This document shows, in pieces, positions 1 to 64,000 of a DNA stretch of 64,000 nucleotides. A program made the translations under genes and the position numbers. The notes beneath the pieces were generated by a model. It saw nothing but the letters and a program-made list of their open reading frames with translations. It was not told where the DNA came from and did not search any database. Within the stretch, counting starts at the first letter, position 1. The number at the start of each line of letters is the position of its first letter. This stretch comes from a virus: positions 16,321 to 80,320 of the IMG/VR virus record IMGVR_UViG_3300043444_000221. One strand, given 5' to 3'.

Positions 1-1
1 T

Positions 2-520
2 GCAACTTCAGGTGCTGCAGGAACCGTATACACTGCAACTGTACGTGGTGTTGACGTTTTTGGTAACACAAAGGGTGGTGCATCAATCAGCCTTCAGGTT
101 GTAACAAACACTGCATCTACCACATATGCACTAACAACTGATACTGCAACTGCAACTCTTGGAACCAAGACTCAGGACATCACGCTTCCTGCTGCTGGAA
201 CTGTTCGACTCATTGCAACTGCAACTGTTGCATCTGCTGTTACTGGCCTAGCAACTCCTGTTGCTGTTCGTGTTGCTGATGTCACAGTTCGTGATCTTGC
301 ATCAGAGCTAACTGCTAAGAACGCTGAACTTGCTGCTGAGAAGGTTGCACATGATGCAACTAAGGCTGAGCTTGCAAAGGTAAAGGCTGAGCTTGCTCTT
401 GAGCAGGCAAAGTCTGTTGCTGAAGCAAAGAACTCAGCATCTGCAAAGGCAAAGTATAACGCACTTGCAAACAAGTGGAACAAGAAGTTCCCAAAGGCTA
501 AGGTAGCCCTACTTAAGTAA
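2..520 (+). CDS. C-terminal part of an Ala/Thr-rich surface or structural protein (5' end outside window)
   Basis: The frame is open from the window edge to a TAA at 518-520, so the start lies upstream. The visible 172 residues begin with beta-rich, Thr/Val/Gly-rich sequence resembling Ig-like domains of phage tail or cell-surface proteins. They end in an Ala/Glu/Lys heptad-like helix (about residues 105-155) and a short basic tail. No catalytic motif is visible. It resembles bacterial surface proteins with a coiled-coil C-terminus, but the family cannot be named from this fragment. Confidence 0.75.
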   Translation, partial: ATSGAAGTVYTATVRGVDVFGNTKGGASISLQVVTNTASTTYALTTDTATATLGTKTQDITLPAAGTVRLIATATVASAVTGLATPVAVRVADVTVRDLASELTAKNAELAAEKVAHDATKAELAKVKAELALEQAKSVAEAKNSASAKAKYNALANKWNKKFPKAKVALLK

Positions 521-535
521 TAGGTAGAAAATAGT

Positions 536-563
536 AGGGGGAGGGAGTAAAATCTCTCCCCTT
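536..563 (+). terminator. Possible hairpin terminator between the structural gene and nrdI
   Basis: A G-rich arm (GGGGAGGGAG) and a C-rich arm (CTCTCCCC) flank an AT-rich loop 16 nt after the stop codon. The following sequence is only moderately T-rich, so termination may be weak. Confidence 0.5.
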
Positions 564-594
564 ACTTGTCTAAAAATATTAGGAGTGAAAGTAG

Positions 595-988
595 ATGACA
601 GTCAAACTGGTTTATTTTTCAAACCATTCTGGTAATACAAAAAGGTTTGTGGGTAAACTAAACTATGACTCAGTACAAATTCCAATAAAATGGAATGAAG
701 AAGAACCCCTAATTGTTGACTTTAAGTATGTATTGTGTGTCCCAACATATGGTGGAGGCAATGACAACACATCAATCCCGAAACAAGTCAAAAAGTTTTT
801 GAATGTTCCAATTAATAGATCAAATTTAGTTGGTATAATAGGTTTTGGAAATACTAATTTTGGAGAGCATTTCTGCAAAGCTGCAGATATGATATCTCAA
901 AAAACTGGGGCACCAGTAATTGCAAGGGTAGAAATTTTTGGCACGTCAGAAGATGTGCAAAGAGTAACAGATAGGTTGGGAAATATAG

Positions 989-996
<8 letters not shown>
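595..996 (+). CDS. nrdI: NrdI, flavodoxin-like activator of class Ib ribonucleotide reductase
   Basis: NrdI is a small FMN protein that supplies the oxidant used to assemble the dimanganese-tyrosyl cofactor of NrdF. The 133-residue product has the flavodoxin-like phosphate loop SNHSGNT at residues 9-15, a YGGG loop near residue 52 and a GFGNTNFG segment typical of NrdI. An AGGAG box precedes the ATG. It overlaps nrdE by 8 nt (ATGGATAA), and nrdF follows, giving the canonical nrdIEF order of Actinobacteria and many phages. Confidence 0.93.
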
Positions 997-4064
<3,068 letters not shown>

Positions 4065-4080
4065 AAATATATAAGACTAG

Positions 4081-4106
4081 CCCCTCTTCGGAGGGGTTTT
4101 TCTTTT
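4081..4106 (+). terminator. Rho-independent terminator of the nrd operon
   Basis: A perfect 6-bp stem CCCCTC/GAGGGG with a TTCG tetraloop is followed by a T-rich tract. It lies 16 nt after the nrdF stop codon. Confidence 0.92.
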
Positions 4107-4165
4107 AGTAAATTGGTGTATAATTATATTACCAAACTTCTAACCCCACAAAGGAGACCCCTACT

Positions 4166-6424
4166 TTGAAGAAGTCCTGGGCGATATTTGCCCTACTTAT
4201 GTTAACTGGAGTAATGACACTCTGGCCACTCTCAGCATACGGCGATGAAGTGGTAAATAGTGCTACCGTAACAGTTGTTCAAGAGGGAGACTTGGCAACA
4301 GTTGTAGTTCAAATAGAAACAGCCAACTCTGATTTAGTAGTAATTTCTCAAAATATGGACTCTGCCTTGCAAAGCTCAAGCTCTGTATCTATAACTGAAG
4401 CAATATCTACAGCAATCAATACAGCAACACAAGCAATTGAGGTTGCTACCAATGCTGTAGACTCTGCAGAAATTGCGGTAGAGCAGGCTAATATTAAGAT
4501 TTCTGTAGTAGATGGTGCTACAGCAACGGTTACTCAGGCAGAGTCTAATCTAAACAATGCACAACAAAACTTGGTGAATGCTACAGCAGACTTAGCTGAG
4601 GCATCTGCAGATGTTGACGCACAAGAAGTTATAGTTGCAACAGATATTCAGGATGTACAGGCTGCACAGGCAGCAGTTGATCAGGCTATAGGTAGTGCTC
4701 CTGGGCTAAAGGCTGAAATATACAATATGGCTGGGTATAATAATGCCCCACCGCTTCCAGAGCAGCTTGGTAAAACTCCAATCCTAACAACAACAGTAAC
4801 TCAGATTAATTTTGATTGGGGAAGTGGAGCAGCATTTAATACGCTGTCTGAAGATTTTATAGTTAAATTTAGTGGCAATATAACTTCCCAATATACTGGC
4901 ACTATTGGTTTGTATGCCCCTGCTGACGATGGAGTTATACTTAAGCTAAATGGACAGACGGTAATTAATGACTGGTATGACAAAGGCGGTGGAGGTACTG
5001 CAATTACATATAATGTTCAAGCAGGACAGTCTATACCACTAACGCTATACTATTACGAAAATGGTGGTGGAGCAAACGTTAAATTAATGTGGACTCAGGG
5101 TGGCAGCTGGGGTATTGTTCCAACAAGTGCATTTACCACTACAACTGGAACCGCAACACAAGAACAACTTGCTGCATTATCAAGTGCACAATCTGATCTG
5201 CAGTCAAGCCAAACTACCTTGACTCAGCTACAGACCATAGAGGCTAATGTCCAGGATAATGTTGCTTCAGCCAATGATGCTGTAGCCTTAGCTGAGCAAG
5301 CAGTCGTAGATGCCCAATCTGCGGAAGATGCAGCAATACAAGATGCCAATGAAGCAATAGCAACTGCTGTAAGTTTATCAGCAATTGCAGTTGAGGCCGT
5401 TATCCAAGCAGATGCATCAGTAGATAATTTGTCAACAGTTATTGCTCAGCAATCTGCAGCAGAAGAAGCTGCTAGACAGGCTGCCATCGCTGCAGAGCAA
5501 GCTAGATTGGCAGCAGAGGCTGCAGCAAGGGCAGAAGCAGAAAGACTTAGGTTAGAAGCTGAAGCTAAGGCAGCTGCAGAAGAGGCAGCACGACTTAAAG
5601 CTGAGGCAGAAGCAAAAGCTGCTGCAGAAGCTGCTGCAAAAGCTGAAGCAGAACGAATTGCTGCAGAACAAGAAAAGCTAAGATTAGAAGCTGAAGCTAA
5701 GGCAGCAGAAGAAGAAAGATTAAGGCTTGAAGAAGAGGCAAGGCTTGCTGCAGAAGCAGAGGCTAAGGCTAAAGCAGAAGCAGAAGCATTGGCTAAAGCT
5801 GAGGAAGAGGCAAGATTAGAAGCAGAAAGATTGGCTGCAGAAGAGGCTGCAAAGCTTGAGGCAGAAAGAATAGAAGCAGAAAAGATTGCAGAAGCAGAAA
5901 GGTTGGCAGAAGAGAAGGCAAGACTAGAAGCTGAGCAGAAAGCTGCAGAAGAAGCTGCAAAGACTGAGAATCTTGTAGAAGATGCTAAGGCAGACGGGGT
6001 AGTTACAGAAGAAGAGAAAGAAGCAATTGTTTCATCTCTAGTAGAAGAGCTAAAGCCAGGAGAAGCATTGTCTAGTGAACAAATACAAGCAGCAGGAATA
6101 TCCTATTCTGATCTTCCACCATCAACACCAGTTGATGTTAGAACAGATGAAAATGGAAATGCTGTAGTTATTACAGCTGCAGTAGCAGCAAATATTGAAT
6201 TGATTTCTGACCCAGCAGCATTCGTAGGAGAATTGCTGTCTAATCCAGTAGCAGCTATTGCTGCCCTTGGTTCTATTGGTGCAGATATGAGCCCTGCTGA
6301 GAGAGAAGAGGCTCAACACATGGTAGTCGCAACAGTAGTTGCTGCAGGTGCAGCGATGAATGCAGTCTCTGTTGCTTCATCAGGTGGTACTACAGGTGGG
6401 TCTAACAATACAAGGAGACAATAA
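4166..6424 (+). CDS. Secreted PA14-domain protein with long Ala/Glu/Lys coiled coil
   Basis: The 752-residue product starts with a signal peptide (basic Lys-Lys, hydrophobic core, likely cleavage after SAYG near residue 26). Residues about 30-170 are helical and Ala-rich. Residues about 178-320 form a PA14-like beta-sandwich (TGTIGLYAPADDGVIL and NDWYDKGG motifs), a fold often used for carbohydrate binding. Residues about 430-600 are a long EAEAKAAAEEAA-type coiled coil, followed by a Gly/Ala-rich tail. The TTG start is chosen for its AAGGAG box at 4152. It has its own TATAAT near 4119. It could be an adhesin displayed on the host or virion; the exact role is unknown. Confidence 0.8.
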   Translation: MKKSWAIFALLMLTGVMTLWPLSAYGDEVVNSATVTVVQEGDLATVVVQIETANSDLVVISQNMDSALQSSSSVSITEAISTAINTATQAIEVATNAVDSAEIAVEQANIKISVVDGATATVTQAESNLNNAQQNLVNATADLAEASADVDAQEVIVATDIQDVQAAQAAVDQAIGSAPGLKAEIYNMAGYNNAPPLPEQLGKTPILTTTVTQINFDWGSGAAFNTLSEDFIVKFSGNITSQYTGTIGLYAPADDGVILKLNGQTVINDWYDKGGGGTAITYNVQAGQSIPLTLYYYENGGGANVKLMWTQGGSWGIVPTSAFTTTTGTATQEQLAALSSAQSDLQSSQTTLTQLQTIEANVQDNVASANDAVALAEQAVVDAQSAEDAAIQDANEAIATAVSLSAIAVEAVIQADASVDNLSTVIAQQSAAEEAARQAAIAAEQARLAAEAAARAEAERLRLEAEAKAAAEEAARLKAEAEAKAAAEAAAKAEAERIAAEQEKLRLEAEAKAAEEERLRLEEEARLAAEAEAKAKAEAEALAKAEEEARLEAERLAAEEAAKLEAERIEAEKIAEAERLAEEKARLEAEQKAAEEAAKTENLVEDAKADGVVTEEEKEAIVSSLVEELKPGEALSSEQIQAAGISYSDLPPSTPVDVRTDENGNAVVITAAVAANIELISDPAAFVGELLSNPVAAIAALGSIGADMSPAEREEAQHMVVATVVAAGAAMNAVSVASSGGTTGGSNNTRRQ

Positions 6425-6426
6425 GA

Positions 6427-6597
6427 ATGGTTAAATTCTTTAAAGATATGGTAGACCAACTTTGGACACTCCTAGGCATGTTTATTGCTTGGGTAGTTCT
6501 TGATGGTAGTGCCAAAACAATCGTTGGGTATGCGATCTTAGGAACCCTATTCGCATGGGTTGTTACCTATCCTATCAGAAACAGAGAGGAAGACTAA
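6427..6597 (+). CDS. Small membrane protein, holin-like candidate
   Basis: This 56-residue ORF starts 2 nt after the preceding stop. It has one or two hydrophobic segments (about residues 12-26 and 33-47) and a charged RNREED end, the usual layout of small phage membrane proteins. Its stop overlaps the next start by one base (TAATG), so the two are coupled. A holin role is an inference from size, topology and pairing with the next membrane protein. Confidence 0.65.
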   Translation: MVKFFKDMVDQLWTLLGMFIAWVVLDGSAKTIVGYAILGTLFAWVVTYPIRNREED

Positions 6598-6887
6598 TGG
6601 CAGCTAAAAAAGAAGCAGGAACAGTGCCAGCAAAACCCCAGGGCCAAAAGGCTCTGTCTAATGTCCTCATGAGAATCGTTGCAGTATTTGCAGCAAACGG
6701 TCTTGGAGTACTTGGTGCAGGAGCTGTTGTGGGTATTGATACCCTACAGGCAGTATTCTTGGCAGGTTTGCTGGGCGTAGCCACAGTCGTAGAGAAGCTT
6801 GCAAGAGCATTTCTTGACGATGGCAAGCTCACAATTGCTGAAATTAATGACGCATTTGCAACAGTTGATAAGAAACAAGTTAAATAG
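6597..6887 (+). CDS. Small membrane protein, holin-like candidate
   Basis: The 96-residue product has a basic N-terminus, two hydrophobic Gly/Ala-rich stretches (about residues 20-60) and a hydrophilic tail. The ATG at 6597 is preferred over an upstream in-frame ATG at 6555 because it has a GAGGAAG ribosome site and couples to the preceding stop. It may act with its upstream neighbour in membrane permeabilisation, but no specific family is recognised. A paralog-like layout is seen at 25078-25368. Confidence 0.65.
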   Translation: MAAKKEAGTVPAKPQGQKALSNVLMRIVAVFAANGLGVLGAGAVVGIDTLQAVFLAGLLGVATVVEKLARAFLDDGKLTIAEINDAFATVDKKQVK

Positions 6888-6904
6888 TCATTTTTAAGGG
6901 GTCG

Positions 6905-6933
6905 TTGACAAAGTCCCCTAGCTGGTGTATACT
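6905..6933 (+). promoter_or_regulatory. Sigma70-type promoter for the Ntn hydrolase gene
   Basis: TTGACA at 6905-6910 and TATACT at 6928-6933 are separated by 17 bp. The start codon is 33 nt downstream of the -10, preceded by an AGGGGA box, so this gene has a normal leader, unlike many neighbours. Confidence 0.85.
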
Positions 6934-6966
6934 TATACGTAGGTATCTAAAGCTAGGGGATTTTCT

Positions 6967-7491
6967 ATGACCTGTATCGTTGCAGCAAGACAGAATGAAA
7001 AAATTTACATGGCAGGTGACCGTGGTGCATCTGAAAGCAACCTTATCATGTCATTAACCAGTCCAAAAGTTTGGAAGCACGGAGAATATATATTTGGTTA
7101 CTGTGGATCAATGGATGGCGATAGAATGAAGTATAACTTTAAGCCACCAGCACCAAAAGGTGAAGATCTAGATAAGTTTATGTATACAGATTTTTTAATT
7201 GCACTTCGTGTATTCTATGAAAATTGGTGGGTAGATGTTTCTAATGATTCTGACTTTGGTCTACTCATTGGTATTCGTGGAAAGATCTATGAACATAACG
7301 CAGTTGATATGTCACTAAATCAATACATGCATGACTATGTTGCAATGGGTTCAGGAGCAGAATATGCATACGGATCAATGTACTCTACTGAAAACTTAAA
7401 GGATACAAGAAAGCGTGTAATGAAAGCAGTCAGTGCTGCTATTAAATTTTCTACATCCTGCCAAGGTCCAGTTGACATTGTCAGTACGTAA
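6967..7491 (+). CDS. Proteasome beta/HslV-like Ntn hydrolase
   Basis: The 174-residue product begins MTCIVAARQ. After Met removal, Thr1 would be the N-terminal nucleophile, with Asp17 in AGDR and Lys33 in TSPKVW. These are exactly the spacings of catalytic Thr1/Asp17/Lys33 in proteasome beta subunits and HslV. The FGYCGSMDG segment matches the conserved Gly-Ser loop region. There is no long propeptide. Known family members assemble into rings with an ATPase partner; none is recognised nearby, so it may self-assemble or borrow host partners. Its 3' end contains the next gene's promoter. Confidence 0.82.
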   Translation: MTCIVAARQNEKIYMAGDRGASESNLIMSLTSPKVWKHGEYIFGYCGSMDGDRMKYNFKPPAPKGEDLDKFMYTDFLIALRVFYENWWVDVSNDSDFGLLIGIRGKIYEHNAVDMSLNQYMHDYVAMGSGAEYAYGSMYSTENLKDTRKRVMKAVSAAIKFSTSCQGPVDIVST

Positions 7492-7500
7492 TGTTATAAT
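7472..7500 (+). promoter_or_regulatory. Consensus promoter for a leaderless gene, inside the preceding CDS
   Basis: TTGACA at 7472-7477 and TATAAT at 7495-7500 have a 17-bp spacer. The next ATG (7507) is 6 nt after the -10. The spacer begins TTGTCAG, the same sequence seen in minus-strand promoters at 46-55 kb. Confidence 0.88.
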
Positions 7501-7506
7501 TAACTT

Positions 7507-8358
7507 ATGTACAATACTAGAACTCCAATGTATGAGAATTCAAATTTTAGAACTAATCCTTTTAAGAAAAATCCAAATACTTCTCATACATATAAAACAA
7601 ACATTGTCTTTGGCTCAATGCCAATAGGCAATCCAATGGACATATCTGTGAATGCTCTAGAGCACATTATGGAAGCTGATATTCTATTGGTAGAGTCTCA
7701 CAGAGAGTTTAGCAGATACATCACAATGCTAAATAATCTTGAGGTTAGAACTCATATTGATCTGCAGCCTGGTGCAGTTATATACCAGTACCAGTTTGAA
7801 TCAGAGCCAGGGAAAAATGATGAAATAAATTCAATCCTTATTCACGAGGCAACTGTTAATAATAAAAAAGTATTTGTTGTTTCTGATGAAGGGCAGTCAG
7901 TATTCCTTGAACCAACCCAATCTCTTAAGTATAAGATGATTGAAAGCAATATTCCATATACAGTATTGCCAGGACCATTTTCTGGAATTCAGTCTGTAGT
8001 GTCATCAGACTTTTTTATAAGACAGTTTTTCTTTGGAGAAAGCTTGCCAAGCATAAGTCAGCAGGGCAGAGTTGATACATATAAAAGAATAATTGCTGCT
8101 GGAGTTCCAGCAATCTTTTTGCTTACTGCTGAAGATTCAAAGTGGTGCGTTGAAGAGCTAAAGCAGTTCTTCGGTGCTGACTGGACTGCAGACTTTCAGA
8201 TGAGTCTTACCATGGAAAATGAAACCCATGTGTATGGAACGTTAGATGAAATACTTAACTATATAGATAGTGTTGATTATCTTTTTAAGAATGAAAATCA
8301 GGAAAAGAAATTTGCTATTTTGCTATTTCCTAATAAAAATATTGAACACACATATTGA
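7507..8358 (+). CDS. Tetrapyrrole-methylase-fold protein resembling RsmI (16S rRNA C1402 2'-O-methyltransferase)
   Basis: Three SAM-methylase blocks of the RsmI/CbiF fold are visible: GSMPIGNPMDI (about 37-47, RsmI ATPIGNLxDI), VSDEGQSVFLEP (about 122-133, RsmI SDAGxPxxxDPG) and VLPGPFSGIQS (about 153-163). The 283 residues fit this family. The expected substrate would be rRNA at the decoding centre, but phage members may act on another target. The highly charged N-terminal 35 residues are extra. It is preceded by a consensus promoter with a 6-nt gap to the ATG and no ribosome site. Confidence 0.75.
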   Translation: MYNTRTPMYENSNFRTNPFKKNPNTSHTYKTNIVFGSMPIGNPMDISVNALEHIMEADILLVESHREFSRYITMLNNLEVRTHIDLQPGAVIYQYQFESEPGKNDEINSILIHEATVNNKKVFVVSDEGQSVFLEPTQSLKYKMIESNIPYTVLPGPFSGIQSVVSSDFFIRQFFFGESLPSISQQGRVDTYKRIIAAGVPAIFLLTAEDSKWCVEELKQFFGADWTADFQMSLTMENETHVYGTLDEILNYIDSVDYLFKNENQEKKFAILLFPNKNIEHTY

Positions 8359-8383
8359 CAAAATCTCAGCTAGGTGGTATATT
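8355..8383 (+). promoter_or_regulatory. Promoter for the leaderless small gene at 8390
   Basis: TTGACA (8355-8360) overlaps the end of the upstream CDS. TATATT (8378-8383) follows after 17 bp, and the ATG is 6 nt later. Confidence 0.85.
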
Positions 8384-8389
8384 TAATAC

Positions 8390-8569
8390 ATGACAGATAA
8401 AAACTTTGATGAGCTATACGATTGGCTCCAGCACGGAATTGAAAAAGGTTGGGTAACAGAACCATTCTGCTACACACATGATGGTGATCCATACATGACA
8501 GAAGAAGAAGAGCAAGAGTGGGAAGATGGAGGAGACCCATGTTGTCCCGTAGTAAAACTTATTCAGTAG
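8390..8569 (+). CDS. Small acidic protein of unknown function
   Basis: The 59-residue ORF is placed by the promoter with a 6-nt gap to its ATG. The product is acidic, with a Glu-rich run near residue 40, a CC pair near the C-terminus and an amphipathic start (DELYDWLQHGIEKGW). No family is recognised. Its last 31 nt overlap the start of the trypsin gene in another frame, which supplies that gene's GGAGGAG ribosome site. Confidence 0.7.
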   Translation: MTDKNFDELYDWLQHGIEKGWVTEPFCYTHDGDPYMTEEEEQEWEDGGDPCCPVVKLIQ

Positions 8570-9429
8570 GAATATCTTTATCAGTTGCTGCATCAATATT
8601 TGCTGCAAGTCCTGCACATGCAATCTATGAAGGCTATGATGCAAATGGAGACAAGCTTGTGTCAGCAACATACATGGGGAATGGTTGTTCAGTAGCACCA
8701 ATTGCTAAGCGACTATTGGTTATGGCTCAGCATTGCCCAGCTATCCCAAATCAAACCAAGTATGTATATCCTGGTGAACCTGCAAACTCTAATAATACAG
8801 TAACTGCACTAAAAACTTTTGTTCCACAGGGAGAGTTTAAGGGTGGCCGTGAATACGACATCATGATTGTTGTGGTTGATAAGGATCTTCCATTATCAGA
8901 CAATCTGCTGATTGCAACTGAGCAGGATGTGCAAAGATTTATTGCAAACAATAATGAGATAGTTACATATGGATTTGGTCTGACAGAGTCAAAGTCTTCA
9001 TCTACCACTGCAAAAAAGGCAGTCTTTAAAATGTTTGAGGGCATAGATGGGGCAGTTTCTAGTTCATATAAGTACTCACTCTCTCTGACTCCAGTTAATG
9101 GTAAGCAAGAAGTATGTAATGGAGACTCAGGTGGACCATCATATGTGTTTGACTCTGACAAGATCTACTACATTGGTGCAACTATTGCTTCAAATAAAAT
9201 GAATGGATGTGGATCAGATCAACATCTTGCACCAATTGCAAGAGTACAAACTCTATATCCATTTCTAGATATTTTTAAAAATGCTAGTGATTGGGTGTTG
9301 CAAACTCAGCCGAAATCTGATACAATAGTAGAACCAAAGCAGGAAACAATTACTGCGGTGGCAAAACCTGTAGTTAAAAAGAAGGTTGTAATTAAGAAAC
9401 CTGTCAAGAAAACTACAAAGAAAAAATAG
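8539..9429 (+). CDS. Secreted trypsin-like (S1 family) serine protease
   Basis: The 296-residue product starts at MLSRSK behind GGAGGAG; the in-frame upstream ATG at 8518 has no such site. A signal peptide ends near PAHA (residue 28). The triad is visible as His65 (MAQHC, replacing the usual AAHC), Asp107 (YDIMI) and Ser197 (GDSGGP), with cysteine pairs consistent with an extracellular enzyme. The C-terminal about 35 residues are Lys/Val/Pro-rich and could bind the anionic cell wall or DNA. Phage-encoded secreted trypsins are uncommon; the target is unknown. Confidence 0.85.
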   Translation: MLSRSKTYSVGISLSVAASIFAASPAHAIYEGYDANGDKLVSATYMGNGCSVAPIAKRLLVMAQHCPAIPNQTKYVYPGEPANSNNTVTALKTFVPQGEFKGGREYDIMIVVVDKDLPLSDNLLIATEQDVQRFIANNNEIVTYGFGLTESKSSSTTAKKAVFKMFEGIDGAVSSSYKYSLSLTPVNGKQEVCNGDSGGPSYVFDSDKIYYIGATIASNKMNGCGSDQHLAPIARVQTLYPFLDIFKNASDWVLQTQPKSDTIVEPKQETITAVAKPVVKKKVVIKKPVKKTTKKK

Positions 9430-9436
9430 AATAATT

Positions 9437-9507
9437 GCCCTATAGCTCAGCTGGCAGAGCGTCCGACTGTTAATCGGCAGGTCCCTGGTTCGATCCCAGG
9501 TGGGGCA
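9437..9507 (+). tRNA. tRNA-Asn (GTT)
   Basis: The cloverleaf folds with acceptor GCCCTAT/GTGGGGC, anticodon loop CTGTTAA and a normal TTCGATC T-loop. No CCA is encoded. The outermost anticodon-stem pair is mismatched. It is the first of four tRNAs in the cluster. Confidence 0.92.
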
Positions 9508-9698
9508 GCAAACACATTGACGACGGTTGATGTGGAGTATGACCGAATAATTCCCAAAGTCAAATGGGGGGAATAAGGTACTATCGGATCTTAGCGGATC
9601 GTCTTAGCGGACAAACGGTAGGTGTGCTCAAAAGCGGTACTTGATGAACCGTATTGACTAGGCACTGGTGGTAAAAGGCAATCCACCTACTCACTCTT
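9508..9698 (+). ncRNA. Structured tRNA spacer 1 (possible processed RNA element)
   Basis: This 191-nt spacer has no ORF with coding character. It opens with a 9-bp hairpin (CACATTGAC/GTTGATGTG, two G-U pairs, GACG loop) immediately followed by TGGAG. It contains a direct repeat TCTTAGCGGA (twice, about 9590-9616) and a late GGTGG/CCACC hairpin. The hairpin-TGGAG start is repeated in spacer 2. Whether it is a functional RNA or a processing spacer cannot be decided from sequence. Confidence 0.4.
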
Positions 9699-9772
9699 GG
9701 TCCTGTAGCTCAGTTGGTTAGAGCACTACCCTGTCACGGTAGGGGTCGCCAGTTCAAGTCTGGTCAGGATCG
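9699..9772 (+). tRNA. tRNA-Asp (GTC)
   Basis: Acceptor GGTCCTG pairs with CAGGATC. The anticodon stem CTACC/GGTAG encloses the loop CTGTCAC, giving anticodon GTC. The discriminator is G and no CCA is encoded. Confidence 0.93.
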
Positions 9773-9943
9773 CTCAGAAGCATAAGTCTGAACAACTTAT
9801 GTGGAGATTGTTATACTGAAATCTGCACCGTGGACGCATCATACGAAGGGGTTCAGCCCGATGGAGATTGCTCTGCTAATCCACTAGGTATAACAGCCAA
9901 TGGGAATAGTTCCTTAACCAAAAGGTGACCACGATTGGCAAAT
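9773..9943 (+). ncRNA. Structured tRNA spacer 2 (possible processed RNA element)
   Basis: This 171-nt spacer contains a 7-bp hairpin CATAAGT/ACTTATG followed directly by TGTGGAG, mirroring spacer 1. It also holds two GGAGATTG copies. No complete tRNA cloverleaf is found in it. Confidence 0.4.
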
Positions 9944-10018
9944 GCCTTCTTAGCTCAGTGGTAGAGCAACGCACTTGTAATGCGTAGGTCGTCAGTTCAA
10001 TCCTGACAGAAGGCTCCA
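9944..10018 (+). tRNA. tRNA-Thr (TGT), CCA encoded
   Basis: Acceptor GCCTTCT pairs with AGAAGGC. The loop CTTGTAA gives anticodon TGT. A genomic CCA follows the discriminator T. Confidence 0.93.
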
Positions 10019-10019
10019 T

Positions 10020-10091
10020 GGCCCCATCGTCTATCGGTTAGGACTTCAGATTTTCAATCTGGCAAGACGGGTTCGATTCCCGTTGGGGCTG
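10020..10091 (+). tRNA. tRNA-Glu (TTC)
   Basis: Acceptor GGCCCCA pairs with TGGGGCT, with a G-U terminal pair. The loop TTTTCAA gives anticodon TTC. It lies one base after the tRNA-Thr CCA, so they are probably co-processed. Confidence 0.92.
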
Positions 10092-10118
10092 CTATAATAG
10101 TATTGGAAAGGTTTGGAT

Positions 10119-10805
10119 ATGGAAAAGCCTCCTATTATAACGCATGACATCAATAATTTTGAGATCTGGTATGAAACCAAAGATCCAAACTTTACTGAAC
10201 TATCAAGACGATCAAACATCCCAATGAATTGGATGTCATATCAAGTGGTCCTATCTGGAGATAACAAGGACTCAATCATTAAGCCTATAAATAGGTATGT
10301 TGAAAGACTAGTTCCGCCACCAAAGCTAATAAGTATTAAAGATAATATTGTTAGACTTCGTCAGGGCAACCACGCAGAAATGTTTTTGCTAGAAAAAGAA
10401 GACGGAGAGTTTTATAATGTTGATCGTCCGTGGCAAAGACAATACTATAATACTGCCCTAGACCTTGAAGCAGAAGACTGCTTTCCTGGAACTTTTAAAT
10501 TCTATGTCCCATGGTTTATTGACGAAAACATTCCAGTGTATTTTCATCCATCAGAAGAAGAAAGCCCATTCTACACGTTTCCAACAATGGCTCCATATCA
10601 CAAAGTACCGTCAGACGTAAGATTTGTTGAGCCACACTTTGTTCCATTTAGATTTAAGAGAGTTGGCTCTCATATGATCAACGATAAGTTTGGTAAAATA
10701 CCAAGACAGTCTGCAATGTATGACATGGTTTTCTATGCAGATGATATAATAATAGAAAGAGTAAAGGAATTCTATGACAAACATAATTCAGTTTTATCCG
10801 CTTAA
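10119..10805 (+). CDS. Phage protein distantly related to the DUF6065-like pair downstream
   Basis: The 228-residue product has no recognised catalytic motif. Its second half (PWFIDENIPVYFHP, SPFYTFPTMAP, VPFRFKR) parallels the layout of the next two proteins (a W-rich strand, an FYT segment, then P-F-R/K). A shared fold is therefore likely. The ATG at 10119 is preferred over TTG at 10113 because GGAAAGG lies at a workable distance. TATAAT at 10093-10098 overlaps the spacer after tRNA-Glu. It overlaps the next gene by 32 nt. Confidence 0.6.
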   Translation: MEKPPIITHDINNFEIWYETKDPNFTELSRRSNIPMNWMSYQVVLSGDNKDSIIKPINRYVERLVPPPKLISIKDNIVRLRQGNHAEMFLLEKEDGEFYNVDRPWQRQYYNTALDLEAEDCFPGTFKFYVPWFIDENIPVYFHPSEEESPFYTFPTMAPYHKVPSDVRFVEPHFVPFRFKRVGSHMINDKFGKIPRQSAMYDMVFYADDIIIERVKEFYDKHNSVLSA

Positions 10806-11496
10806 TGAAGACGTGCCTGCATTTGTGCCAGAACCACAGCCTGCATCTAGAAATCTTCCACAGTGGTATAAGGATACACCAGGGTCAATTGACTCAGGAG
10901 AAATGATGGCTCAGATTGGCCAGCCTGCAAGCACGGTAAAGAAGTGTATGCCAATCTTTGATGCAATAACAGCAGGATATATTCTAAGACTACCAATGGA
11001 TGTCTTTGTAGATGCTACTGGAGAAAAGCTGACCTATCAGATTCCACTTGCTATGACAAAGTTCAAGGGTGACATGTTCGCTACACATGAGCGTAGACAG
11101 TATGAAAAGTATCCATATGGGGATAGATGGCACCAAGACCTTCTTCGCATTATGCCATTTTGGATTATCAAAACACCAAAGGGGTTTAGTACACTAATTA
11201 CACAGCCATTCCATGGAGACAACTCTCCGCTATACGCAGTAACTGGATTGGTTGATACAGATGGATTTGGAACTGATGGACACTTCTCATTTTGGGTTGA
11301 GAAGGGTTTCAAGGGTACAATTCCACAGGGCACTCCAATTGCACAACTAATTCCATTCAGACGTGAGGACTGGAAGATGGAGCTAGAAACATATGAAGAA
11401 ACTAAGAAAGATATTCTTCCACAACGCTTTAATCTTCGCAGCACATTCAGTAATGGATACAAGAATAAGTTTAGAAGCCGTAAAGAATATAAGTAA
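10774..11496 (+). CDS. DUF6065-like phage protein
   Basis: The 240-residue product carries the family-like signature PQWYKD near the N-terminus, KKCMPIFDAITAGYILRL in the middle, and TPIAQLIPFRREDW near the C-terminus. These blocks recur in the next gene, so the two are paralogs. The function is unknown. The conserved Cys-Met-Pro, Asp-Ala and Thr-Ala-Gly-Tyr residues suggest a binding pocket rather than a classical enzyme motif. Its stop shares one base with the next ATG (TAATG). Confidence 0.7.
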   Translation: MTNIIQFYPLNEDVPAFVPEPQPASRNLPQWYKDTPGSIDSGEMMAQIGQPASTVKKCMPIFDAITAGYILRLPMDVFVDATGEKLTYQIPLAMTKFKGDMFATHERRQYEKYPYGDRWHQDLLRIMPFWIIKTPKGFSTLITQPFHGDNSPLYAVTGLVDTDGFGTDGHFSFWVEKGFKGTIPQGTPIAQLIPFRREDWKMELETYEETKKDILPQRFNLRSTFSNGYKNKFRSRKEYK

Positions 11497-12269
11497 TGGA
11501 TAATCCGCTAAAGATTACATTCATACCAGCCAACAGAGACGCTGAGCAGAGTGGTGCAATGTCTGCACCTGAGCCAGCAGCAAGACATATACCAGAGTGG
11601 TACAGGTCATTGGCTAGGCATGACCTATCAAATGATGACATTACTCTGAGGCCAGAAAATCATATTGGCACTGATGGTGCTCAGGTTTCAACTAAGATGT
11701 GTATGCCATTCTTTGACGCAATTACGGCAGGGTATCAGTATTGCTTAGAGGATGATCTTTATGTGGATATGGATGAAAATGGTCATCCAATTATGCACTG
11801 GAAGGGCAACGTTATGTTGGTAGATACAAGACCAATATTTGATGTACCACTTCCAGATAATTGTCACCCAATACATTTTGGATGGAGAATGAACTGGTTT
11901 TATGAAACTCCACCTGGATATTCTGTACTGATTACACACCCAATGAACAGGCACGACCTTCCGTTTTATACTCTTTCTGGAATTGTTGATGCTGATATTT
12001 GGGGACTGCCAGTGTTTACAGCTTTCTTCTTGAAACGTAATTTCCGTGGGGTAATTCCAAAGGGCACACCAATCTTCCAGATGATTCCATTTAAAAGAGA
12101 TAACTGGGAGCTTGAGGTTGATAGCCGTCAAGATACGATAGATGAGCATTGGTTCCGTGGAGAAAACAGAAGATCCATGCTATATGGATATTACAAGAAG
12201 ACCGCATGGAGAAAAAAGCTATTTGGGATTTTAGGTAAAAAAGAAAAAGAGGTGAGGCATGATGATTAA
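11496..12269 (+). CDS. DUF6065-like phage protein (paralog of preceding gene)
   Basis: This 257-residue product has the same blocks as its upstream neighbour: PEWYRS, TKMCMPFFDAITAGYQY, the SVLITHPMNR/FYTLSGIVD region and TPIFQMIPFKRDNW. Adjacent duplication followed by divergence is the simplest explanation. The basic C-terminus overlaps the next gene by 11 nt. It sits at the head of a glycan-modification operon, so a role in surface modification is possible but unproven. Confidence 0.7.
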   Translation: MDNPLKITFIPANRDAEQSGAMSAPEPAARHIPEWYRSLARHDLSNDDITLRPENHIGTDGAQVSTKMCMPFFDAITAGYQYCLEDDLYVDMDENGHPIMHWKGNVMLVDTRPIFDVPLPDNCHPIHFGWRMNWFYETPPGYSVLITHPMNRHDLPFYTLSGIVDADIWGLPVFTAFFLKRNFRGVIPKGTPIFQMIPFKRDNWELEVDSRQDTIDEHWFRGENRRSMLYGYYKKTAWRKKLFGILGKKEKEVRHDD

Positions 12270-13125
12270 TGAGCATATCTCTATTATTGTTATTGCCTAC
12301 AAGGATAAAAATCTAGCAGACTTTGTTTCATCTATAAAGAAGAATACAAGGTCTCATCACTCAATAGAAGTTTTTGATCAGCATCCCATTGACCACCGTA
12401 AAGAATTTGAGGGTATCGAAGAATGCTCGTATGATCATAAAATATGGGATGATATTGCTGGACCAACGATTAAGCGTACAGAGAAGATATCAAATAGAAT
12501 GCATAATGCAACACACATATGCGTAGTGACACCAGACTCTGTTCTTGCCCCAGGATGGGATGTTGAGTTATTAAAGCTATCTAGCAAAAATAAAGCTGTG
12601 TTTTCTGGTAATGGCAAGGCCATTGTTTCAAATAAGGACCTATTTTCATTAAACGTAGAATATCTTCCATTTAACGAAAGCATTAAGAATCAATTTGTTA
12701 CCAAGAACTTTATCTTTGCTGAATCACAGGCATTCCGTAATATACGGATGCCAGATTTTTTAAAGTATGCTGGAGAAGATGAGTATTGGACATTAGCTTT
12801 TATGTCTCAGGGATATGACATATACTCTGTTCCCACACATATTTATCATGATACAAAATATCGCTCAATAGAAAATACATACCACACCTTCTCTGCAGAA
12901 CACAACTACAACATTGTGGTAGATCTAATGCATAAGGTTAATCTGGAAGAGTATAAGATTTCAGTGGCAGCAGTGGATAACTTTTTTGAGTTTCACAAAA
13001 TAGATCCAAGCAGTATCAAAAAGCTTCCATATGCTACCAACGATGTATCATACAATCCGTATAACCTACAGATGCACGATGTTGATGCACGAAGGTTTAT
13101 AGCAGGCACAAAAGCAGTCTATTAG
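12259..13125 (+). CDS. GT-A-fold glycosyltransferase-like protein
   Basis: The N-terminus (EHISIIVIAYKDKNLADFVSS) is a family-2-like nucleotide-sugar-binding start, and VVTPDSVLAPGWD (about residues 92-104) is the position of the metal-binding acidic motif in such enzymes. EDEYWTLAF around residue 173 fits the catalytic-base region. The 288 residues suit a soluble GT-A transferase; donor and acceptor are unknown. A GAGGTGAGG box precedes the ATG, with a second ATG next to it. Confidence 0.7.
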   Translation: MMINEHISIIVIAYKDKNLADFVSSIKKNTRSHHSIEVFDQHPIDHRKEFEGIEECSYDHKIWDDIAGPTIKRTEKISNRMHNATHICVVTPDSVLAPGWDVELLKLSSKNKAVFSGNGKAIVSNKDLFSLNVEYLPFNESIKNQFVTKNFIFAESQAFRNIRMPDFLKYAGEDEYWTLAFMSQGYDIYSVPTHIYHDTKYRSIENTYHTFSAEHNYNIVVDLMHKVNLEEYKISVAAVDNFFEFHKIDPSSIKKLPYATNDVSYNPYNLQMHDVDARRFIAGTKAVY

Positions 13126-13144
13126 AATAGGGTATAATATAATC

Positions 13145-13744
13145 ATGCACAGTATTAAAGTCATTAATGATTTCGTAGAGCCAGCAGATGCTCAATTGTA
13201 TATGGATGAGGCTAGGACTCCTAGCAATGTAGAGCCGTTCCCAGACTACTATAAAGATCGCTTTGGTGGAACTGCTCTGCCATATAATGAAAACACTAGA
13301 TACCTAAACAAAAAGTATGGCAGAAAAGCTGCTGAACTTGTCCAAGAGCTATACGGATTTGTTAATCCAGTTTATGTTTATAAAGTTTTTATGAATCATA
13401 CAACAAAGCCAGGATACTCTGGACCAATCCATACAGACTCAGTTGACCCTGAGCCATGGATTGAGTGGAGTGCTGTTCTGTATGTTAATGATGACTTTGA
13501 GGGTGCTAAGCTCCACTTTCCAAATCAGGCTTTTGTGTATGACCCAGCACCACGTGACGCTGTATTTTTCCCATCAGCAGGTGCGGAATACATGCACGGC
13601 ATCTCTGAGATGAAGTCTGGTGAAAGATTTTCTATAGTAGTATGCTTGACTAGCAAACCACAGTATGCTGATCCAGACATGCTGGAGCCAGGGGATGATA
13701 TGAATTATAGGGCGACAATGTATGATATGGAGGCAAATAGTTGA
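13145..13744 (+). CDS. 2-oxoglutarate/Fe(II)-dependent oxygenase
   Basis: The 199-residue product shows the facial triad His96-x-Asp98 (HTD) and His151, with Arg161 ten residues further for 2-oxoglutarate binding. That is the layout of prolyl-4-hydroxylase-like phage oxygenases. The substrate is probably a protein or glycan of the virion. TATAAT at 13133-13138 lies 6 nt before the ATG with no ribosome site, so this starts a leaderless transcript. The last 4 nt overlap the next start. Confidence 0.85.
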   Translation: MHSIKVINDFVEPADAQLYMDEARTPSNVEPFPDYYKDRFGGTALPYNENTRYLNKKYGRKAAELVQELYGFVNPVYVYKVFMNHTTKPGYSGPIHTDSVDPEPWIEWSAVLYVNDDFEGAKLHFPNQAFVYDPAPRDAVFFPSAGAEYMHGISEMKSGERFSIVVCLTSKPQYADPDMLEPGDDMNYRATMYDMEANS

Positions 13745-14391
13745 AGCATGAAATATTAGACTTGGGTCTAGTTTATTACACAGATGTTTTTGACAGCCAC
13801 AAAGATCTTGTAGCAAAGATAGAGTCTATGATGGACAGGATTGCTAGGCATGAGCATGGTAGCAATGAGATTCAGGCAGAGGACTGGCAGCCTTGGTGGG
13901 ATGATCACATGGACAAGCCATTCAACTATAAAAGACCAATCTTTAGAAAAGACTCTATTTCTCCAGATGGACACTATGCTAAAGAGCTTTTGGAAATCTC
14001 TGAAATTGTTTATACCGCACTAGATGCAGCATTTGAACACTACGCATCTGAGCTGTATCCATTTGCAAAAAACAATATTAAGTCAGAAGAGTTTGGTGAT
14101 GGCATACTAAAGTACGTTGACAGTGGACACCTGCCAGCTCATCATGACCATGGTGTGAGCAGTCGTGTGCTTTCAGCAGTCATTTATTTAAACGACGACT
14201 ATGATGGTGGCGAGATTGAATTCCAGCAATCAGGAGTAAAAATCAAGCCAAAAGCTGGAAGTATTATATTCTTCCCATCAAACTTTTTATATATCCATGA
14301 GGTTATGCCAGTTTCAAATGGTACAAGGTATGCAATACCACACTGGTATCACAATATGACCAAGCCAATTTTGTCGAATGGAAGCGAATGA
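13741..14391 (+). CDS. 2-oxoglutarate/Fe(II)-dependent oxygenase
   Basis: A second, divergent oxygenase of 216 residues: His134-x-Asp136, distal His186, and Arg196. The AVIYLNDDYDGGEIEF strand is characteristic of the prolyl-4-hydroxylase alpha-subunit type. It uses a TTG start inside TTGA, the overlap with the preceding stop, so it depends on translational coupling. Two adjacent oxygenases suggest sequential or alternative hydroxylation of one target. Confidence 0.85.
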   Translation: MKHEILDLGLVYYTDVFDSHKDLVAKIESMMDRIARHEHGSNEIQAEDWQPWWDDHMDKPFNYKRPIFRKDSISPDGHYAKELLEISEIVYTALDAAFEHYASELYPFAKNNIKSEEFGDGILKYVDSGHLPAHHDHGVSSRVLSAVIYLNDDYDGGEIEFQQSGVKIKPKAGSIIFFPSNFLYIHEVMPVSNGTRYAIPHWYHNMTKPILSNGSE

Positions 14392-14474
14392 AAAGAATAA
14401 TATTTTTAATTAAGTTTAAGCTTTGGAAGATTAAGAATCGCAAAAAGCTAAAGAAGAAAGAATATATTTATTAA
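14388..14474 (+). CDS. Tiny basic peptide
   Basis: The ATG overlaps the preceding stop (ATGA) and its stop overlaps the next start (TAATG). The 28-residue product has a hydrophobic start and a Lys/Arg-rich remainder. The tight coupling on both sides argues that it is translated, at least to keep ribosomes moving to the SGNH gene. No function is recognised. Confidence 0.5.
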   Translation: MKRIIFLIKFKLWKIKNRKKLKKKEYIY

Positions 14475-15376
14475 TGTCAGTAGATATTGGTAGCAACATT
14501 AATTTTGGACACATCGTAAACGGTAGTGTCATGGAATTCTCAACACAATTTGGATATAGTGGGTGGACAAAGACTGGCCCTGGACCAGGACTTGGTAAGC
14601 ATAACTGGTATGACCAAATTGACTTATATATAAATTCACATGGATTTAGGTGTGATGAATTTGTAGAAAAAGATAAGCATGATGGCATGCACCTTTTGTT
14701 TGCAGGATGTTCTGTAACTTGGGGAGATGCTACAAAGAGCAAAGATCTTTGGGCAAAAAGGGTATATGACAAAATATCTTCAGTTCACAAGACTAGCGGA
14801 TACTTTAATATAGGTTTCCCAGGGATGAGCATTATACAAGAAATATTCTGGATCATAAAGTATTGTAAAGCTTTTGGGAACCCAGACTTTATATTTTTTC
14901 TTATGCCAAATGTTGGCAGATTTGTTAATGTTGGCTACATTGGCGGTGGAGATAGTCCAGTACTTGGAAGCTCATTGATGGATACAGAAAGTAAAGACTT
15001 TGATACAAACTCTTTATTGTTAGCAGCCTACCTAACATTTGAGGCCTACCTAATGCTTGATGAATATTGCAAGGCATCAGGGATAACCCTAATATCCAGT
15101 ACATGGTCTGATCATCCAAATGAAAGAATAAACCACGGTAACTCGTTTATAAACCCAACAGCTAGTTTGCTAAAGGGTAAGTTTGACACATTCTTTGACT
15201 TTATGCAAGATGGTGTTGACAAATTGGAATGGATGTATGAGTATATAGTTAAAAATCCAGAAGCAACATTAAGAGCAATTGATGATATACATCCAGGCTC
15301 AGCAGAACATGCGTACTTTGCTACCAGAATGCTAGACAGATACAGAGAGATAACAAGTGAAGATATTAGGCTTTAA
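14474..15376 (+). CDS. SGNH/GDSL-type hydrolase
   Basis: The 300-residue product has the block-I nucleophile Ser80 in FAGCSVTWG and the C-terminal Asp270-x-x-His273 in DDIHPG, the catalytic ends of the SGNH fold. Such enzymes remove O-acetyl or other ester groups from glycans or lipids. The gene lies between oxygenases and a carbamoyltransferase, fitting glycan tailoring. A paralog is encoded at 35714-36646 with the same landmarks. It overlaps the next gene by 20 nt. Confidence 0.82.
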   Translation: MSVDIGSNINFGHIVNGSVMEFSTQFGYSGWTKTGPGPGLGKHNWYDQIDLYINSHGFRCDEFVEKDKHDGMHLLFAGCSVTWGDATKSKDLWAKRVYDKISSVHKTSGYFNIGFPGMSIIQEIFWIIKYCKAFGNPDFIFFLMPNVGRFVNVGYIGGGDSPVLGSSLMDTESKDFDTNSLLLAAYLTFEAYLMLDEYCKASGITLISSTWSDHPNERINHGNSFINPTASLLKGKFDTFFDFMQDGVDKLEWMYEYIVKNPEATLRAIDDIHPGSAEHAYFATRMLDRYREITSEDIRL

Positions 15377-16775
15377 CGAAACTTCTCATGATGCAGCTGT
15401 TGCTGTTGTTAAAAATGGAATGATTCTATTTGCAGGGCATGCAGAACGGTATAGTAAAGAAAAGAATGACTGGTACACAAACGATGATTTGTGGAATGAT
15501 GCACTTAGATGGGGAAAGCCAGACGCAATAGCTTACTACGAAAAGCCATGGCTAAAGAAATTTAGGCTTTGGAAAAATGGTGGGGCAGCGGACTGGAAGC
15601 CCAAACACAGATATGATGTATCATTTAAGCACCACTACTCTCACGCATGTGCTGGATACTACACAAGTACATTTGATAAAGCAGCAATAGTTGTCCTTGA
15701 TGCAATGGGAGAATTTGCAACATCTACCGTCTGGTCTGGTGATGGCGAAGAGATTAAGCTTGTCAAAGAAATAAAGTATCCACTTAGCTTTGGATTATTC
15801 TATACAGCATTTACAAAACTTATCGGACTCAAGCCAAACGAACATGAGTATATCCTTATGGGTATGGCAGGGTATGGAGATCCAGCGAGATACTTTAAAA
15901 AGGTATCTGAGTATTTCCCATACACTGGTAAGCAGAAGTACAACTACCACAAGGGCATTACTGATTGGAATGAGCCAATTGATGAGCAAGCTAAATTTGA
16001 TATAGCTGCTGCAGTTCAGAGAGTTTATGAATATAGGCTGTGGGACTTTATGTCTCAGGTAAGAAATGAATTACTGCCAAATTATGGCAACCTTGTTTTT
16101 ATGGGTGGTTGTGCATTGAATGCATCTGCAAATACAATGTTGTGGAAGATATTTGATAACATTTGGATTATGCCAAATCCAGGGGATGCTGGCAGTTCTT
16201 TGGGGGCTGCCCTTGCACTTCGTGGAAAGCATGTAAGGTGGGAAGGCCCATACCTTGGGTACGATCTTGGTAATGAGTATCCAGTAGACGCAATCTTTAA
16301 TGAAATAATGACAAACAAAGTATGTGCAGTAGCTGCAGGAAGAGCAGAGTTTGGTCCACGTGCACTTGGTAATAGAAGCATCTTGGCAGACCCAAGAGAT
16401 CCAGACATCAAGGATAAGGTTAATAGAATAAAGCAGCGTGAACTCTTTAGGCCATTTGCCCCAGTGGTTATGGCTGAGCATGCATCTGAATGGTTTGATA
16501 TGAATTATGAATCTCCATATATGCAGTACACTCCAAAGTGTCTAAAGCCTGAAATCATTCCATCAGTTGTACACGTAGATGGAACTTCCAGAGTTCAGAC
16601 AGTTACAAGAGAACAGCATCCAGGACTATATGCAGTCCTAGAAAAGTTCTACAATGAAACTGGTGTTCCAGTATTGCTTAATACTAGTCTGAATGTTAAG
16701 GGGCAGCCATTACTTAACGATGAAGATGACATTAAGCTTTGGGAAGAAACCTATAATACTAAGATTGTGAGATAA
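15357..16775 (+). CDS. NodU/TobZ-type carbamoyltransferase
   Basis: The 472-residue product begins with the Kae1-like fold (GFNETSHDAAVAVVKNG). It contains HHYSHACAGYYTS with metal-binding histidines, the MGGCALNASAN block, and the C-terminal domain signature EFGPRALGNRSILADPR. Enzymes of this family transfer carbamoyl from carbamoyl-phosphate, via carbamoyl-AMP, to sugar or antibiotic hydroxyls. The start is GTG inside the SGNH gene. Its substrate is probably a sugar made or attached by the neighbouring enzymes. Confidence 0.9.
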   Translation: MKILGFNETSHDAAVAVVKNGMILFAGHAERYSKEKNDWYTNDDLWNDALRWGKPDAIAYYEKPWLKKFRLWKNGGAADWKPKHRYDVSFKHHYSHACAGYYTSTFDKAAIVVLDAMGEFATSTVWSGDGEEIKLVKEIKYPLSFGLFYTAFTKLIGLKPNEHEYILMGMAGYGDPARYFKKVSEYFPYTGKQKYNYHKGITDWNEPIDEQAKFDIAAAVQRVYEYRLWDFMSQVRNELLPNYGNLVFMGGCALNASANTMLWKIFDNIWIMPNPGDAGSSLGAALALRGKHVRWEGPYLGYDLGNEYPVDAIFNEIMTNKVCAVAAGRAEFGPRALGNRSILADPRDPDIKDKVNRIKQRELFRPFAPVVMAEHASEWFDMNYESPYMQYTPKCLKPEIIPSVVHVDGTSRVQTVTREQHPGLYAVLEKFYNETGVPVLLNTSLNVKGQPLLNDEDDIKLWEETYNTKIVR

Positions 16776-16778
16776 GTC

Positions 16779-17723
16779 ATGAAAGATAAAACAATTTTTA
16801 TAACAGTTCCTGCCTACAATGATCCAGCACTAATCAGAACTATTGAGGGTGCGTTGGAGAATGCCTTGTTCCCAGAAAGATTATTTTTTTGTATAGGAAT
16901 GCAGTATCATGATGACAGAATGCCAGACATCTCTAAGTATTTGGATAACCCAAACTTTAAGTTTTTATTTTATGATGTAGAGACTCGTCCAGGAGTTTAC
17001 TGGGTAAGACGAGAGATGGCAGAGCAGCATAGCGGACAAGACTATTTCCTAATGATAGATTCTCATATGGTGTTTGCAAAGTATTGGGATGCTACACTAA
17101 TCAATGACTATGATGCACTTGTTAGGTTGCATGGGGAAAAGACAGTATTGTCTAGGCCAACCATGAAACACGTTGGCTCAACCTTTGATAATGGTTTTGT
17201 AACTGATGCTGTTTATTGGGGCATAACACCAAATAATGATTTAAATGTTATTGATAGGACAATTAGTCCAGCAGCAGATAGTGAACCATGGGATGGTACT
17301 AGGTACAGAAGAAGCTTCCAGTCATGCAGCCACTTCTTCTTTACAAATAAGAACTATTTAAAAGATGTTGGATTCTTCCCAATTATAAGATCATACACAG
17401 AAGAATACACCATATCTATAGCAAGCTTCTTGTCTGGATGGGATTATTACTATAACACTGAATATATTCCTATAGGTCACGATGATGAAGAGACTACCAT
17501 GGCAATTTATGGTAAGCCAATGTATACTATGGGTCAGGGAAAGCCTTATCAGGCACTATACGAAAGTCCTGATGAGAGGGTTGAGATGGCAAAGTTTCAA
17601 TTCTTAGACAGCTCTTCTGTCTTTAAGGTTAAGAATCAAAGGCGTACAATAGAAGAGTTCTATGACCTGAACCCTCAACTAAAAGATATAAGGCAGATGT
17701 ACATAGCAATGCTTGGCCTTTAA
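16779..17723 (+). CDS. GlcNAc-type glycosyltransferase (DxH family)
   Basis: The 314-residue product starts with FITVPAYNDPALIRTIEGAL, and MIDSHMVF near residue 92 supplies the metal-binding Asp-Ser-His. SCHFFFTNKNYL and SFLSGWDYYY fit the GlcNAc (PF11397-like) family that glycosylates hydroxylated proline or Skp1 in eukaryotes. The window has two paralogs, at 28681-29775 (minus) and 34559-35497. Placement next to prolyl-hydroxylase-like oxygenases suggests hydroxylation followed by glycosylation. Confidence 0.82.
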   Translation: MKDKTIFITVPAYNDPALIRTIEGALENALFPERLFFCIGMQYHDDRMPDISKYLDNPNFKFLFYDVETRPGVYWVRREMAEQHSGQDYFLMIDSHMVFAKYWDATLINDYDALVRLHGEKTVLSRPTMKHVGSTFDNGFVTDAVYWGITPNNDLNVIDRTISPAADSEPWDGTRYRRSFQSCSHFFFTNKNYLKDVGFFPIIRSYTEEYTISIASFLSGWDYYYNTEYIPIGHDDEETTMAIYGKPMYTMGQGKPYQALYESPDERVEMAKFQFLDSSSVFKVKNQRRTIEEFYDLNPQLKDIRQMYIAMLGL

Positions 17724-17765
17724 TATTCTGGTATAATTTTGTACTGTCGTATAAGGAGGCCAAAT

Positions 17766-18344
17766 ATGGCAGACAAAAACACAGCAGCCCTATTAGTTGA
17801 GGTTGCAAAAAAGGAACTTGGAACTATTGAGGGTCCAAAGGATAACGAAACCAAATATGGTAAATTTACAAAGGCAAACTTTCAAGCTTGGTGCGGATCA
17901 TTTGTTATGTGGTGTGCAGATCAAGCAGGTGTAAAGGTGCCAAACACTGTCTATACTCCTGCAGGTGCAGAAGGTTTTAAGAAGATGGGTACTTGGGTTG
18001 ATGCTAAGAGCGGAGAAGCTCCACAGCCAGGTGACATTCTTTATTTTGATTTTCCAGAAGACGGTGTCAATAGAATTTCACACGTTGGTATTTGTATTAA
18101 GGCTGGCAAAGATGGACTATGCACAACCATAGAAGGCAACACATCTGGGACTGCAAAGGGAGACCAGAGAAATGGTGGAATGGTTGCAGAAAAGGTTCGT
18201 GGATATGCAAAGAATAAAAAGGGTATTCAGGTGTCTATTGTTGGATGGGGTAGACCAAAGTTTTCTCCTAATACTTCGGTAGCAGAAAAGCCTTTTGACA
18301 CAGACTCAGTCACAGAAATTTATTGTGACTATTTAGAAGCATAA
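17766..18344 (+). CDS. CHAP-domain amidase/endopeptidase, endolysin candidate
   Basis: The 192-residue product is a single CHAP domain with Cys43 (WCGSF), His106 (ISHVGI) and Glu123/Asn125 (IEGNT), the expected catalytic set for cutting peptidoglycan peptides. The ATG at 17766 follows AAGGAGG; the longer in-frame ORF to 17739 is ignored. There is no signal peptide, as expected for a holin-released endolysin. A C-terminal extension after about residue 165 could bind the wall. Confidence 0.87.
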   Translation: MADKNTAALLVEVAKKELGTIEGPKDNETKYGKFTKANFQAWCGSFVMWCADQAGVKVPNTVYTPAGAEGFKKMGTWVDAKSGEAPQPGDILYFDFPEDGVNRISHVGICIKAGKDGLCTTIEGNTSGTAKGDQRNGGMVAEKVRGYAKNKKGIQVSIVGWGRPKFSPNTSVAEKPFDTDSVTEIYCDYLEA

Positions 18345-18379
18345 TGTGTTAAAATATATTTATATAGAAGGAGGGCCAC

Positions 18380-19138
18380 ATGGCCAAATATCAATATCCG
18401 ATTGACGGAGGAAAAAACAAAGGCTGGAAAATCAGCAGCAAGATGGGCTGGAGAATTCACCCAGTCCAGAAAACTAAGAAGCACCACAATGGTACTGACA
18501 TCTTTGGACTTGGAAAGAAGCCATGGTACATCGAAGCATTCGCAGATGGAAAGGTTCTAAAGGCACAGAAGTCAACTGCTGCAGGTGGTGGATTTGGATA
18601 CTATGTAGTTCTTTTGCACAAGATTGATGGAGAATTTTATACATCACTATACGCTCACATGGAAGAAGGATCTTTGCAGGTAAAGCCTGGACAGACAGTT
18701 ACCGCTGGTACAGTTCTTGGAAAGATGGGAACTACTGGTATGTCAACTGGTGTTCACCTACACTGGGAGATCTGGAAGGGTAAGGAGCATGGATGGTCTG
18801 CAGACGGCAAGGGCTTTGTTGAGCCAATTGGATTTGTAGAAGCACTCATGGCAGCAGAAAAGGCAAAGGCATCAGCTGATGAGGTAACCCCTTCTGACGC
18901 TCCAGCACAGCCACTGCCAGCTCACTCAACTATGCCAGAGGAAAAGCCAAAGCCAGCACCAAAGCCAGTTGCTAAGCCAGTTGCAAAAGCACCTGCTAAG
19001 GTGTATACTGTTAAGGCAGGGGATACACTGAGTGGTATTGCTACAAAGAACAAAACAACAGTAGCTAATCTAGTAAAGATTAACGGGATCAAGGATGCTA
19101 ATAAGCTATCTGTTGGTCAAAAAATTAAGCTAGCCTAG
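18380..19138 (+). CDS. M23 metallopeptidase with LysM wall-binding domain, endolysin candidate
   Basis: The N-terminal M23 domain has zinc ligands His36 and Asp40 and the His126-x-His128 pair (HLHWE). A Pro/Ala/Lys linker follows, then one LysM domain at about 208-252 (YTVKAGDTLSGIATKNK). It would cut cross-bridges and anchor on GlcNAc chains. A GAAGGAGGG box precedes the ATG. It follows the CHAP gene by 35 nt, so the two cutters probably work together at lysis. The next gene's -35 starts right at its stop. Confidence 0.92.
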   Translation: MAKYQYPIDGGKNKGWKISSKMGWRIHPVQKTKKHHNGTDIFGLGKKPWYIEAFADGKVLKAQKSTAAGGGFGYYVVLLHKIDGEFYTSLYAHMEEGSLQVKPGQTVTAGTVLGKMGTTGMSTGVHLHWEIWKGKEHGWSADGKGFVEPIGFVEALMAAEKAKASADEVTPSDAPAQPLPAHSTMPEEKPKPAPKPVAKPVAKAPAKVYTVKAGDTLSGIATKNKTTVANLVKINGIKDANKLSVGQKIKLA

Positions 19139-19167
19139 TTGACAGATAATCACAGGGGTGGTATACT
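19139..19167 (+). promoter_or_regulatory. Sigma70-type promoter
   Basis: TTGACA at 19139-19144 directly follows the M23 stop codon, and TATACT at 19162-19167 lies 17 bp on. It drives the DUF2061 gene and probably the genes that follow. Confidence 0.87.
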
Positions 19168-19209
19168 TTATATAGTATGCCACCCTTTGTGGCCTTTATA
19201 GGAGGAAAT

Positions 19210-19410
19210 ATGGAATCCAATAAAAGAAGTTTGATTAAGACATTGAGCTGGGAAACATTCCATCTCATTGGAGTAGCTGGTGTAATTTATCTTTTCACTG
19301 GCGAATGGGAGTATGCAAGCCTTGGTGCCTTGATTTATATTGCCTGGGAATCTCTAGGGTATTACATCCATGAGCGTCTTTGGGCTAAGTTTGGCAAGAA
19401 GGTAAAGTAA
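19210..19410 (+). CDS. DUF2061-like small membrane protein
   Basis: The 66-residue product starts at the ATG after AGGAGG (the upstream in-frame ATG at 19177 is rejected). The KRSLIKTLSWE start and two hydrophobic segments with central acidic residues match the DUF2061 layout. The biochemical role of this family is unknown. Its stop shares a base with the next start (TAATG). Confidence 0.72.
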   Translation: MESNKRSLIKTLSWETFHLIGVAGVIYLFTGEWEYASLGALIYIAWESLGYYIHERLWAKFGKKVK

Positions 19411-19586
19411 TGCCAGTATATGAGTATGCATGTACATCATGCGATCATTCATTTAAAGAGACAAGAAGTATCCACGACCCATCACCTGAGCATTTGTGCG
19501 AAAAGTGTGGGTATAGAATGCGTCAAGTAATTGGCACACCTGCTATCCAGTTTAAGGGTAGCGGATTCTATCAAACAGATAAGTAG
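19410..19586 (+). CDS. FmdB-type zinc ribbon protein
   Basis: The 58-residue protein has the FmdB start MPVYEYACTSC. Its zinc knuckles are Cys8-x2-Cys11 and Cys30-x2-Cys33, followed by the QVIGTPAIQFKGSGFYQTD block typical of the family. FmdB-like proteins are putative regulators and are common in actinophages. It is translationally coupled to the gene before it. Confidence 0.88.
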   Translation: MPVYEYACTSCDHSFKETRSIHDPSPEHLCEKCGYRMRQVIGTPAIQFKGSGFYQTDK

Positions 19587-19594
19587 GAGTAGGC

Positions 19595-19831
19595 ATGGAA
19601 ATTGCAATATCTCATGAATGGACATTGACAGCTAATGATCGTTGCGACAGCTGTGGTGCACAGGCATATGTACAGGTAACTGGAGTATCTGGAGACCTAC
19701 TGTTTTGTTCTCACCACTACAATAAGATTGTAGATAATGCTGTTGGATATGACAAAATGATGAAGTTTGCATTCAAGATAGTTGATGAGCGAGAACGTCT
19801 TGAAGAGAATCGGACAAAGGGTGAAGACTAA
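19595..19831 (+). CDS. DUF7455-like zinc protein
   Basis: The 78-residue protein shows CDSCGAQAYVQV and LLFCSHHYNKI, a Cys4/His-type zinc site conserved in a small protein widespread in Actinobacteria and their phages. A TAGGAGTAGG box precedes the ATG. Function is unknown. It overlaps the following epimerase gene by 11 nt. It is one of the best host-lineage markers here. Confidence 0.8.
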   Translation: MEIAISHEWTLTANDRCDSCGAQAYVQVTGVSGDLLFCSHHYNKIVDNAVGYDKMMKFAFKIVDERERLEENRTKGED

Positions 19832-20825
19832 AAGAGTATTGCTTACTGGCGGTGCTGGATTTTTGGGTAGTCACGTCTTAAAGCGTATCCTAGATACAAC
19901 TGATTGGGAAGTTGTCTGCCTAGTTACATTCAAGCATCATGGCATTCAGGATAGACTTGTATTTGCAACTGAAAATTTGCCAGAAAAGCTTGGTAGGGTA
20001 AAGGTTCTGACCTGCGACCTATCTTCGCCAATATCGTCAGTAACATCAAATAAGATTGGCAAGATTGACTATGTTCTAGATTTAGCAAGTGAAAGCCATG
20101 TAAACAGAAGCATTGAAGATCCTGCACCATTTATTATTAATAATGTTCAGGTTATTTGTCATATGCTTGAGTGGGCCAGAGAAGCAAAGCCTGAAAAGTT
20201 TATTCACATATCTACTGATGAAGTGTTTGGTCCATATCAGGGAAGACATTTTACTGAGTGGGACACACACTTGCCAAGCAATCCATATAGTGCATCTAAG
20301 GCTGCACAAGAAGATATTATGTATTCCTATTGGAGAACATACTCTATGCCTTTGGCAATAGTAAACATCATGAATATCGTTGGCGAGTGCCAGAATGTTG
20401 AAAAGTTTACACCAATGATAATTAAAAAAATTATTAATAATGAGACCGTAGACATTCATACATATGACAATGGCAAAATTGGCAAGAGATACTGGCTTTA
20501 TGCTGGCAATATGGCATCAGCACTACTGCACATACTGACAAAAGATTTTGTGCTGCCATCTGATTCTAGCAAACCACTAAGGTTTAATATTGCTGGAGAT
20601 AAAGAGTACTCTAATTTAGAGTGGGCAGAAAAGATCTCGTCAATACTTGACAAAAAATTAAATTATCAGATGGTTGATTCATCAGTTTCACGTCCAGGAT
20701 ATGACTCTAGCTATGCTCTAGACAATAGCAAACTAATAGAGTCTGGTTGGTCTGCACCGTATGATCTTGATCAAGAAGTAAGCAACATAGTTAAATGGTA
20801 TATGGAGAACCCAGAATGGTTATAA
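19821..20825 (+). CDS. NAD-dependent nucleotide-sugar epimerase/dehydratase (extended SDR)
   Basis: The 334-residue product from the GTG at 19821 has the Rossmann motif GGAGFLGSHV, the active-site Tyr-x3-Lys in PYSASKAAQED, and the upstream STDEVFGPY strand of dTDP-glucose-4,6-dehydratase-like enzymes. The reaction is probably 4,6-dehydration or epimerisation of an NDP-sugar. The next gene is a sugar C-methyltransferase, so together they would make a branched deoxysugar. The longer ORF from 19782 lacks a ribosome site. Confidence 0.87.
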   Translation: MKTKRVLLTGGAGFLGSHVLKRILDTTDWEVVCLVTFKHHGIQDRLVFATENLPEKLGRVKVLTCDLSSPISSVTSNKIGKIDYVLDLASESHVNRSIEDPAPFIINNVQVICHMLEWAREAKPEKFIHISTDEVFGPYQGRHFTEWDTHLPSNPYSASKAAQEDIMYSYWRTYSMPLAIVNIMNIVGECQNVEKFTPMIIKKIINNETVDIHTYDNGKIGKRYWLYAGNMASALLHILTKDFVLPSDSSKPLRFNIAGDKEYSNLEWAEKISSILDKKLNYQMVDSSVSRPGYDSSYALDNSKLIESGWSAPYDLDQEVSNIVKWYMENPEWL

Positions 20826-22012
20826 GGGATAAGTGTCGTGCATGCAATAGCACAAAACTATTTACAGCGATTGATCTTGGGCTACAGCCTTTGGCAGGTG
20901 GCTTCATAAAAGATAAAGAGCCAGCATACTTGTATCCAAATGCTATGTTGGTTTGTGAGGATTGCGGTCTTGGCCAACTTTCTGTTGATGTCACTCCTAG
21001 TGAGCTGTATAAGAATTATAACTGGAGAACATCAACAAGTAAGTCTTATCTTGACTACATATATGATTTTGCAGATAAGCATATTATTCCAAGAATAAAC
21101 CCAGGGGAATGGGTCCTTGAAATTGCAAGTAATGATGGATATCTATTAAAATATCTAAAATCAAAAGGTATTGATGTTCTGGGGGTAGACCCTGCAGAGA
21201 ATATATCTAGATATGCTATCTGTGATGGTGTACCAGTAATCACAGATTTTTTTGGAACTGCTGTTGCAGAAGACATAGTTAGACTAAAGGGCAAGCCTAA
21301 GTGGATTGTTGCTAATAATGTTATGGCACATACACCAGATATTCAGGACTTTATGGCAGGCATATCAATGCTGTCTGATAGGGATACTATTGTTACGGTA
21401 GAGAATCCAACTATCATGAACATTATTGATCACGATCACTTTGACGTTATTTTCCATGAGCATTATTCCTATTTGTCTGCACATGCAGTTGCAAAACTTG
21501 CTAATCGCATGGGGCTATCACTATTTGATGTTCAGTCAGTGCCACCGCAGGGTGGGTCAAATAGGTACTGGATAAAGCAGGGCGGAGAGCCAACTGAGGG
21601 AGTTAGGGTTGCAGTTAGAGAAGAGTTGGAGTATGGTCTACTAAATAAAGATAAGTGGCAAGCTACTCAAGATAGGATTACACGTAATGCCAAATCTTTT
21701 GCTGGCAAGGTAGAATCTATTTGGCAGTCTGGTGGCACCATTTGTGGAGTTGGAGCATCTGCAAAGTCAACTGTTGTTTTAAATTTTGCAGGAATACAGT
21801 CGCACAGAATCTCTGCAGTTGCAGATGATGTAAAAGAAAAACAGGGATACAATATTCCTGGACCAATTATTCCAATTACAAGCATGGAAGATATGCTAAA
21901 ATTGAATCCAACTGATATAATAGTTTTTGCGTGGAATATTAGAAAAGAACTAGAGAGTAAGCTACGCAACTTGGGATACACAGGAAAAGTCTGGGTATGG
22001 AACGGAGAATAG
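20816..22012 (+). CDS. Sugar C-methyltransferase (NovU/TylCIII-like), SAM-dependent
   Basis: The 398-residue protein has the three-part layout of NDP-hexose C-methyltransferases. These are an N-terminal zinc site (CRACNSTKL and a later CEDCG), a Rossmann core (VLEIASNDGYLLKYLKSKG and DPAENI) and a C-terminal domain with GVGASAKSTVVLN. The ATG at 20816 overlaps the epimerase end by 10 nt. Products of such enzymes are C-methylated deoxysugars, as found on antibiotics and surface glycans. Confidence 0.88.
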   Translation: MVIRDKCRACNSTKLFTAIDLGLQPLAGGFIKDKEPAYLYPNAMLVCEDCGLGQLSVDVTPSELYKNYNWRTSTSKSYLDYIYDFADKHIIPRINPGEWVLEIASNDGYLLKYLKSKGIDVLGVDPAENISRYAICDGVPVITDFFGTAVAEDIVRLKGKPKWIVANNVMAHTPDIQDFMAGISMLSDRDTIVTVENPTIMNIIDHDHFDVIFHEHYSYLSAHAVAKLANRMGLSLFDVQSVPPQGGSNRYWIKQGGEPTEGVRVAVREELEYGLLNKDKWQATQDRITRNAKSFAGKVESIWQSGGTICGVGASAKSTVVLNFAGIQSHRISAVADDVKEKQGYNIPGPIIPITSMEDMLKLNPTDIIVFAWNIRKELESKLRNLGYTGKVWVWNGE

Positions 22013-22013
22013 T

Positions 22014-22430
22014 ATGTACGAATATTATGTAAATGAAGTAACTAACGTAGTAGATGGAGACACCATTGACGTTGTAATTGATCTAGGCTTTGATATCCTG
22101 TTCAAGAGTCGTGTTCGTCTGGCTGGTATTGATACCCCAGAGTCACGTACATCTGATAAAGCTGAGAAGGCACTTGGACTTGAGGCAAAGGAATATCTTA
22201 AGAAAAATATCAAGGCTGCCAAAAAGGTTGTTATTCGTACAGAGAAGATGGATTCTTCTGAGAAGTATGGCCGTATCCTTGGTTGGGTCTATCTAGATGG
22301 AGATTCTGAATCTATTAACAACAAGATGATTAACGAAGGCTATGCGTGGGGTTATCTTGGTGAGACTAAGATTAAAGATTTTGATGCACTTGCAAAAGCA
22401 CGTGCTAATGCAGCAACCAAAAATAAGTAA
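22014..22430 (+). CDS. Staphylococcal-nuclease-like (SNase/TNase) thermonuclease
   Basis: The 138 residues cover the SNase OB-fold: VVDGDTIDVVIDLG (about 12-25), RVRLAGIDTPES, KYGRILGWVYLDG and INEGYAWGYL. The catalytic Arg and Glu positions appear to be retained. There is no signal peptide, so it probably acts on DNA or RNA inside the cell, for example in host genome breakdown. It begins one base after the methyltransferase stop. Confidence 0.88.
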   Translation: MYEYYVNEVTNVVDGDTIDVVIDLGFDILFKSRVRLAGIDTPESRTSDKAEKALGLEAKEYLKKNIKAAKKVVIRTEKMDSSEKYGRILGWVYLDGDSESINNKMINEGYAWGYLGETKIKDFDALAKARANAATKNK

Positions 22431-22455
22431 TCACTAATAGCAGTATAATATTATC

Positions 22456-22893
22456 ATGGAATATATACTTGGTGCTATTGTGACGCTAGCCACTATTGCC
22501 TTTATTTCTAATAAAATAAACAATAGCAAAACCATGCGTCTTAGGGTCAACATTCAATACAACCAAACACGTGCATTTGAGCTTACTAAGCCATTAGATC
22601 TTTTCAATGCTATGGTTGATATGGTTGCAAATCCCATCATTACTCAGACTACCAAACATCATGACTCTATGCATGTAAAGGTTGTTATTGCAGACAATGA
22701 AGCCTACTGGATTTCAAACAATAAATTTTATGTGGCTGATGTTAGAGATAAAATGGTTATCCAGGAATCAGCAAGAGAAGTTGACACAATGACCATGGAT
22801 GATGTAGAATTGAAAAAGATAAGCGAAATTGTAGAGATACTTAGGAAGGAAGATAAGAATGATCGTGGTAGTTCAGGGAACAAAAAACTTTAA
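22456..22893 (+). CDS. Unknown protein with N-terminal membrane anchor
   Basis: The first 20 residues of this 145-residue product form one hydrophobic segment; the rest is soluble and mixed alpha/beta. TATAAT at 22444-22449 lies exactly 6 nt before the ATG, with no ribosome site, so the mRNA is probably leaderless. No family is recognised. It overlaps the next gene by 35 nt. Confidence 0.65.
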   Translation: MEYILGAIVTLATIAFISNKINNSKTMRLRVNIQYNQTRAFELTKPLDLFNAMVDMVANPIITQTTKHHDSMHVKVVIADNEAYWISNNKFYVADVRDKMVIQESAREVDTMTMDDVELKKISEIVEILRKEDKNDRGSSGNKKL

Positions 22894-23209
22894 TGACTAC
22901 TCAATCTTTTTGTCTGGTATGCGTTCAGCACTCATACGCAAGGACGAGGCTGACAAAGAGTTTATAGTATTTACAGCAGGACCCATAAACATAAACAATA
23001 TGGCTATGGAGTTTCTTAATGTTACAGAACGAAGCCTAAAGGCTAAGGGCATTAAGAGCAAGCTTGTAAAAATTCCACCAAGGTGGATTGAAGATAATCA
23101 TGCCGAAATTGATTACTTCGCCTTCTACTGCCTGCCAAAAGAATCACTTCCAGACTCTGTGCAAACTGCCAGAGCCAAGGATGTTGACGTGCAGGTATAT
23201 AGGCACTAA
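22859..23209 (+). CDS. SLOG/YspA-like nucleotide-binding protein (tentative)
   Basis: The 116-residue product starts with IVVVQGTKNFNDY, a strand-loop like the N-terminus of YspA/DprA-type Rossmann proteins, and has a FIVFTAGPIN strand in the place of their Gly-rich loop. The assignment rests only on these short similarities. SLOG proteins bind nucleotides or DNA in defence and signalling. Confidence 0.45.
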   Translation: MIVVVQGTKNFNDYSIFLSGMRSALIRKDEADKEFIVFTAGPININNMAMEFLNVTERSLKAKGIKSKLVKIPPRWIEDNHAEIDYFAFYCLPKESLPDSVQTARAKDVDVQVYRH

Positions 23210-23246
23210 CAAAATAAACAATAATATGTACACAAGGGGTATATAA

Positions 23247-23456
23247 ATGAACATTAAGTCACTAGACAAGATGGAATCAATTGTAAAATCAAACAAGTCA
23301 CTAAGCTGGCGTGGTTGGGACGTGGTCAATATCATTCCTAATCCAACTGCATGGTCAAAGCCAAATGGTGCGTTTGTCCGTGGTCGCTGGTATATTAAGC
23401 AGGTGTTCCCAGTAACCGAAAATGGATGGGATATTCCAGACAGATTTGTGAGGTAG
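23247..23456 (+). CDS. Small protein of unknown function
   Basis: The 69-residue product is Trp-rich in its second half (WRGWDVV, GRWYIKQVFP) with a basic overall charge. A TATATAA box lies right before the ATG. No family is recognised. It precedes the WhiB gene by 3 nt and is probably co-transcribed with it. Confidence 0.65.
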   Translation: MNIKSLDKMESIVKSNKSLSWRGWDVVNIIPNPTAWSKPNGAFVRGRWYIKQVFPVTENGWDIPDRFVR

Positions 23457-23459
23457 TCT

Positions 23460-23747
23460 ATGGCAAGAGCTAAAGACGAATGGATAGAAAAAGCTAGATG
23501 CAAAAACTTTGATACTAATCTATTTTTTGATACATATGAGGAAGACCTAGAGATCCGTGAGGATGTTGATACGCTTTGCTCAATGTGTCCAGTTGCACGT
23601 CATTGCTTTGCTGTTGGAGTATCGCAAAAAGGCTGGGGTGTCTGGGGAGGAATCTATCTGGAAGATGGAGAGATCTCTCGTGAGTTTAATAGACACAAGA
23701 ATAAGGCCAAGTGGGCTGCAACCTGGAAGTATTTGACGGTAGATTAA
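23460..23747 (+). CDS. WhiB-family Fe-S transcription regulator
   Basis: The 95-residue protein has the four cluster ligands Cys14, Cys40, Cys43 and Cys49 (C-x25-C-x2-C-x5-C) and the G(I/V)WGG turn at 60-64 that contacts the sigma factor. WhiB proteins occur only in Actinobacteria and their phages. They bind a 4Fe-4S cluster and the principal sigma factor. It could redirect host RNA polymerase or, like WhiB of phage TM4, block host WhiB2. Confidence 0.93.
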   Translation: MARAKDEWIEKARCKNFDTNLFFDTYEEDLEIREDVDTLCSMCPVARHCFAVGVSQKGWGVWGGIYLEDGEISREFNRHKNKAKWAATWKYLTVD

Positions 23748-23748
23748 A

Positions 23749-23991
23749 GTGTATACAGATTCAATGAAGACAGCATTTAGATCGCTGGCACATTATGCAC
23801 CAAAGGGATTTAAGGTAACCATTATAGACAATGACACCTTTATCACTGTAAAGGCAAATGAGCCAGATTTTATGAAACTACTTGACGAAGACAAGCGTCG
23901 TGCTGTAGAATATATGGTAAGGGTCAAGAAGGCCTTAGAAGATAATGGAGCTATCGTACTACTGGTACGAGAGGGTGGAAAGGACATATAG
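23749..23991 (+). CDS. Small protein of unknown function
   Basis: The 80-residue product from a GTG start has a predicted beta-alpha pattern with a central charged helix (KLLDEDKRRAVEYMVRVKKAL). No motif is recognised. It begins one base after the WhiB stop and overlaps the next GTG start by a base, so it is embedded in the operon. Confidence 0.6.
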   Translation: MYTDSMKTAFRSLAHYAPKGFKVTIIDNDTFITVKANEPDFMKLLDEDKRRAVEYMVRVKKALEDNGAIVLLVREGGKDI

Positions 23992-24485
23992 TGCAAACTT
24001 TTTTGCCGTCCAAAGATTTTGATACTGCTGCTAACATGCTTGACTCAAAGCGATTGAACAAGCAGATTCTTGAAGCATATCAAATTCTCAAGGTGCTATC
24101 AAACAATGATCCAAAAGCAGCATGGCGTAATCATCCTGCAGTAAAGATGTGGCGTGGACATGAGCATGGGCTGTTTGTCTATGCACTTGCCATGGTTAAG
24201 GAAGCTAAGAGTCGTGGCATCAAAACAGATAAGAACATGGATAATCTGGTATCACTTCGTGTCATGCATCTAAAAAACTGGGGACATGGGATGCCAACAT
24301 GGTATCAAAATTCTGAAGAAATGCATAGGATTACCGTGACGCATCGTGCACGACTAAGTGTTAAAGATCCAATCTATTATGCACATTTCTTCATGTTCCG
24401 CAACCATGCTGACAATACACCATGCTGTGAAACCTGTCAGTACTATTGGCCAACACATGTATCAGATCGAAAGGTTGTAAAATGA
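23991..24485 (+). CDS. Pyrimidine-dimer DNA glycosylase-like (Pyr_excise/DenV-like) protein
   Basis: The 164-residue protein begins MQTFLPSKDFDTAANMLDSKRLNKQ, similar to the LDxRxLxKQ helix conserved in the Pyr_excise family related to T4 endonuclease V. It also has the W-x-H region (PAVKMWRGHEHGLFVYA). The N-terminal residue here is not the Thr nucleophile of T4 DenV, so repair activity is uncertain. A C-terminal Cys pair (CCETCQ) may bind zinc. The start is GTG. Confidence 0.68.
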   Translation: MQTFLPSKDFDTAANMLDSKRLNKQILEAYQILKVLSNNDPKAAWRNHPAVKMWRGHEHGLFVYALAMVKEAKSRGIKTDKNMDNLVSLRVMHLKNWGHGMPTWYQNSEEMHRITVTHRARLSVKDPIYYAHFFMFRNHADNTPCCETCQYYWPTHVSDRKVVK

Positions 24486-24901
24486 TTGAAACAATTATAA
24501 TTGCAATTCAGTCTATACTACTTATCGTTGCACTTTATGGATGGATCTTTCTTAAGAAAACTCAGGTAAACTTGGTACTTAAGCTAACTCAGTCACAGCT
24601 TGACCAAAACATGTTGCAGCAAAAGTTGGCACAAATAAATGAAGACAAAAGACTTCTTGAGTCAGAAGAGTTTATGCAATTCTTGACATCAAGCAGAGAA
24701 TATGCTTTTGAGTATATTGAGGCAGTGCAAGAGGCTATTTCAGAATATAACAGTGTGGTTGAGCCAATCCTAAACTATCACAAAAATTATGGTATGGCTT
24801 TTGGAATGGACAGTGTTCCATTCCGAAACCTTGAGGATATCTCAAAGGCACATGAAGCATTGATGGAAATAATGCCATCTGAACCAAATAAACTAAACTA
24901 A
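24482..24901 (+). CDS. Membrane-anchored coiled-coil protein
   Basis: A single N-terminal hydrophobic segment (residues 2-22) is followed by a Gln/Leu/Lys coiled coil to about residue 90 in this 139-residue product. The ATG lies in an ATGA overlap with the previous stop; the longer frame to 24446 is not used. This is the spanin-like or membrane-tether layout, but no family is recognised. Confidence 0.62.
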   Translation: MIETIIIAIQSILLIVALYGWIFLKKTQVNLVLKLTQSQLDQNMLQQKLAQINEDKRLLESEEFMQFLTSSREYAFEYIEAVQEAISEYNSVVEPILNYHKNYGMAFGMDSVPFRNLEDISKAHEALMEIMPSEPNKLN

Positions 24902-24909
24902 GGAATATA

Positions 24910-25068
24910 ATGAGAGACATTTTCTTTTCAGTTTTAACTGGCTTTATCTGTGGTGTAGCATTTGCTGCATTTAGATTGCCAGTTCCTGCACCACCAGTAT
25001 TTGCTGGGGTAGCAGGCATTATTGGCCTATGGGCTGGTTATGCTATACTAATAAAGGTAATATCCTAG
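24910..25068 (+). CDS. XapX-like (DUF1427) small membrane protein
   Basis: The 52-residue product has the XapX pattern of a transmembrane helix, a R-x-P-x-P-A-P-P turn and a second Gly-rich helix (FAGVAGIIGLWAGY). The function of XapX proteins is unknown. It sits between a membrane-anchored and a holin-like gene with an AAGGAA-type site. Confidence 0.72.
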   Translation: MRDIFFSVLTGFICGVAFAAFRLPVPAPPVFAGVAGIIGLWAGYAILIKVIS

Positions 25069-25077
25069 GAGGAAACC

Positions 25078-25368
25078 ATGAATGAACAACTAAAGGCAAT
25101 GCTTGCATCATACGGACGCTCAGTCCTTGGTGCTGCATCAACACTATATCTTGCTGGCGTAACTGATCCAGCAGATCTTGTTTGGTCACTTGTAGGTGCT
25201 ATTGCACCAGTAGTAATTCGCTACGTCAATCCAAACGACCCAGCATTTGGTCGTGCACCAAAGGTGGAAGAGGTTGAGGTTGCTCTCGCTACAGCAAAGC
25301 CAAAGAAGGCTCCTGTAAAGAAGGCACCTGCTAAGAAGGCTCCAGCAAAGAAGCCAGCTAGCAAGTAA
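25078..25368 (+). CDS. Membrane protein with Lys/Ala/Pro histone-like tail, holin-like candidate
   Basis: The 96-residue product has two hydrophobic stretches (about 12-30 and 33-48) followed by a tail of KKAPAKKAPAKK-type repeats. The tail resembles actinobacterial histone-like C-termini and could bind DNA, teichoic acid or membrane phosphates. AGGAGG precedes the ATG, and a terminator follows the stop. A holin role is inferred from size and topology only. Confidence 0.62.
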   Translation: MNEQLKAMLASYGRSVLGAASTLYLAGVTDPADLVWSLVGAIAPVVIRYVNPNDPAFGRAPKVEEVEVALATAKPKKAPVKKAPAKKAPAKKPASK

Positions 25369-25383
25369 ACCTAATATAGATTT

Positions 25384-25415
25384 GGCAGGCTGCAAATTGT
25401 GGCCTGCCTTTTCTT
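25384..25415 (+). terminator. Rho-independent terminator
   Basis: A perfect 7-bp stem GGCAGGC/GCCTGCC with an 11-nt loop is followed by TTTTCTT, 15 nt after the preceding stop. It ends the transcript coming from the 19-25 kb genes. Confidence 0.88.
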
Positions 25416-25479
25416 ATGCTATAATTATTATGCCTGCCATTTGGGGGCAATTAACTCGCTTAATAAAGGAGATGATACT

Positions 25480-25866
25480 ATGGTTATTAACACACCATTC
25501 GCAGGACTTGGTCTAGATATTGACAAGTTCTTTGCACTAAATACAACTACCCCAGCATACCCACCATATAACGTTGTCAAGATTCATGACGATAAGGTTG
25601 TACTTGAGTTTGCGGTTGCTGGATTCAAGAAGGACGACATCAGTATTGTAACTGAAAAGAATGTCCTATCAATCAAGGGTGAGAAGCAGGTTGATGAGCG
25701 TACATACCTACACAAGGGTATTGCTGCTCGCAAGTTTGCAAGATCATTCACACTACCAGAATATTTTGAGGTAGAATCGGCAGGATATGAGGATGGCATT
25801 CTTTATATTGATTTGATCCGCAATATCCCAGAAGAAAAGAAACCAAAGCAGATTAGTATTAACTAA
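25480..25866 (+). CDS. Hsp20/alpha-crystallin small heat-shock protein
   Basis: The 128-residue product contains an alpha-crystallin domain (VLEFAVAGFKKDDISI, VLSIKGEKQ, FARSFTLPEYFEV, YEDGILYIDL) with short flanks, typical of phage Hsp20. It would hold unfolding proteins, perhaps during virion assembly. AAAGGAGAT precedes the ATG at 25480, ruling out the longer ORF to 25399. TATAAT at 25420 gives a leader of about 50 nt. Confidence 0.92.
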   Translation: MVINTPFAGLGLDIDKFFALNTTTPAYPPYNVVKIHDDKVVLEFAVAGFKKDDISIVTEKNVLSIKGEKQVDERTYLHKGIAARKFARSFTLPEYFEVESAGYEDGILYIDLIRNIPEEKKPKQISIN

Positions 25867-25919
25867 TCAAAAGCCCTGGGCATGGCTTAAAACTGCCCAC
25901 ACTATGCTATAATAATCCT

Positions 25920-26201
25920 ATGACTCAGCATGCACTAGTAACCCTTTCAAGCTCTACAGCTACCAGGCTAACCCCTAATGGAATACATTCAGGACTAGAT
26001 ATAACTCTTCAGAATGTAGACGATGTAGCATATGTTTATATTGGAGGAGAGGGAGTTACCAGATTAAATTATGGATATCGTATTGCCCCTGGTCATGCAA
26101 TATCTTGGGAGCTTCCAGGAAATGATTCTCTTTATGCAATCACAGATACTAACCTATCCAAGCTAGCAATTTTAAAAACAAGTCTTGAGAGTGGAAGTTA
26201 A
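25920..26201 (+). CDS. Small structural-like phage protein
   Basis: The 93-residue, beta-rich product resembles a small virion decoration or neck protein (ARG-x-TxxxAT-type start, YVYIGGEGV, APGHAISWEL). The assignment is general. TATAAT at 25908-25913 lies 6 nt before the ATG, giving a leaderless start. It shares a base with the next start. Confidence 0.6.
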   Translation: MTQHALVTLSSSTATRLTPNGIHSGLDITLQNVDDVAYVYIGGEGVTRLNYGYRIAPGHAISWELPGNDSLYAITDTNLSKLAILKTSLESGS

Positions 26202-26716
26202 TGTCAAGATTTACTAATCATACAGATGGAACACCAGGACCACAGGGCCCTGCTGGCGAACCTGGATACGGAGCACTTACTAGATGGTCACCAAATTTTA
26301 AGGCAACTGGACTTTCTTTTACTGGAACAGGAAGCTCTTACCCAACATACAACTCTTATTATGCTAAAAATGGTCACATAGTTAGTTTTTGGATTGAAAT
26401 TGATCTAGATACTGTTACTAATTTTGGAACTGGTCAGTACATAACAGAGTTGCCCTTTATGCCAATTGCTGGCTCAATGAATCACTTTTCTGGCTGGGCA
26501 CTCGTTGATCCAACACAAAACCCAGATCTCGCAGGGCATATTATTCTTAATGCAGACCACCTTGTAAATACAAAAGACCTTGATCTTCACTACATAAAGC
26601 AAGCAGGCGGATCAAAAACTGCTATTATGGAAGCAATGTTTACCCAAGATAATCCAGTAACTCTAACTACAGATACAACCATTTATATCAATGGAACATA
26701 TCTTACTAATGAATAG
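26201..26716 (+). CDS. Collagen-like minor tail/appendage protein
   Basis: The N-terminus has a short collagen-like run (GTPGPQGPAGEPG at about 10-22), then a beta-rich domain of about 150 residues. That domain (FxATGLSFTGTGS, NGHIVSFWIEI, NFGTGQYITELPF) is recognisably related to the C-terminal domain of the protein at 57902-58615, so both are probably virion appendage heads. It is coupled to the preceding small structural gene. Confidence 0.72.
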   Translation: MSRFTNHTDGTPGPQGPAGEPGYGALTRWSPNFKATGLSFTGTGSSYPTYNSYYAKNGHIVSFWIEIDLDTVTNFGTGQYITELPFMPIAGSMNHFSGWALVDPTQNPDLAGHIILNADHLVNTKDLDLHYIKQAGGSKTAIMEAMFTQDNPVTLTTDTTIYINGTYLTNE

Positions 26717-26730
26717 GATATAATATAGTT

Positions 26731-27180
26731 ATGAATGAAATAATTAATACACTCAAAAGGCTACTTGCAGACAACATTGCTCTCAAGTTCAAAGCACATG
26801 GATATCATTGGAATGTAGAGGGTGATGACTTCAAACAATTCCATGATTTTTTCGGGGATATTTATGAAAGCTATGATTCTGCAACAGATACATATGCAGA
26901 ATGGCTAAGAATATTTAAAGAATACGCTCCATATAGATTGGCAGATTTCTTTGATGCCTCCTCTATTGGTGAGCCATCTATTGTGGGTGACCCACAGCCC
27001 ATGTTGGCTGACCTTTACTTATCTATTGAAAAGCACATTGCAGACTTAATTGTTGCAGGCAAAGCTGCTACTGCAGCAAATGAGTTTGGATTAGCAAACT
27101 TCTTTGCAGATCGTCAAACTATTTCTCAAAAGTTCTGCTGGCAGATTCGTGCAAGTATCGAAGCTGAGGAGATGGACTAA
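26731..27180 (+). CDS. Dps/ferritin-like protein
   Basis: The 149-residue four-helix product starts with the Dps landmark KAHGYHWNVEGDDFKQFHDFFGDIY, whose His and Asp/Glu residues form the inter-subunit ferroxidase site. Dps stores iron and shields DNA from oxidative damage. TATAAT at 26719-26724 is 6 nt before the ATG, giving a leaderless start. The stop shares a base with the next ATG. Confidence 0.85.
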   Translation: MNEIINTLKRLLADNIALKFKAHGYHWNVEGDDFKQFHDFFGDIYESYDSATDTYAEWLRIFKEYAPYRLADFFDASSIGEPSIVGDPQPMLADLYLSIEKHIADLIVAGKAATAANEFGLANFFADRQTISQKFCWQIRASIEAEEMD

Positions 27181-27851
27181 TGCCATATCATGTTGGAGAA
27201 AAAGGATCTTACGGTTGTAACGGATACCCTGCACTAAAAGATGACGGAACAGTAATGGGATGTCATGACACCAAAGAACAGGCAGCAGCCCAAATTTATG
27301 CAATTAATCAGTCTGAAGGCAATATAGATAAGCAGTCCCCATGTTGGGATGGATATGTTCAGCGTGGTATGAAGCCAAAGAATGGAAAAATGGTTCCAAA
27401 CTGTGTACCTGCTGCCAAGGCTGATGACCTGTGGGAAGATGACGATGATGTTATTTATGATAATGACTCTATGTCAAAGGCAGATGGCTACTCTCCACCA
27501 GCAGGGGCTAGAGCAGCAGCTCGTAAAGCAATTAAGTTTAAGGAAGATGGCAAAGCAGGTGGTGCAGGCACAGCAGTTGGCTGGACACGTGCACGTCAGC
27601 TGGCAAATGGTGAAAGCCTATCTCTAAGTACTGTAAAGCGTATGTACTCATACTTCTCACGCCATGAAGTAGACAAAAAGGGTAAGGACTGGGCTAACCA
27701 GGCTAATCCATCTAATGGCTACATTATGTGGCTTGCCTGGGGTGGAGATGCAGGATACTCTTGGTCTCGCAGAATTGTAGAGAGCGAAAAGAATAAATCT
27801 TTGTTTGCTGACTTTGGTAAAGATTATACAAAGTCAACAAGAGTGCTATAA
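27180..27851 (+). CDS. Phage structural/maturation-associated two-domain protein
   Basis: The 223-residue product has an N-terminal Cys-rich motif (YGCNGYPALKDDG, VMGCHDT, repeated Cys at 12, 28, 55 and 75) resembling small domains found with phage proteases and portals. Its C-terminal block is ARAAARKAIKFKEDG, GWTRARQLANGE, SLSTVKRMYSYFSRHE and WLAWGGDAGYSW. The second block is common in phage capsid-maturation proteins. Its exact role is unknown. The C-terminal domain may act in head assembly. Confidence 0.6.
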   Translation: MPYHVGEKGSYGCNGYPALKDDGTVMGCHDTKEQAAAQIYAINQSEGNIDKQSPCWDGYVQRGMKPKNGKMVPNCVPAAKADDLWEDDDDVIYDNDSMSKADGYSPPAGARAAARKAIKFKEDGKAGGAGTAVGWTRARQLANGESLSLSTVKRMYSYFSRHEVDKKGKDWANQANPSNGYIMWLAWGGDAGYSWSRRIVESEKNKSLFADFGKDYTKSTRVL

Positions 27852-27944
27852 TAATATTGTCCCTCATACAGGCATCGCTCTTAGGATGGATTAGTTACCT
27901 ATTTTATGACCGTGGCCTATTGCAGGTTGATCCTGTATGGGGGA

Positions 27945-28688
27945 TTACTTAATTCCCAAATCACGCTGTCTTTTATCAAATGCCTCCAATGCCTTGGCAT
28001 AGTCATCTTCAAGCTTTGATGTAAGGTGAAACTTCTTGACCATCTCTTTGATTATGTAGTATTCCTCTGGCTTTTCTACTGGAAATGCATTTGCTGCACC
28101 ACTGGAAAAGTTGATATCACTCTTAGCACGTTCAATGTGGTGTGCCAAATGCTGATCAATTTGTTCCTGTGTCTTCAAAATACACTCTCCAGTGCCACCA
28201 GAAAGCCTGTAGAGGTGTGGAAGAACATTTGGCAGGTCTTCTGTTACCTGCTCAAATGTAAATGGCACTATGCGGTCTATAGCAATCATTGAGCCATAGG
28301 TATAGCCCTCCCACATCCTAGATTCCTGATACATGGACTCACGGATATACTCTTCCTTTCTTTCACGGAAGAATGCCATATTGCCATCAACAATCTCTGG
28401 TCTTCCAGCAATCGTTGAGCTTCCAAATCCATACGATGTCTTAAGTATTTGAGATGTAATGGCATCAACTGGGTCTCTAAGTACAGTAGTCATTGTTACA
28501 CCAGGCAATTCTGCACGGAATAGAAGTGGTTCATGACATAGAATAACCCAGTTATCCATCTGACTCCATTCACCTGCCACACGTGGATCTAAATGGTCAC
28601 GTAGGTTATGACCGTACATGTCTCTAATTAGATCAAAAAAGAAAAAGCCACCAGTTCTTGGCATGGTGTTAAGAATAATTTTATACAC
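27945..28688 (-). CDS. Sulfotransferase-like protein
   Basis: On the minus strand, the 247-residue product has a PAPS-type 5' loop variant (ILNTMPRTGGFFFFDL) and the 3'-phosphate motif VLRDPVDAITSQ near residue 76. This is the sulfotransferase signature pair. It would transfer sulfate to a sugar or tyrosine. The GTG at 28688 is preferred because AGAAGGGA lies 6 nt upstream, giving an 8-nt overlap (GTGTATAA) with the glycosyltransferase before it. The ATG at 28715 lacks such a site. Confidence 0.7.
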   Translation of the reverse strand: MYKIILNTMPRTGGFFFFDLIRDMYGHNLRDHLDPRVAGEWSQMDNWVILCHEPLLFRAELPGVTMTTVLRDPVDAITSQILKTSYGFGSSTIAGRPEIVDGNMAFFRERKEEYIRESMYQESRMWEGYTYGSMIAIDRIVPFTFEQVTEDLPNVLPHLYRLSGGTGECILKTQEQIDQHLAHHIERAKSDINFSSGAANAFPVEKPEEYYIIKEMVKKFHLTSKLEDDYAKALEAFDKRQRDLGIK

Positions 28689-29775
28689 GAGGTTCCCTTC
28701 TAGTGTGTGGATCATTAATGATGCTATCTGTATCTGTTATGCCAGTTAGTTGAGTTATAGTTTTACTAAAAATCTCATCAGTTATAATTATAGCATTATC
28801 CATATCTATCTGTGGGTCTCTGGTAATTTCCAGTGTAAATGGGTTATATCCGATAAAGTCTATAAAATCCTCTACAGATCTTTCCCTGAAGGCACCAAAA
28901 TCTTTATTATGCCTTATTTCTGGGTCAGTAAATATCTTTTTAAACTTATCATATGACTCTAAATTTGCTGCCCTAATTCTAGCCTGTTGCTCTGGCCTAT
29001 CCCACCTAATATGTCTAACAAACTTATCACTTCTTTCACTTGGATTCCAGTAGTTAAAGTTATTGGTATATAGGTGTATTGGGGACACTACTTCATATCC
29101 TGCAGTCCAAGCACGAAGCATAGAAAGCTGTTGCTCAAAGCACTGTGCCATATTTTTCGCAAATGGGACTTCCCTGATATAGTCTGAATATGAAAATACC
29201 ATATTTCCGTTATAAAAGTTTTCTTTGATCATTAGGTTGTTTGGTTTTGCAACCACCAAGCCATTAAGAGCGATTGGCTCTGGGAAGTCTAGAGTCTTTC
29301 CAATTACCTCCCACTCACCCATGTCTGGGTATGAAGTTAGTGGGTCAGCAATCAGCTCATCCTTCCAGCTATCAAAATAAATAGTTTGAGAATTTATTAT
29401 GCTCTTGCCAAAAACTATGTTGGCTATCAAAAGCTCTGCCTCAAGCATTACGTCCCAATTTTTTCTAAACTTTGTGTGACAGTCTACTTGCATATAGTAA
29501 GCTTCGTCAGTCATAAACTCATCAATGATCATCTGCTTAATGTCGCATAAATAGTCTGGTGCATCATCTCCATGCACCTTCTTAATGTTGATATTAGCAT
29601 CTGGAAGTTTATCTTGAATAGAGTCAACCATCCAGTCATCTTCTGGGTAGCCTTGGAACAACACACCAAATACAAGTCTATCTTTATTATAGGCTTGATC
29701 ATATGCTGACTTTATTGTTTCATAAACAAATGGATCTCTCCAGCTTGGCATTGATACAAAAATCTTATTAGTCAT
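28681..29775 (-). CDS. GlcNAc-type glycosyltransferase (DxH family, paralog)
   Basis: The 364-residue minus-strand product begins TNKIFVSMPSWRDPFVYETIKSA and carries the metal motif MQVDCHTKF, matching its plus-strand paralogs at 16779 and 34559. It is about 50 residues longer at the C-terminus. The ATG at 29775 overlaps the HNH stop by 8 nt (ATGACTAA). It shares an operon with a sulfotransferase-like gene, so a sulfated glycan is a reasonable guess. Confidence 0.8.
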   Translation of the reverse strand: MTNKIFVSMPSWRDPFVYETIKSAYDQAYNKDRLVFGVLFQGYPEDDWMVDSIQDKLPDANINIKKVHGDDAPDYLCDIKQMIIDEFMTDEAYYMQVDCHTKFRKNWDVMLEAELLIANIVFGKSIINSQTIYFDSWKDELIADPLTSYPDMGEWEVIGKTLDFPEPIALNGLVVAKPNNLMIKENFYNGNMVFSYSDYIREVPFAKNMAQCFEQQLSMLRAWTAGYEVVSPIHLYTNNFNYWNPSERSDKFVRHIRWDRPEQQARIRAANLESYDKFKKIFTDPEIRHNKDFGAFRERSVEDFIDFIGYNPFTLEITRDPQIDMDNAIIITDEIFSKTITQLTGITDTDSIINDPHTRREPRV

Positions 29776-30010
29776 TATTGTTTCTTTCATATTCACGTTG
29801 CTTGTGGCAATTTGCACAGACAACATCACACTTCTTTACCTCTTTCCAGGCTGCATCTTTTCCATATTTTCGAAGAACACGATAAACTAAGTCTATCTTC
29901 TTTGCTCCTGGACGATGGTCAAACTCAAGTATGTAGTGAGGGTAGTGGACCTTGCAATCCTTGCACCCCATCTTCTCTTTATACGCCTGAAATTGAGAGT
30001 ATTGATTCAT
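29768..30010 (-). CDS. HNH endonuclease-like protein
   Basis: The 80-residue product has the zinc knuckle CKDCK near residue 16, FDHRPG (the first H) and CANCHKQREY (the N-H part), the compact HNH layout. It could be a homing nuclease or a packaging/defence nuclease. A TATAAT-like -10 (ATTATA on the plus strand, 30018-30023) lies 7 nt before its start. Its last 8 nt overlap the glycosyltransferase start. Confidence 0.8.
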   Translation of the reverse strand: MNQYSQFQAYKEKMGCKDCKVHYPHYILEFDHRPGAKKIDLVYRVLRKYGKDAAWKEVKKCDVVCANCHKQREYERNNND

Positions 30011-30017
30011 TACATAT

Positions 30018-30040
30018 ATTATAGCAAATAGAGGTATAAT
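30018..30040. promoter_or_regulatory. Back-to-back divergent promoters
   Basis: A minus-strand TATAAT (30023-30018) and a plus-strand TATAAT (30035-30040) lie 11 bp apart, feeding the HNH gene and the gene at 30047. Both have short leaders. RNA polymerase could hardly occupy both at once, so the two transcripts probably compete. Confidence 0.7.
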
Positions 30041-30046
30041 ATTATT

Positions 30047-30271
30047 ATGAATCTTGAAGCTTTCGACTATGATTTAGACGAAAGGCATGCCCTGCTTTTA
30101 CAAAGAATTGATGACATTACATCAGAGATCTATTCTATTGGGGCATATGAAGAAAGAAAAGCCATCTTTGACCACATGCGTAAACTTATTCAAGATAAAG
30201 ATGTTGCTGGCGATATGATTGCTGTAGAAGTTCTTTGCTGGACACTTGACCAGCTTGCCTCAGAAGGCTAA
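30047..30271 (+). CDS. Small helical protein of unknown function
   Basis: The 74-residue product is acidic and helix-rich. Its ATG lies exactly 6 nt after TATAAT, marking a leaderless start. No family is recognised. It precedes a second sugar-metabolism cluster but has its own promoter, and another TATAAT (about 30284) follows its stop. Confidence 0.62.
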   Translation: MNLEAFDYDLDERHALLLQRIDDITSEIYSIGAYEERKAIFDHMRKLIQDKDVAGDMIAVEVLCWTLDQLASEG

Positions 30272-30315
30272 ATCTGGTATAATTAAATTCTTAATCATAA
30301 GAAAAGAGAAACTTA

Positions 30316-31209
30316 GTGATACTAGTAACAGGTGGTGCAGGCTTCGTTGGCTCCCACCTAGTTGATAAGTTAATTGATCTTGGTTATCATGTTCGTGTAA
30401 TTGATGATGAATCTGCAACAGAAAACAAAAAGTTCTATTGGAATCCGAAGGCAGAAAATTACAAGCTTGATATTTTAGACTATGAATCTACACGAAAACT
30501 ATATGATAATGTTAAAATAGTTTATCATTTTGCAGCTAGATCAAGAATTCAGCCATCAGTTATAAATCCAGGCAATACTCTCAATACAAATGTTTTAGGA
30601 ACATTCAATGTTCTAAAATGTGCATCAGAGGCTGGGGTAGATAGACTAATATTTTCTTCATCGTCATCTGTTTATGGAAATAACCCTCCACCAAACATAG
30701 AGACTCAAAGCCCAGATTGTCTCACAGTGTATTCTGCAAGCAAGTTGGTTGGTGAAAACCTTTGTTTTAGCTTCAATATGATGTCTAAAATTAAGACACT
30801 ATCCCTGAGATTTTTTAATGTCTATGGAGATAGACAGCCAACGGTTGGGGAATATGCAACAGTGATTGGTAAGTTTATTGAACAGAAAAATGCTGGCAAT
30901 CCATTAACAATTGTTGGTGATGGAGAACAGCTGAGAAGCTTTACAAATATATCTGACATTGTAGAGGCATGTCTACTAGCTGGAATGCTTGATGTTGAGG
31001 GTCATAATTTTGGAAAGTCATACAATGTTGGTTTTGAAAAAGAGTACAAAATAAAAGATATTGCAGGTATGATATCTGATAATTACATTCACATACCAAA
31101 AAGGGTTGGTGAATCTAATGCGACGATAGCAGACTCTTCTAGGTTCAAACATGTATTCGGCTGGAAACCTACAGTATATCTAGAAGACTGGATACGAAAT
31201 AATGTCTAA
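30316..31209 (+). CDS. NDP-sugar epimerase (GalE-like extended SDR)
   Basis: The 297-residue product has the NAD loop TGGAGFVGSHL, catalytic Tyr-x3-Lys in VYSASKLVGE, the SSSSSVYGN strand and the LRFFNVYGDRQ block of UDP-glucose-4-epimerase-like enzymes. The start is GTG. It overlaps the truncated UDP-sugar dehydrogenase by 8 nt, so both enzymes probably act on one NDP-sugar. Confidence 0.88.
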   Translation: MILVTGGAGFVGSHLVDKLIDLGYHVRVIDDESATENKKFYWNPKAENYKLDILDYESTRKLYDNVKIVYHFAARSRIQPSVINPGNTLNTNVLGTFNVLKCASEAGVDRLIFSSSSSVYGNNPPPNIETQSPDCLTVYSASKLVGENLCFSFNMMSKIKTLSLRFFNVYGDRQPTVGEYATVIGKFIEQKNAGNPLTIVGDGEQLRSFTNISDIVEACLLAGMLDVEGHNFGKSYNVGFEKEYKIKDIAGMISDNYIHIPKRVGESNATIADSSRFKHVFGWKPTVYLEDWIRNNV

Positions 31210-31954
31210 CATTCTTATCATTGGTAGGGGAAATGTGGGGCTAGCAACTGAGCGTAGCATGCCACTGTTAAATGCAGACTTTCATGATCCATACAAAGGT
31301 TTTATCGCAAACAATCCAAATACATATGAGTATGCAATAGTCTGCGTTGACACACTTCAGTCTGGACCAGATGATTACAAAGACTTAGACAGTGTGATTG
31401 AGTATCTAAACAATTACTCTGGCACTGTGGTAATTAGAAGCACAATATCTCCAGATAAAGCATTGGAAATTAACTCTAAGCTTTCTGGCCCTCTTGTTAT
31501 GTTTCCTGAATTTATGGACCATAAGGATTTTAAAAATGGTACTGACTCATCTTCCAGAATTGTGTTAGGTGGTAGTCACGATACAACAAAAGACTTCTTT
31601 AAAACAATATCTAATTATGGCTATGATACAAATAAAGAAAAATTCTTTGTATCTATTGAAGAGGCATGCATAATTAAACTTTCTTCTAATGCAGCACTTG
31701 CTACCAAAGTTATTTTGTTTAACTCTATATATAAAATTTGTCAGGGGTATGGGGTATCATATGATGAAGTCAGAAAAGCAATTGGCATAGATAGTAGAAT
31801 TGGTATTGGTCACACTCTTGCTCCAAGTCCAGATGATGGAATGCTTGGCTTTGGTGGTCATTGCTTACCCAAAGACATAAAAGCTATTGCAAAAATGGAC
31901 AAATTGGGACTTTTTGAACATATAGAAAAAATTAACCACGATCTTGGCAGGTAG
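31202..31954 (+). CDS. Short UDP-glucose/GDP-mannose dehydrogenase-like protein
   Basis: The 250-residue product has the N-terminal NAD loop (IIGRGNVGLA), the STISP and PEFM segments and the central-domain catalytic GFGGHCLPKD. Family members are about 390-450 residues, and the C-terminal UDP-binding domain is absent here. It therefore may have lost full activity, may bind a different donor, or may rely on a partner subunit. Confidence 0.8.
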   Translation: MSNILIIGRGNVGLATERSMPLLNADFHDPYKGFIANNPNTYEYAIVCVDTLQSGPDDYKDLDSVIEYLNNYSGTVVIRSTISPDKALEINSKLSGPLVMFPEFMDHKDFKNGTDSSSRIVLGGSHDTTKDFFKTISNYGYDTNKEKFFVSIEEACIIKLSSNAALATKVILFNSIYKICQGYGVSYDEVRKAIGIDSRIGIGHTLAPSPDDGMLGFGGHCLPKDIKAIAKMDKLGLFEHIEKINHDLGR

Positions 31955-32064
31955 TCCAAATTGTGGTACAATATATAAACTTTGTTACAAAAACGTAATA
32001 ATTCAAACAAGAAATCGTCTAATACAATTGTATAATTGTATTTATACAACTAAAGGAGATATTT

Positions 32065-32286
32065 ATGACTACGGTTTATTCAAAACCAGCTTGTGTCCAG
32101 TGTGACATGACAAAGAAAATGCTAGATAAGAATGGTATTGAATATACTGTGATAGATATCACAGAGGATGTCCAGGCCTATGACAAGATTGTTTCTATGG
32201 GATTCATGTCTGTGCCTGTTGTTATTTCTGGCGACCAGGCATGGGCAGGTTTTCAGCCAGACAAAATTAATGCTCTTGCAGCTTGA
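32065..32286 (+). CDS. nrdH: NrdH-like glutaredoxin
   Basis: The 73-residue redoxin has the redox motif CVQC (residues 9-12) after YSKPA, plus MGFMSVPVV and the GF-P-D-K-I end of NrdH. It would re-reduce the C-terminal cysteines of NrdE, although it is located 29 kb from nrdE. AAAGGAGAT precedes the ATG, and TATAAT at 32031 (inside an ACAATTGTATAATTGTAT-like inverted repeat) supplies the promoter. Confidence 0.85.
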   Translation: MTTVYSKPACVQCDMTKKMLDKNGIEYTVIDITEDVQAYDKIVSMGFMSVPVVISGDQAWAGFQPDKINALAA

Positions 32287-32337
32287 CTTATAAAGCCATC
32301 GTTGGTATAATTTATAACATAGAGAAATGGGTATGCT

Positions 32338-32499
32338 ATGAATTGGCATTTAATTTGGGAAATGCTTTCTGATCCAAACCATATTATTGTAGACTTTTTT
32401 TGGAATACAATATATGAGTTGACAGTTGCAGTTATTTCATATAAAGTTATAGTTAAGAAATTGGAAAAGAGATTTAAAAATAATGACAGACAAAATTAA
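32338..32499 (+). CDS. Small membrane protein, FFWN type
   Basis: The 53-residue product has one transmembrane segment and a basic tail. Its HIIVDFFWNTIYEL segment is echoed in the protein at 33476-33643 (HVIAEFFWNAVFAL), so the two are paralogs flanking thyX and groES. TATAAT at 32304 is its likely promoter. It overlaps thyX by 17 nt. Confidence 0.65.
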   Translation: MNWHLIWEMLSDPNHIIVDFFWNTIYELTVAVISYKVIVKKLEKRFKNNDRQN

Positions 32500-33193
32500 G
32501 GTATTGGATGAAGGTTACGTCAGACTGGTTGATACTCTTGGAGATGACCTTAGCATTGTTAACGCTGCTCGTGTTAGTTATGATAAGGAAAGTGACGAAT
32601 TCTCTCAACGAGATACAAGACTTATTGAATTCCTTATTAGAGAAGGACACACAAGCCCATTTAGGCACACAGCCCTCACCATGGAGATTTACGCACCGCT
32701 CTTTGTCGCAAGACAGTGGTGGAAATATGCAGTAGCTTCAACACATGTTGATGATCAAAATGGTTGGAACGAATCTTCTAGACGATACATCACAGAAGAT
32801 GAGCAGTTTTATATTCCACTATCAGATGAGTGGCGTAGCAAGCCAGAGAATAGCAAGCAGGGTAGCGGAGAACCAATTGATGAGGAAAAGGGTGCTTGGT
32901 ATTTTGAAAAGCTTGTGCAAACAGTAGCTTCTGGTACTAGCCTATACCATCAAGCAATGGATGACAATATCGCACCAGAGCTTGCTAGACTGTTTTTGCC
33001 AGCGTATGGAATGTACGTGCGTTGGCGTTGGACAGCCTCTCTACAGGCCGTCATGACCTTCCTAGACCAGCGTCTAGAGCATGACGCACAATGGGAAATT
33101 CAGCAGTATGCAAAAGCAGTACGTGACTTGACAAATGGAGCATTTCCACGTACAATGGAACTATACACAAATTTTAAGGAGAATAATGATTAA
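32483..33193 (+). CDS. thyX: ThyX, flavin-dependent thymidylate synthase
   Basis: The 236-residue product has SFSQRD-to-HTSPFRHT, the long ThyX loop (ARQWWKY then NESSRRY) and the C-terminal RWRWTASLQAVMTFLDQR helix. It makes dTMP using FADH2 and methylenetetrahydrofolate and complements the nrd genes for DNA synthesis. The usual RHR of the ThyX motif reads RQW here, a variant seen in other phage enzymes as far as I can judge. It overlaps groES by 8 nt. Confidence 0.9.
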   Translation: MTDKIKVLDEGYVRLVDTLGDDLSIVNAARVSYDKESDEFSQRDTRLIEFLIREGHTSPFRHTALTMEIYAPLFVARQWWKYAVASTHVDDQNGWNESSRRYITEDEQFYIPLSDEWRSKPENSKQGSGEPIDEEKGAWYFEKLVQTVASGTSLYHQAMDDNIAPELARLFLPAYGMYVRWRWTASLQAVMTFLDQRLEHDAQWEIQQYAKAVRDLTNGAFPRTMELYTNFKENND

Positions 33194-33476
33194 GCCACTA
33201 GAAGATAAGGTAGTAGTAAAACCAATTGAGGAGTCTGAAAAGACAAGTGCAGGCGGTTTGATTATTGCAAATGTAAACAGCGAGAAGCCAACTGAGGCTA
33301 TCGTAATTGCAGTTGGTCCAGGATTCACTGCTGCAAATGGAGACAAGGTTACTATTGACCTAAAGCCAGGGGATAAGGTTATTTATTCTAAGTATGCTGG
33401 TACAGAGATTGAGCATAACTATGAGAAGCTAATTATCCTGCCATACCGTGATATCTTTGCTGTAGTAGAGGGATAA
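33186..33476 (+). CDS. GroES-like co-chaperonin
   Basis: The 96-residue product starts MIKPLEDKVVVKPIEE and has the mobile-loop region (KTSAGGLII) and the DKVIYSKYAGTEI strand of Cpn10. AGGAGAATA precedes the ATG at 33186; the longer frame to 33135 lacks it. No GroEL is encoded nearby, so it would cap the host chaperonin, as T4 gp31 does. Confidence 0.88.
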   Translation: MIKPLEDKVVVKPIEESEKTSAGGLIIANVNSEKPTEAIVIAVGPGFTAANGDKVTIDLKPGDKVIYSKYAGTEIEHNYEKLIILPYRDIFAVVEG

Positions 33477-33643
33477 TGCACGATCTATTTGATGTAATGT
33501 TTGGCATTGAACATGTCATTGCCGAGTTTTTCTGGAATGCTGTATTTGCTCTAGCAGTATTTGCATTTTCTAAATCACGTATTCTAAGCAGAATTCACAA
33601 GTACATTGATGATAGGCATGAGGTTAAGCATGACAAGTACTGA
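33476..33643 (+). CDS. Small membrane protein, FFWN type
   Basis: This 55-residue paralog of 32338-32499 has one transmembrane segment (about 17-33) and a charged tail. It is coupled to groES by a TAATG overlap and overlaps the next gene by 14 nt. Function is unknown. Confidence 0.65.
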   Translation: MHDLFDVMFGIEHVIAEFFWNAVFALAVFAFSKSRILSRIHKYIDDRHEVKHDKY

Positions 33644-33842
33644 GCTAAGGTGTAACTGGCCACATGGCTACCTGCATGTTACACAACAGTTACTGGATGA
33701 TCAAAAGAAACACCAAAGACTAAATGTTTACAATGAAATAATTAGTGAACTAGAGTCTGAGTTGTTTGCAAATAAAGAAGAAGATCCGTACTATGGATAT
33801 TATCTAAAGGCAGTAATCGAACGAATACAGTCCAAGATATAA
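33630..33842 (+). CDS. Small protein of unknown function
   Basis: The 70-residue product from the ATG at 33630 has a His/Trp/Cys-containing start (RCNWPHGYLHVTQQ) and an acidic helix. It ends 6 nt before tRNA-Ile. An alternative in-frame ATG lies at 33606. No family is recognised. Confidence 0.55.
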   Translation: MTSTELRCNWPHGYLHVTQQLLDDQKKHQRLNVYNEIISELESELFANKEEDPYYGYYLKAVIERIQSKI

Positions 33843-33848
33843 ATTCTT

Positions 33849-33925
33849 GGGGCAGTAGTTCAGAAGGTTAGAGCGTCACTCTTATAAGGTGAAAGTCGTG
33901 GGTTCAAGTCCCACCTGCCCTACCA
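33849..33925 (+). tRNA. tRNA-Ile (TAT), CCA encoded
   Basis: Acceptor GGGGCAG pairs with CTGCCCT. The anticodon stem TCACT/GGTGA encloses the loop CTTATAA, which gives TAT. A genomic CCA is present. This reads AUA directly instead of through a lysidine-modified CAT anticodon. Confidence 0.9.
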
Positions 33926-33926
33926 T

Positions 33927-34000
<74 letters not shown>

Positions 34001-34020
34001 CAAATGATATAATGAATAAT

Positions 34021-34578
34021 ATGGACGATGTAAAAGTAATAAATAATTTCATCACAGAAGATGATGCACAAACAATAATTGATTTTATTGAAGATAAGCT
34101 ATCTCTATTTGTCTATAATAAAGATCGTAAGCGATACATGCTTAGGTTTGGCTATGACGAAGAGTTGCCAGAACAAGCTATCCACTCTATGTTTATAGTA
34201 AAGCCAATCAAAGATTTGCTAATACAAATATTTGACAAAACAAATGATGTGGTTGGCAAAGACCTATTCCTAACATCTTGGTTCATATCAAAGCAAATTC
34301 CTGGTGCCAAGTTGCTACCACACAAAGACGGAACAAGGGGCATGAACGATCATCTTGAATATACAGCCATGCTATATCTAAATAATCTAGATAATAATGG
34401 AACAATATCATTCCCAGATTTAAATCTTGACATTACTCCACAACTTGGAGACTTGGTAGTCTTTAGGTCGCTTGATCATGAGCATATGGTTTCTGATGTA
34501 ACTCAAGATAGATACTCACTTCCAATGTGGTTTACAAAAGATGAAAGCCTAAAGTTTAATGGACAAAATATTTATTAA
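34021..34578 (+). CDS. 2-oxoglutarate/Fe(II)-dependent oxygenase
   Basis: The third oxygenase in the window, 185 residues: His101-x-Asp103 (HKD), distal His155 and Arg164. An in-frame ATG at 34012 overlaps the TATAAT at 34008-34013 and so cannot be in the transcript. The ATG at 34021, 7 nt after the -10, is the start by the leaderless rule. It overlaps the following glycosyltransferase by 20 nt, repeating the hydroxylase-glycosyltransferase pairing seen at 13-17 kb. Confidence 0.84.
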   Translation: MDDVKVINNFITEDDAQTIIDFIEDKLSLFVYNKDRKRYMLRFGYDEELPEQAIHSMFIVKPIKDLLIQIFDKTNDVVGKDLFLTSWFISKQIPGAKLLPHKDGTRGMNDHLEYTAMLYLNNLDNNGTISFPDLNLDITPQLGDLVVFRSLDHEHMVSDVTQDRYSLPMWFTKDESLKFNGQNIY

Positions 34579-35497
34579 CATTGCAGCGTATCGTGATCCA
34601 CTTTTGGTTAGGACACTTACGCAGGCTTATCAGAAGGCTGACCATCCAGAAAATTTAGTGTTTGCACTAGCAATGCAGTATGAGCCAGAGATATATCCAG
34701 ACCTATCCTTCATTCCAAAAGATCAAATACGTATACTGAATTATGACTTGGCTAGCAGGCCTGGCATCACTAGAATTAGATATGAGCTAAGTAGGTCAGC
34801 ATACATAGACGAGGATTATTTCCTAATGATTGACTCTCACATGAAGTTTCAAGATGGTTGGGACACATGGCTTAAGGTGTCACTAAATAACCTTGGTCCT
34901 AAAACAGTCATAACTGGTCTTGGAGAAATTCATAATGATCAGCTTAGATTAAAGACTTGTGAGATTATTCAGGGGCACATGGACTTAGTCTTTCAGGGTA
35001 AAGAATACTATGTTCCAATGGACTATGAAAATGCAGGACGATTCTATAAAGCACCATATATATCTTGTGGGTTTATGTTTACATATGGCTCTTTTGTAAA
35101 TGATGTAGGATTTGATGAATATAGTCAATTTGATTCAGAAGAGCCCTATCTAAGTTGGAGAACCTTTATGTCTGGTTGGGACATATATCAAACATCCTAT
35201 TGGCCAATTACACATTCTCCAGATAATTATTATGACGATGCTTGGGGTGGCTTTGAAAATAGAAAATTCCTTCGTGATGGGCTTGAGAGCGTATTTAGAA
35301 GCAACCTAGTAATGTTAAAATCATTAGCATATGTATACAATGACTATTCAATATACGCAATTAAGAATTCCCCCAGAAAGCCAGTGGAATGGTTCTTGGA
35401 GTGTGGATATACTATTAGTGATTATAAAAAAATTCTTTTACATTTTGACAAAATGATACGCAATAACGTATCAGGAGATGATATAATAATTCTATGA
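34559..35497 (+). CDS. GlcNAc-type glycosyltransferase (DxH family, paralog)
   Basis: The 312-residue product with FINIAAYRDPLLVRTLTQAY, LMIDSHMKF near residue 89 and FMSGWDIY is clearly the same family as 16779-17723. It overlaps the oxygenase before it, and an ATGA overlap links it to the zinc ribbon gene after it. Confidence 0.83.
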   Translation: MDKIFINIAAYRDPLLVRTLTQAYQKADHPENLVFALAMQYEPEIYPDLSFIPKDQIRILNYDLASRPGITRIRYELSRSAYIDEDYFLMIDSHMKFQDGWDTWLKVSLNNLGPKTVITGLGEIHNDQLRLKTCEIIQGHMDLVFQGKEYYVPMDYENAGRFYKAPYISCGFMFTYGSFVNDVGFDEYSQFDSEEPYLSWRTFMSGWDIYQTSYWPITHSPDNYYDDAWGGFENRKFLRDGLESVFRSNLVMLKSLAYVYNDYSIYAIKNSPRKPVEWFLECGYTISDYKKILLHFDKMIRNNVSGDDIIIL

Positions 35498-35697
35498 CTA
35501 ATACGATTAAGTGTGCCTTTTGTGCCAATGAAAACATGGCTGAGGTTAAGTATGGCTTTCCAACACCAACGATGATTGAACGTGCCAAGCAAGAGCTAAT
35601 TGCTCTTGGTGGTCTATATGATCATGGAATCACCCACTACTGCTACTCATGCAATGAAACATTTCCACCAACCGAATGGCCTGGTTCTGTAGAATAA
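35494..35697 (+). CDS. Small zinc-ribbon protein
   Basis: The 67-residue product has two CxxC-type pairs (CAFCANENM and CYSCNETF) about 42 residues apart, enough to bind one zinc. The start is within an ATGA overlap. It could be a nucleic-acid-binding or protein-interaction module; no target is known. Confidence 0.7.
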   Translation: MTNTIKCAFCANENMAEVKYGFPTPTMIERAKQELIALGGLYDHGITHYCYSCNETFPPTEWPGSVE

Positions 35698-35713
35698 AAG
35701 AAAAGAGTTTATA

Positions 35714-36646
35714 GTGATTGGCCCTATAAGAGCTCATGAACTTGATAACGTTGCTGCTGAGATAACATCTAAAATTAAACAGTACAACATGGGCAACTTT
35801 TTGGTACCTGCAGCTAAACCATTCCTTCAGCAACGCAGTGAAGGAAATTATTCTAAAATTTTTGGAACTGATGATGGATATAAAGTTCTTGGTAAATTCA
35901 ATGACTTCGGGTGCAGGTGCGACGATTTTAAAAAAGATCATGGCGGTAAGCTGCATGTACTTTTTGCTGGCTGCTCAATGACATATGGCGAAGGATTGCC
36001 AATAGAAGATGTCTGGAGCTATTTGGTTCATCAATACATTAATAGTATTACAGAAACTAGTGGGTACTTCAATGTTGGTAAAACTGGAATTAACTTCCAC
36101 GAAATGTTAAATCAAATTATGGGATATATGAAGTATGCTGGAAAACCAGATGTAATATTTTTAATGCTTCCTGAGATTGGTAGAGAATTCTTAGAATACC
36201 CAACGCAGATGTGGCCAATGAATGTTGATGCTTTAAATACTCCAGGTAAAGATGAAATACCAACAACAATCAAAAACTTCCGTGAAAGATTAATTAACTT
36301 TAAGATCATGTGCGATCTATTGGGTATTAAGTTAGTAATTGGATGCTGGGCAATGAACATGCGTAACCATGGATTAATTGTGTCTCAGTATTCGGACCCA
36401 TTTAGAGATATTGAGGTTGTAAATGTTGCAGGAAAAACTCATTGGCTGCAAGATTTTAGAGAACACGACCTTGGTCATCCAGAAATTGAAAAAGAAATTT
36501 TAGATAGTTTAGATATAAAAGATCCAAGAAGAAAGATGGTTTATCTAGCATTAGATGACGCTCATCCTGGCTTGCTTGGTCAAAAGATCATGGCTCATTA
36601 TATTATTGAGCATTTAAAGAAAAGTGATATATTTCACAAAAATTGA
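35714..36646 (+). CDS. SGNH/GDSL-type hydrolase (paralog)
   Basis: The 310-residue product has nucleophile Ser88 in LFAGCSMTYG, the TSGYFNVG strand and Asp281/His284 in DDAHPG. It matches the protein at 14474-15376 over its whole length. The start is GTG after AGAAAAGAG. Like that paralog, it follows an oxygenase-glycosyltransferase unit, suggesting two copies of one modification module. Confidence 0.82.
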   Translation: MIGPIRAHELDNVAAEITSKIKQYNMGNFLVPAAKPFLQQRSEGNYSKIFGTDDGYKVLGKFNDFGCRCDDFKKDHGGKLHVLFAGCSMTYGEGLPIEDVWSYLVHQYINSITETSGYFNVGKTGINFHEMLNQIMGYMKYAGKPDVIFLMLPEIGREFLEYPTQMWPMNVDALNTPGKDEIPTTIKNFRERLINFKIMCDLLGIKLVIGCWAMNMRNHGLIVSQYSDPFRDIEVVNVAGKTHWLQDFREHDLGHPEIEKEILDSLDIKDPRRKMVYLALDDAHPGLLGQKIMAHYIIEHLKKSDIFHKN

Positions 36647-36653
36647 TTGCTGC

Positions 36654-36683
36654 TTGACAAGCACTCATTTACCATGATATACT
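36654..36683 (+). promoter_or_regulatory. Sigma70-type promoter
   Basis: TTGACA at 36654-36659 and TATACT at 36678-36683 are separated by 18 bp. They drive the transglycosylase gene with a leader of about 50 nt. Confidence 0.82.
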
Positions 36684-36695
36684 AGTTAGTAAGTA

Positions 36696-36721
36696 GAGAC
36701 ACCCTTTAAAAAGGTGTCTTT
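36696..36721 (+). promoter_or_regulatory. Leader hairpin before the transglycosylase gene
   Basis: A 7-bp stem AGACACC/GGTGTCT with an AT-rich loop and trailing T-rich sequence sits at about +6 of the transcript, before AAAGGAGGAAG. It could stabilise the leader or act as a weak attenuator. Confidence 0.55.
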
Positions 36722-36741
36722 ATGTTTCTAAAGGAGGAAGC

Positions 36742-37347
36742 ATGATACAACCAGAAAATAATGGCAAAATCGGCTTAGCTGGTATTGCTATTGTCGTTAT
36801 GTTGGCAGTTGCTTCAAGTGCAAACGCTAACGCTGATACCGTTTCCCCCCGTCCAGGAGCTAACGCAATCTCTACGAGAGAAGAGGCTGTGAAGTTCATG
36901 AACGTTTCGGTATCACCTACGCCAAGCCCGTTAGAACAGGCTACGCAAGTAGCAAAAACCGTTTCTAAAACTAAGTATGACACTAATGACATGCTTACGG
37001 CAAAGGAGCTCAAGGCTGTGCTATACAGTGTTGGCTTCCGTGGCAACAATCTAAAAGAAGCATGGGCAATTGCGATGCGTGAGTCAAATGGAAGACCTAT
37101 GGCTCATAATCGTAATTCCAGCACAGGAGACAATTCATATGGAATCTTCCAGATTAATATGATTGGCTCACTTGGTCCAGATAGATTAGAGAAGTTTAAC
37201 CTAAAGTCTAACTCTGATTTGTTTGACCCAGTAACTAGTGCAGAGATTGCATTCTTTATGTCTAATGGAGGCCAAGACTGGTCTGCATGGCATGGGATTA
37301 CCTCAAGAGCTAAAGAGTTCATGAAAGATTTCCCTAGTGATTCATAA
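36742..37347 (+). CDS. Secreted lytic transglycosylase (SLT-like)
   Basis: The 201-residue product has a signal-peptide-like hydrophobic start (about residues 10-31), a Ser/Pro-rich linker and a lysozyme-like domain. In that domain the catalytic Glu114 lies in AMRESNG, followed by NSYGIFQIN. It would cut the glycan strand of peptidoglycan, either from outside or during entry. A strong AAAGGAGGAAG box precedes the ATG. Confidence 0.84.
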   Translation: MIQPENNGKIGLAGIAIVVMLAVASSANANADTVSPRPGANAISTREEAVKFMNVSVSPTPSPLEQATQVAKTVSKTKYDTNDMLTAKELKAVLYSVGFRGNNLKEAWAIAMRESNGRPMAHNRNSSTGDNSYGIFQINMIGSLGPDRLEKFNLKSNSDLFDPVTSAEIAFFMSNGGQDWSAWHGITSRAKEFMKDFPSDS

Positions 37348-37753
37348 TCTAATAATAGGTATTTCGCCTCATCCAGAAAAATTTTGGATCAACCTTGAAA
37401 CTCAGAATCTTCTGGGTGGGGCGAAGTTCCTTGGAGACGTTAACCAAACTATAGAAATAAAGTTTGAGAATTTATTAAGAAACCCTTTTGACTATGATGA
37501 CCCTGAAACAGTTTTACATGTTAAAACATTAAGGTATGTTGTTGACTCTAGATTGCCAGAAATGGTGAACATAGATGATATTGATAAGTTAGTTATTCAT
37601 AGGGTTTGTGATCCATCTACATTTGAAATGCCATATGAAAAATATTGGCTATATTTTCCAGCAACAAATGCATTGGCAACTGAGCGTCATCTGCCAGCAG
37701 ACAAAAAGATTTTTGAAACTAGTCCAATATTCTTAGCTATTGTATTTAAATAG
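37337..37753 (+). CDS. Protein of unknown function
   Basis: The 138-residue product from a GTG start overlaps the transglycosylase end by 11 nt. It is mixed beta-rich with several acidic residues, and no motif is recognised. Its last 8 nt overlap the end of the convergent HNH gene. Confidence 0.6.
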   Translation: MIHNLIIGISPHPEKFWINLETQNLLGGAKFLGDVNQTIEIKFENLLRNPFDYDDPETVLHVKTLRYVVDSRLPEMVNIDDIDKLVIHRVCDPSTFEMPYEKYWLYFPATNALATERHLPADKKIFETSPIFLAIVFK

Positions 37754-38189
37754 TTGCCCATTTAATAATGTTACACTGTCCATGAGATGGACGTACATTT
37801 TCAATTGTGTCAAGTCCACCTTTAGACAATGGGAATACATGGTCAATATGTAAAGACTTTTCCCATCCTGGCTTTCCACACTGTCTGGGAGCATCAAGAT
37901 CAATTGGACCAAGACAAATGTGACATCTAGCACCATACATCTGTACAACCTCAATGTCAGAGTATAGCCCAACATCACCCTTGTACCGTCTACCACGTCT
38001 ATTTCCACCTGGTGTACGCTGTCTCCAGGCTCTTCTAAGGACATTTATCTCTTGATTGCGTTCTACACGCATAAGTTTCCAGTGGGCTCTCATAGCCTCT
38101 CTACAGGGCTCACAAGGCTCTTCTCGTAGCTTTCTGGTGTGTTTATTGTAGCCACTCATAGTGCCACAGTTGGGTAGTTGAGATGTCAT
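37746..38189 (-). CDS. HNH endonuclease
   Basis: The 147-residue minus-strand product has paired CxxC motifs (CEPCREA, CHICLGP) and the HNH core HIDHVFPLSKGGLDTIENV followed by a basic H-x-x-C-N end. It could be a homing endonuclease. The ATG at 38189 follows closely on the stop of the Cys-rich gene upstream; the longer frame to 38324 lies in that gene. Confidence 0.88.
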   Translation of the reverse strand: MTSQLPNCGTMSGYNKHTRKLREEPCEPCREAMRAHWKLMRVERNQEINVLRRAWRQRTPGGNRRGRRYKGDVGLYSDIEVVQMYGARCHICLGPIDLDAPRQCGKPGWEKSLHIDHVFPLSKGGLDTIENVRPSHGQCNIIKWATI

Positions 38190-38190
38190 A

Positions 38191-38406
38191 TTATTTTGGT
38201 GTACATACATTGCAGGAATCGCTTGAGCAATCCTGACAACTGTCCATAATCTTTCTAATTGTATTTGGGTTACGATAATCAAAATTAAATGTGATGCAGG
38301 CCACATATTCTCCACGCATGCCAAGAAGCCAAGCGACTGCGTTTAGCACTTTAGCTTTCCACTCTGGCATATTTAAAACTGTCATTGATGTTGGAGTTTT
38401 ATCCAT
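38191..38406 (-). CDS. Small Cys-rich protein of unknown function
   Basis: The 71-residue product ends in CQDCSSDSCNVC, four cysteines that could bind metal. The N-terminal part is hydrophobic in places (VLNAVAWLLGM). It lies between a GT8 and an HNH gene, overlapping the former by 8 nt. Confidence 0.6.
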   Translation of the reverse strand: MDKTPTSMTVLNMPEWKAKVLNAVAWLLGMRGEYVACITFNFDYRNPNTIRKIMDSCQDCSSDSCNVCTPK

Positions 38407-39238
38407 TTAGATTAACCTTCTTTATATTTTCTACGTCAAGCATGTGTCCAAAGATAGAGCCATAGTGCATATGCCACAGCTTTTCCCATTGCGTACCGTG
38501 CTGCCATTCAGTTCCGTTGCCATGCCATGGTTTGTGTGGCCCAACAAAGTGAACAATCATTGGCTCAGGATTGTTGTGTGCAAAATGTTCCATGCTGGCC
38601 ATCCACCAATAAAAACTGTTGAATGAAAATGGTAGTGGTGACCACACATCAATGAATGCATGGTTCATGGCATCCTGTTCGGGGCACATGGTAGGACCAT
38701 TCTCTCTCACAAACTCTAACATTTTTTCTTCTGCATTGGAGTCTCGCCAATAGTTAAGATCAGCAATGAATACCCCATTGTTGAAGTATGGCCTATCTCT
38801 ATCATTAAAACTTATGACATTCATAGAGTTATATTCAACCATAGCCATAAGCTTATTTCTCATTGGAAAATCTAGCAACTTATTAATATCACGACATACA
38901 ACAACATCTGAGTCAATATAAATTGCCTTATCGTAATCACTCAAAACTGATCCAAGAAATATTCTGTGGTTGCAGTGGCTAGTGACGTGGTTAAATGGAT
39001 GAGCATGACCGCTGTCAAGCATCTCTAAAAATTTGGGGGAACACCTAAACTCTATATCTAGATTAGGAGTGTTAAGCTTATTAATATACTCTTGCTCTTC
39101 ATTAAGAATATCTGGAGAAACAAGACATATAACCTTTAGTCTTTCTGGTCTTGAGTAATTGTATGATAAAGACTTTAGTGCTACCTGAGATGGCATAATG
39201 TAGTTCTTGTCAAATGAGGTCACGATGGCAGTCTTCAT
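38399..39238 (-). CDS. GT8-family glycosyltransferase
   Basis: The 279-residue product has the GT8 Asp109-Ser-Asp111 metal site (YIDSDVVV), FNNGVFIADLNYWR and CPEQDAMN, and ends with HFVGPHKPW. Family members use UDP-glucose, UDP-galactose or UDP-GlcNAc with retention. The start at 39238 is supported by an exact leaderless promoter (-35 and -10 at 39273-39245, 6 nt gap), which excludes the ORF extension to 39256. Confidence 0.87.
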   Translation of the reverse strand: MKTAIVTSFDKNYIMPSQVALKSLSYNYSRPERLKVICLVSPDILNEEQEYINKLNTPNLDIEFRCSPKFLEMLDSGHAHPFNHVTSHCNHRIFLGSVLSDYDKAIYIDSDVVVCRDINKLLDFPMRNKLMAMVEYNSMNVISFNDRDRPYFNNGVFIADLNYWRDSNAEEKMLEFVRENGPTMCPEQDAMNHAFIDVWSPLPFSFNSFYWWMASMEHFAHNNPEPMIVHFVGPHKPWHGNGTEWQHGTQWEKLWHMHYGSIFGHMLDVENIKKVNLNG

Positions 39239-39244
39239 GTATCT

Positions 39245-39273
39245 ATTATCGCACATAATTTATTTGTTGTCAA
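39245..39273 (-). promoter_or_regulatory. Consensus minus-strand promoter of the GT8 gene
   Basis: Reading the minus strand, TTGACA (39273-39268) and GATAAT (39250-39245) are separated by 17 bp, and the ATG begins 6 nt later. Confidence 0.88.
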
Positions 39274-39290
39274 GGTGATATAATAGTATA

Positions 39291-39455
39291 ATGGATCTTC
39301 ACGAGGAAATTGGCAAGGTACTGTTCAGGATAGGACAGGATGTAAAGATACATAGAATGCCAGATGGACACCTAATAGTAGACATAGACTATGAAGATTA
39401 CATTGAGGAAATCGTATGTCTTTTTGATGATTTTCTAGATACGATTTCGGAATGA
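39291..39455 (+). CDS. Small acidic protein of unknown function
   Basis: The 54-residue product is acidic. TATAAT at 39279-39284 lies 6 nt before the ATG; it is back-to-back with the GT8 promoter. The upstream -35 is not obvious. No family is recognised. Confidence 0.62.
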   Translation: MDLHEEIGKVLFRIGQDVKIHRMPDGHLIVDIDYEDYIEEIVCLFDDFLDTISE

Positions 39456-39461
39456 GTATAC

Positions 39462-39740
39462 TTGAATAGATTATCTGATATAGCAAGACCCTATATCAAT
39501 CAGTTTAAAAGGTCACCACTTTGGGTAAAAATCATAGCATTTATTTGTCTGATGTGGCTAACAATGCCAATTGATCCATGGGATATCTTATTCCCCTGGC
39601 TGGCGTTTCATGATGATTTGTTTGTTGCTACAATACTCCTAAAGCTTTTACATAAATATGGTGGTTTACCAGACGAAGACCAGACTACCCCAAAAGATAT
39701 AATAAATAAGTTAGTTAAGAAAAAGCATAAGCACAAGTGA
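39462..39740 (+). CDS. DUF1232 (YkvA)-like membrane protein
   Basis: The 92-residue product contains PIDPWDILFPWLAFHDDLFVATILLKLL, the DUF1232 signature PID-x-x-P-D-x-x-P-x-x-G/A-x-x-DD. The start is TTG since no ATG is available in frame. The Lys/His-rich tail is probably cytoplasmic. Function of the family is not settled. Confidence 0.75.
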   Translation: MNRLSDIARPYINQFKRSPLWVKIIAFICLMWLTMPIDPWDILFPWLAFHDDLFVATILLKLLHKYGGLPDEDQTTPKDIINKLVKKKHKHK

Positions 39741-39762
39741 TAGAATTGTTTATGGAGGTATT

Positions 39763-40593
39763 ATGAAGATTAGCTGGATGCAAAGATTTGGTTGGGAGAA
39801 CAACACCAAGGGTCTGATGGAAATGGCAAAGACACTTGATGACGCTGGAGTGTACTCAGTTTTACTACCATATGGATCTACTAGCCCAGATTACTTTGCT
39901 TGGCTACCAGACCTAATTCATAGCACATCAAACCTAAAGTTTATGATGGCATTAAGACCATATACCTTTAGTCCAGAATACGCCTCAAGAGTATTTAGAA
40001 CAGCGTACGAAGTATATCGTGACAGAGTTACATTTAACGTAGTTGCAGGGGCACTGTCTCCAGAAGAACAAGAGTATAGTCTGAAGTATTATGCTGGAGA
40101 CCCTGAAGACATTAACACTATAGATAAGAGAATTGCATTTACAGACAAGTGGACAGAACTGTTTTGTAGAATATTTGATGAGCAATTTGGTCCTATTAAG
40201 CCAGAGATGTACACAATAGCAAACTCCCCAATTACCCTAGAGCTTGCAAACAAGTACATGGACTGTGCAATTTACCACCACCACAGACTTGAGCACAACA
40301 TGGAGCATGGCAGAAAGGGCCTCAGACACGTTATTGTGATTGATCCACTTATAACTAATGACGATGGCACATGCGACGTTGAGTACCTATGGCAGCCAAC
40401 CTCCCTGGAAAAAGCAAACAATAATAAGCTTACTAGAGATCAGATTCATCCAATCAACGGTACGTACGAGGAAGTGAAGCAGCAGCTTATAAACATGTCT
40501 CTCCAGCATGGGATTACAGAGTTTTTGGTGCACACTGACCAGAAAGATATAAGTAAGATTCTTCGTTTAGTTAAAGAACTATCTACGCTGTAA
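39763..40593 (+). CDS. Luciferase-like flavin monooxygenase-fold protein
   Basis: The 276-residue product has the LLM-type TIM-barrel blocks SVLLPYGSTSPDYFAWLP, LKFMMALRPYTFSPEYASRVF and YRDRVTFNVVAG, as in SsuD-like F420/FMN oxidoreductases. GGAGGT precedes the ATG. It lacks the last secondary elements of full-length family members (usually 340-380 residues). It might modify a sulfonate, sugar or side chain. Phage copies are rarely described. Confidence 0.78.
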   Translation: MKISWMQRFGWENNTKGLMEMAKTLDDAGVYSVLLPYGSTSPDYFAWLPDLIHSTSNLKFMMALRPYTFSPEYASRVFRTAYEVYRDRVTFNVVAGALSPEEQEYSLKYYAGDPEDINTIDKRIAFTDKWTELFCRIFDEQFGPIKPEMYTIANSPITLELANKYMDCAIYHHHRLEHNMEHGRKGLRHVIVIDPLITNDDGTCDVEYLWQPTSLEKANNNKLTRDQIHPINGTYEEVKQQLINMSLQHGITEFLVHTDQKDISKILRLVKELSTL

Positions 40594-40632
40594 AGCTCGG
40601 CGGTAAATAAGAAGACAGTCCAAGCCAAAGGC

Positions 40633-40661
40633 TTGACAAATTCTCCCATCCGTGACATAAT
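40633..40661 (+). promoter_or_regulatory. Consensus promoter for a leaderless gene
   Basis: TTGACA at 40633-40638, 17-bp spacer and CATAAT at 40656-40661, with an ATG exactly 6 nt further. Confidence 0.88.
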
Positions 40662-40667
40662 AGATAC

Positions 40668-40925
40668 ATGTTAGAAGATGATCCTATTATTACCCTAGAG
40701 CATACCTCTAAGTTCTTTAGAGTAATGCATGCTGCAGATAAGTGTGCAGGAGAATACTGTACTATCCATAATCGTTCTGACCACAAGATGAGAAGTTATC
40801 CACAATCATGGCGTGGTGATAGGAGAATTATGGAAAGGATTTGTCCACATGGTGTTGGACATCCTGACCCTGATGAAATTAACCAAGACAAAACACACGG
40901 ATGCGATGGATGTTGCTATGAATGA
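40668..40925 (+). CDS. Small Cys/His-rich protein of unknown function
   Basis: The 85-residue product has CAGEYC, CPHGVGH and CDGCC motifs that could bind zinc. It begins 6 nt after a consensus -10. Its end overlaps the next start by 8 nt. Confidence 0.7.
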   Translation: MLEDDPIITLEHTSKFFRVMHAADKCAGEYCTIHNRSDHKMRSYPQSWRGDRRIMERICPHGVGHPDPDEINQDKTHGCDGCCYE

Positions 40926-41322
40926 TATTGAAAAACTACAAGAGATTAGCCGTTTGCTAGACGAAGCCTATAAGCACTACTTCTCCTATGAGGGACACTG
41001 TAAGTCCTCTGAAGGCTGGATTAGCGTAAACTATGGTAACTACTGGGATCGCTCTGACAATCCATCTGAGCTGCCAATTAAGGGTGTAGAAATCTATTCC
41101 TATGTCTTCTGTGAACAAGGTCGCAGTCAGGATTTTGATAGCCTAGATGAGGCACTAGAGACTGTACGTGATTGGCATGCTAAAGAGATGGCATATGACT
41201 ACAATGCACCTGAAGAGGTAGCAGCACGTGAAGAAATGGACCAATTTGCTGCTGAATGGTTGCAGGAAATGCAGGCTAGTGGTAAACTAGAGATACACAT
41301 AATTGGAAGCGAAGATGATTAA
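40918..41322 (+). CDS. Acidic protein of unknown function
   Basis: The 134-residue product is strongly acidic (many Glu/Asp) and Trp/Tyr-rich in its central part. The ATG at 40918 lies in an 8-nt overlap with the preceding stop (ATGAATGA), so the longer ORF from 40813 is out. It overlaps the next start by 8 nt (ATGATTAA). Confidence 0.65.
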   Translation: MNDIEKLQEISRLLDEAYKHYFSYEGHCKSSEGWISVNYGNYWDRSDNPSELPIKGVEIYSYVFCEQGRSQDFDSLDEALETVRDWHAKEMAYDYNAPEEVAAREEMDQFAAEWLQEMQASGKLEIHIIGSEDD

Positions 41323-41461
41323 GTATAGACACTATGGACCAAACAGATTTGAGTCTAGCAAATACTATGGATTCTGCATTGATGTACATCCAAAGTACAA
41401 GGGCATAGATATTTATTTTGGTAGGCATGTATTTGTGTTTTGGAGAGGGTATAAGAGGTAA
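41315..41461 (+). CDS. Small basic protein of unknown function
   Basis: The 48-residue product is aromatic-rich and basic. It is too short to stand out but is bracketed by the 8-nt overlap upstream and a TAATG overlap downstream, typical of real cistrons here. Confidence 0.6.
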   Translation: MIKYRHYGPNRFESSKYYGFCIDVHPKYKGIDIYFGRHVFVFWRGYKR

Positions 41462-41610
41462 TGGATAAAGCAGAACTAATTCTACAGCACCTAGAGCGTA
41501 ATCTAGGTATTGATCTTAAGAAGAGTAGCAATATGCCACAAGAGTGGTGTTTCCAATTTGCTAGAAAATACACGCAGTACCTTCGTAATGCGTTTGACGT
41601 AAAGGAATAA
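41461..41610 (+). CDS. Small helical protein of unknown function
   Basis: The 49-residue product is helix-rich (DKAELILQHLERNLG). It is coupled to its upstream neighbour by TAATG and followed 1 nt later by the next ATG. Confidence 0.58.
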   Translation: MDKAELILQHLERNLGIDLKKSSNMPQEWCFQFARKYTQYLRNAFDVKE

Positions 41611-41611
41611 T

Positions 41612-41836
41612 ATGGATATCAATAGCCTAGCTAACATGAGGTTGGAAGACTTCAGCAAAATCGGGGAACAGGAATACAATAAGGGATTCAGAGCAGCCCT
41701 AGAGACAGTAATTAAAATCCTAGACAAGAAGCCTTGTGATGACTTTCAAGCTGACAACGTATGTGAGCATGGTGAGTGTGCCTATGCTGCAGAACTAGCT
41801 GAAGGGCTAATGGGTGTCAAGAATAACATTCAGTAA
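41612..41836 (+). CDS. Small protein of unknown function
   Basis: The 74-residue product is helical with three Cys (CDDF, VCEHGEC). No family is recognised. It overlaps the next gene by 23 nt. Confidence 0.6.
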   Translation: MDINSLANMRLEDFSKIGEQEYNKGFRAALETVIKILDKKPCDDFQADNVCEHGECAYAAELAEGLMGVKNNIQ

Positions 41837-42053
41837 GTCATGGATTGGCTCATGGCACATTAATCTATTTGATAAGATAGAGCTAATTATCGGAGTCAAA
41901 GATGGCTGGGGTATTGGATTCGATTTCAGTTGGTATGACAGAGCAATAACCTTTGACCTAATTAAGATTTATATTATTATTGAGAAGCATTGGCCTCTAT
42001 TTGATTCGTCTGATTTGGCGGTAGATGGATCTCAGTCCAAGGATGAAGAATAA
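41814..42053 (+). CDS. Protein of unknown function, hydrophobic C-terminal half
   Basis: The 79-residue product from GTG 41814 is Trp/Ile-rich with an amphipathic middle (LIKIYIIIEKHW). It could be membrane-associated. No ribosome site is obvious. Confidence 0.5.
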   Translation: MSRITFSKSWIGSWHINLFDKIELIIGVKDGWGIGFDFSWYDRAITFDLIKIYIIIEKHWPLFDSSDLAVDGSQSKDEE

Positions 42054-42076
42054 TCCATATAGTAGAATAAGCTCCA

Positions 42077-42199
42077 TTAAGAAGAAGCTTCCATGTTGAG
42101 GTGGCATCTGCATACATCAACATAGCCAAAGGTATCGTCTTCAACCTCTGCTATATCCCAGAACGCTGCTGGCTTGTCACAGTACACACATTTATCCAT
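42077..42199 (-). CDS. Tiny zinc-ribbon-like protein (leaderless)
   Basis: A 40-residue minus-strand ORF begins MDKCVYCDKP with a second Cys pair (CRC) near the end, a minimal zinc site. Its ATG is 6 nt from TATACT (42211-42206), matching the leaderless rule, which supports it as a real gene despite its size. Confidence 0.6.
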   Translation of the reverse strand: MDKCVYCDKPAAFWDIAEVEDDTFGYVDVCRCHLNMEASS

Positions 42200-42233
42200 A
42201 GGTACAGTATAGCACATGACGTATAATGGTAAT

Positions 42234-42563
42234 ATGGACCAAACAATCTTGTATGTTTTATATCACAAGGAATTCCATGCTATCAAAATTGGGATAGCTG
42301 GAATAGGTAATACACGCTACAAGGCTCTCAAGACCAAGGGATGGAAGGTAGTAGCCTATTGGCCATTTTCCGAACGGGATAAAGCAAGACACGTAGAATC
42401 CCTAGTACTAACTACACTAAGAATAAAACATGGTCATTATCTAACTAAAGAACAAATGCCCTATGGTGGATACACTGAGACATTTGATGCTGATAAGGTA
42501 AGTAAGACTAGGTTGATCCGATTGGTCAACAAAGCCATAAAGCTAGCAAATAAGAGATCGTAA
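42234..42563 (+). CDS. GIY-YIG-like (MUG113/T5orf172-type) nuclease domain protein
   Basis: The 109-residue product from ATG 42234 has LYVLYHKEFHAIKIGIAG at the start, the YVL...KIG pattern of truncated GIY-YIG families, then TRYKALKTKGW and an H-x-x-E-x-L helix. The start is set by TATAAT at 42222-42227, 6 nt before; the ORF from 42216 would begin upstream of the transcript. It may act near the adjacent origin. Confidence 0.68.
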   Translation: MDQTILYVLYHKEFHAIKIGIAGIGNTRYKALKTKGWKVVAYWPFSERDKARHVESLVLTTLRIKHGHYLTKEQMPYGGYTETFDADKVSKTRLIRLVNKAIKLANKRS

Positions 42564-42574
42564 TACCCCCAAAT

Positions 42575-43025
42575 TTGTTAGGTTTAGATACCCCATTTTG
42601 TTAGGTTTTATCTTGAGTTGTTAGGTTTGATATCTCAATTTGTTAAGTTTATACACATAGTTATCCACAGAGTTATACACAATTTGATGTCTGATTTTGA
42701 TAGTTATCCACAGGTTTATCCACAAGTAGATGTTACTGTCTTATTTCTCATATAGGGTTAGAGTGGATGGAAGTGGAGAGATATGGAGAATGGTACGCCT
42801 TTAATCGTAGGCCATCGTAATCCTACCACAAATTAGCCCTTTTGTCAAATCGGACATATCCAAATTGTTACCAAATTGTGACATTTATCATAGTTATCAA
42901 ATTGTTACATTTGACAAATTGGGATATGTGTGCTATAAGGGCATAAAAAAATATGTCCAAATTTGGGAAAAATTTATTGTTATCGTAATGTTATTTTATT
43001 AAACATTATCCCAATTTGGACAAAC
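42575..43025. other. Origin-like region: iterons, DnaA boxes and large inverted repeats
   Basis: No gene lies here. Four TTGTTAGGTTT-type iterons start at 42575, 42598, 42618 and 42640 (20-23 bp apart, the last TTGTTAAGTTT). Five DnaA boxes of the form TTATNCACA start at 42649, 42661, 42673, 42704 and 42716, mostly at 12-bp steps. An imperfect inverted repeat of about 100 nt (GCCCTT... to ...AAGGGC, arms containing ACATATCC and GGATATGT) spans roughly 42835-42945. A second, with TGTCCAAATTTGGGA and TCCCAATTTGGACA arms, spans about 42953-43022. This is the layout of a theta-type origin that recruits host DnaA. Confidence 0.72.
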
Positions 43026-43073
43026 TTCAAGAAACAGAATGTGTTTTATATACTGTAGTTATTGTATATAGTA

Positions 43074-43283
43074 CTAGGGGATTTGGGTATCTTTCGTAAT
43101 ACCCTGGCCCTTGGCCTGGTCCCCTTCGGGGAACGGTAGCACGGTAAATGAGAAGATCTTCTGAAGCCCAGTATACTTAGTAAAGGCATGCCATACAAAT
43201 AGAGACATTTCATTGTGATCATCTCTCTGCTGTTGAGCAGCTTTAGGATATGACACTTGGAAGAAATGGTTTCTAGGACTCAT
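43074..43283 (-). CDS. Small protein of unknown function (leaderless)
   Basis: The 69-residue product starts with MSPRNHFFQVSYPKAAQQ. TATAAT on the minus strand (43295-43290) is 6 nt from the ATG. The much longer frame extending to 43457 crosses the terminator at 43419-43440 and is not used. No function is recognised. Confidence 0.6.
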   Translation of the reverse strand: MSPRNHFFQVSYPKAAQQQRDDHNEMSLFVWHAFTKYTGLQKIFSFTVLPFPEGDQAKGQGITKDTQIP

Positions 43284-43418
43284 AATATTATTATACACCA
43301 ATTTGACAATTTGACAATGATCTGCTATGATCTGGGAAAATTTTTGATCCTTCGTAATCTGGGAATTTTTTAGGTCCTTCGTAAAGGAGCTATTTGGATC
43401 GACGGCGAATTTGGGTAA

Positions 43419-43440
43419 AAGAAAAGCCCCCGTAGGGGCT
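43419..43440 (-). terminator. Terminator of the minus-strand small-gene operon
   Basis: Reading the minus strand, AGCCCC-TACG-GGGGCT is followed by TTTTCTTTT. It closes the transcript containing the genes from 44717 down to 43445. Confidence 0.85.
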
Positions 43441-43444
43441 AATC

Positions 43445-43567
43445 TCAAATAGGACAATCAGAATAGGGGAAGTATTCCTTTTCCTCGCAGGTGCAGAATC
43501 CAAACTCTTCTACCTGTGTAACGTGTGTCAAGTCTGCCAAATCAGACCAGTAATATACTTTATCCAT
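43445..43567 (-). CDS. Small protein of unknown function
   Basis: A 40-residue ORF not covered by longer frames; coupled to its neighbour by TAATG. Two Cys (CTC) and several aromatic residues. It ends just before the terminator. Confidence 0.55.
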   Translation of the reverse strand: MDKVYYWSDLADLTHVTQVEEFGFCTCEEKEYFPYSDCPI

Positions 43568-43731
43568 TATGCTCCTACCTTCCATTCCATAGTATCAAAT
43601 ATGGTATCCATTGTCAAGTGCAAATTGCAGTCACATTCTCCACCATTCATATTCTCCATGAATTCAAAATGAGATAAATTGTCTTCATATATCTTGGTTA
43701 CTAGTTCATCTACTGTATATGGTGTGCTCAT
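43567..43731 (-). CDS. Small acidic protein of unknown function
   Basis: The 54-residue product begins MSTPYTVDELV, and its ATG lies in an ATGA overlap with the preceding stop. It has a Cys-rich loop (GGECDCN). No function is recognised. Confidence 0.62.
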   Translation of the reverse strand: MSTPYTVDELVTKIYEDNLSHFEFMENMNGGECDCNLHLTMDTIFDTMEWKVGA

Positions 43732-43928
43732 GAATTTGCCATTACCCATTCTTCATCTACCTCGTCGTCATAGCAGCCACAGCATTCAACACAGATAATC
43801 TCATTATCCTTGCTGCAGTTTGGACACAGATATTGGTCCATTGTCATCTCAGGGTTTTCACAGAACTCACAGATGGTTGCTGCAAGTTGTTCAATAGTAT
43901 AATCTCTAATGTGGTCTGCCTTGAACAT
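43728..43928 (-). CDS. Small zinc-binding protein
   Basis: The 66-residue product has CEFC, CPNC and CVECCGC sets, enough for two zinc ions, and an acidic end. AAGGAG lies 10 nt before the chosen ATG; an upstream in-frame ATG at 43937 is too close to that box. It starts inside the end of the previous gene. Confidence 0.62.
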   Translation of the reverse strand: MFKADHIRDYTIEQLAATICEFCENPEMTMDQYLCPNCSKDNEIICVECCGCYDDEVDEEWVMANS

Positions 43929-44262
43929 ATGTTCCATACTCCTTGTCTGCCGTCCATTTTGCAATCTCTTCTGAATCCATATCAGCGATATCAATCATTA
44001 GATTATTAGTGAACATCCAGTCCCTTACCCATTCGTATAGGTGTTCAGTTCCATACTCTAGGGTAAAGGCAGGGGTATCAGTATTGAGAGCATCCCATAC
44101 GATATCCTGTGTACGAATATATAGTTCTTCATCTTGGTAGAACTGGTCAATGATGTCCCACACCCATAGCCACACAAGGCTAGGGAAATGGGTCTCATTT
44201 AGTTTAGTTAGTTTATCTAGAATCTCGTCTAGTTCTTGTCTTGGGGTTGTCATAGTATCCAT
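43906..44262 (-). CDS. Acidic protein of unknown function
   Basis: The 118-residue product is acidic, Trp-rich and predicted mostly helical (ELDEILDKLTKLNE, WLWVWDIIDQFY). Start 44262 or 44253 are both possible; neither has a clear ribosome site. No family is recognised. Confidence 0.62.
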   Translation of the reverse strand: MDTMTTPRQELDEILDKLTKLNETHFPSLVWLWVWDIIDQFYQDEELYIRTQDIVWDALNTDTPAFTLEYGTEHLYEWVRDWMFTNNLMIDIADMDSEEIAKWTADKEYGTYVQGRPH

Positions 44263-44266
44263 TCTA

Positions 44267-44539
44267 CTACTTGTCAAGGATTTCGTCAAGTGTTGTAAAG
44301 CCTGTGTCTTGTACCTCTACCCCAGCCAGCAGCAAATCAAATGTCTCATTGATGAATGCCTTTGCCTGGTCTGACTTAGCCTCCACTACCCCACTATCAA
44401 TTAGATAGGCAAGTGGTAGTCCAAGATCGTTATAGACAATAAAGTCTTCAAAGATCTCATCGTCACGATAGTTCAACCAAATGTCAGCAAGTATGCTGCA
44501 CTTATCTTGAAACTCTGTAGTTGATTGTGGTGAATCCAT
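44267..44539 (-). CDS. Acidic helical protein of unknown function
   Basis: The 90-residue product has an acidic, helical character. It overlaps its upstream neighbour by 16 or more nt and is followed by the next start 4 nt later, consistent with one operon. No motif is recognised. Confidence 0.62.
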   Translation of the reverse strand: MDSPQSTTEFQDKCSILADIWLNYRDDEIFEDFIVYNDLGLPLAYLIDSGVVEAKSDQAKAFINETFDLLLAGVEVQDTGFTTLDEILDK

Positions 44540-44717
44540 TGTTATCTCTTTCCTCTTGAGCAGACTCTGTCATTATCTCTAATCTGTGAAATGTGGTGCT
44601 AGGTCTCATTCGTGCTAGATAAATACCAACACGCTCAATGTCTAGTCTTAGGTCACAAATCATATTAGAAATCTTGACAGCGACTTTTTCTTCTTCTGTC
44701 ATTCCTCTATGTATCAT
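44502..44717 (-). CDS. Small helical protein of unknown function
   Basis: The 71-residue product from the ATG at 44717 follows GAGGTG by 5 nt; a GTG and a later ATG in frame are alternatives. TATAAT lies 20 nt further upstream, so it heads the operon that ends at 43419. No family is recognised. Confidence 0.6.
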   Translation of the reverse strand: MIHRGMTEEEKVAVKISNMICDLRLDIERVGIYLARMRPSTTFHRLEIMTESAQEERDNNGFTTINYRVSR

Positions 44718-44855
44718 TGTCACCTCACTCGTTCATTATAGCAAAAATATGGGGAGAGGGCAAGTAGTGAAAGTAGGAAATGTCTACTCACCCCCTCCCT
44801 GGTGGTACAGCCGTCAACCCCTTAACAGCTGTACTATCCTAGGAGCTAAGCTCAA
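44718..44855 (-). promoter_or_regulatory. Operon promoter and hairpin between two minus-strand units
   Basis: The 138-nt gap holds the TATAAT for the operon below it and, nearer the upstream gene, a GTACAGC/GCTGTAC hairpin (44804-44833) without a T-run. Nothing coding is seen. Confidence 0.55.
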
Positions 44856-45242
44856 CTAGGAAGCTTTGTCATACCAGACCATGGGCTCTCCAGATGGATT
44901 AAGCTCACGTACATCTACAAGACTGTTTAGCCAATCAAGAATAGATTGTGGGCATGCCTTAGACTCTTCTAGGAATGCATCTACACCTGTCCAGAAATCA
45001 GTCCCATACTCATCTATAGGGAAGTCAGGAGCAATGGCCCTAGTCTCTGCTAGCGTAAGCTTTCTGATATCACCTTCATATGTACGTGAACCAAGATGGT
45101 CATTAATATAAAGATATACCTGCATGGTTAGTAGCTCGTCCCAAGTGGTACCCAGCTCTTCATCCCATTGCTCTGCATAGAAGATGTTAAGGTCATAGGC
45201 CTTGGTCTCTTCGTAGGTAAACTTACTTGACGATGTCTGCAT
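44856..45242 (-). CDS. Acidic protein of unknown function
   Basis: The 128-residue product is acidic with many Trp/Tyr. The ATG at 45242 has GGAG 7 nt upstream; the in-frame ATG at 45254 does not. It overlaps the previous gene by 20 nt. No family is recognised. Confidence 0.62.
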   Translation of the reverse strand: MQTSSSKFTYEETKAYDLNIFYAEQWDEELGTTWDELLTMQVYLYINDHLGSRTYEGDIRKLTLAETRAIAPDFPIDEYGTDFWTGVDAFLEESKACPQSILDWLNSLVDVRELNPSGEPMVWYDKAS

Positions 45243-45651
45243 TGTCTTCTCCATAAATCTGCTTGAGGTCTTCTACGGTATCGCAAGGAATGTCAATTGA
45301 ACCTTCTTCACACTCTTCGCAGTTAGGGTCATAGTCACCGTCTTCTGTGGTGTCATAGCAGTCACATTGGCGGTAGGTCCAAGTAGGAATCTCTGTCCAT
45401 TCGTCTTCCCATGGATTCTCAGTAATGTAGTAATGAATGCGATTTACAAAATGCCAACCTGCCACAATGTAAGTGCCCTCGTCACCATCTACTTCAGTCC
45501 AGATGTGCTTAGGGTCTTGAGCCTTGACAAAATCTACCTCTTCACCATAAGTTTCAAAATGAATAAGGCTCTCGTCAGGATACTTACTAATAGTATTTTT
45601 GATTGGCTTGAATGTTTCTTCCCACCCACCATAGGTATAAAACTTAGACAT
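45223..45651 (-). CDS. Acidic zinc-binding-like protein of unknown function
   Basis: The 142-residue product has a Cys cluster near residues 96-125 (CDCYDTT, CEECEEG, PCDT) that could bind zinc, in a very acidic context. It begins in an 8-nt overlap (ATGTCTAA) with the previous stop. Confidence 0.65.
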   Translation of the reverse strand: MSKFYTYGGWEETFKPIKNTISKYPDESLIHFETYGEEVDFVKAQDPKHIWTEVDGDEGTYIVAGWHFVNRIHYYITENPWEDEWTEIPTWTYRQCDCYDTTEDGDYDPNCEECEEGSIDIPCDTVEDLKQIYGEDNADIVK

Positions 45652-45838
45652 CTAGGGTTACCTTCTTTCCATACTCTCTGATTACGTCTTCGAACTTATC
45701 TCCCTCAAGTTCTCCAACTTCTTCCATAATAGCATCAAACTCACCCTGTGTCAAGTTCTTGGTATCTAATACATATAGGGGAAAGTTGCTCTGGTGCTCC
45801 CACCAGTCTCCATTAACATTAGCAATATAAACAGTCAT
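45644..45838 (-). CDS. Small acidic protein of unknown function
   Basis: The 64-residue product has a beta-like start (TVYIANVNGDWWE) and an acidic helix. It is coupled by TAATG to its upstream neighbour and by the 8-nt overlap to the next. Confidence 0.6.
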   Translation of the reverse strand: MTVYIANVNGDWWEHQSNFPLYVLDTKNLTQGEFDAIMEEVGELEGDKFEDVIREYGKKVTLDV

Positions 45839-46026
45839 TAGCAGTCTCCGTTACTAGGAATCTTGTCTTCTGGTACACCCATCATAGATAGGATAGCTTG
45901 GCTTCTTCCAATGATGCCCTCAAGGAAATCACCATATGGGTCATTGATATCCAAAGCCTCTCGTTCTGGAATCAGTTCAGTGATATCAGCAATAAGATAA
46001 TCAATAATCTCCTGATTACTCGCCAT
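45838..46026 (-). CDS. Small helical protein of unknown function
   Basis: The 62-residue product starts MASNQEIIDYLIADITELI. The ATG at 46026 overlaps the end of the gene at 46016-46192 by 11 nt. The longer frame to 46050 is not needed. Confidence 0.6.
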   Translation of the reverse strand: MASNQEIIDYLIADITELIPEREALDINDPYGDFLEGIIGRSQAILSMMGVPEDKIPSNGDC

Positions 46027-46192
46027 CTTCATCCTCCTCATCAGACTCAAACTCTGCTACCTCAATGCTGTGGACAATGCCTGTGTGCGACCAGTCCTCA
46101 TACTCCCAGCCTTGCTTTTCTGCTTCCTCAACGCTATCAGCTTCAACCTCATAGCAATACTCAACAGTTACAGTTACTTCATAAGAACCCAT
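46016..46192 (-). CDS. Small acidic protein of unknown function
   Basis: The 58-residue product begins MGSYEVTVTVEYCYEVEA and ends in an acidic run. Both ends are coupled to real genes. It resembles the small repeat-like beta-alpha proteins that follow DUF932 genes in other phages, but no name is assigned. Confidence 0.6.
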   Translation of the reverse strand: MGSYEVTVTVEYCYEVEADSVEEAEKQGWEYEDWSHTGIVHSIEVAEFESDEEDEDGE

Positions 46193-46212
46193 TTATTTAT
46201 CCTAACTTTCTC

Positions 46213-46749
46213 TTAGAAATGGAAGTCTACAGGAACAAGATACCACTTTTTGGAACCCTTGTCAAGTTCTTCCAGCATATATTTCGGGGTAGTGGTGTAG
46301 TTATCCAAATCATAGAAATATGAATCTTGATTCCAATAACCATTTAGCATAGAGGCAGCAGACCTAACATAGTATGCTGTCATATCAAATCTATCCTCAT
46401 CTGATAGATTGCCATTGTTTTCAATAAAGGTATCAACAAGACTACTAAACTTATCTAGTTCTAGTCTTTCTCTGATACGCCCCATTTCTTCGCTACGAGC
46501 AGATAGAGAGCCTTGAAGAGTTTCCATAAACTTATCAGGATTATCAGCAAGTGAAACCACATCGTTGTGATTATCTTGGTATTGATTATTAGGATTACTA
46601 TTCCAACGCCCACCACCAACGACATACCAATCAGACCAGCCACCTAGTCCCTCACTTTCGGAATACATAGATTCAAACTTGTCTTTTACTTTATTGAAAG
46701 CCTCTTCTGCAGAATCAGCCTTTATTGCTATTTGTTGTAATACGTGCAT
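46213..46749 (-). CDS. Protein of unknown function
   Basis: The 178-residue product has a helical N-terminus (SAEEAFNKVKDKFE) and a Trp/Gly/Asn-rich middle (GGWSDWYVVGGGRW). The start follows AGAAAGG, and a full promoter (46809-46780) lies upstream. No family is recognised. Confidence 0.68.
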   Translation of the reverse strand: MHVLQQIAIKADSAEEAFNKVKDKFESMYSESEGLGGWSDWYVVGGGRWNSNPNNQYQDNHNDVVSLADNPDKFMETLQGSLSARSEEMGRIRERLELDKFSSLVDTFIENNGNLSDEDRFDMTAYYVRSAASMLNGYWNQDSYFYDLDNYTTTPKYMLEELDKGSKKWYLVPVDFHF

Positions 46750-47017
46750 TTGGGGTTGCCTTTCTACTTTGATACCTCAATTTTACACGCTGCCACTGAC
46801 ATTGTCAAATTGGGAAAAGAATCAGCGTGTCGTAATTACTTTTATATAGTTATTTATATAAGCTCAGATCCAGAATTTGGGAAATTTGTTACACAAACGT
46901 AATACAAAATACTTGACTAATAGTATAAAGTGTGGTCGACCACATTGCGATCAGTTTGTCAAGCTCAACACGATCCCTGGAGGGAGGGCAGTTTTACGTG
47001 TTGCCCAGCACGTTTTA
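46750..47017 (-). promoter_or_regulatory. Intergenic control module A (promoter, GCGTGTCG motif, GTCGAC element, RNA hairpin)
   Basis: Nothing coding is seen. In minus-strand order, it holds a hairpin GGGCA/TGCCC (47006-46986) 10 nt after the DUF932 stop, then TTGACA-N16-GTCGAC (46962-46935). Next are TTACGACACGC (46835-46825) and a promoter TTGACA (46809-46804)/TAAAAT (46785-46780), spacer 18, for the gene at 46749. Confidence 0.75.
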
Positions 47018-48031
47018 TTATGCGTTAGCCATTACGCCTTGCACAACTTTTAGCAGGCGATTCTTCTCTGCATTTATCATTGGGTCAAACCCACTTGCAC
47101 TTGCAAGAATTGATTCGTTAGAACCGCCACGAGCAGAACGATACCAATCCAAACGCTCAGTAAGTGCATTGAACGCACCCCAAGCAGTGCCAGCAATCAT
47201 GCCATTGTAAGTGCCAGTGTAAATGTCATTGATAACATCTACCTTGTTTTCCCACTTCTTGACAGCACCCTTAGTGTCCTTGTCAGGCTTAGGGTATGCA
47301 GACAGAATGATGTCATTGAACTGTTGTGCAGTTACTTCTTGCTGAATCATGGCGTGTGCCATCTTGTCGAATTCGTCCATGTATTTGTTAGCAAGACCAA
47401 GAGTCTCACGAGCAACCGCAATCTTACCCTCTGCAGTCTGAGTGTGACGAATCTTGAAACTTTGCTTAGGGCCTTTGCCACGAGAACCTAGAGCAAGGTT
47501 TAGAGTGTTAGCACATACAACACGAACAGGTGTGATAGACGCTTGAATAGCAATCGAACCGTCGTGTGATGTATTGATAAGAAGATAAGTCTTTACCTTA
47601 TCTGAAACGCCGTTAGGGTCAAGAACGGTTTCACGCTCAAGAGCAAGAGAACCGAAGACAACACGTCCGCCCTTGATAGAGCCAGCAGTCTCCCAACGTC
47701 CGCCACCGTCCAAGATGTTGTCACCGAATGAGAACAAATCTTCATTCTGCAAAACCTTGTAACGCTCACCAACAACGCCAAGAACGTCATTCTGTGAATT
47801 GTCAAATGGGTTAGTGCGAGTAACGAAGAAATAGTTCTTGTCACTTGCGAATGTGTCAGGAATCGAAACGTCCTCAAGACGAACATTCCAGTTGTCAAGG
47901 TGTGCCTTCTGCAACATTTCTGCAGTGGTTACTTCTTCAGTGAAGACCTCACCAAGACCATGCCAAGCAGGCTCACGAAGAGAAGCAAAAGCAGTCTCGC
48001 CGTTTGCACCTTGTTCTAGTAGATGTGCCAT
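47018..48031 (-). CDS. DUF932 family phage protein
   Basis: The 337-residue product begins MAHLLEQGANGETAFASLREPAWHGLG and contains VRVVCANTLNLAL, the blocks of the phage/plasmid-like DUF932 (TIGR03299) family. The family is common in actinophages; function is unsettled, with links to DNA-transaction regions. The ATG at 48031 follows GAAAGGA, so the 56-residue upstream extension is excluded. Confidence 0.87.
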   Translation of the reverse strand: MAHLLEQGANGETAFASLREPAWHGLGEVFTEEVTTAEMLQKAHLDNWNVRLEDVSIPDTFASDKNYFFVTRTNPFDNSQNDVLGVVGERYKVLQNEDLFSFGDNILDGGGRWETAGSIKGGRVVFGSLALERETVLDPNGVSDKVKTYLLINTSHDGSIAIQASITPVRVVCANTLNLALGSRGKGPKQSFKIRHTQTAEGKIAVARETLGLANKYMDEFDKMAHAMIQQEVTAQQFNDIILSAYPKPDKDTKGAVKKWENKVDVINDIYTGTYNGMIAGTAWGAFNALTERLDWYRSARGGSNESILASASGFDPMINAEKNRLLKVVQGVMANA

Positions 48032-48284
48032 GTGTGTATCCTTTCGTAGGGGTTTTTCTGATAAGACTATTATGGCAGATACCTCTGACAATGTCAAGTT
48101 ATATTGGGGAAAATGTTTGGGCGTGTCGTAACGTTTTCGTAACAAAGTTATCCACAAAGTTATCCACAGGGGGTCGACACATTTTCGATCAGATGTCAAA
48201 TATGGGGAATGAGCAGTTTACATGGACGTGCTCAGGTCCCTTAGCATGCAGGCAGAAAGAAAGGATAAAAGCCTGCAGTACCTC
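48032..48284 (-). promoter_or_regulatory. Intergenic control module B with paired DnaA boxes
   Basis: Nothing coding is seen. It holds the DUF932 promoter (TTGACA 48097-48092, CATAAT 48074-48069, 17-bp spacer), GGCGTGTCGTAAC at 48119, and two TTATCCACA boxes at 48148 and 48160. Further right are GTCGAC at 48173-48178 with TGTCAA at 48194 and the hairpin GAGCA/TGCTC at 48211-48233. A GCAGGC/GCCTGC hairpin follows the next gene's stop. Confidence 0.78.
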
Positions 48285-48482
48285 TTACTCTACGTTAACC
48301 CATTTCATTGCGGTACGTAGAAGATTGTCATAGTCCCCAGACATAGACTCATTCATATACTGTTCGACCTCGTCAGCTGAGGCTCCAGCTTTTCGAAGGG
48401 CCTTAGATACAGCTCCCATGATAGCGAATGCATTACCGTCAGTGCCAGTAAGTTTTACAGTTACAGTCTCATATTTACTCAT
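48285..48482 (-). CDS. Conserved small actinophage protein
   Basis: The 65-residue product matches a small protein I recognise from many actinophages: VKLTGTDGNAFAIMGAV, then ALRKAGAS, then SGDYDNLLRTAMKWV. The function is unknown. TAATG couples it to the upstream gene. Confidence 0.75.
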   Translation of the reverse strand: MSKYETVTVKLTGTDGNAFAIMGAVSKALRKAGASADEVEQYMNESMSGDYDNLLRTAMKWVNVE

Positions 48483-48673
48483 TAGATTATCTCCGTTAGG
48501 GTTTCGTTGTATTCTACATCATCAGGGTTAGAGAAGTCAAATCCCGAATCCTTATAGTCTTCCTCATCCTCGTATCCTTGAAGGACAAAGAACTTAGCCA
48601 TTGCTTCATCTTCACTAGTGGCCATAACGCTGTATGATTCACCTGTTAGGATTGTGTATTCCTGCTTTTCCAT
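48482..48673 (-). CDS. Small acidic protein of unknown function
   Basis: The 63-residue product has the look of a conserved small phage beta-alpha protein (SYSVMATSEDEAMAKFF). It is coupled on both sides by TAATG overlaps. Confidence 0.68.
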   Translation of the reverse strand: MEKQEYTILTGESYSVMATSEDEAMAKFFVLQGYEDEEDYKDSGFDFSNPDDVEYNETLTEII

Positions 48674-49191
48674 TACGCCATTACCTCTTCCTTTGAGAAC
48701 TCATTCAAGTATAGTTCAGGGGTAGGGAGTTTGTCAAGCGAGAACACAACCTTTTTACCACCATACTGTGAGATAAATAGTCTAGTTTGAAAATCAATTG
48801 TATAGACACCCTCGCACATCAAATCATCTTCAATAAAGTCAATCTGATTAGATAGGGGCACACGACCAGTTGAATAGGTTACCACCTTAAGAATGTCTGA
48901 ACCTGTATTTCTAGTTAGACTAGGATACATTACAGCAAACTTATCGCTGTTATCCATTGTCATCATTCCGTCAGGGGTAACGAATGGCTTGTACATCTCT
49001 TCCAACTCTGATTCAGTAGCGAAGTAGCATTTGAATAGTGCCTTCTCCAACTGTTCTACAACATTGTAGCCAGATAGGAATGATAGAATGTTTAGGCCCT
49101 GACCATCTGGATAGTGGTCCCATTGTCCATACTGTGCAACAACAGTCTGGCCGTTTGAATCAATTACCTGTGTAATACCTCTTGTACCCAT
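48673..49191 (-). CDS. Conserved phage protein (MGTRG family)
   Basis: The 172-residue product starts MGTRGITQVIDSNG and has VAQYGQWDHYPDGQG, a motif found in many phage proteins of unknown function. It may bind a small ligand. A promoter with the TGTCAGACCC spacer precedes it (49250-49221). Confidence 0.75.
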   Translation of the reverse strand: MGTRGITQVIDSNGQTVVAQYGQWDHYPDGQGLNILSFLSGYNVVEQLEKALFKCYFATESELEEMYKPFVTPDGMMTMDNSDKFAVMYPSLTRNTGSDILKVVTYSTGRVPLSNQIDFIEDDLMCEGVYTIDFQTRLFISQYGGKKVVFSLDKLPTPELYLNEFSKEEVMA

Positions 49192-49417
49192 TTCTTTCCT
49201 TCTTTCTCTTGATACCTACAATTATAGTATGAGGGTCTGACATTTGTCAAGTTATTCCTGGCGTGTCGTAAGCTTTTTCTTAAATGTTATCAATTTGTTA
49301 CATTTGGTCGACCCCATTTTTCACCAGATGTCAAGCTTGGTTCTGATCTTTTCCGAAGATCATTTTGACATTGGTGAAAGTGGTGAGCAGTTTCAACACT
49401 TGCTCAGGTGTTTCCCG
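49192..49417 (-). promoter_or_regulatory. Intergenic control module C
   Basis: Nothing coding is seen. It holds promoter TTGACA (49250-49245)/TATAAT (49226-49221) with TGTCAGACCC between them, GGCGTGTCGTAAG at 49259, GTCGAC at 49307-49312 with TGTCAA at 49329, and the 6-bp hairpin TGAGCA/TGCTCA at 49384-49406. Confidence 0.78.
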
Positions 49418-49597
49418 TTACTTCCCAACAAGGAAGAAACTTGATGCTGACTTTCGCTTCTGCTTTACGGGAATGTTCTTGGTCTGATTGGTAGCACCAA
49501 TAAACTTTCCATCTGCCGTGCGAACAACAGCCTTGTAGATTTCACCAGACTTGGTGTTCCACTTCTCAGTTGCGATTACAATCTTCTTTCGTGCCAT
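49418..49597 (-). CDS. Small basic protein of unknown function
   Basis: The 59-residue product is basic (MARKKIVIATEKW, KQKRKSASS). The ATG follows GAAAAGGAAAAAG. Basic charge and size suggest nucleic-acid binding, but no family is recognised. A conserved hairpin lies 12 nt after its stop. Confidence 0.62.
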   Translation of the reverse strand: MARKKIVIATEKWNTKSGEIYKAVVRTADGKFIGATNQTKNIPVKQKRKSASSFFLVGK

Positions 49598-49632
49598 TTC
49601 TTTTTCCTTTTCGTTGTTGGGTTTATTAGGGT

Positions 49633-49656
49633 GAGCAGTTTAGCCTTGACTTACTC
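49633..49656 (-). ncRNA. Conserved 3' hairpin (copy d)
   Basis: On the minus strand, TGAGTA and TGCTCA pair with one U-G wobble, with the conserved AAAC at the end of the loop. It lies 16 nt after the stop of the gene at 49672 and before the leader of the small basic protein gene. Confidence 0.6.
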
Positions 49657-49671
49657 AGGTCAGGGTTCTCG

Positions 49672-50118
49672 TTAGAGAAGTTCCATTACGGAGTTGTAAG
49701 TGGAAGCATTTACTTCCTCTTGCTGTGTCATCTTTAGAACCTTTAGGTTCTTCTTGAGCAAGTCCAACTTGGTGGTGTAGTCCCTACCAAAGTAAGTCTT
49801 CTCATTTGGTCGCTGTGGTTCTTCAGGTCGCTTAGGGAAACCAAGTGCCTCAGTATCAAACTCAACAGACACGCCATTGTAGCGGTAGTTGCCTGTTACA
49901 CGAACAAGTGAGCCGTTCTCAGTTCCAATGTTGCTTGGGTCAGATAGTGCCTTGATAGCGTGAGCAATAACATCTTTCTCATACTGCTTTACATCAAGTT
50001 CATACTGCTTGCGAAGTCCAGAGTAGTTCTCAATGTCCTGCTCTACCTTTGCGATTTGTGCCTCAACCTCTGCGATTAGTGAAGCGGTTGGGATTTTGAC
50101 GGATAGCGATTTTGCCAT
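49672..50118 (-). CDS. Coiled-coil protein of unknown function
   Basis: The 148-residue product is helical, with a coiled coil in residues about 15-50 (AEVEAQIAKVEQDIENYSG) and again near the end. The middle has a Pro-rich stretch. A promoter-like CATAAT with TGTCAGACCCC lies upstream. Function is unknown. Confidence 0.7.
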   Translation of the reverse strand: MAKSLSVKIPTASLIAEVEAQIAKVEQDIENYSGLRKQYELDVKQYEKDVIAHAIKALSDPSNIGTENGSLVRVTGNYRYNGVSVEFDTEALGFPKRPEEPQRPNEKTYFGRDYTTKLDLLKKNLKVLKMTQQEEVNASTYNSVMELL

Positions 50119-50222
50119 TTTTTCTTCCTTCTTTCTTTTGGGTTGTATCTATTATGCCATTGGGGTCTGACATTTTACACCTTGCGGTGGGGTAGTTTAG
50201 AGTGATACCCAGCACATTGTCA
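50119..50222 (-). promoter_or_regulatory. Intergenic region E: promoter and hairpin
   Basis: It holds CATAAT (50156-50151) with TGTCAGACCCC and a weak -35 (TGTAAA, 50179-50174), and the hairpin GGGTA/TACCC (50190-50210), 12 nt after the stop at 50223. No GTCGAC element is present. Confidence 0.65.
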
Positions 50223-50375
50223 TTACGCCTTGTAAGTAGTCCAGCGAGGCTGTCCATTTACATTGAGGCGAACACGCACCGAGCCAGATGCGTTAGGCAC
50301 GATTTCCTCAATCACGCCTGTAACCTTGCTCTTGAGAGTAGTGAAAGTGTCACCAATCTTGTAAGTTGCGGTCAT
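50223..50375 (-). CDS. Small SH3-like/regulatory protein of unknown function
   Basis: The 50-residue product is a single beta-rich domain (YKIGDTFTTLKSKVTGVIEEIV, VRVRLNVNGQPRWTTY). GGAAAGGAAGC precedes ATG 50375, ruling out the frame to 50447. It resembles small SH3-like phage proteins. Confidence 0.65.
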   Translation of the reverse strand: MTATYKIGDTFTTLKSKVTGVIEEIVPNASGSVRVRLNVNGQPRWTTYKA

Positions 50376-50676
50376 TTTGCTTCCTTTCCATTTTGTCTTC
50401 ATACCAACTTTTGTTGATAATACTATTGTAGTGGATACCTCTGACATTTGTCAAGTCTATTTGATAACATTTCGGTAACAACTATTTACTTTTTGTCTGC
50501 TGATTTCCAACTGATACTATTATGGCATAGCCTACTGACAAAAGCAAATCCGACACGCCGTAAAATCTGGGAAATTTATAACGAAATCATAACGACACGC
50601 CGTAATTTGACAAATCACAAAAAATGTGTCGACCACAGATCGTGCCAGTTGTCAAGCTGACACGCCGTGGTTTTAT
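50376..50676 (-). promoter_or_regulatory. Intergenic control module F (two promoter-like units)
   Basis: Nothing coding is seen. It has a promoter-like TTGACA (50454-50449)/TACAAT (50429-50424, long 19-bp spacer) with TGTCAGAGG, a second CATAAT near 50518, three CGACACGCC motifs (50551, 50594, 50659), and TTGACA-N16-GTCGAC (50655-50628). Confidence 0.7.
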
Positions 50677-51393
50677 TTATTTCTTAGTTGCACTGAACAG
50701 AATGTCATTGCGATTAAATACACATTGCGAACAGGCAACACATGCACTACCCTTTTCACTAATTAGTTTAATCTTCTTAGCATTTTCGGGGCATGGAATT
50801 GCAGCCTTCTCTTGAATGTTTGCAAAGTCTAACTTACCTTCTGCAAAAGTCTTAGCAAGGTATGCAAGTTTTACATCATGCTTCTTCTTGAGTTGAATAC
50901 CTAGTGAGCGGTTTGCACTATCAGTACTAAAATAAAGTGATAGGTTAGTAATTCCCATTAGTGGTTCAACAGCGAATTCTGAACGGGTATAAGCCCAGAA
51001 TTGAGTATCTGCATGATTAAGAATTACATCCTTCCATGCCAATACATAAGTCTCATTAAAGAAATCACCATCCCAGTGGATACGGAATAGTTTTTCTGCA
51101 TTACGCTTTTCACAGTCCTTCTTGAATGAAACGATCATCTCATCCAATAGGTTATACATTGTTAGATAATCAGCGTCTTTGAGTTGTTCCCAATTGGATA
51201 GCAATACATTCTTTACGCCTTTATAGACTTTTTCGAGTTTTCCTGCATAACAGACGCTCTCACATACAGTGGTCGCACCAGGGCACGAGTAAGCCTTTCC
51301 ACTAGGTAATCCAAAAGTGTTTGCGATTGTTGGGGTTTTTCCATTTGGGGAGACTGCATTAGTGACTTTCCTATCTTTGCTACGGGTTAGCAT
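50677..51393 (-). CDS. GP88-type phage protein
   Basis: The 238-residue product contains CPGATTVCESVCYAG (three Cys near 38-48) and a second cluster CVACSQC near the C-terminus, as in mycobacteriophage gp88-like (PF17338) proteins. The cysteines could hold an Fe-S cluster. FRIHWDGDFFNETYV is a conserved-looking block. Function is not established. Confidence 0.82.
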   Translation of the reverse strand: MLTRSKDRKVTNAVSPNGKTPTIANTFGLPSGKAYSCPGATTVCESVCYAGKLEKVYKGVKNVLLSNWEQLKDADYLTMYNLLDEMIVSFKKDCEKRNAEKLFRIHWDGDFFNETYVLAWKDVILNHADTQFWAYTRSEFAVEPLMGITNLSLYFSTDSANRSLGIQLKKKHDVKLAYLAKTFAEGKLDFANIQEKAAIPCPENAKKIKLISEKGSACVACSQCVFNRNDILFSATKK

Positions 51394-51423
51394 AGTTGTC
51401 CTTTCTTTCTTTAAACTATTTTA

Positions 51424-51711
51424 TCAGTAATCTTCATCTATGTCAAGCCATGCGTCAAGGTGGTGAGCCTCAATAATTGCATAGGCAGGTGCCTCAAGGC
51501 TGCCACGCCATGATACGCCTTCGGGCAGGGGAATCATACGGGAGCCTTCATCTTCATTGTAAGCGTTAATAGCTTCAATACATACAGGTACCATAGATAG
51601 CGGTACAGGTGGATAGTGGTTGCCTCTAAGGTGCATACCAATTGCATCTTCTAGTGTTAGATTAGGGAATAGGTCTGAATCAGCCAATTCCATTGCCATG
51701 TTGCTTCCCAT
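51424..51711 (-). CDS. Small protein of unknown function
   Basis: The 95-residue product is acidic with a conserved-looking Pro-rich middle (NHYPPVPLSMVPVCIEAI). TAATG couples it to the basic gene upstream. An in-frame ATG lies four codons further in. Confidence 0.65.
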   Translation of the reverse strand: MGSNMAMELADSDLFPNLTLEDAIGMHLRGNHYPPVPLSMVPVCIEAINAYNEDEGSRMIPLPEGVSWRGSLEAPAYAIIEAHHLDAWLDIDEDY

Positions 51712-51893
51712 TAGTTTCCTTCTTTCATTTGTTCAATAATAGCATGGTGGATAGCACTTTGTCTAGTCCTTTGACGGCGTGTCCTTTTATCAAGGTGAGT
51801 GCCACTAGCATTAGACTTTCTAATCTCTCGCATACCCTCAGCATAGGCAGGGTTAGCGGTTGGCTTATACTTATTAGTCCTATCTTTCTTCAT
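51711..51893 (-). CDS. Small basic protein common in phages
   Basis: The 60-residue basic product (MKKDRTNKYKPTANPAYAEGM, RTRRQRTRQSA) resembles a small family found in many actinophages. TAGCAT (51905-51900) lies 6 nt before the ATG with TTGACA 17 bp upstream, so it too is leaderless. Confidence 0.7.
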   Translation of the reverse strand: MKKDRTNKYKPTANPAYAEGMREIRKSNASGTHLDKRTRRQRTRQSAIHHAIIEQMKEGN

Positions 51894-52029
51894 ACCCTAA
51901 TGCTAGCACAATTTGGGGGAAGTGTCAAGCCCATCTTAATTAAGATACGTAAATGTTACCAAAATGTTACATTTGTCGGCACCTGTGGATAACTCTGTGG
52001 ATAAGTACAGAGCATCCCAGGCGATCCGC
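51894..52029 (-). promoter_or_regulatory. Module H: promoter and paired DnaA boxes
   Basis: It contains TTGACA (51928-51923), 17 bp, TAGCAT (51905-51900), and two inverted DnaA boxes TGTGGATAA starting at 51984 and 51996, 12 bp apart. Nothing coding is seen. Confidence 0.78.
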
Positions 52030-52122
52030 TTACAGTTTGTTTTTTAGTTTGTTTATTTCGTTAGCTTGCATCACGTTAAGAGTTACAGACATTGCAAACA
52101 GTACAGAAAGAGTTAGCATCAT
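52030..52122 (-). CDS. Tiny membrane peptide
   Basis: The 30-residue product is hydrophobic (MMLTLSVLFAMSVTLNVMQ) followed by a polar tail. A GGAGG site precedes its ATG, within the end of the upstream gene. One transmembrane helix is likely. Confidence 0.6.
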   Translation of the reverse strand: MMLTLSVLFAMSVTLNVMQANEINKLKNKL

Positions 52123-52323
52123 TTATTTTCCTCCACTCTTTCCGTCACGAGAGAACCATCTAGTGTGCATCTTTCCACTTGGCTCCATTAGATTATAAGT
52201 TGCGAACTCTTTCGCATCTCCAACATCAACACACTTCTGAAAAGTCTCTACTGCAGAGAGTGCATCTGAAAAATTATGTGATGACATTAGTTTTCCGTCA
52301 TATGAAATAGTTAGTTGGTACAT
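52123..52323 (-). CDS. Small protein of unknown function
   Basis: The 66-residue product has a beta-alpha start (LTISYDGKLMSSHNF) and a basic end. Its stop directly abuts the next ATG, and TAATG couples it upstream. Confidence 0.62.
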   Translation of the reverse strand: MYQLTISYDGKLMSSHNFSDALSAVETFQKCVDVGDAKEFATYNLMEPSGKMHTRWFSRDGKSGGK

Positions 52324-52508
52324 TACTCTTCACCTCCGATTTCTGCGAATACTGCGTCAATAAACTTCTGGTAGTTGAAATTAGGATTGTCTGCCTCAAA
52401 CATTTCAGCAAACTCATCAGCAATTTCTGACAAGACAAGAAAGTCAATTTCATCTACATAGTTGTTTAGGATTTGTGCGGTTGCTACATAGTCTTTACGG
52501 GTCATCAT
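52323..52508 (-). CDS. Conserved small helical phage protein
   Basis: The 61-residue product (MMTRKDYVATAQILNNYV, FAEMFEADNPNF) resembles a helical phage protein I recognise from several phage groups. It has no assigned function. A CATT-like box and a TGTCAGACC copy lie upstream, inside the end of the next small ORF. Confidence 0.68.
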   Translation of the reverse strand: MMTRKDYVATAQILNNYVDEIDFLVLSEIADEFAEMFEADNPNFNYQKFIDAVFAEIGGEE

Positions 52509-52541
52509 TTTATTTTCTATCCTTTTCGTTTGTTTGTATTA

Positions 52542-52649
52542 TTAGTTTAGTGTATTGGTCTGACATTTACAAGCATTGACTATCAGCGTGTCGCCAAGCT
52601 TCTCAACACTTGCGAGGGTATTGCATGAATCACAGATAAAAATTTCCAT
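52542..52649 (-). CDS. Tiny zinc-ribbon-like peptide
   Basis: The 35-residue product has CDSC and CKC pairs, enough to bind one zinc. It starts one base after the upstream stop and contains the downstream promoter in its 3' end. The GCGACACGC motif also lies within it. The call rests on position and the Cys pairs. Confidence 0.5.
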   Translation of the reverse strand: MEIFICDSCNTLASVEKLGDTLIVNACKCQTNTLN

Positions 52650-52650
52650 G

Positions 52651-52848
52651 TTAGTTAGTCCTAACTGCGATAGTGCGATACTTGTAACCAATTCCATAGT
52701 TTGGACGGATAGTTACAAGATACGCCTCTGCGTCTGAGTAGAAAACATCATCACGCTTTTCTGCGTATTCAATAGTGCCCTCAAGAGTGCGAGAGCGGTA
52801 GTAGGTTCCCTTTAGGGCTTCTTCGATTGTATAGACATTTGCTGACAT
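52651..52848 (-). CDS. Small protein common in phages
   Basis: The 65-residue product (YTIEEALKGTYYRSRTLEGTI, DAEAYLVTIRPNYG) resembles a conserved actinophage small protein. Function is unknown. A TATAAT with TGTCAGACCCC lies upstream (52869-52885). Confidence 0.68.
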   Translation of the reverse strand: MSANVYTIEEALKGTYYRSRTLEGTIEYAEKRDDVFYSDAEAYLVTIRPNYGIGYKYRTIAVRTN

Positions 52849-52898
52849 TAGTTGTCACCTTTCTTTAGTAGTTTAATTATACAACAGGGGTCTGACAT

Positions 52899-53195
52899 TT
52901 ACATCATTGAGTAAGTGTCTTGGTGAGCAACACACTCACCAATTTCACCATTTAGGTGATAGTGGGTATCTAAGCCCATTTCAATTTCTTTTCCGTTATC
53001 AAAAGTGATACGGACAGCGTGGGCATTGTGCCCGTGAATCTTAGTTACAACACCACTAGCAATTGGCTTAGTGTAGAACATCTTACGGGCTAGAAAAGAA
53101 CCATTAGGCTTTTCTGAACCTTCAATTTTCTTGCTACCTGCACGATTGTAGATAGCGATTGTTGAACCTAGTTCAATAGTGCGAAACTTTTTCAT
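52899..53195 (-). CDS. Protein of unknown function
   Basis: The 98-residue product is beta-rich with several His (KIHGHNAHAVRITF, LDTHYHLNG). It starts behind GGAGAACT; the frame to 53213 is not used. It may be a small SH3-like or cupin-like domain. Confidence 0.65.
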   Translation of the reverse strand: MKKFRTIELGSTIAIYNRAGSKKIEGSEKPNGSFLARKMFYTKPIASGVVTKIHGHNAHAVRITFDNGKEIEMGLDTHYHLNGEIGECVAHQDTYSMM

Positions 53196-53525
53196 TTTTA
53201 GTTCTCCTTTCAAGAGACTTTCTTTAACTTTCTAGGATAAATCCTAGCATAGGGGTCTGACATTTTGCAACTCACAAAACGGACATTTGCCACATTTGTG
53301 ATTGTGATTTAGGTCTCATTTATTCGCTAGGCTCACCCGTTTTTCGGTTTATTTGCTAGGCTCATTTTGACCTAAATCTCTCTATTTATTTATAGGATAA
53401 GACTAGCAGACATATCTCAAAAAGTCAAGGCGACACGCCGTGTTTCTTATAACATTCTTATAACGACACGCCCGACTGCGTCGACCAGATCCAGGAGCTT
53501 TTGTCAAGTCCTGTTCTGGCGTGTC
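53196..53525 (-). promoter_or_regulatory. Intergenic control module J with inverted/direct repeats
   Basis: Nothing coding is established in 330 nt. The region has TGTCAGACCCC near 53240, a 10-bp perfect inverted repeat (GATTTAGGTC 53306-53315, GACCTAAATC 53369-53378) around two TTTATTYGCTAGGCTCA repeats (53319-53335, 53348-53364) with a CCG-TTTTT-CGG hairpin between. Also present are a promoter-like TTGACT/TAGTCT near 53400-53425, CGACACGCC at 53431 and 53464, TTGACA-N16-GTCGAC (53507-53480), and GGCGTGTC at 53518. Confidence 0.72.
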
Positions 53526-53645
53526 TTAGAATGGAGGCTTGTTGTCCTCTTCGCCTTGGCGGTATCCAACAGACTTACCAATTCGGTAAGCAACATAGAC
53601 GAACACAATGTCAAGCAATAGGTTGAAGCCGTTATAGAAAATCAT
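53526..53645 (-). CDS. Small membrane protein
   Basis: The 39-residue product has a hydrophobic N-terminal stretch (FNLLLDIVFVYVAYRIG) and a polar end. GAAAGGA precedes the ATG at 53645. It probably spans the membrane once. Confidence 0.6.
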   Translation of the reverse strand: MIFYNGFNLLLDIVFVYVAYRIGKSVGYRQGEEDNKPPF

Positions 53646-53675
53646 TTGTTATCCTTTCTTTGTTATTAGTATAGA

Positions 53676-53840
53676 CTAGACTAGGTATTCTGTCAAGTCT
53701 TCACCTAGATACTCTTCAGCGTCTAGGATAGGCATTAGCCCGTCATACTCGTGACAAGCAGGGCATACATAAGCGTAGGTTACGCCGTAGCAGTATACAC
53801 AGATTCTAAGGTCTGAATCAATCTTTCTAGTTTCGTTCAT
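53676..53840 (-). CDS. Small zinc-ribbon protein
   Basis: The 54-residue product has CVYCYG and CPACHEY, a classic zinc ribbon. GAAAGGA precedes ATG 53840; the longer frame to 53897 is rejected. A promoter (53897-53869) lies upstream. Confidence 0.68.
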   Translation of the reverse strand: MNETRKIDSDLRICVYCYGVTYAYVCPACHEYDGLMPILDAEEYLGEDLTEYLV

Positions 53841-53995
53841 TTTGAACTTCCTTTCTTTTACTAAGATAAACCTATCACAGGGGTACGACATTGTCAAGCT
53901 TTTTTATGGCGTGTCGTAGTTTTAATTATAACAATTTGATAACGGGTCGACAGATTTTGATCACTTTGTCAAGCTTTCAAATCTGCGTGTTGCGT
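53841..53995 (-). promoter_or_regulatory. Intergenic control module K
   Basis: It contains TTGACA (53897-53892), 17 bp, TAGGTT (53874-53869), GGCGTGTCGTAG near 53904, TTGACA-N15-GTCGAC (53972-53946), and GCGTGTTGCG at 53987. Nothing coding is seen. Confidence 0.74.
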
Positions 53996-54178
53996 TTAGA
54001 TTTTGGCTTTACCAACCAAAGTACCTGAAATAGAAAGTGCGTCACACGCAACTTTTACTGCAATACCAGCAGGGAGTTTTGCAGGGTACTCATTTAAGAA
54101 TTGAGCAACTGCACCCTTGCTAGGGAGAGAGATTACAGAGACATTACCATTGAAGGTTTCTAGTTTTACTTTATACAT
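53996..54178 (-). CDS. Small protein of unknown function
   Basis: The 60-residue product (MYKVKLETFNGNVSVISLPS) is beta-alpha. ATG 54178 follows AAAGGAAAAC, preferred over 54193. No family is recognised. Confidence 0.62.
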   Translation of the reverse strand: MYKVKLETFNGNVSVISLPSKGAVAQFLNEYPAKLPAGIAVKVACDALSISGTLVGKAKI

Positions 54179-54192
54179 TAGTTTTCCTTTCA

Positions 54193-54402
54193 TTAGCCGA
54201 AATAAACGGCACCTTTTACATTCTGATGATTAACACATACATTACCACGAGGGATAGGTGTATGACACTTGAAGCATAGCATTTGCATTGGAGCATTTGT
54301 TACTATTGCTAATTCTAAATCTAGTTTTTCTGAGGTAGTAGCCTCATCAAGGGATACCCAACCAGCACCCTGTTCATTCATTCTAAAAATTTCTAGTGAC
54401 AT
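54193..54402 (-). CDS. Small zinc-finger-like protein
   Basis: The 69-residue product has a CFKCH...CVNH set near its C-terminus that could bind zinc. Its end leaves a 14-nt gap with AAAGGAAAAC, then the next gene. No family is recognised. Confidence 0.6.
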   Translation of the reverse strand: MSLEIFRMNEQGAGWVSLDEATTSEKLDLELAIVTNAPMQMLCFKCHTPIPRGNVCVNHQNVKGAVYFG

Positions 54403-54671
54403 TTTTATGTCCTTTCTTTAACTTCTAATAAGACTATCCTATCAGAGGGGTCTGACAAATAAGGGCTTTATTTGCTTAGGCTCACTGTGATACTAGTCAC
54501 ATTTATTTGCTAAGGCTCATTTCCTTATTTATCCTTATTTAATTTTGATACGAGTATCCTAACATAGAAAAGCCAAAAAGTCAAGGGACAAAACGGACAT
54601 TCTTATGTGTTTTAGGTCACATTTTGGTCGACACGGATCGCAGCTTTTGTCAACTGCGACACGCCCTTTTT
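54403..54671 (-). promoter_or_regulatory. Intergenic control module L with second repeat cassette
   Basis: It contains TGTCAGACCCC near 54441, an 8-bp inverted repeat (AAATAAGG 54456-54463, CCTTATTT 54522-54529) around two TTTATTTGCTWAGGCTCA repeats (54466-54483, 54501-54518), then TTGACA-N15-GTCGAC (54653-54627) and GCGACACGCC at 54656. Nothing coding is seen. Confidence 0.74.
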
Positions 54672-54845
54672 TTACATTTTTCTTAGCATCTCATTGAAGT
54701 CATCTAGTGCTTGCTTGTATAGTTCGGGGTACTGTTCAGCAATACCCTTTAGACGCTCATCACTAGCCTTCATTTCAGCATAGGTACCACCCCAATGCTC
54801 AGAGTGATTAGCACTAATTTCTTTTAGCATTTCATCATAGGTCAT
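54672..54845 (-). CDS. Small helical protein of unknown function
   Basis: The 57-residue product (MTYDEMLKEISANHSEHWGG, LYKQALDDFNEMLRKM) is helical. It starts 2 nt after the upstream stop. No family is recognised. Confidence 0.65.
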   Translation of the reverse strand: MTYDEMLKEISANHSEHWGGTYAEMKASDERLKGIAEQYPELYKQALDDFNEMLRKM

Positions 54846-54847
54846 TA

Positions 54848-55117
54848 TTATTCACCTACCTTTGGGCAGTAGGTTACATTTCTGCTACTGTGGAATGTTG
54901 CTCCACCTTCTAGCACTTTGTGTTCAAGAACAATCTCGTGTTCCCAACCCCTACCTGCTATGGCAGAGTTAGTTACACGCTCTCCACATTCGGAGCAAGT
55001 TCCAAACCATAGGCGGTTATCCTTGCGGTAACCATCTTCTGGGTTGATTACCTTGAAATTGAAACCAATTCCGTTCTCACGGATTTCTTTGAAGTTTTCT
55101 TTAGTGATTACTAGCAT
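54848..55117 (-). CDS. Small zinc-binding-like protein of unknown function
   Basis: The 89-residue product has CSECGERV and a later CPK that might complete a zinc site, plus a His-rich middle (WEHEIVLEHKV). A promoter-like TTGACT/TAATCT pair lies upstream near 55165. Confidence 0.62.
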   Translation of the reverse strand: MLVITKENFKEIRENGIGFNFKVINPEDGYRKDNRLWFGTCSECGERVTNSAIAGRGWEHEIVLEHKVLEGGATFHSSRNVTYCPKVGE

Positions 55118-55365
55118 TTCTAGTTATCCTTTCTTTTTATTACTATCTTTTCTTTATGTATTAAGATTAGCAGACAGGTCTGACAAAGTCAAGTCTATTT
55201 GGTGTGATTTATGTAACAATTTGATAACGGGGTAGGGGTGCATCCACACTATATTTTGTTACCTATTTGTTATAAAACATGTATCGTACACTTATTAAAA
55301 ATATTCAGATTTTCTCCAAATCCAAAATTTAAAATTTTTCAGATTTTGCCAGGTATAATAAACAT
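55118..55365. promoter_or_regulatory. Intergenic region between the minus array and the next plus gene
   Basis: It contains TTGACT-TTGTCAGACC-TAATCT for the minus gene at 55117 and, at 55354-55359, TATAAT for the plus gene at 55366. In between lie AT-rich stretches (AAATTTTTCAGATTTT). Nothing coding is seen. Confidence 0.65.
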
Positions 55366-55494
55366 ATGGAAATTAAACGTGATGGAGACACTCCAGTTAA
55401 TGATAGCTGGACTATGAAAATTTTTTCAGATTCTTGCTGCAACGGATGTTCTTGCAAGTCGTCTGATGATCATAAAAAAGAAGACCAAGCCTAA
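55366..55494 (+). CDS. Tiny Cys-rich peptide
   Basis: The 42-residue product has a Cys cluster (CCNGCSCK) and an acidic end. The ATG lies 6 nt after TATAAT, so it is leaderless. The cysteines could bind metal. No family is recognised. Confidence 0.6.
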   Translation: MEIKRDGDTPVNDSWTMKIFSDSCCNGCSCKSSDDHKKEDQA

Positions 55495-55513
55495 ATAGCC
55501 TGGTCTCTTTATT
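55478..55513 (+). terminator. Terminator after the tiny Cys-rich gene
   Basis: AGACCAAGC and GCCTGGTCT pair with one mismatch around a CTAAATA loop, followed by CTTTATTTG. It overlaps the end of the gene. Confidence 0.75.
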
Positions 55514-55524
55514 TGAGCGGTATA

Positions 55525-55731
55525 TTAACGATTAGTATTAATATAACCATGCTCTACAAGCAAATCAAATAGCATGCCATTAACATACAGTAGTTGAGGT
55601 CTTTGCTGAGAAAGAGCCTGTTCAACTTGATCGCTTGGAGCATTTTGCTGAATAGCCATTTGACGATTCATATTGTCAATAGCATCTGTCATGAGCTGTA
55701 CAACTTCATCACGTAGCATATCTGTCTCCAT
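55525..55731 (-). CDS. Helical protein of unknown function
   Basis: The 68-residue product is helix-rich (LRDEVVQLMTDAIDNMNRQ) with a Gln-rich middle. In-frame ATGs are at 55731 and 55719. No family is recognised. Confidence 0.6.
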   Translation of the reverse strand: METDMLRDEVVQLMTDAIDNMNRQMAIQQNAPSDQVEQALSQQRPQLLYVNGMLFDLLVEHGYINTNR

Positions 55732-55823
55732 TTCTACTAGTAGTTTATAAATGATATCACAATTTGGAAGTTAGTGCAATTTGGGACGGTACATAATCAG
55801 CGTAGCTGATCTCAAAATAAGAC

Positions 55824-56033
55824 TTACCAATTACCTACAGGACATTTCGCTTGAAGTAACGTAGTCTTTAAATGCATAAAGCATCCACACTTAGCACATC
55901 TAGCTGACTTAGGTCGAAAGAACTCACATGTCTTGCATATGTCCAAACGTTTCTCTATAAGGTCTTTATCTGAGCGTGGTTTATTAGGGTCAAATAGATC
56001 AGTAAATTTGACATCCCCTGGATTTTCTGCCAT
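55824..56033 (-). CDS. Cys-rich zinc protein common in phages
   Basis: The 69-residue product has CKTCEFFRP, CAKCGCFMHLK and CPVGNW, a conserved zinc-binding small protein of phages (also seen in cyanophages). It may bind nucleic acid or another protein. The start lies close to the divergent methyltransferase promoter. Confidence 0.75.
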   Translation of the reverse strand: MAENPGDVKFTDLFDPNKPRSDKDLIEKRLDICKTCEFFRPKSARCAKCGCFMHLKTTLLQAKCPVGNW

Positions 56034-56072
56034 AATGGTCTATTTTATCATAAAACATGCTATAATTTCAGT

Positions 56073-56765
56073 ATGACAATTCCTAACAGTTCCGTACGCC
56101 AGCTAGCAACTAGCAATGGTGTCACAATTTCTCTAACTTCTGGACCAGACGTTTATCAGCCACTTGCAGAGACAACTCCTGCATGGCCAATTATGAAAAA
56201 TCTAATTGATGCTGCTCCTTCACAAGATGGCCTTGTATTTGGAGACTTTGGAACTGGTACTGGTCAATTTGCTATTTTTGCTAAGTGGACATTCCCTGGA
56301 ATGACTGTTAAGGCATACGACAACGATCCTGCTGTACAGAAGTACGTAGAAGAAAATCTTGTCACACATGCAGAGCTTGCAGCAGATGCTGTAGAACTCA
56401 ATATCATGGATGTTGCAGATATCGATCCAAACACAGAATTCGACTTTATCATCTCAACACCACCATACTATGCAGATGTTATCAAGACACTTCCAAGCAT
56501 TTCACACCCACACATGGAAGATCCAGAGTCTGCAGTATTTGGTGGTTTCAAGGGATTGGAAGTCCAAGCTGTATTTTTGGATAAGGCTGCACAAACTCTT
56601 AAGTCAGGTGGAGCAATTCTAGTTGTTCACGCACGTACTGCTAAGGATGATATTGCAGATATGCTAACACAGCGTGGATTTACAAATCTTTCATACCACC
56701 AGGATGCAAATCCTTCAGAACTTATGCCAATTGTAGATGCTGGTTTCACAGTAGCATACAAGTAA
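56073..56765 (+). CDS. Class I SAM-dependent methyltransferase
   Basis: The 230-residue product has the SAM-binding loop FGDFGTGTGQFAIFA, an acidic strand end (AYDNDP), and STPPYYAD. The last is an NPPY-like catalytic motif used by N-methyltransferases acting on adenine, glutamine (PrmC/HemK) or rRNA. The start is set by TATAAT at 56061-56066, 6 nt before the ATG. The substrate cannot be named. Confidence 0.85.
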   Translation: MTIPNSSVRQLATSNGVTISLTSGPDVYQPLAETTPAWPIMKNLIDAAPSQDGLVFGDFGTGTGQFAIFAKWTFPGMTVKAYDNDPAVQKYVEENLVTHAELAADAVELNIMDVADIDPNTEFDFIISTPPYYADVIKTLPSISHPHMEDPESAVFGGFKGLEVQAVFLDKAAQTLKSGGAILVVHARTAKDDIADMLTQRGFTNLSYHQDANPSELMPIVDAGFTVAYK

Positions 56766-56809
56766 CCCATAAGTTAGCAATTGCTCACAAGTTATCTTGT
56801 GGGCTTTTT
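56766..56809 (+). terminator. Terminator of the methyltransferase gene
   Basis: CCCATAAG pairs with CTTGTGGG, with an inner CACAAG/CTTGTG hairpin, followed by CTTTTTG, right after the stop. Confidence 0.78.
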
Positions 56810-56885
56810 GCTTATTTGGGGATGGTATCTCTATATCACGCCGAACTTGTCCGCTGGACTTAAAAACTATTTTATCGCTTCGCTT

Positions 56886-56907
56886 TTATCCACAGATTGT
56901 GAATAAG
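56886..56907. promoter_or_regulatory. Inverted pair of DnaA boxes
   Basis: TTATCCACA (56886-56894) and TGTGAATAA (56899-56907) are oppositely oriented DnaA-box matches 4 nt apart. An AT-only tract lies downstream beyond the next gene. Confidence 0.7.
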
Positions 56908-56937
56908 TGTTAAAAAATAAAGTATAATTATACTATC

Positions 56938-57234
56938 ATGACAACCCTTCAAATAACAGAGATGATTATTGCGATTATGGTTTCTATTGGAACCTTTATT
57001 GGATTGTCAGCTGCAGGTGTCCGCTGGCTTGTCAAACATTACTTCAATGATATAAAGCATGAGCTAAAGCCAAATGGTGGATCAAGCTTAAAAGATCAAG
57101 TAAATCGAATGGAAAAGCAGCATCAGGAATTTAAAAACAGACTAGATGAAGCTGACTTGATGCGTAGAGATATGAATAAAAAAGTAGACAAGATGTATGA
57201 TCTACTTTTGGACTATATTGCTAATAAGAAGTAA
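56938..57234 (+). CDS. DUF2746-like holin candidate
   Basis: The 98-residue product has one or two hydrophobic helices at residues about 6-30, then LKPNGGSSLKDQVNRMEKQ, a linker-helix motif typical of actinophage DUF2746 proteins (often annotated holins). It is preceded by a 14-bp palindrome AGTATAATTATACT containing the -10. Confidence 0.75.
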   Translation: MTTLQITEMIIAIMVSIGTFIGLSAAGVRWLVKHYFNDIKHELKPNGGSSLKDQVNRMEKQHQEFKNRLDEADLMRRDMNKKVDKMYDLLLDYIANKK

Positions 57235-57400
57235 TATATAATATATATAATATATATAAATATAAAGATATAAGATATATTCTACTTAGAGATATTATTT
57301 AATATTTAATATATATAATAGTCTACCACAGAGTTCTATTCTTTGAGGCCAAAATTGATAAAATCTTTATAACATTTTTATAACTCTTTTTCAAAAAGTC
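57235..57400. other. AT-rich tract between the holin-like gene and the small RNA
   Basis: About 85 bp (57235-57320) are nearly all A/T with TATATAATATA repeats, easily melted. This is followed by non-repetitive AT-rich sequence. No coding potential is seen. It might serve as an unwinding element for the DnaA-box pair 330 nt away. Confidence 0.5.
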
Positions 57401-57430
57401 CTTTTTGTACAATTATGATATAATTTATAT

Positions 57431-57489
57431 GGCTAGTATCCAGGTCTGTCTCTCATACCCACCATGCCTGGATACTAGTCCTTTTTTTC
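57431..57489 (+). ncRNA. Probable small RNA: promoter directly followed by hairpin terminator
   Basis: TATAAT at 57419-57424 would start RNA at about 57431, where a 14-bp stem begins (GGCTAGTATCCAGG pairing with CCTGGATACTAGTCC), with a 21-nt CU-rich loop (TCTGTCTCTCATACCCACC...), then TTTTTTT. The whole RNA of about 58 nt is a hairpin with its own terminator. Alternatively it is a promoter-proximal attenuator for the tail genes, which, however, have their own TATAAT at 57501. Confidence 0.68.
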
Positions 57490-57515
57490 ATTTTATGATG
57501 TATAATTGTTATACT

Positions 57516-57905
57516 ATGGCATCACTTTATGAACCCTCAACCTTTGGCTCAGACCCAGCCATTATTAAGTGGCAGGTCGTCCGTGGCGATACCGCCCAAG
57601 TTCGCATAGAATTTGTAGAAGTGGATGAGACCACTCCAATAGACACTTCTACTTGGACATATATTGCCAGTGCATATGATCCAAGGCTTGATACAATAGA
57701 TGAGCTTGATGTCACGCCAGGCAATGGTTTTGTGGTTGTTACAGCACCTGCAAATACTACAAAGCTATGGGGTGCAGGATACGGTTCTGTTATTGCCGAA
57801 CTTTTGTTCGATCTTCAGGTAACAAAACAGGACGGAACCATTTGGACACCAGTACTTGGAAACATTGTGGTTCTTGGTGATGTCACATACGGAGGAAGTT
57901 TATGA
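57516..57905 (+). CDS. BppU-like baseplate/tail protein
   Basis: The 129-residue product has RGDTAQVRIEF after a W-Q/W-x-V start and a beta-sandwich layout ending in a TxDGTxxTPVLGNIVVLG strand, as in BppU N-terminal or similar tail proteins. Two paralogs lie at 58615 and 62505. The true start is the ATG at 57516, not the 37-residue extension through the small RNA hairpin. Confidence 0.72.
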   Translation: MASLYEPSTFGSDPAIIKWQVVRGDTAQVRIEFVEVDETTPIDTSTWTYIASAYDPRLDTIDELDVTPGNGFVVVTAPANTTKLWGAGYGSVIAELLFDLQVTKQDGTIWTPVLGNIVVLGDVTYGGSL

Positions 57906-58615
57906 CAGTAATTAAGATTGTCCCTATGCCAGGAAGTCCAGGGCCACAGGGAGTACGTGGAGAACGTGGTTTGCAAGGCGAACCAGGCCCTAATGGACTT
58001 GCAGGTGCATCTGCATATCAGATAGCTGTTGGTAATGGCTATTCTGGCTCAGAGGCTCAGTGGTTGGCATCTCTTGTTGGCCCAAAGGGTGATAAAGGAG
58101 ATACTGGAACTCCTGGACAAAATGGACAAAACGGATTAACTGGTGCATCAGCGTATCAGGTAGCGATTTCAAATGGATTCTCTGGATCAGAGCAGCAGTG
58201 GCTTGACTCACTTAAAGCAAGCCAAACATCTGGAACATATACACCAGTTCTGTCTGGTACTGGACTAACCATTACAAATAATCAGGCAACTGGTCATTAC
58301 ACAGTAATCAATAACATTGTTTTCTTTAGAATAAGAGTTCCACTAACATATGCCTCTAATTTTGGAACTGGTTCTTACAGCCTCACTCTTCCATTTGCTC
58401 CAGCAGCAGACTTCATTGTCCGTGATGGAGTTATTAATGATGCTTCAGCAGCTGTTAAATATACCCTCAGCCTACATGGAACCGCATCTAGCACAACCGC
58501 AAGCTTGAAATATACAGCAGGAAGCCAGTTCTTTGATGTTGACTACAACTCACCATTTGTCTTGGCTACAGCAGATAGTTTTGTTATTAGTGGCACATAC
58601 GAGAGGCAGGCATAA
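57902..58615 (+). CDS. Collagen-like tail appendage protein
   Basis: The 237-residue product has two G-x-y collagen-like runs (GSPGPQGVRGERGLQGEPG near 11-30 and GPKGDKGDTGTPG near 60-72), each followed by GASAYQxAxxNGxSGSExQWL, a motif found in phage tail fibres. Its last about 125 residues form a beta-rich head like that in 26201-26716. ATGA couples it upstream. Confidence 0.82.
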   Translation: MTVIKIVPMPGSPGPQGVRGERGLQGEPGPNGLAGASAYQIAVGNGYSGSEAQWLASLVGPKGDKGDTGTPGQNGQNGLTGASAYQVAISNGFSGSEQQWLDSLKASQTSGTYTPVLSGTGLTITNNQATGHYTVINNIVFFRIRVPLTYASNFGTGSYSLTLPFAPAADFIVRDGVINDASAAVKYTLSLHGTASSTTASLKYTAGSQFFDVDYNSPFVLATADSFVISGTYERQA

Positions 58616-58986
58616 TGGCATATCCAGCAACATACGACATTAAATACTATAGAGGAGACACGCTAGAATTTCGTGTATTTCCTAAAAATGCATCAGGAGC
58701 AGCTTTTGATTTGAGCACATTCAATAATGCAAAGTTTACAATTGCAGATGCAAGAGGAGATGGGGCAACAAGACTGAATGGTTTTGCAGAAATTAGAACT
58801 GACTCTGTAAATAACCTGTCTTATATTGTTTGTGCCATTCTTCCAGGTCTTGGAACGCAACTAGATCCTAATGTTCAGTATGTTTATGATGTTGAGGTAA
58901 GCAAGAATGCAACGCCTTATCCATATGTTTATACTTTGGTTACTGGAACTATATCGGTAACAGATCATGTAAGCGGTGCAATCTAG
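58615..58986 (+). CDS. BppU-like baseplate/tail protein (paralog)
   Basis: The 123-residue product (YRGDTLEFRVFPKNASGAAFDLS, VQYVYDVEVSKN) belongs to the same family as 57516-57905. TAATG couples it to the collagen-like gene. Confidence 0.7.
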   Translation: MAYPATYDIKYYRGDTLEFRVFPKNASGAAFDLSTFNNAKFTIADARGDGATRLNGFAEIRTDSVNNLSYIVCAILPGLGTQLDPNVQYVYDVEVSKNATPYPYVYTLVTGTISVTDHVSGAI

Positions 58987-58987
58987 T

Positions 58988-59572
58988 ATGACTGATATCG
59001 TTAGCACAATCTCTTCAATTGACCTAAACGTACTTGGTGGTCCAACTACAATAGAATTGGCAGTTGATTATGGACAGCGTGGAGATCGTGGAAGTTTGAT
59101 TCTTTATGGTCAGGGGAAGCCAGCTTTGGTGTCTTTACCAACTGCCCCAGCAGTTTATGACATGTATGTAAATCTGCTACCATCTGACGATGAATATCAG
59201 TGGGTATATCAGTACATCTCTCAGCCATCTGGCTATGGATGGAAGGCTCTTTTTAAGCTAAACCCAAACACATATAGTGGCAATAAAACACTCACTTTTA
59301 TAAACGGATCAACAGAGGTATGGATTCCAATTGTTTCTATTACTGGCGGAGATATCGTTACATCAAGCATTACATCTGGTAGCTTTAATGTTCAGCACAG
59401 TGTAATTGCACAAAATCCAGTAGCTTCATCAGTTTCTGTTGGAGATATAGCATTGTCGCCAGATGAGATTCTGGCACTGCCAATAACAATTAAGGCAGCA
59501 GAGTTTGTGAGTGGCGAATGGGCACTACTCTCTGGAGAAAAGCAAGTACACCTATTCATTACTATGGTATAA
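58988..59572 (+). CDS. Tail protein with baseplate-like repeats
   Basis: The 194-residue product starts MTDIVSTISSIDLNVLGG, has GQRGDRGSLILYGQGKPA and a beta-rich second half (VSITGGDIVTSSITSGSF). It resembles minor tail proteins. It follows the previous gene by one base. Confidence 0.68.
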   Translation: MTDIVSTISSIDLNVLGGPTTIELAVDYGQRGDRGSLILYGQGKPALVSLPTAPAVYDMYVNLLPSDDEYQWVYQYISQPSGYGWKALFKLNPNTYSGNKTLTFINGSTEVWIPIVSITGGDIVTSSITSGSFNVQHSVIAQNPVASSVSVGDIALSPDEILALPITIKAAEFVSGEWALLSGEKQVHLFITMV

Positions 59573-59589
59573 TTTTGAGAGGGTGAAAA

Positions 59590-60045
59590 ATGGCTGCACA
59601 AAATATTGACGGTACCGCTAATGGTACTGGTATCTATAATACAAAAGTTCCAGGATACGAAGATCCTGCAGATATTCAGGCTGCTCTAAAGCTATTCCTT
59701 TATGGAGATGCTAACTTTAACGCAACTGATCCTGCAAATGCAGTAAACCTTCCAACACACTCTATAGCTAGATATATGAAGGCTATGCAGGATGAGATTG
59801 ATGCACTTCAGTCAATTGGAATTGGGTCGTATTATGGATCTGAACCATCTTCACCACTACTTGGACATGTCTGGATGTCTTCAGAAAACGTAACGCTTGT
59901 TCCAACTGCAGCTGTTGCAATCTACCAGGGAACAGAACCAACATCTGGACTTACTAATGGACTGCTATGGATTGACTCTAGTGGTGCAACGCCTACACTA
60001 AAGGTCTATGATGGATCTACACATACATGGAAGGTGGTTGGATAA
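59590..60045 (+). CDS. Minor tail/fibre-associated protein
   Basis: The 151-residue product has an N-terminal helix region and two beta motifs (YYGSEPSSPLLGHVWM, YQGTEPTSGLTNGLLWID) that look like related repeats. GAGAGGGTG precedes the ATG. Confidence 0.68.
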   Translation: MAAQNIDGTANGTGIYNTKVPGYEDPADIQAALKLFLYGDANFNATDPANAVNLPTHSIARYMKAMQDEIDALQSIGIGSYYGSEPSSPLLGHVWMSSENVTLVPTAAVAIYQGTEPTSGLTNGLLWIDSSGATPTLKVYDGSTHTWKVVG

Positions 60046-60692
60046 TGGCAGATATTAATTCAGAAGCAAAAGTAGCTTATATTTTTGATGGAACAACTTG
60101 GAGACCAATTGCTGGTGCTGGAACGGTTAATCCATCTGCAGATTATCAGTGGACTGGAGATCATTCATATTCTTCATCTTCCACTGTAACATTTGAAACT
60201 GTTGTAAAGAATAAAGCAGGTATTAATAATTTTTCAAATCCATCAGCTAGAGATGCTGCACTACCAAATCCAGTTACTGGGCTTGTAGCTTTTGTTGCAC
60301 AGGCTGCAGATGGCTCAACAATCAACGACATTCAGTTTTATGATGGTACAAGATGGAGATCATCTAATGACTCTGCAATTTTGACTGTGCCAAATGTATC
60401 AGCTAATGGATATACACTTGTTCCAGCAGATGCTGGCAACAGCCTTAGAGTTTCTGAATCAACTGGAACAACTATTTATATCCCAGAAAATGCATCAAAC
60501 TCATTCAAGATTGGCCAAAAGGTTGAAATTTTAAGAATGGGAACTGGTGATGTTCTTATTGCACCACTAACTGGAAATGTAACTCTTAATAGTAAGAATG
60601 GCAATAGAAAGATTGCATCACAGTATTCTGGTGCTGTTCTTACAAAAATTGATACAAATTCTTGGCTACTTATTGGTGATTTGACGGCTTAG
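60045..60692 (+). CDS. Tail fibre-like protein
   Basis: The 215-residue product has YIFDGTTWRPIAGAG, an FDG-W motif common at fibre N-termini, then FYDGTRWRSS and a C-terminal beta-helix-like part ending in a strand-rich tail. TAATG couples it to the previous gene. Confidence 0.7.
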   Translation: MADINSEAKVAYIFDGTTWRPIAGAGTVNPSADYQWTGDHSYSSSSTVTFETVVKNKAGINNFSNPSARDAALPNPVTGLVAFVAQAADGSTINDIQFYDGTRWRSSNDSAILTVPNVSANGYTLVPADAGNSLRVSESTGTTIYIPENASNSFKIGQKVEILRMGTGDVLIAPLTGNVTLNSKNGNRKIASQYSGAVLTKIDTNSWLLIGDLTA

Positions 60693-60700
60693 GGGTATAG

Positions 60701-61183
60701 ATGCTAGGTTCATTTGGTTTATGGGCATCTTCCAAGGGTATGAAAACAGTTTCAAACCTTGTTGGGATGACTCGTACCGCTGCTAAAGCACAGATTGTAG
60801 CAGATGGACTTGTAGTAGGAACAGAAACTCCTCAGCAATTTACAAACTCTGCAGATGAATCAAAACACGACAAGATTGTTGATCAAACACCTGATGCAGG
60901 AGTGCAGGCTCAGTATGAATCTCCAGTAGATATCGTTTATGGAGTATTCAGCTTTAGCGTATTCGGTGTTTTTGGATTTGTTCCAGCATTCGGTGTTTTT
61001 GGATTTACACCAACATTTAACGTATTCAGCTTTACTGTATTTAACGTATTCAGCTTCGTTCCATTTTCAGTATTTGGCTTTTCATTCTCTGTATTTACAT
61101 TTACGCCAACATTTGCTGTGTTTGGATTCTCATTTAGCGTATTTAGCTTTACCCCAACATTTGCTGTATTTGGTTTTAGATAG
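60701..61183 (+). CDS. PASTA-like protein with Phe-rich FG-type repeat tail
   Basis: The 160-residue product has an N-terminal PASTA-like domain (about 16-75: VSNLVGMTRTAAKAQI, DQTPDAGVQ) and then about 80 residues of tandem FxVF(G/S)F repeats with Thr/Pro turns (VFGVFGF, TPTFNVFSF). Such Phe-Gly-type low-complexity sequence may self-associate or form beta-helical threads. The Phe codon use is mostly TTT/TTC-mixed. PASTA domains bind muropeptides, so it may help attach to the wall. Confidence 0.7.
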   Translation: MLGSFGLWASSKGMKTVSNLVGMTRTAAKAQIVADGLVVGTETPQQFTNSADESKHDKIVDQTPDAGVQAQYESPVDIVYGVFSFSVFGVFGFVPAFGVFGFTPTFNVFSFTVFNVFSFVPFSVFGFSFSVFTFTPTFAVFGFSFSVFSFTPTFAVFGFR

Positions 61184-61736
61184 AATCAATATACCTAACA
61201 TAAGATATTTCGCTATATGATCCGCCAAATCTTTTAATGTCATCAATTGACGTTCTTTTGCCAGGTGCAGGAGAATGAATCATTTTACCATCACCAATGT
61301 AAATTCCAACATGGTAAGCCTTTTTACTATTTTCATAGTGGAATGCAACTATGTCTCCAATATTTGGCTCAGAAACTTTTTGACCACCCAAAGCTTGTGC
61401 TGTGGCACTATGTTCTAGGCTTACTCCTAGCTGTTCATAAAACCACATTGTAAGTCCAGAACAGTCCCACCCAGATGGTGTATGTCCAGAAAAAACATAC
61501 CAAGTTTTATTGACATGGTTTCTTAGCTTAGATAGTGCAGCCTCAACTTCCTTTGACTTTTGAAGTTTTTTGTATTGCTCAATGCTATGCTCTAGTAGAA
61601 GTTGTGCTTTTACAGAATCATAGTTGCTGTTGTATTGGAAGGTGACCTGATCTTCAGCATTTGCTGGGGTAACTGAAGTTGTCAATATAAGTAATGTGGA
61701 TGTGGCAAAGCCAACAATTTTAATAGCCTTTTTCAT
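61176..61736 (-). CDS. Secreted NlpC/P60 peptidoglycan endopeptidase
   Basis: The 186-residue minus-strand product has a signal peptide ending near ANA (residue 27), a helical linker, and an NlpC/P60 domain with Cys92 (GWDCSGL), His142 (YHVGIY) and His154 (MIHSP). It would cut peptide stems of peptidoglycan. AAGGAGG precedes the ATG. Its end overlaps the plus-strand PASTA gene by 8 nt. It is the only minus gene in the tail cluster and may have moved in. Confidence 0.9.
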   Translation of the reverse strand: MKKAIKIVGFATSTLLILTTSVTPANAEDQVTFQYNSNYDSVKAQLLLEHSIEQYKKLQKSKEVEAALSKLRNHVNKTWYVFSGHTPSGWDCSGLTMWFYEQLGVSLEHSATAQALGGQKVSEPNIGDIVAFHYENSKKAYHVGIYIGDGKMIHSPAPGKRTSIDDIKRFGGSYSEISYVRYIDSI

Positions 61737-61767
61737 AAGACTACCTCCTTATTTTTTATGTTGTTAC

Positions 61768-61795
61768 GACCTCTGTCACAGGTCCTGGCAGACAG
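61768..61795 (-). ncRNA. Possible H-type pseudoknot in the NlpC/P60 leader
   Basis: On the minus strand, CTGTC-TGCCAG-GACCT-GT-GACAG-AGGTC gives two 5-bp stems (CTGTC/GACAG and GACCT/AGGTC) in pseudoknot order, about 27 nt before the ribosome site. It could act as a regulatory element, possibly a ligand-binding one; no known riboswitch class is matched. Confidence 0.45.
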
Positions 61796-61895
61796 TATTC
61801 TTTACAGCGATAGCCTTGAATATCATTGTCTATAGTCTCTCACGATTTTCACTTTGTTGTCACTCTGTTTGATCATTTTTGCCTATATGAACAAA

Positions 61896-61925
61896 AAGTA
61901 CCCCGAAAGGTACCATTTGATTATA
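61896..61925 (-). promoter_or_regulatory. Minus-strand promoter running into a terminator-like hairpin
   Basis: TATAAT (61925-61920) would start RNA at about 61913, where GTACC-TTTCGG-GGTAC-TTTTTG begins. This is the second case, after 57431, of a hairpin starting at +1. It may make a very short RNA or lower readthrough into the NlpC/P60 gene. Confidence 0.5.
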
Positions 61926-61972
61926 ACATGTTTTTGACCTTTTTTCAACAACAAGTCTGGTATACTATTCTT

Positions 61973-62485
61973 ATGGCAACTGGAAGATCCACAAACTATA
62001 ACCTACCTTTCCCATTAGCAGTAGACGCTGTGAATGTTCACGGAGATATAAAGAGTCTAACTGAAAGGCTAGATGCTGTATTGCCACAGGCATCATATGT
62101 GGATATCCCAGTCACTAACGTCTCATCTGAGGCAATTCCTGCAGGATATCCAGTTACAATTACTGGACATGATGGCACAAATGTCTTGGTAGCTAAAGCT
62201 ACAGCATCTACCACAACATCAATTCTTGGTCTTGCCAGAAATGATATAGCTATTTCTTCAAATGGCGTTGTAGTGGTTGCTGGTGTAATTAATGGAATCA
62301 ACACAACATCTTATTCACCAGGGGCTATTCTTTATGTTGCTCAAAATGGTGGTTTGACCGCAAACGTAGATGGAACACAGGGCACCGCAATTGCAACTGT
62401 TGTTTCTCCAGCAGTCAATGGAATAATCATTGTTGGATCTAAGTCAAATGCTACATGGGGATCACTTAAAGCTGGTCTTTCATAA
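61973..62485 (+). CDS. Tail/decoration protein, beta-rich
   Basis: The 170-residue product starts MATGRSTNYNLPFPLAVDAVNV. The remainder is beta-rich with TSILGLARNDI, GVINGIN and LYVAQNGGLTANVDGT segments like fibre head or DUF2190-type capsid-decoration folds. TATACT at 61961-61966 lies 6 nt before the ATG, giving a leaderless start. Confidence 0.68.
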   Translation: MATGRSTNYNLPFPLAVDAVNVHGDIKSLTERLDAVLPQASYVDIPVTNVSSEAIPAGYPVTITGHDGTNVLVAKATASTTTSILGLARNDIAISSNGVVVVAGVINGINTTSYSPGAILYVAQNGGLTANVDGTQGTAIATVVSPAVNGIIIVGSKSNATWGSLKAGLS

Positions 62486-62504
62486 TTAATGATATAATAA
62501 AACT

Positions 62505-62906
62505 ATGGCCGTTCTTCGTACAACAACTACTACTTCAACTCAGGCAGTAAATGATGCTGGTGAGATTGAGGTAGGTGCTACCCCACCAGTTATTAGATGG
62601 ACGGTAGTAAAGGGTGACTATGCATCTTTTAGGTGCTATGTAGAAGATGATAGCGGAACACCGATTGTTCCAGGTGACTATGTTATTAAGGCAGACTTTA
62701 GACGTGGTACAGAAAAGCTATTTCATGTAACCCCAACACAAACAGAGTTTGATAATGCTGGAGAGTTCACAGTAGTTCTTTTGCCAGCTCAGTGCAAGCA
62801 ACTGCAGACTGGTGATGTTTTTGACGTTCAGCTCTCCGATGCTGTCGTAGTTTGGACGGTATGCCGTGGAATTATGACTGTAATCGCAGAGGTAACTGAT
62901 CGATAA
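62505..62906 (+). CDS. BppU-like baseplate/tail protein (paralog)
   Basis: The 133-residue product has RWTVVKGDYASFRCYVEDDSGTP and FDVQLSDAVVVWTVCRG, matching 57516 and 58615. TATAAT at 62493-62498 is 6 nt before the ATG. The Ser/Thr-rich start may be a linker. Confidence 0.7.
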   Translation: MAVLRTTTTTSTQAVNDAGEIEVGATPPVIRWTVVKGDYASFRCYVEDDSGTPIVPGDYVIKADFRRGTEKLFHVTPTQTEFDNAGEFTVVLLPAQCKQLQTGDVFDVQLSDAVVVWTVCRGIMTVIAEVTDR

Positions 62907-63166
62907 TGGCAAAAACAACAATATCTGAATATCAGTCAAACCTATTTCTTATACAAAAAACAATAAACCCCATTGCAGAGGTAGATGGAATATATCCTGC
63001 TAATTTTGTTAATGCTAAAAATGTAAACTATGTATCAAGAATAGATGTTGTAGAACATCTTCCATTTAGGATTAGATTTTCTGCAATTGGGCTTGATACA
63101 TACGATAGAGGAAATCCTGCAGCGATTGGTATTGCTGTCATTGGATACAGTAACTACATTCTTTAA
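62906..63166 (+). CDS. Small structural-like phage protein
   Basis: The 86-residue product is beta-rich (RIDVVEHLPFRIRFSAIGL) and coupled to the previous gene by TAATG. It may be a small tail or head-completion protein; no family is named. Confidence 0.58.
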   Translation: MAKTTISEYQSNLFLIQKTINPIAEVDGIYPANFVNAKNVNYVSRIDVVEHLPFRIRFSAIGLDTYDRGNPAAIGIAVIGYSNYIL

Positions 63167-63195
63167 AATGCTTAAATATACTGTATAATATAAGC

Positions 63196-63642
63196 ATGGC
63201 TAGAACTACAATCCCTGCACTTAAAACACTTTTTGAGACTGGAGATCGTCCATCTCAGAGTGACTATGAAGCATTAATTGATACCGCCAGCTCACAGGCA
63301 ACCGATCTTGGCTCATTTGGAAACAATGAGAACACGATCACTGGAATCGAAAGCTCAACCGTTGTTGATACTTTTGATGCAACTGCATGGAGAATGGTAA
63401 AGTATCTTGTTTCAATTTCTAAGGTAACAAATGGGGATAATAAGTTCTATGCAACAGAGTTGACCGTTCTTTGTGATGCTGATAATATCAGTGTTACAGA
63501 ATACGGAACAATTGACAATGATGGGAATATGGGCACCGTTAGCGTCTCTCGCACTGGAAGTACAGTTAGTTTAGTTGTAACTCCAGATGCAATAATTCGA
63601 CCTGTGACTGTACGTTTCGCACGTATGGGTCTTAAGGCGTAA
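63196..63642 (+). CDS. Minor tail-like protein
   Basis: The 148-residue product has a helical start (ALKTLFETGDRPSQSDYEALID), a common start of phage receptor-binding or tail proteins, and a beta-rich body (WRMVKYLVSISK, FYATELTVLCD). TATAAT at 63184-63189 lies 6 nt before the ATG. Confidence 0.68.
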   Translation: MARTTIPALKTLFETGDRPSQSDYEALIDTASSQATDLGSFGNNENTITGIESSTVVDTFDATAWRMVKYLVSISKVTNGDNKFYATELTVLCDADNISVTEYGTIDNDGNMGTVSVSRTGSTVSLVVTPDAIIRPVTVRFARMGLKA

Positions 63643-63660
63643 TATACAAGGAGATAAAAC

Positions 63661-64000
63661 ATGGCAACAGTCACAAAAGACTTTAAGGTAAAAGCTGGTC
63701 TGATTGTTGAAGGTGCAACCGCAACCGTCAATAACCACGACATTCTTACCAAGAAGCAAGACGACCAAGACTACATTGTCAACCTTATTGGTGGTACAGC
63801 AACCTCAGCAAATACTCCAAATACCGTTGTAAAGCGTGATGGAAGTGGAGATTTTTCAGCAGGAACTGTAACCGCAGATTTGGTTGGTGACGTAACTGGT
63901 AACGTAGTAGGAAACGTAACTGGTGATGTAACTGGTACAGTTTCAAGCTTGGCAAATCACGATACAGATGATCTTGCAGAGGGTGCAAACCTTTACTTCA
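63661..64000 (+). CDS. Tail fibre protein, N-terminal part (3' end outside window)
   Basis: The open frame runs off the window edge. The visible 113 residues start MATVTKDFKVKAGLIVEG and contain RDGSGDFSAGTVTADLVGDVTGNVVG, the G-D/N-V-T-G repeats of phage fibre beta-strands. AAGGAGAT precedes the ATG. The rest, beyond 64000, probably carries the receptor-binding end. Confidence 0.82.
   Translation, partial: MATVTKDFKVKAGLIVEGATATVNNHDILTKKQDDQDYIVNLIGGTATSANTPNTVVKRDGSGDFSAGTVTADLVGDVTGNVVGNVTGDVTGTVSSLANHDTDDLAEGANLYF

Follow-up and report, generated by a model that had tools for sequence, protein, structure and literature searches.

Organization of the locus

The window analyzed here is a stretch of 64,000 nucleotides from an IMG/VR virus record (IMGVR_UViG_3300043444_000221). 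It contains a DUF932 gene and several further ORFs on the minus strand, an HSP20-family gene on the plus strand, sigma-70-like promoters, and six copies of a short RNA element, each located 3' of a gene (Table 1). An earlier note on this DNA had described five hairpins on the minus strand. All five exist where it placed them, with the stems it gave (GGGCA/TGCCC, GAGCA/TGCTC twice, GAGTA/TGCTC and GGGTA/TACCC), loops that all end in AAAC, and CT before every stem. A sixth copy on the plus strand (pattern match CTGGGCATGGCTTAAAACTGCCC, 25876-25898) had been overlooked, so that the element is not confined to minus-strand genes. The observation that the elements follow stop codons was confirmed, with gaps of 4-9 nt in four minus-strand copies and 45 nt in the fifth. 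Pseudoknot 4 is intercistronic, as ORF 49418-49597 starts about 35 nt downstream, and a TATAAT-like box lies downstream of pseudoknot 6. No U-tract was found at any window copy, in agreement with the earlier view that these are not ordinary terminators, but some relatives outside the window do have one. A megablast search of the region against phages gave no match.

Table 1. Copies of the element and neighboring features in the window. Distances past the stop codon are measured with helix S1 included.
Feature	Coordinates	Strand	Location	Sequence features
Pseudoknot 1	46986..47013	-	4 nt past the DUF932 gene stop	S1 ACGTG/CACGT; S2 GGGCA/TGCCC; linker ending in AAAC
Pseudoknot 2	48210..48239	-	45 nt past the stop of ORF 48285-48482	S1 GGAC/GTCC; S2 TGAGCA/TGCTCA
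Pseudoknot 3	49384..49412	-	5 nt past the stop of ORF 49418-49597	S1 AACAC/GTGTT (ACAC/GTGT plus one pair); S2 TGAGCA/TGCTCA
Pseudoknot 4	49632..49662	-	9 nt past the stop of ORF 49672-50118	S1 TGAC/GTCA; S2 GAGTA/TGCTC, with a U-G wobble
Pseudoknot 5	50190..50215	-	7 nt past the stop at 50223	S1 GTG/CAC; S2 GGGTA/TACCC
Pseudoknot 6	25871..25899	+	4 nt past the HSP20-family gene stop	S1 AAGCC/GGCTT; S2 GGGCA/TGCCC
DUF932 gene	47018..48031	-	3' end bears pseudoknot 1	Pfam PF06067, E 3.6e-51
Sigma-70-like promoter	48069..48097	-	between pseudoknot 2 and the DUF932 gene	TTGACA-17-CATAAT, 11/12
Sigma-70-like promoter	49221..49250	-	between pseudoknot 3 and ORF 48673-49191	TTGACA-18-TATAAT, 12/12
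Sigma-70-like promoter	46780..46808	-	between pseudoknot 1 and ORF 46213-46749	TTGACA-17-TAAAAT, 11/12

Searched with the motif pattern, the full virus record (80,320 bases) contained the five minus-strand copies and the single plus-strand one, and the reversed pattern had no match in the same record. When 60 first-order Markov windows of the same dinucleotide composition were searched, the S2 motif matched once and never together with S1, against six matches in the real window. A covariance model (R1) trained on 60 diverse copies (three of them matching copies in the window) recovered all six window copies with E-values from 1.6e-8 to 9e-4; these values are rough, and some of the loci searched also supplied sequences to the model. 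The next-best match, at 36966 (E 0.03), lies inside a coding sequence and was rejected.

The element folds as a compact H-type pseudoknot

The stem of the described hairpin is real, and its loop pairs too: in 6/6 window copies the loop bases pair, in the same register, with the sequence immediately 5' of the stem. The element is therefore a compact H-type pseudoknot and not a plain hairpin. From 5' to 3' it consists of a first helix strand S1 (3-5 bp, any sequence), CT, the RGYA helix S2, one base, S1', a short linker ending in AAAC, and S2', as in ACGTG-CT-GGGCA-A-CACGT-AAAAC-TGCCC. The single unpaired base before S1' is always present in window copies. Conventional folding programs recover just one of the two helices.

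To evaluate the pairing, we used 384 copies from 206 viral loci selected on S2 and AAAC alone, with no S1 criterion; these loci are partly redundant, near-identical copies having been removed by exact flanks only. S1 forms at least three pairs at a single exact register in 373 of the 384 copies, and is missing at neighboring registers in 299-366 of them. Of 333 distinct 29-mers taken with no pairing filter, 98.8-100% form each of the three inner S1 pairs, and all four Watson-Crick pairs occur at the third S1 position. In the same 29-mers, S2 shows exchanges of G-C to A-U, A-U to G-C and C-G to U-A; its diversity is underestimated because the copies were collected through the conserved S2/AAAC core. 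In 60 diverse sequences, double-sided changes affect all four S1 pairs and three S2 pairs, and the covariation score reached 0.572, compared with a shuffled mean of 0.205 (0/500 shuffles as high). Paired cells amount to 92.5% in register and fall to 25-40% once the partner is slid (25-31% for a shift of a single column). The two interleaved helices are thus both backed by covariation.

The wobbles fit one strand only (at S2 pair 4, U-G n=73 and C-A n=0), which identifies the folding RNA as the sense strand of the upstream gene, as the earlier note had proposed. Together with the covariation of S1 and S2, they also bear out its argument for selection at the RNA level. A DNA-level inverted repeat was rejected on account of these one-strand wobbles and of the constant strand relative to the gene. 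The CT, the RGYA helix and AAAC are near-invariant, and they probably either form triplex contacts that stiffen the knot or are read by a widespread protein.

The element follows stop codons and stays with the upstream gene

In 80 related loci, a same-strand gene precedes 165 of the 175 copies located outside called ORFs, mostly by 3-22 nt, as judged from simple ORF calls made in our scripts. The gap from stop codon to S1 is about 4 nt or longer in most copies; at the small-ORF loci, pseudoknot and stop codon overlap. Small "HCxxGC" peptides gave no match in an NCBIfam scan.

The 3' end of the DUF932 gene in these 80 related phages served as an orthologous test site. The strict pattern is present there in 67/80, and variants of S2 recognized by eye (such as CTAGGCA..TGCCT in L020 and CTAAGCA..TGCTT in L036) add nine more, giving about 76/80. 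Among the remaining loci, one copy has decayed and three loci have no pseudoknot. What lies downstream of this site varies (different tRNAs, a U-tract, a promoter region). As the pseudoknot is kept while its downstream neighbor changes, the element belongs to the upstream gene. In Streptomyces phages whose DUF932 protein is 54-56% identical, a hairpin followed by a short U-run occupies the orthologous site.

A tRNA gene starts 2-14 nt downstream (mode 4) in 65/471 copies, whereas none of the 471 has a tRNA within 60 nt upstream. TTTT occurs within 14 nt in 41/178 and 31/130 non-tRNA copies, compared with 2 and 7 in the control segment, and a U-tract is found in about a fifth of copies in the wider family. 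G is nearly absent at positions +1 to +8. At one locus (L211) a type III hammerhead ribozyme starts immediately 3' of the pseudoknot, and at two others (L223 and L236) a DUF2800 RNA does so; these Rfam matches are adjacent to the pseudoknot and separate from it. In other copies the next feature is an RBS with a start codon within 75 nt, or a promoter, as seen in the window.

Distribution of the pseudoknot in phages and cellular genomes

The viral set, assembled by retrieval with the DUF932 protein and by a motif scan of IMG/VR, comprises at least 200 viral loci. Cultured or named phages in which S1 was verified include Roseobacter SIO1, Mycobacterium Labelle, Microbacterium Count, Arthrobacter Amigo, Lactobacillus AQ113, phiEF-1.1, Moraxella Mcat1, Anoxybacillus A403, Paracoccus ParKuw1, Lentibacter ICBM1, Celeribacter P12053L, cyanophage S-RIM4 and the crAss-like cr7_1 and cr8_1. 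According to the depositors' annotation of named phages, most copies lie 4-19 nt 3' of a CDS and a few are more distant. Further homologs with covariation, whose absence the earlier note had named as refuting its reading, are abundant, so that it withstood this check; its frame of actinophages proved too narrow, as copies also occur in phages of Roseobacter, Lactobacillus, Moraxella and cyanobacteria. Its interpretation as a whole is partly supported.

When 84,980 bacterial and archaeal genomes were scanned, at least 117 loci from many phyla were recovered. Among the cellular-genome matches listed, 92/122 have at least three S1 pairs; most lie a few nt 3' of a stop codon, and several of the upstream genes are phage-like. 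The strict motif was present in 5/397, 9/297 and 3/287 sampled cellular genomes, and the reversed-pattern control in none of the same 981, indicating that chromosomes seldom carry the element, which is multi-copy in these phages. One CRISPR array carries five spacers against the pseudoknot, with Cas10 and a plain Cas1 present. No reverse transcriptase was found in the stretch read around this array and, given the plain Cas1, we make no claim of RNA-derived spacers.

The Rfam 15 covariance models gave no match at the element, even up to E 10, and a known RNA family was rejected on this basis. No description of the motif was found in the part of the literature that was searched. The pseudoknot family is undescribed in this sense, being absent from Rfam 15 and from that literature.

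A putative mRNA 3'-boundary element

We propose that the pseudoknot is a cis-acting mRNA 3'-boundary or stability element, a reading to which we give a probability of about one in two. Within phage mRNA it would occupy the 3' untranslated region or the space between cistrons, just out of reach of a ribosome terminating at the stop codon. Downstream RNA would first be removed, whether through RNase P acting at a neighboring tRNA, through a ribozyme that cleaves itself or through termination at a U-tract; alternatively, an endonuclease could act in the single-stranded, G-poor tail. Being tightly stacked, the pseudoknot would then halt 3'-to-5' exonucleases and stabilize the upstream coding sequence, and in operons it could give neighboring genes different lifetimes. 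The variety of end-forming neighbors suggests action on ends made by other means. On the other side, many copies sit between closely spaced genes with an RBS right after them, and the strong sequence conservation of S2 and AAAC goes beyond what a generic exonuclease block would call for.

That conservation, which exceeds what pairing requires in S2, CT and AAAC, makes a trans-acting protein the strongest rival. A phage or host factor (a ribosomal protein, an RNase or an RNA-binding repressor) would bind the pseudoknot and regulate stability or translation of the tagged mRNAs, the 3' site acting as a regulon tag, and the presence of the element on many unlinked genes of one genome fits this idea. 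We nevertheless consider it unlikely, as phages infecting very different hosts carry the same core and would hardly share one phage regulator, and the tagged genes have no common theme; a universal host factor may nevertheless be involved. Quite unlikely in our view is an unusual intrinsic terminator in which S2 closes last behind RNA polymerase. The enrichment of TTTT, the conventional terminator-like hairpin at the orthologous sites of Streptomyces phages and the promoters downstream of window copies point in this direction, and part of the family may take part in termination, given the U-tract at about a fifth of copies. However, the GC-rich hairpin followed directly by a U-tract that defines intrinsic terminators is seen at none of the window copies and in about 20% of the wider family. 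Many copies also lie between two cistrons, with an RBS immediately 3', and some have a separate terminator farther downstream. Moreover, the 65 copies followed by a tRNA require passage of RNA polymerase, which argues that the element itself does not end transcription.

The tight spacing of a few nt past the stop codon, about as in recoding pseudoknots, could also mean that the pseudoknot acts on the ribosome as it terminates (readthrough, frameshifting, recycling or blocking of post-termination scanning). This is very unlikely: in-frame extensions are short (median 7 codons) and reach at least 30 codons in 6.8% of cases compared with 12.9% for other genes, the leaky stop UGA is depleted (9/133 versus 190/898), and where a tRNA comes next there is nothing to decode. 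Readthrough and frameshifting, which would call for a continued and conserved open frame past the stop, are thus not supported, whereas a role in recycling or against scanning may still apply. Some copies lie 7-75 nt upstream of a start codon, as a riboswitch or operator of the next gene would, but such a 5' regulatory role is highly improbable; it is disfavored by the DUF932 site, where the pseudoknot stays with the upstream gene as the downstream partner changes, by the promoters that separate three window copies from the next gene, and by the lack of a match in Rfam.

Beyond the boundary function itself, we tentatively suggest, as a broader possibility that we hold to be rather doubtful, that this undescribed pseudoknot ranks among the most widespread cis RNA elements of tailed phages. 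It would give well-defined, nuclease-proof mRNA 3' ends in bacteria of many phyla, alone or through a conserved host machine, form a modular end-forming unit with tRNA processing and self-cleaving ribozymes, and be so common that a type III CRISPR array targets it repeatedly. Outside a few models such as T4, little is known of the ways in which phages shield their messages from host decay enzymes and control their timing. If true, the element would be both a portable stability tag and a general device shared by phages of Actinomycetota, Alphaproteobacteria, Bacilli, Cyanobacteria, Bacteroides and others. From sequence alone, it could also reveal prophages and mark where phage transcripts end. 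These ideas are testable now in cultured carriers (e.g., Mycobacterium phage Labelle, Arthrobacter phage Amigo and Roseobacter phage SIO1).

Comparison with known structured RNAs

Intrinsic (rho-independent) terminators and the REP elements of E. coli are structured 3' elements, the latter being stabilizing 3' hairpins. The pseudoknot resembles them in placing a structure just 3' of a gene, at the border of a transcription unit, with possible protection of the 3' end, but it differs in its fold, in its near-invariant core and in having a U-tract in only about a fifth of copies. The gene 32 operator of T4/T2 and the luteovirus-type recoding pseudoknots are H-type pseudoknots and share with the present element two stacked stems, a very short loop 1 and an A-rich loop 3. 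The gene 32 operator is located 5', whereas our element comes after the stop codon; compared with both, it shows no recoding signature, has another conserved sequence and accompanies many unrelated genes.

Viral exoribonuclease-resistant RNAs (xrRNAs) are likewise small pseudoknotted elements of viral 3' UTRs (PMC7603331, PMC5760640), and nuclease resistance is what we propose here. Their ring-like three-way junction is absent, since the interleaved S1 and S2 occupy about 27 nt, in which a junction would not fit, and the block proposed here is 3'-5' instead of 5'-3'. The type III antitoxin ToxI (PMC5772629, PMC3475682) is also a small phage-connected RNA pseudoknot. Our element differs in being scattered as single copies after unrelated genes, with no tandem repeat before a toxin gene, and no Rfam match up to E 10 identifies it as a ToxI-like antitoxin. 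The DUF2800 RNA (RF02960) is a separate, larger family whose model excludes the pseudoknot, which mostly occurs without it; the two are alike in being phage-associated structured RNAs, and the DUF2800 RNA starts right after some pseudoknot copies.

Sequence context of the pseudoknot

Several of the loci collected in the viral and bacterial genome searches carry a second structured RNA directly 3' of the pseudoknot (an H-type fold of about 29 nt). In a Polynucleobacter-labelled contig (L211), this position is held by one of two hammerhead III matches. In three other loci, the pseudoknot is followed at once by a DUF2800 RNA, recognised by Rfam match in two and by sequence likeness in the third, which suggests that the model of this RNA could be extended at its 5' end. 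ORFs of about 20 codons, with a strong SD and a stop codon at or within the pseudoknot, were found across many phyla, often with a terminator on their 3' side. Their peptides follow the pattern MKRFMIPRxAHCxxGCxxxS / MRWMFPHATHCSTCGSIRWS, and these HCxxGC-type peptides had no match in NCBIfam.

The whole pseudoknot also lies, always in the same orientation, inside 5 of the 140 spacers of a type III CRISPR array adjoined by Cas10 and Cas1 in an Ignavibacteria genome, a rate biased by the retrieval of this locus through the pseudoknot motif itself. The array repeat, read as its reverse complement, terminates in ATTGAGAC, and we infer that this strand is the transcribed one; if so, the crRNAs would be antisense to the pseudoknot.

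Other features of the window

The sixth pseudoknot of the window lies directly 3' of a phage-encoded HSP20/alpha-crystallin family gene. Elsewhere, a manA RNA occupies the gap between the tRNA-Asn and tRNA-Asp genes, with a few nt to either tRNA. On the minus strand, TTGACA-N16/17-TCGAC(A/C) elements are repeated upstream of genes; canonical sigma-70-like promoters are present besides them and lie closer to the genes. These repeats may serve as an operator or constitute a second class of promoter.

Location of features in the window and in the collected loci
Feature	Location	Strand	Basis
HSP20/alpha-crystallin family protein gene	window 25474-25866	+	Pfam PF00011, E 8.5e-20
manA RNA	window 9436-10092	+	RF01745, 64.8 bits
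TTGACA-N16/17-TCGAC(A/C) copies	window 46934-46962, 48172-48199, 49306-49334, 50627-50655, 53945-53972, 54626-54653	-	sequence pattern
Type III CRISPR array (L357/L308/L358)	CP054675.1, about 1029055-1038750
Two hammerhead III matches	L211, about 7271-7595	-	50.5 and 41.2 bits
DUF2800 RNA	L223, 5432-5592		Rfam match
DUF2800 RNA	L236, 2824-2981	-	Rfam match
DUF2800 RNA	L371, about 430 onward		sequence likeness
Tiny ORFs	L215, L216, L222, L238, L246, L265, L272, L274, L282, L298, L306, L309, L319, L323
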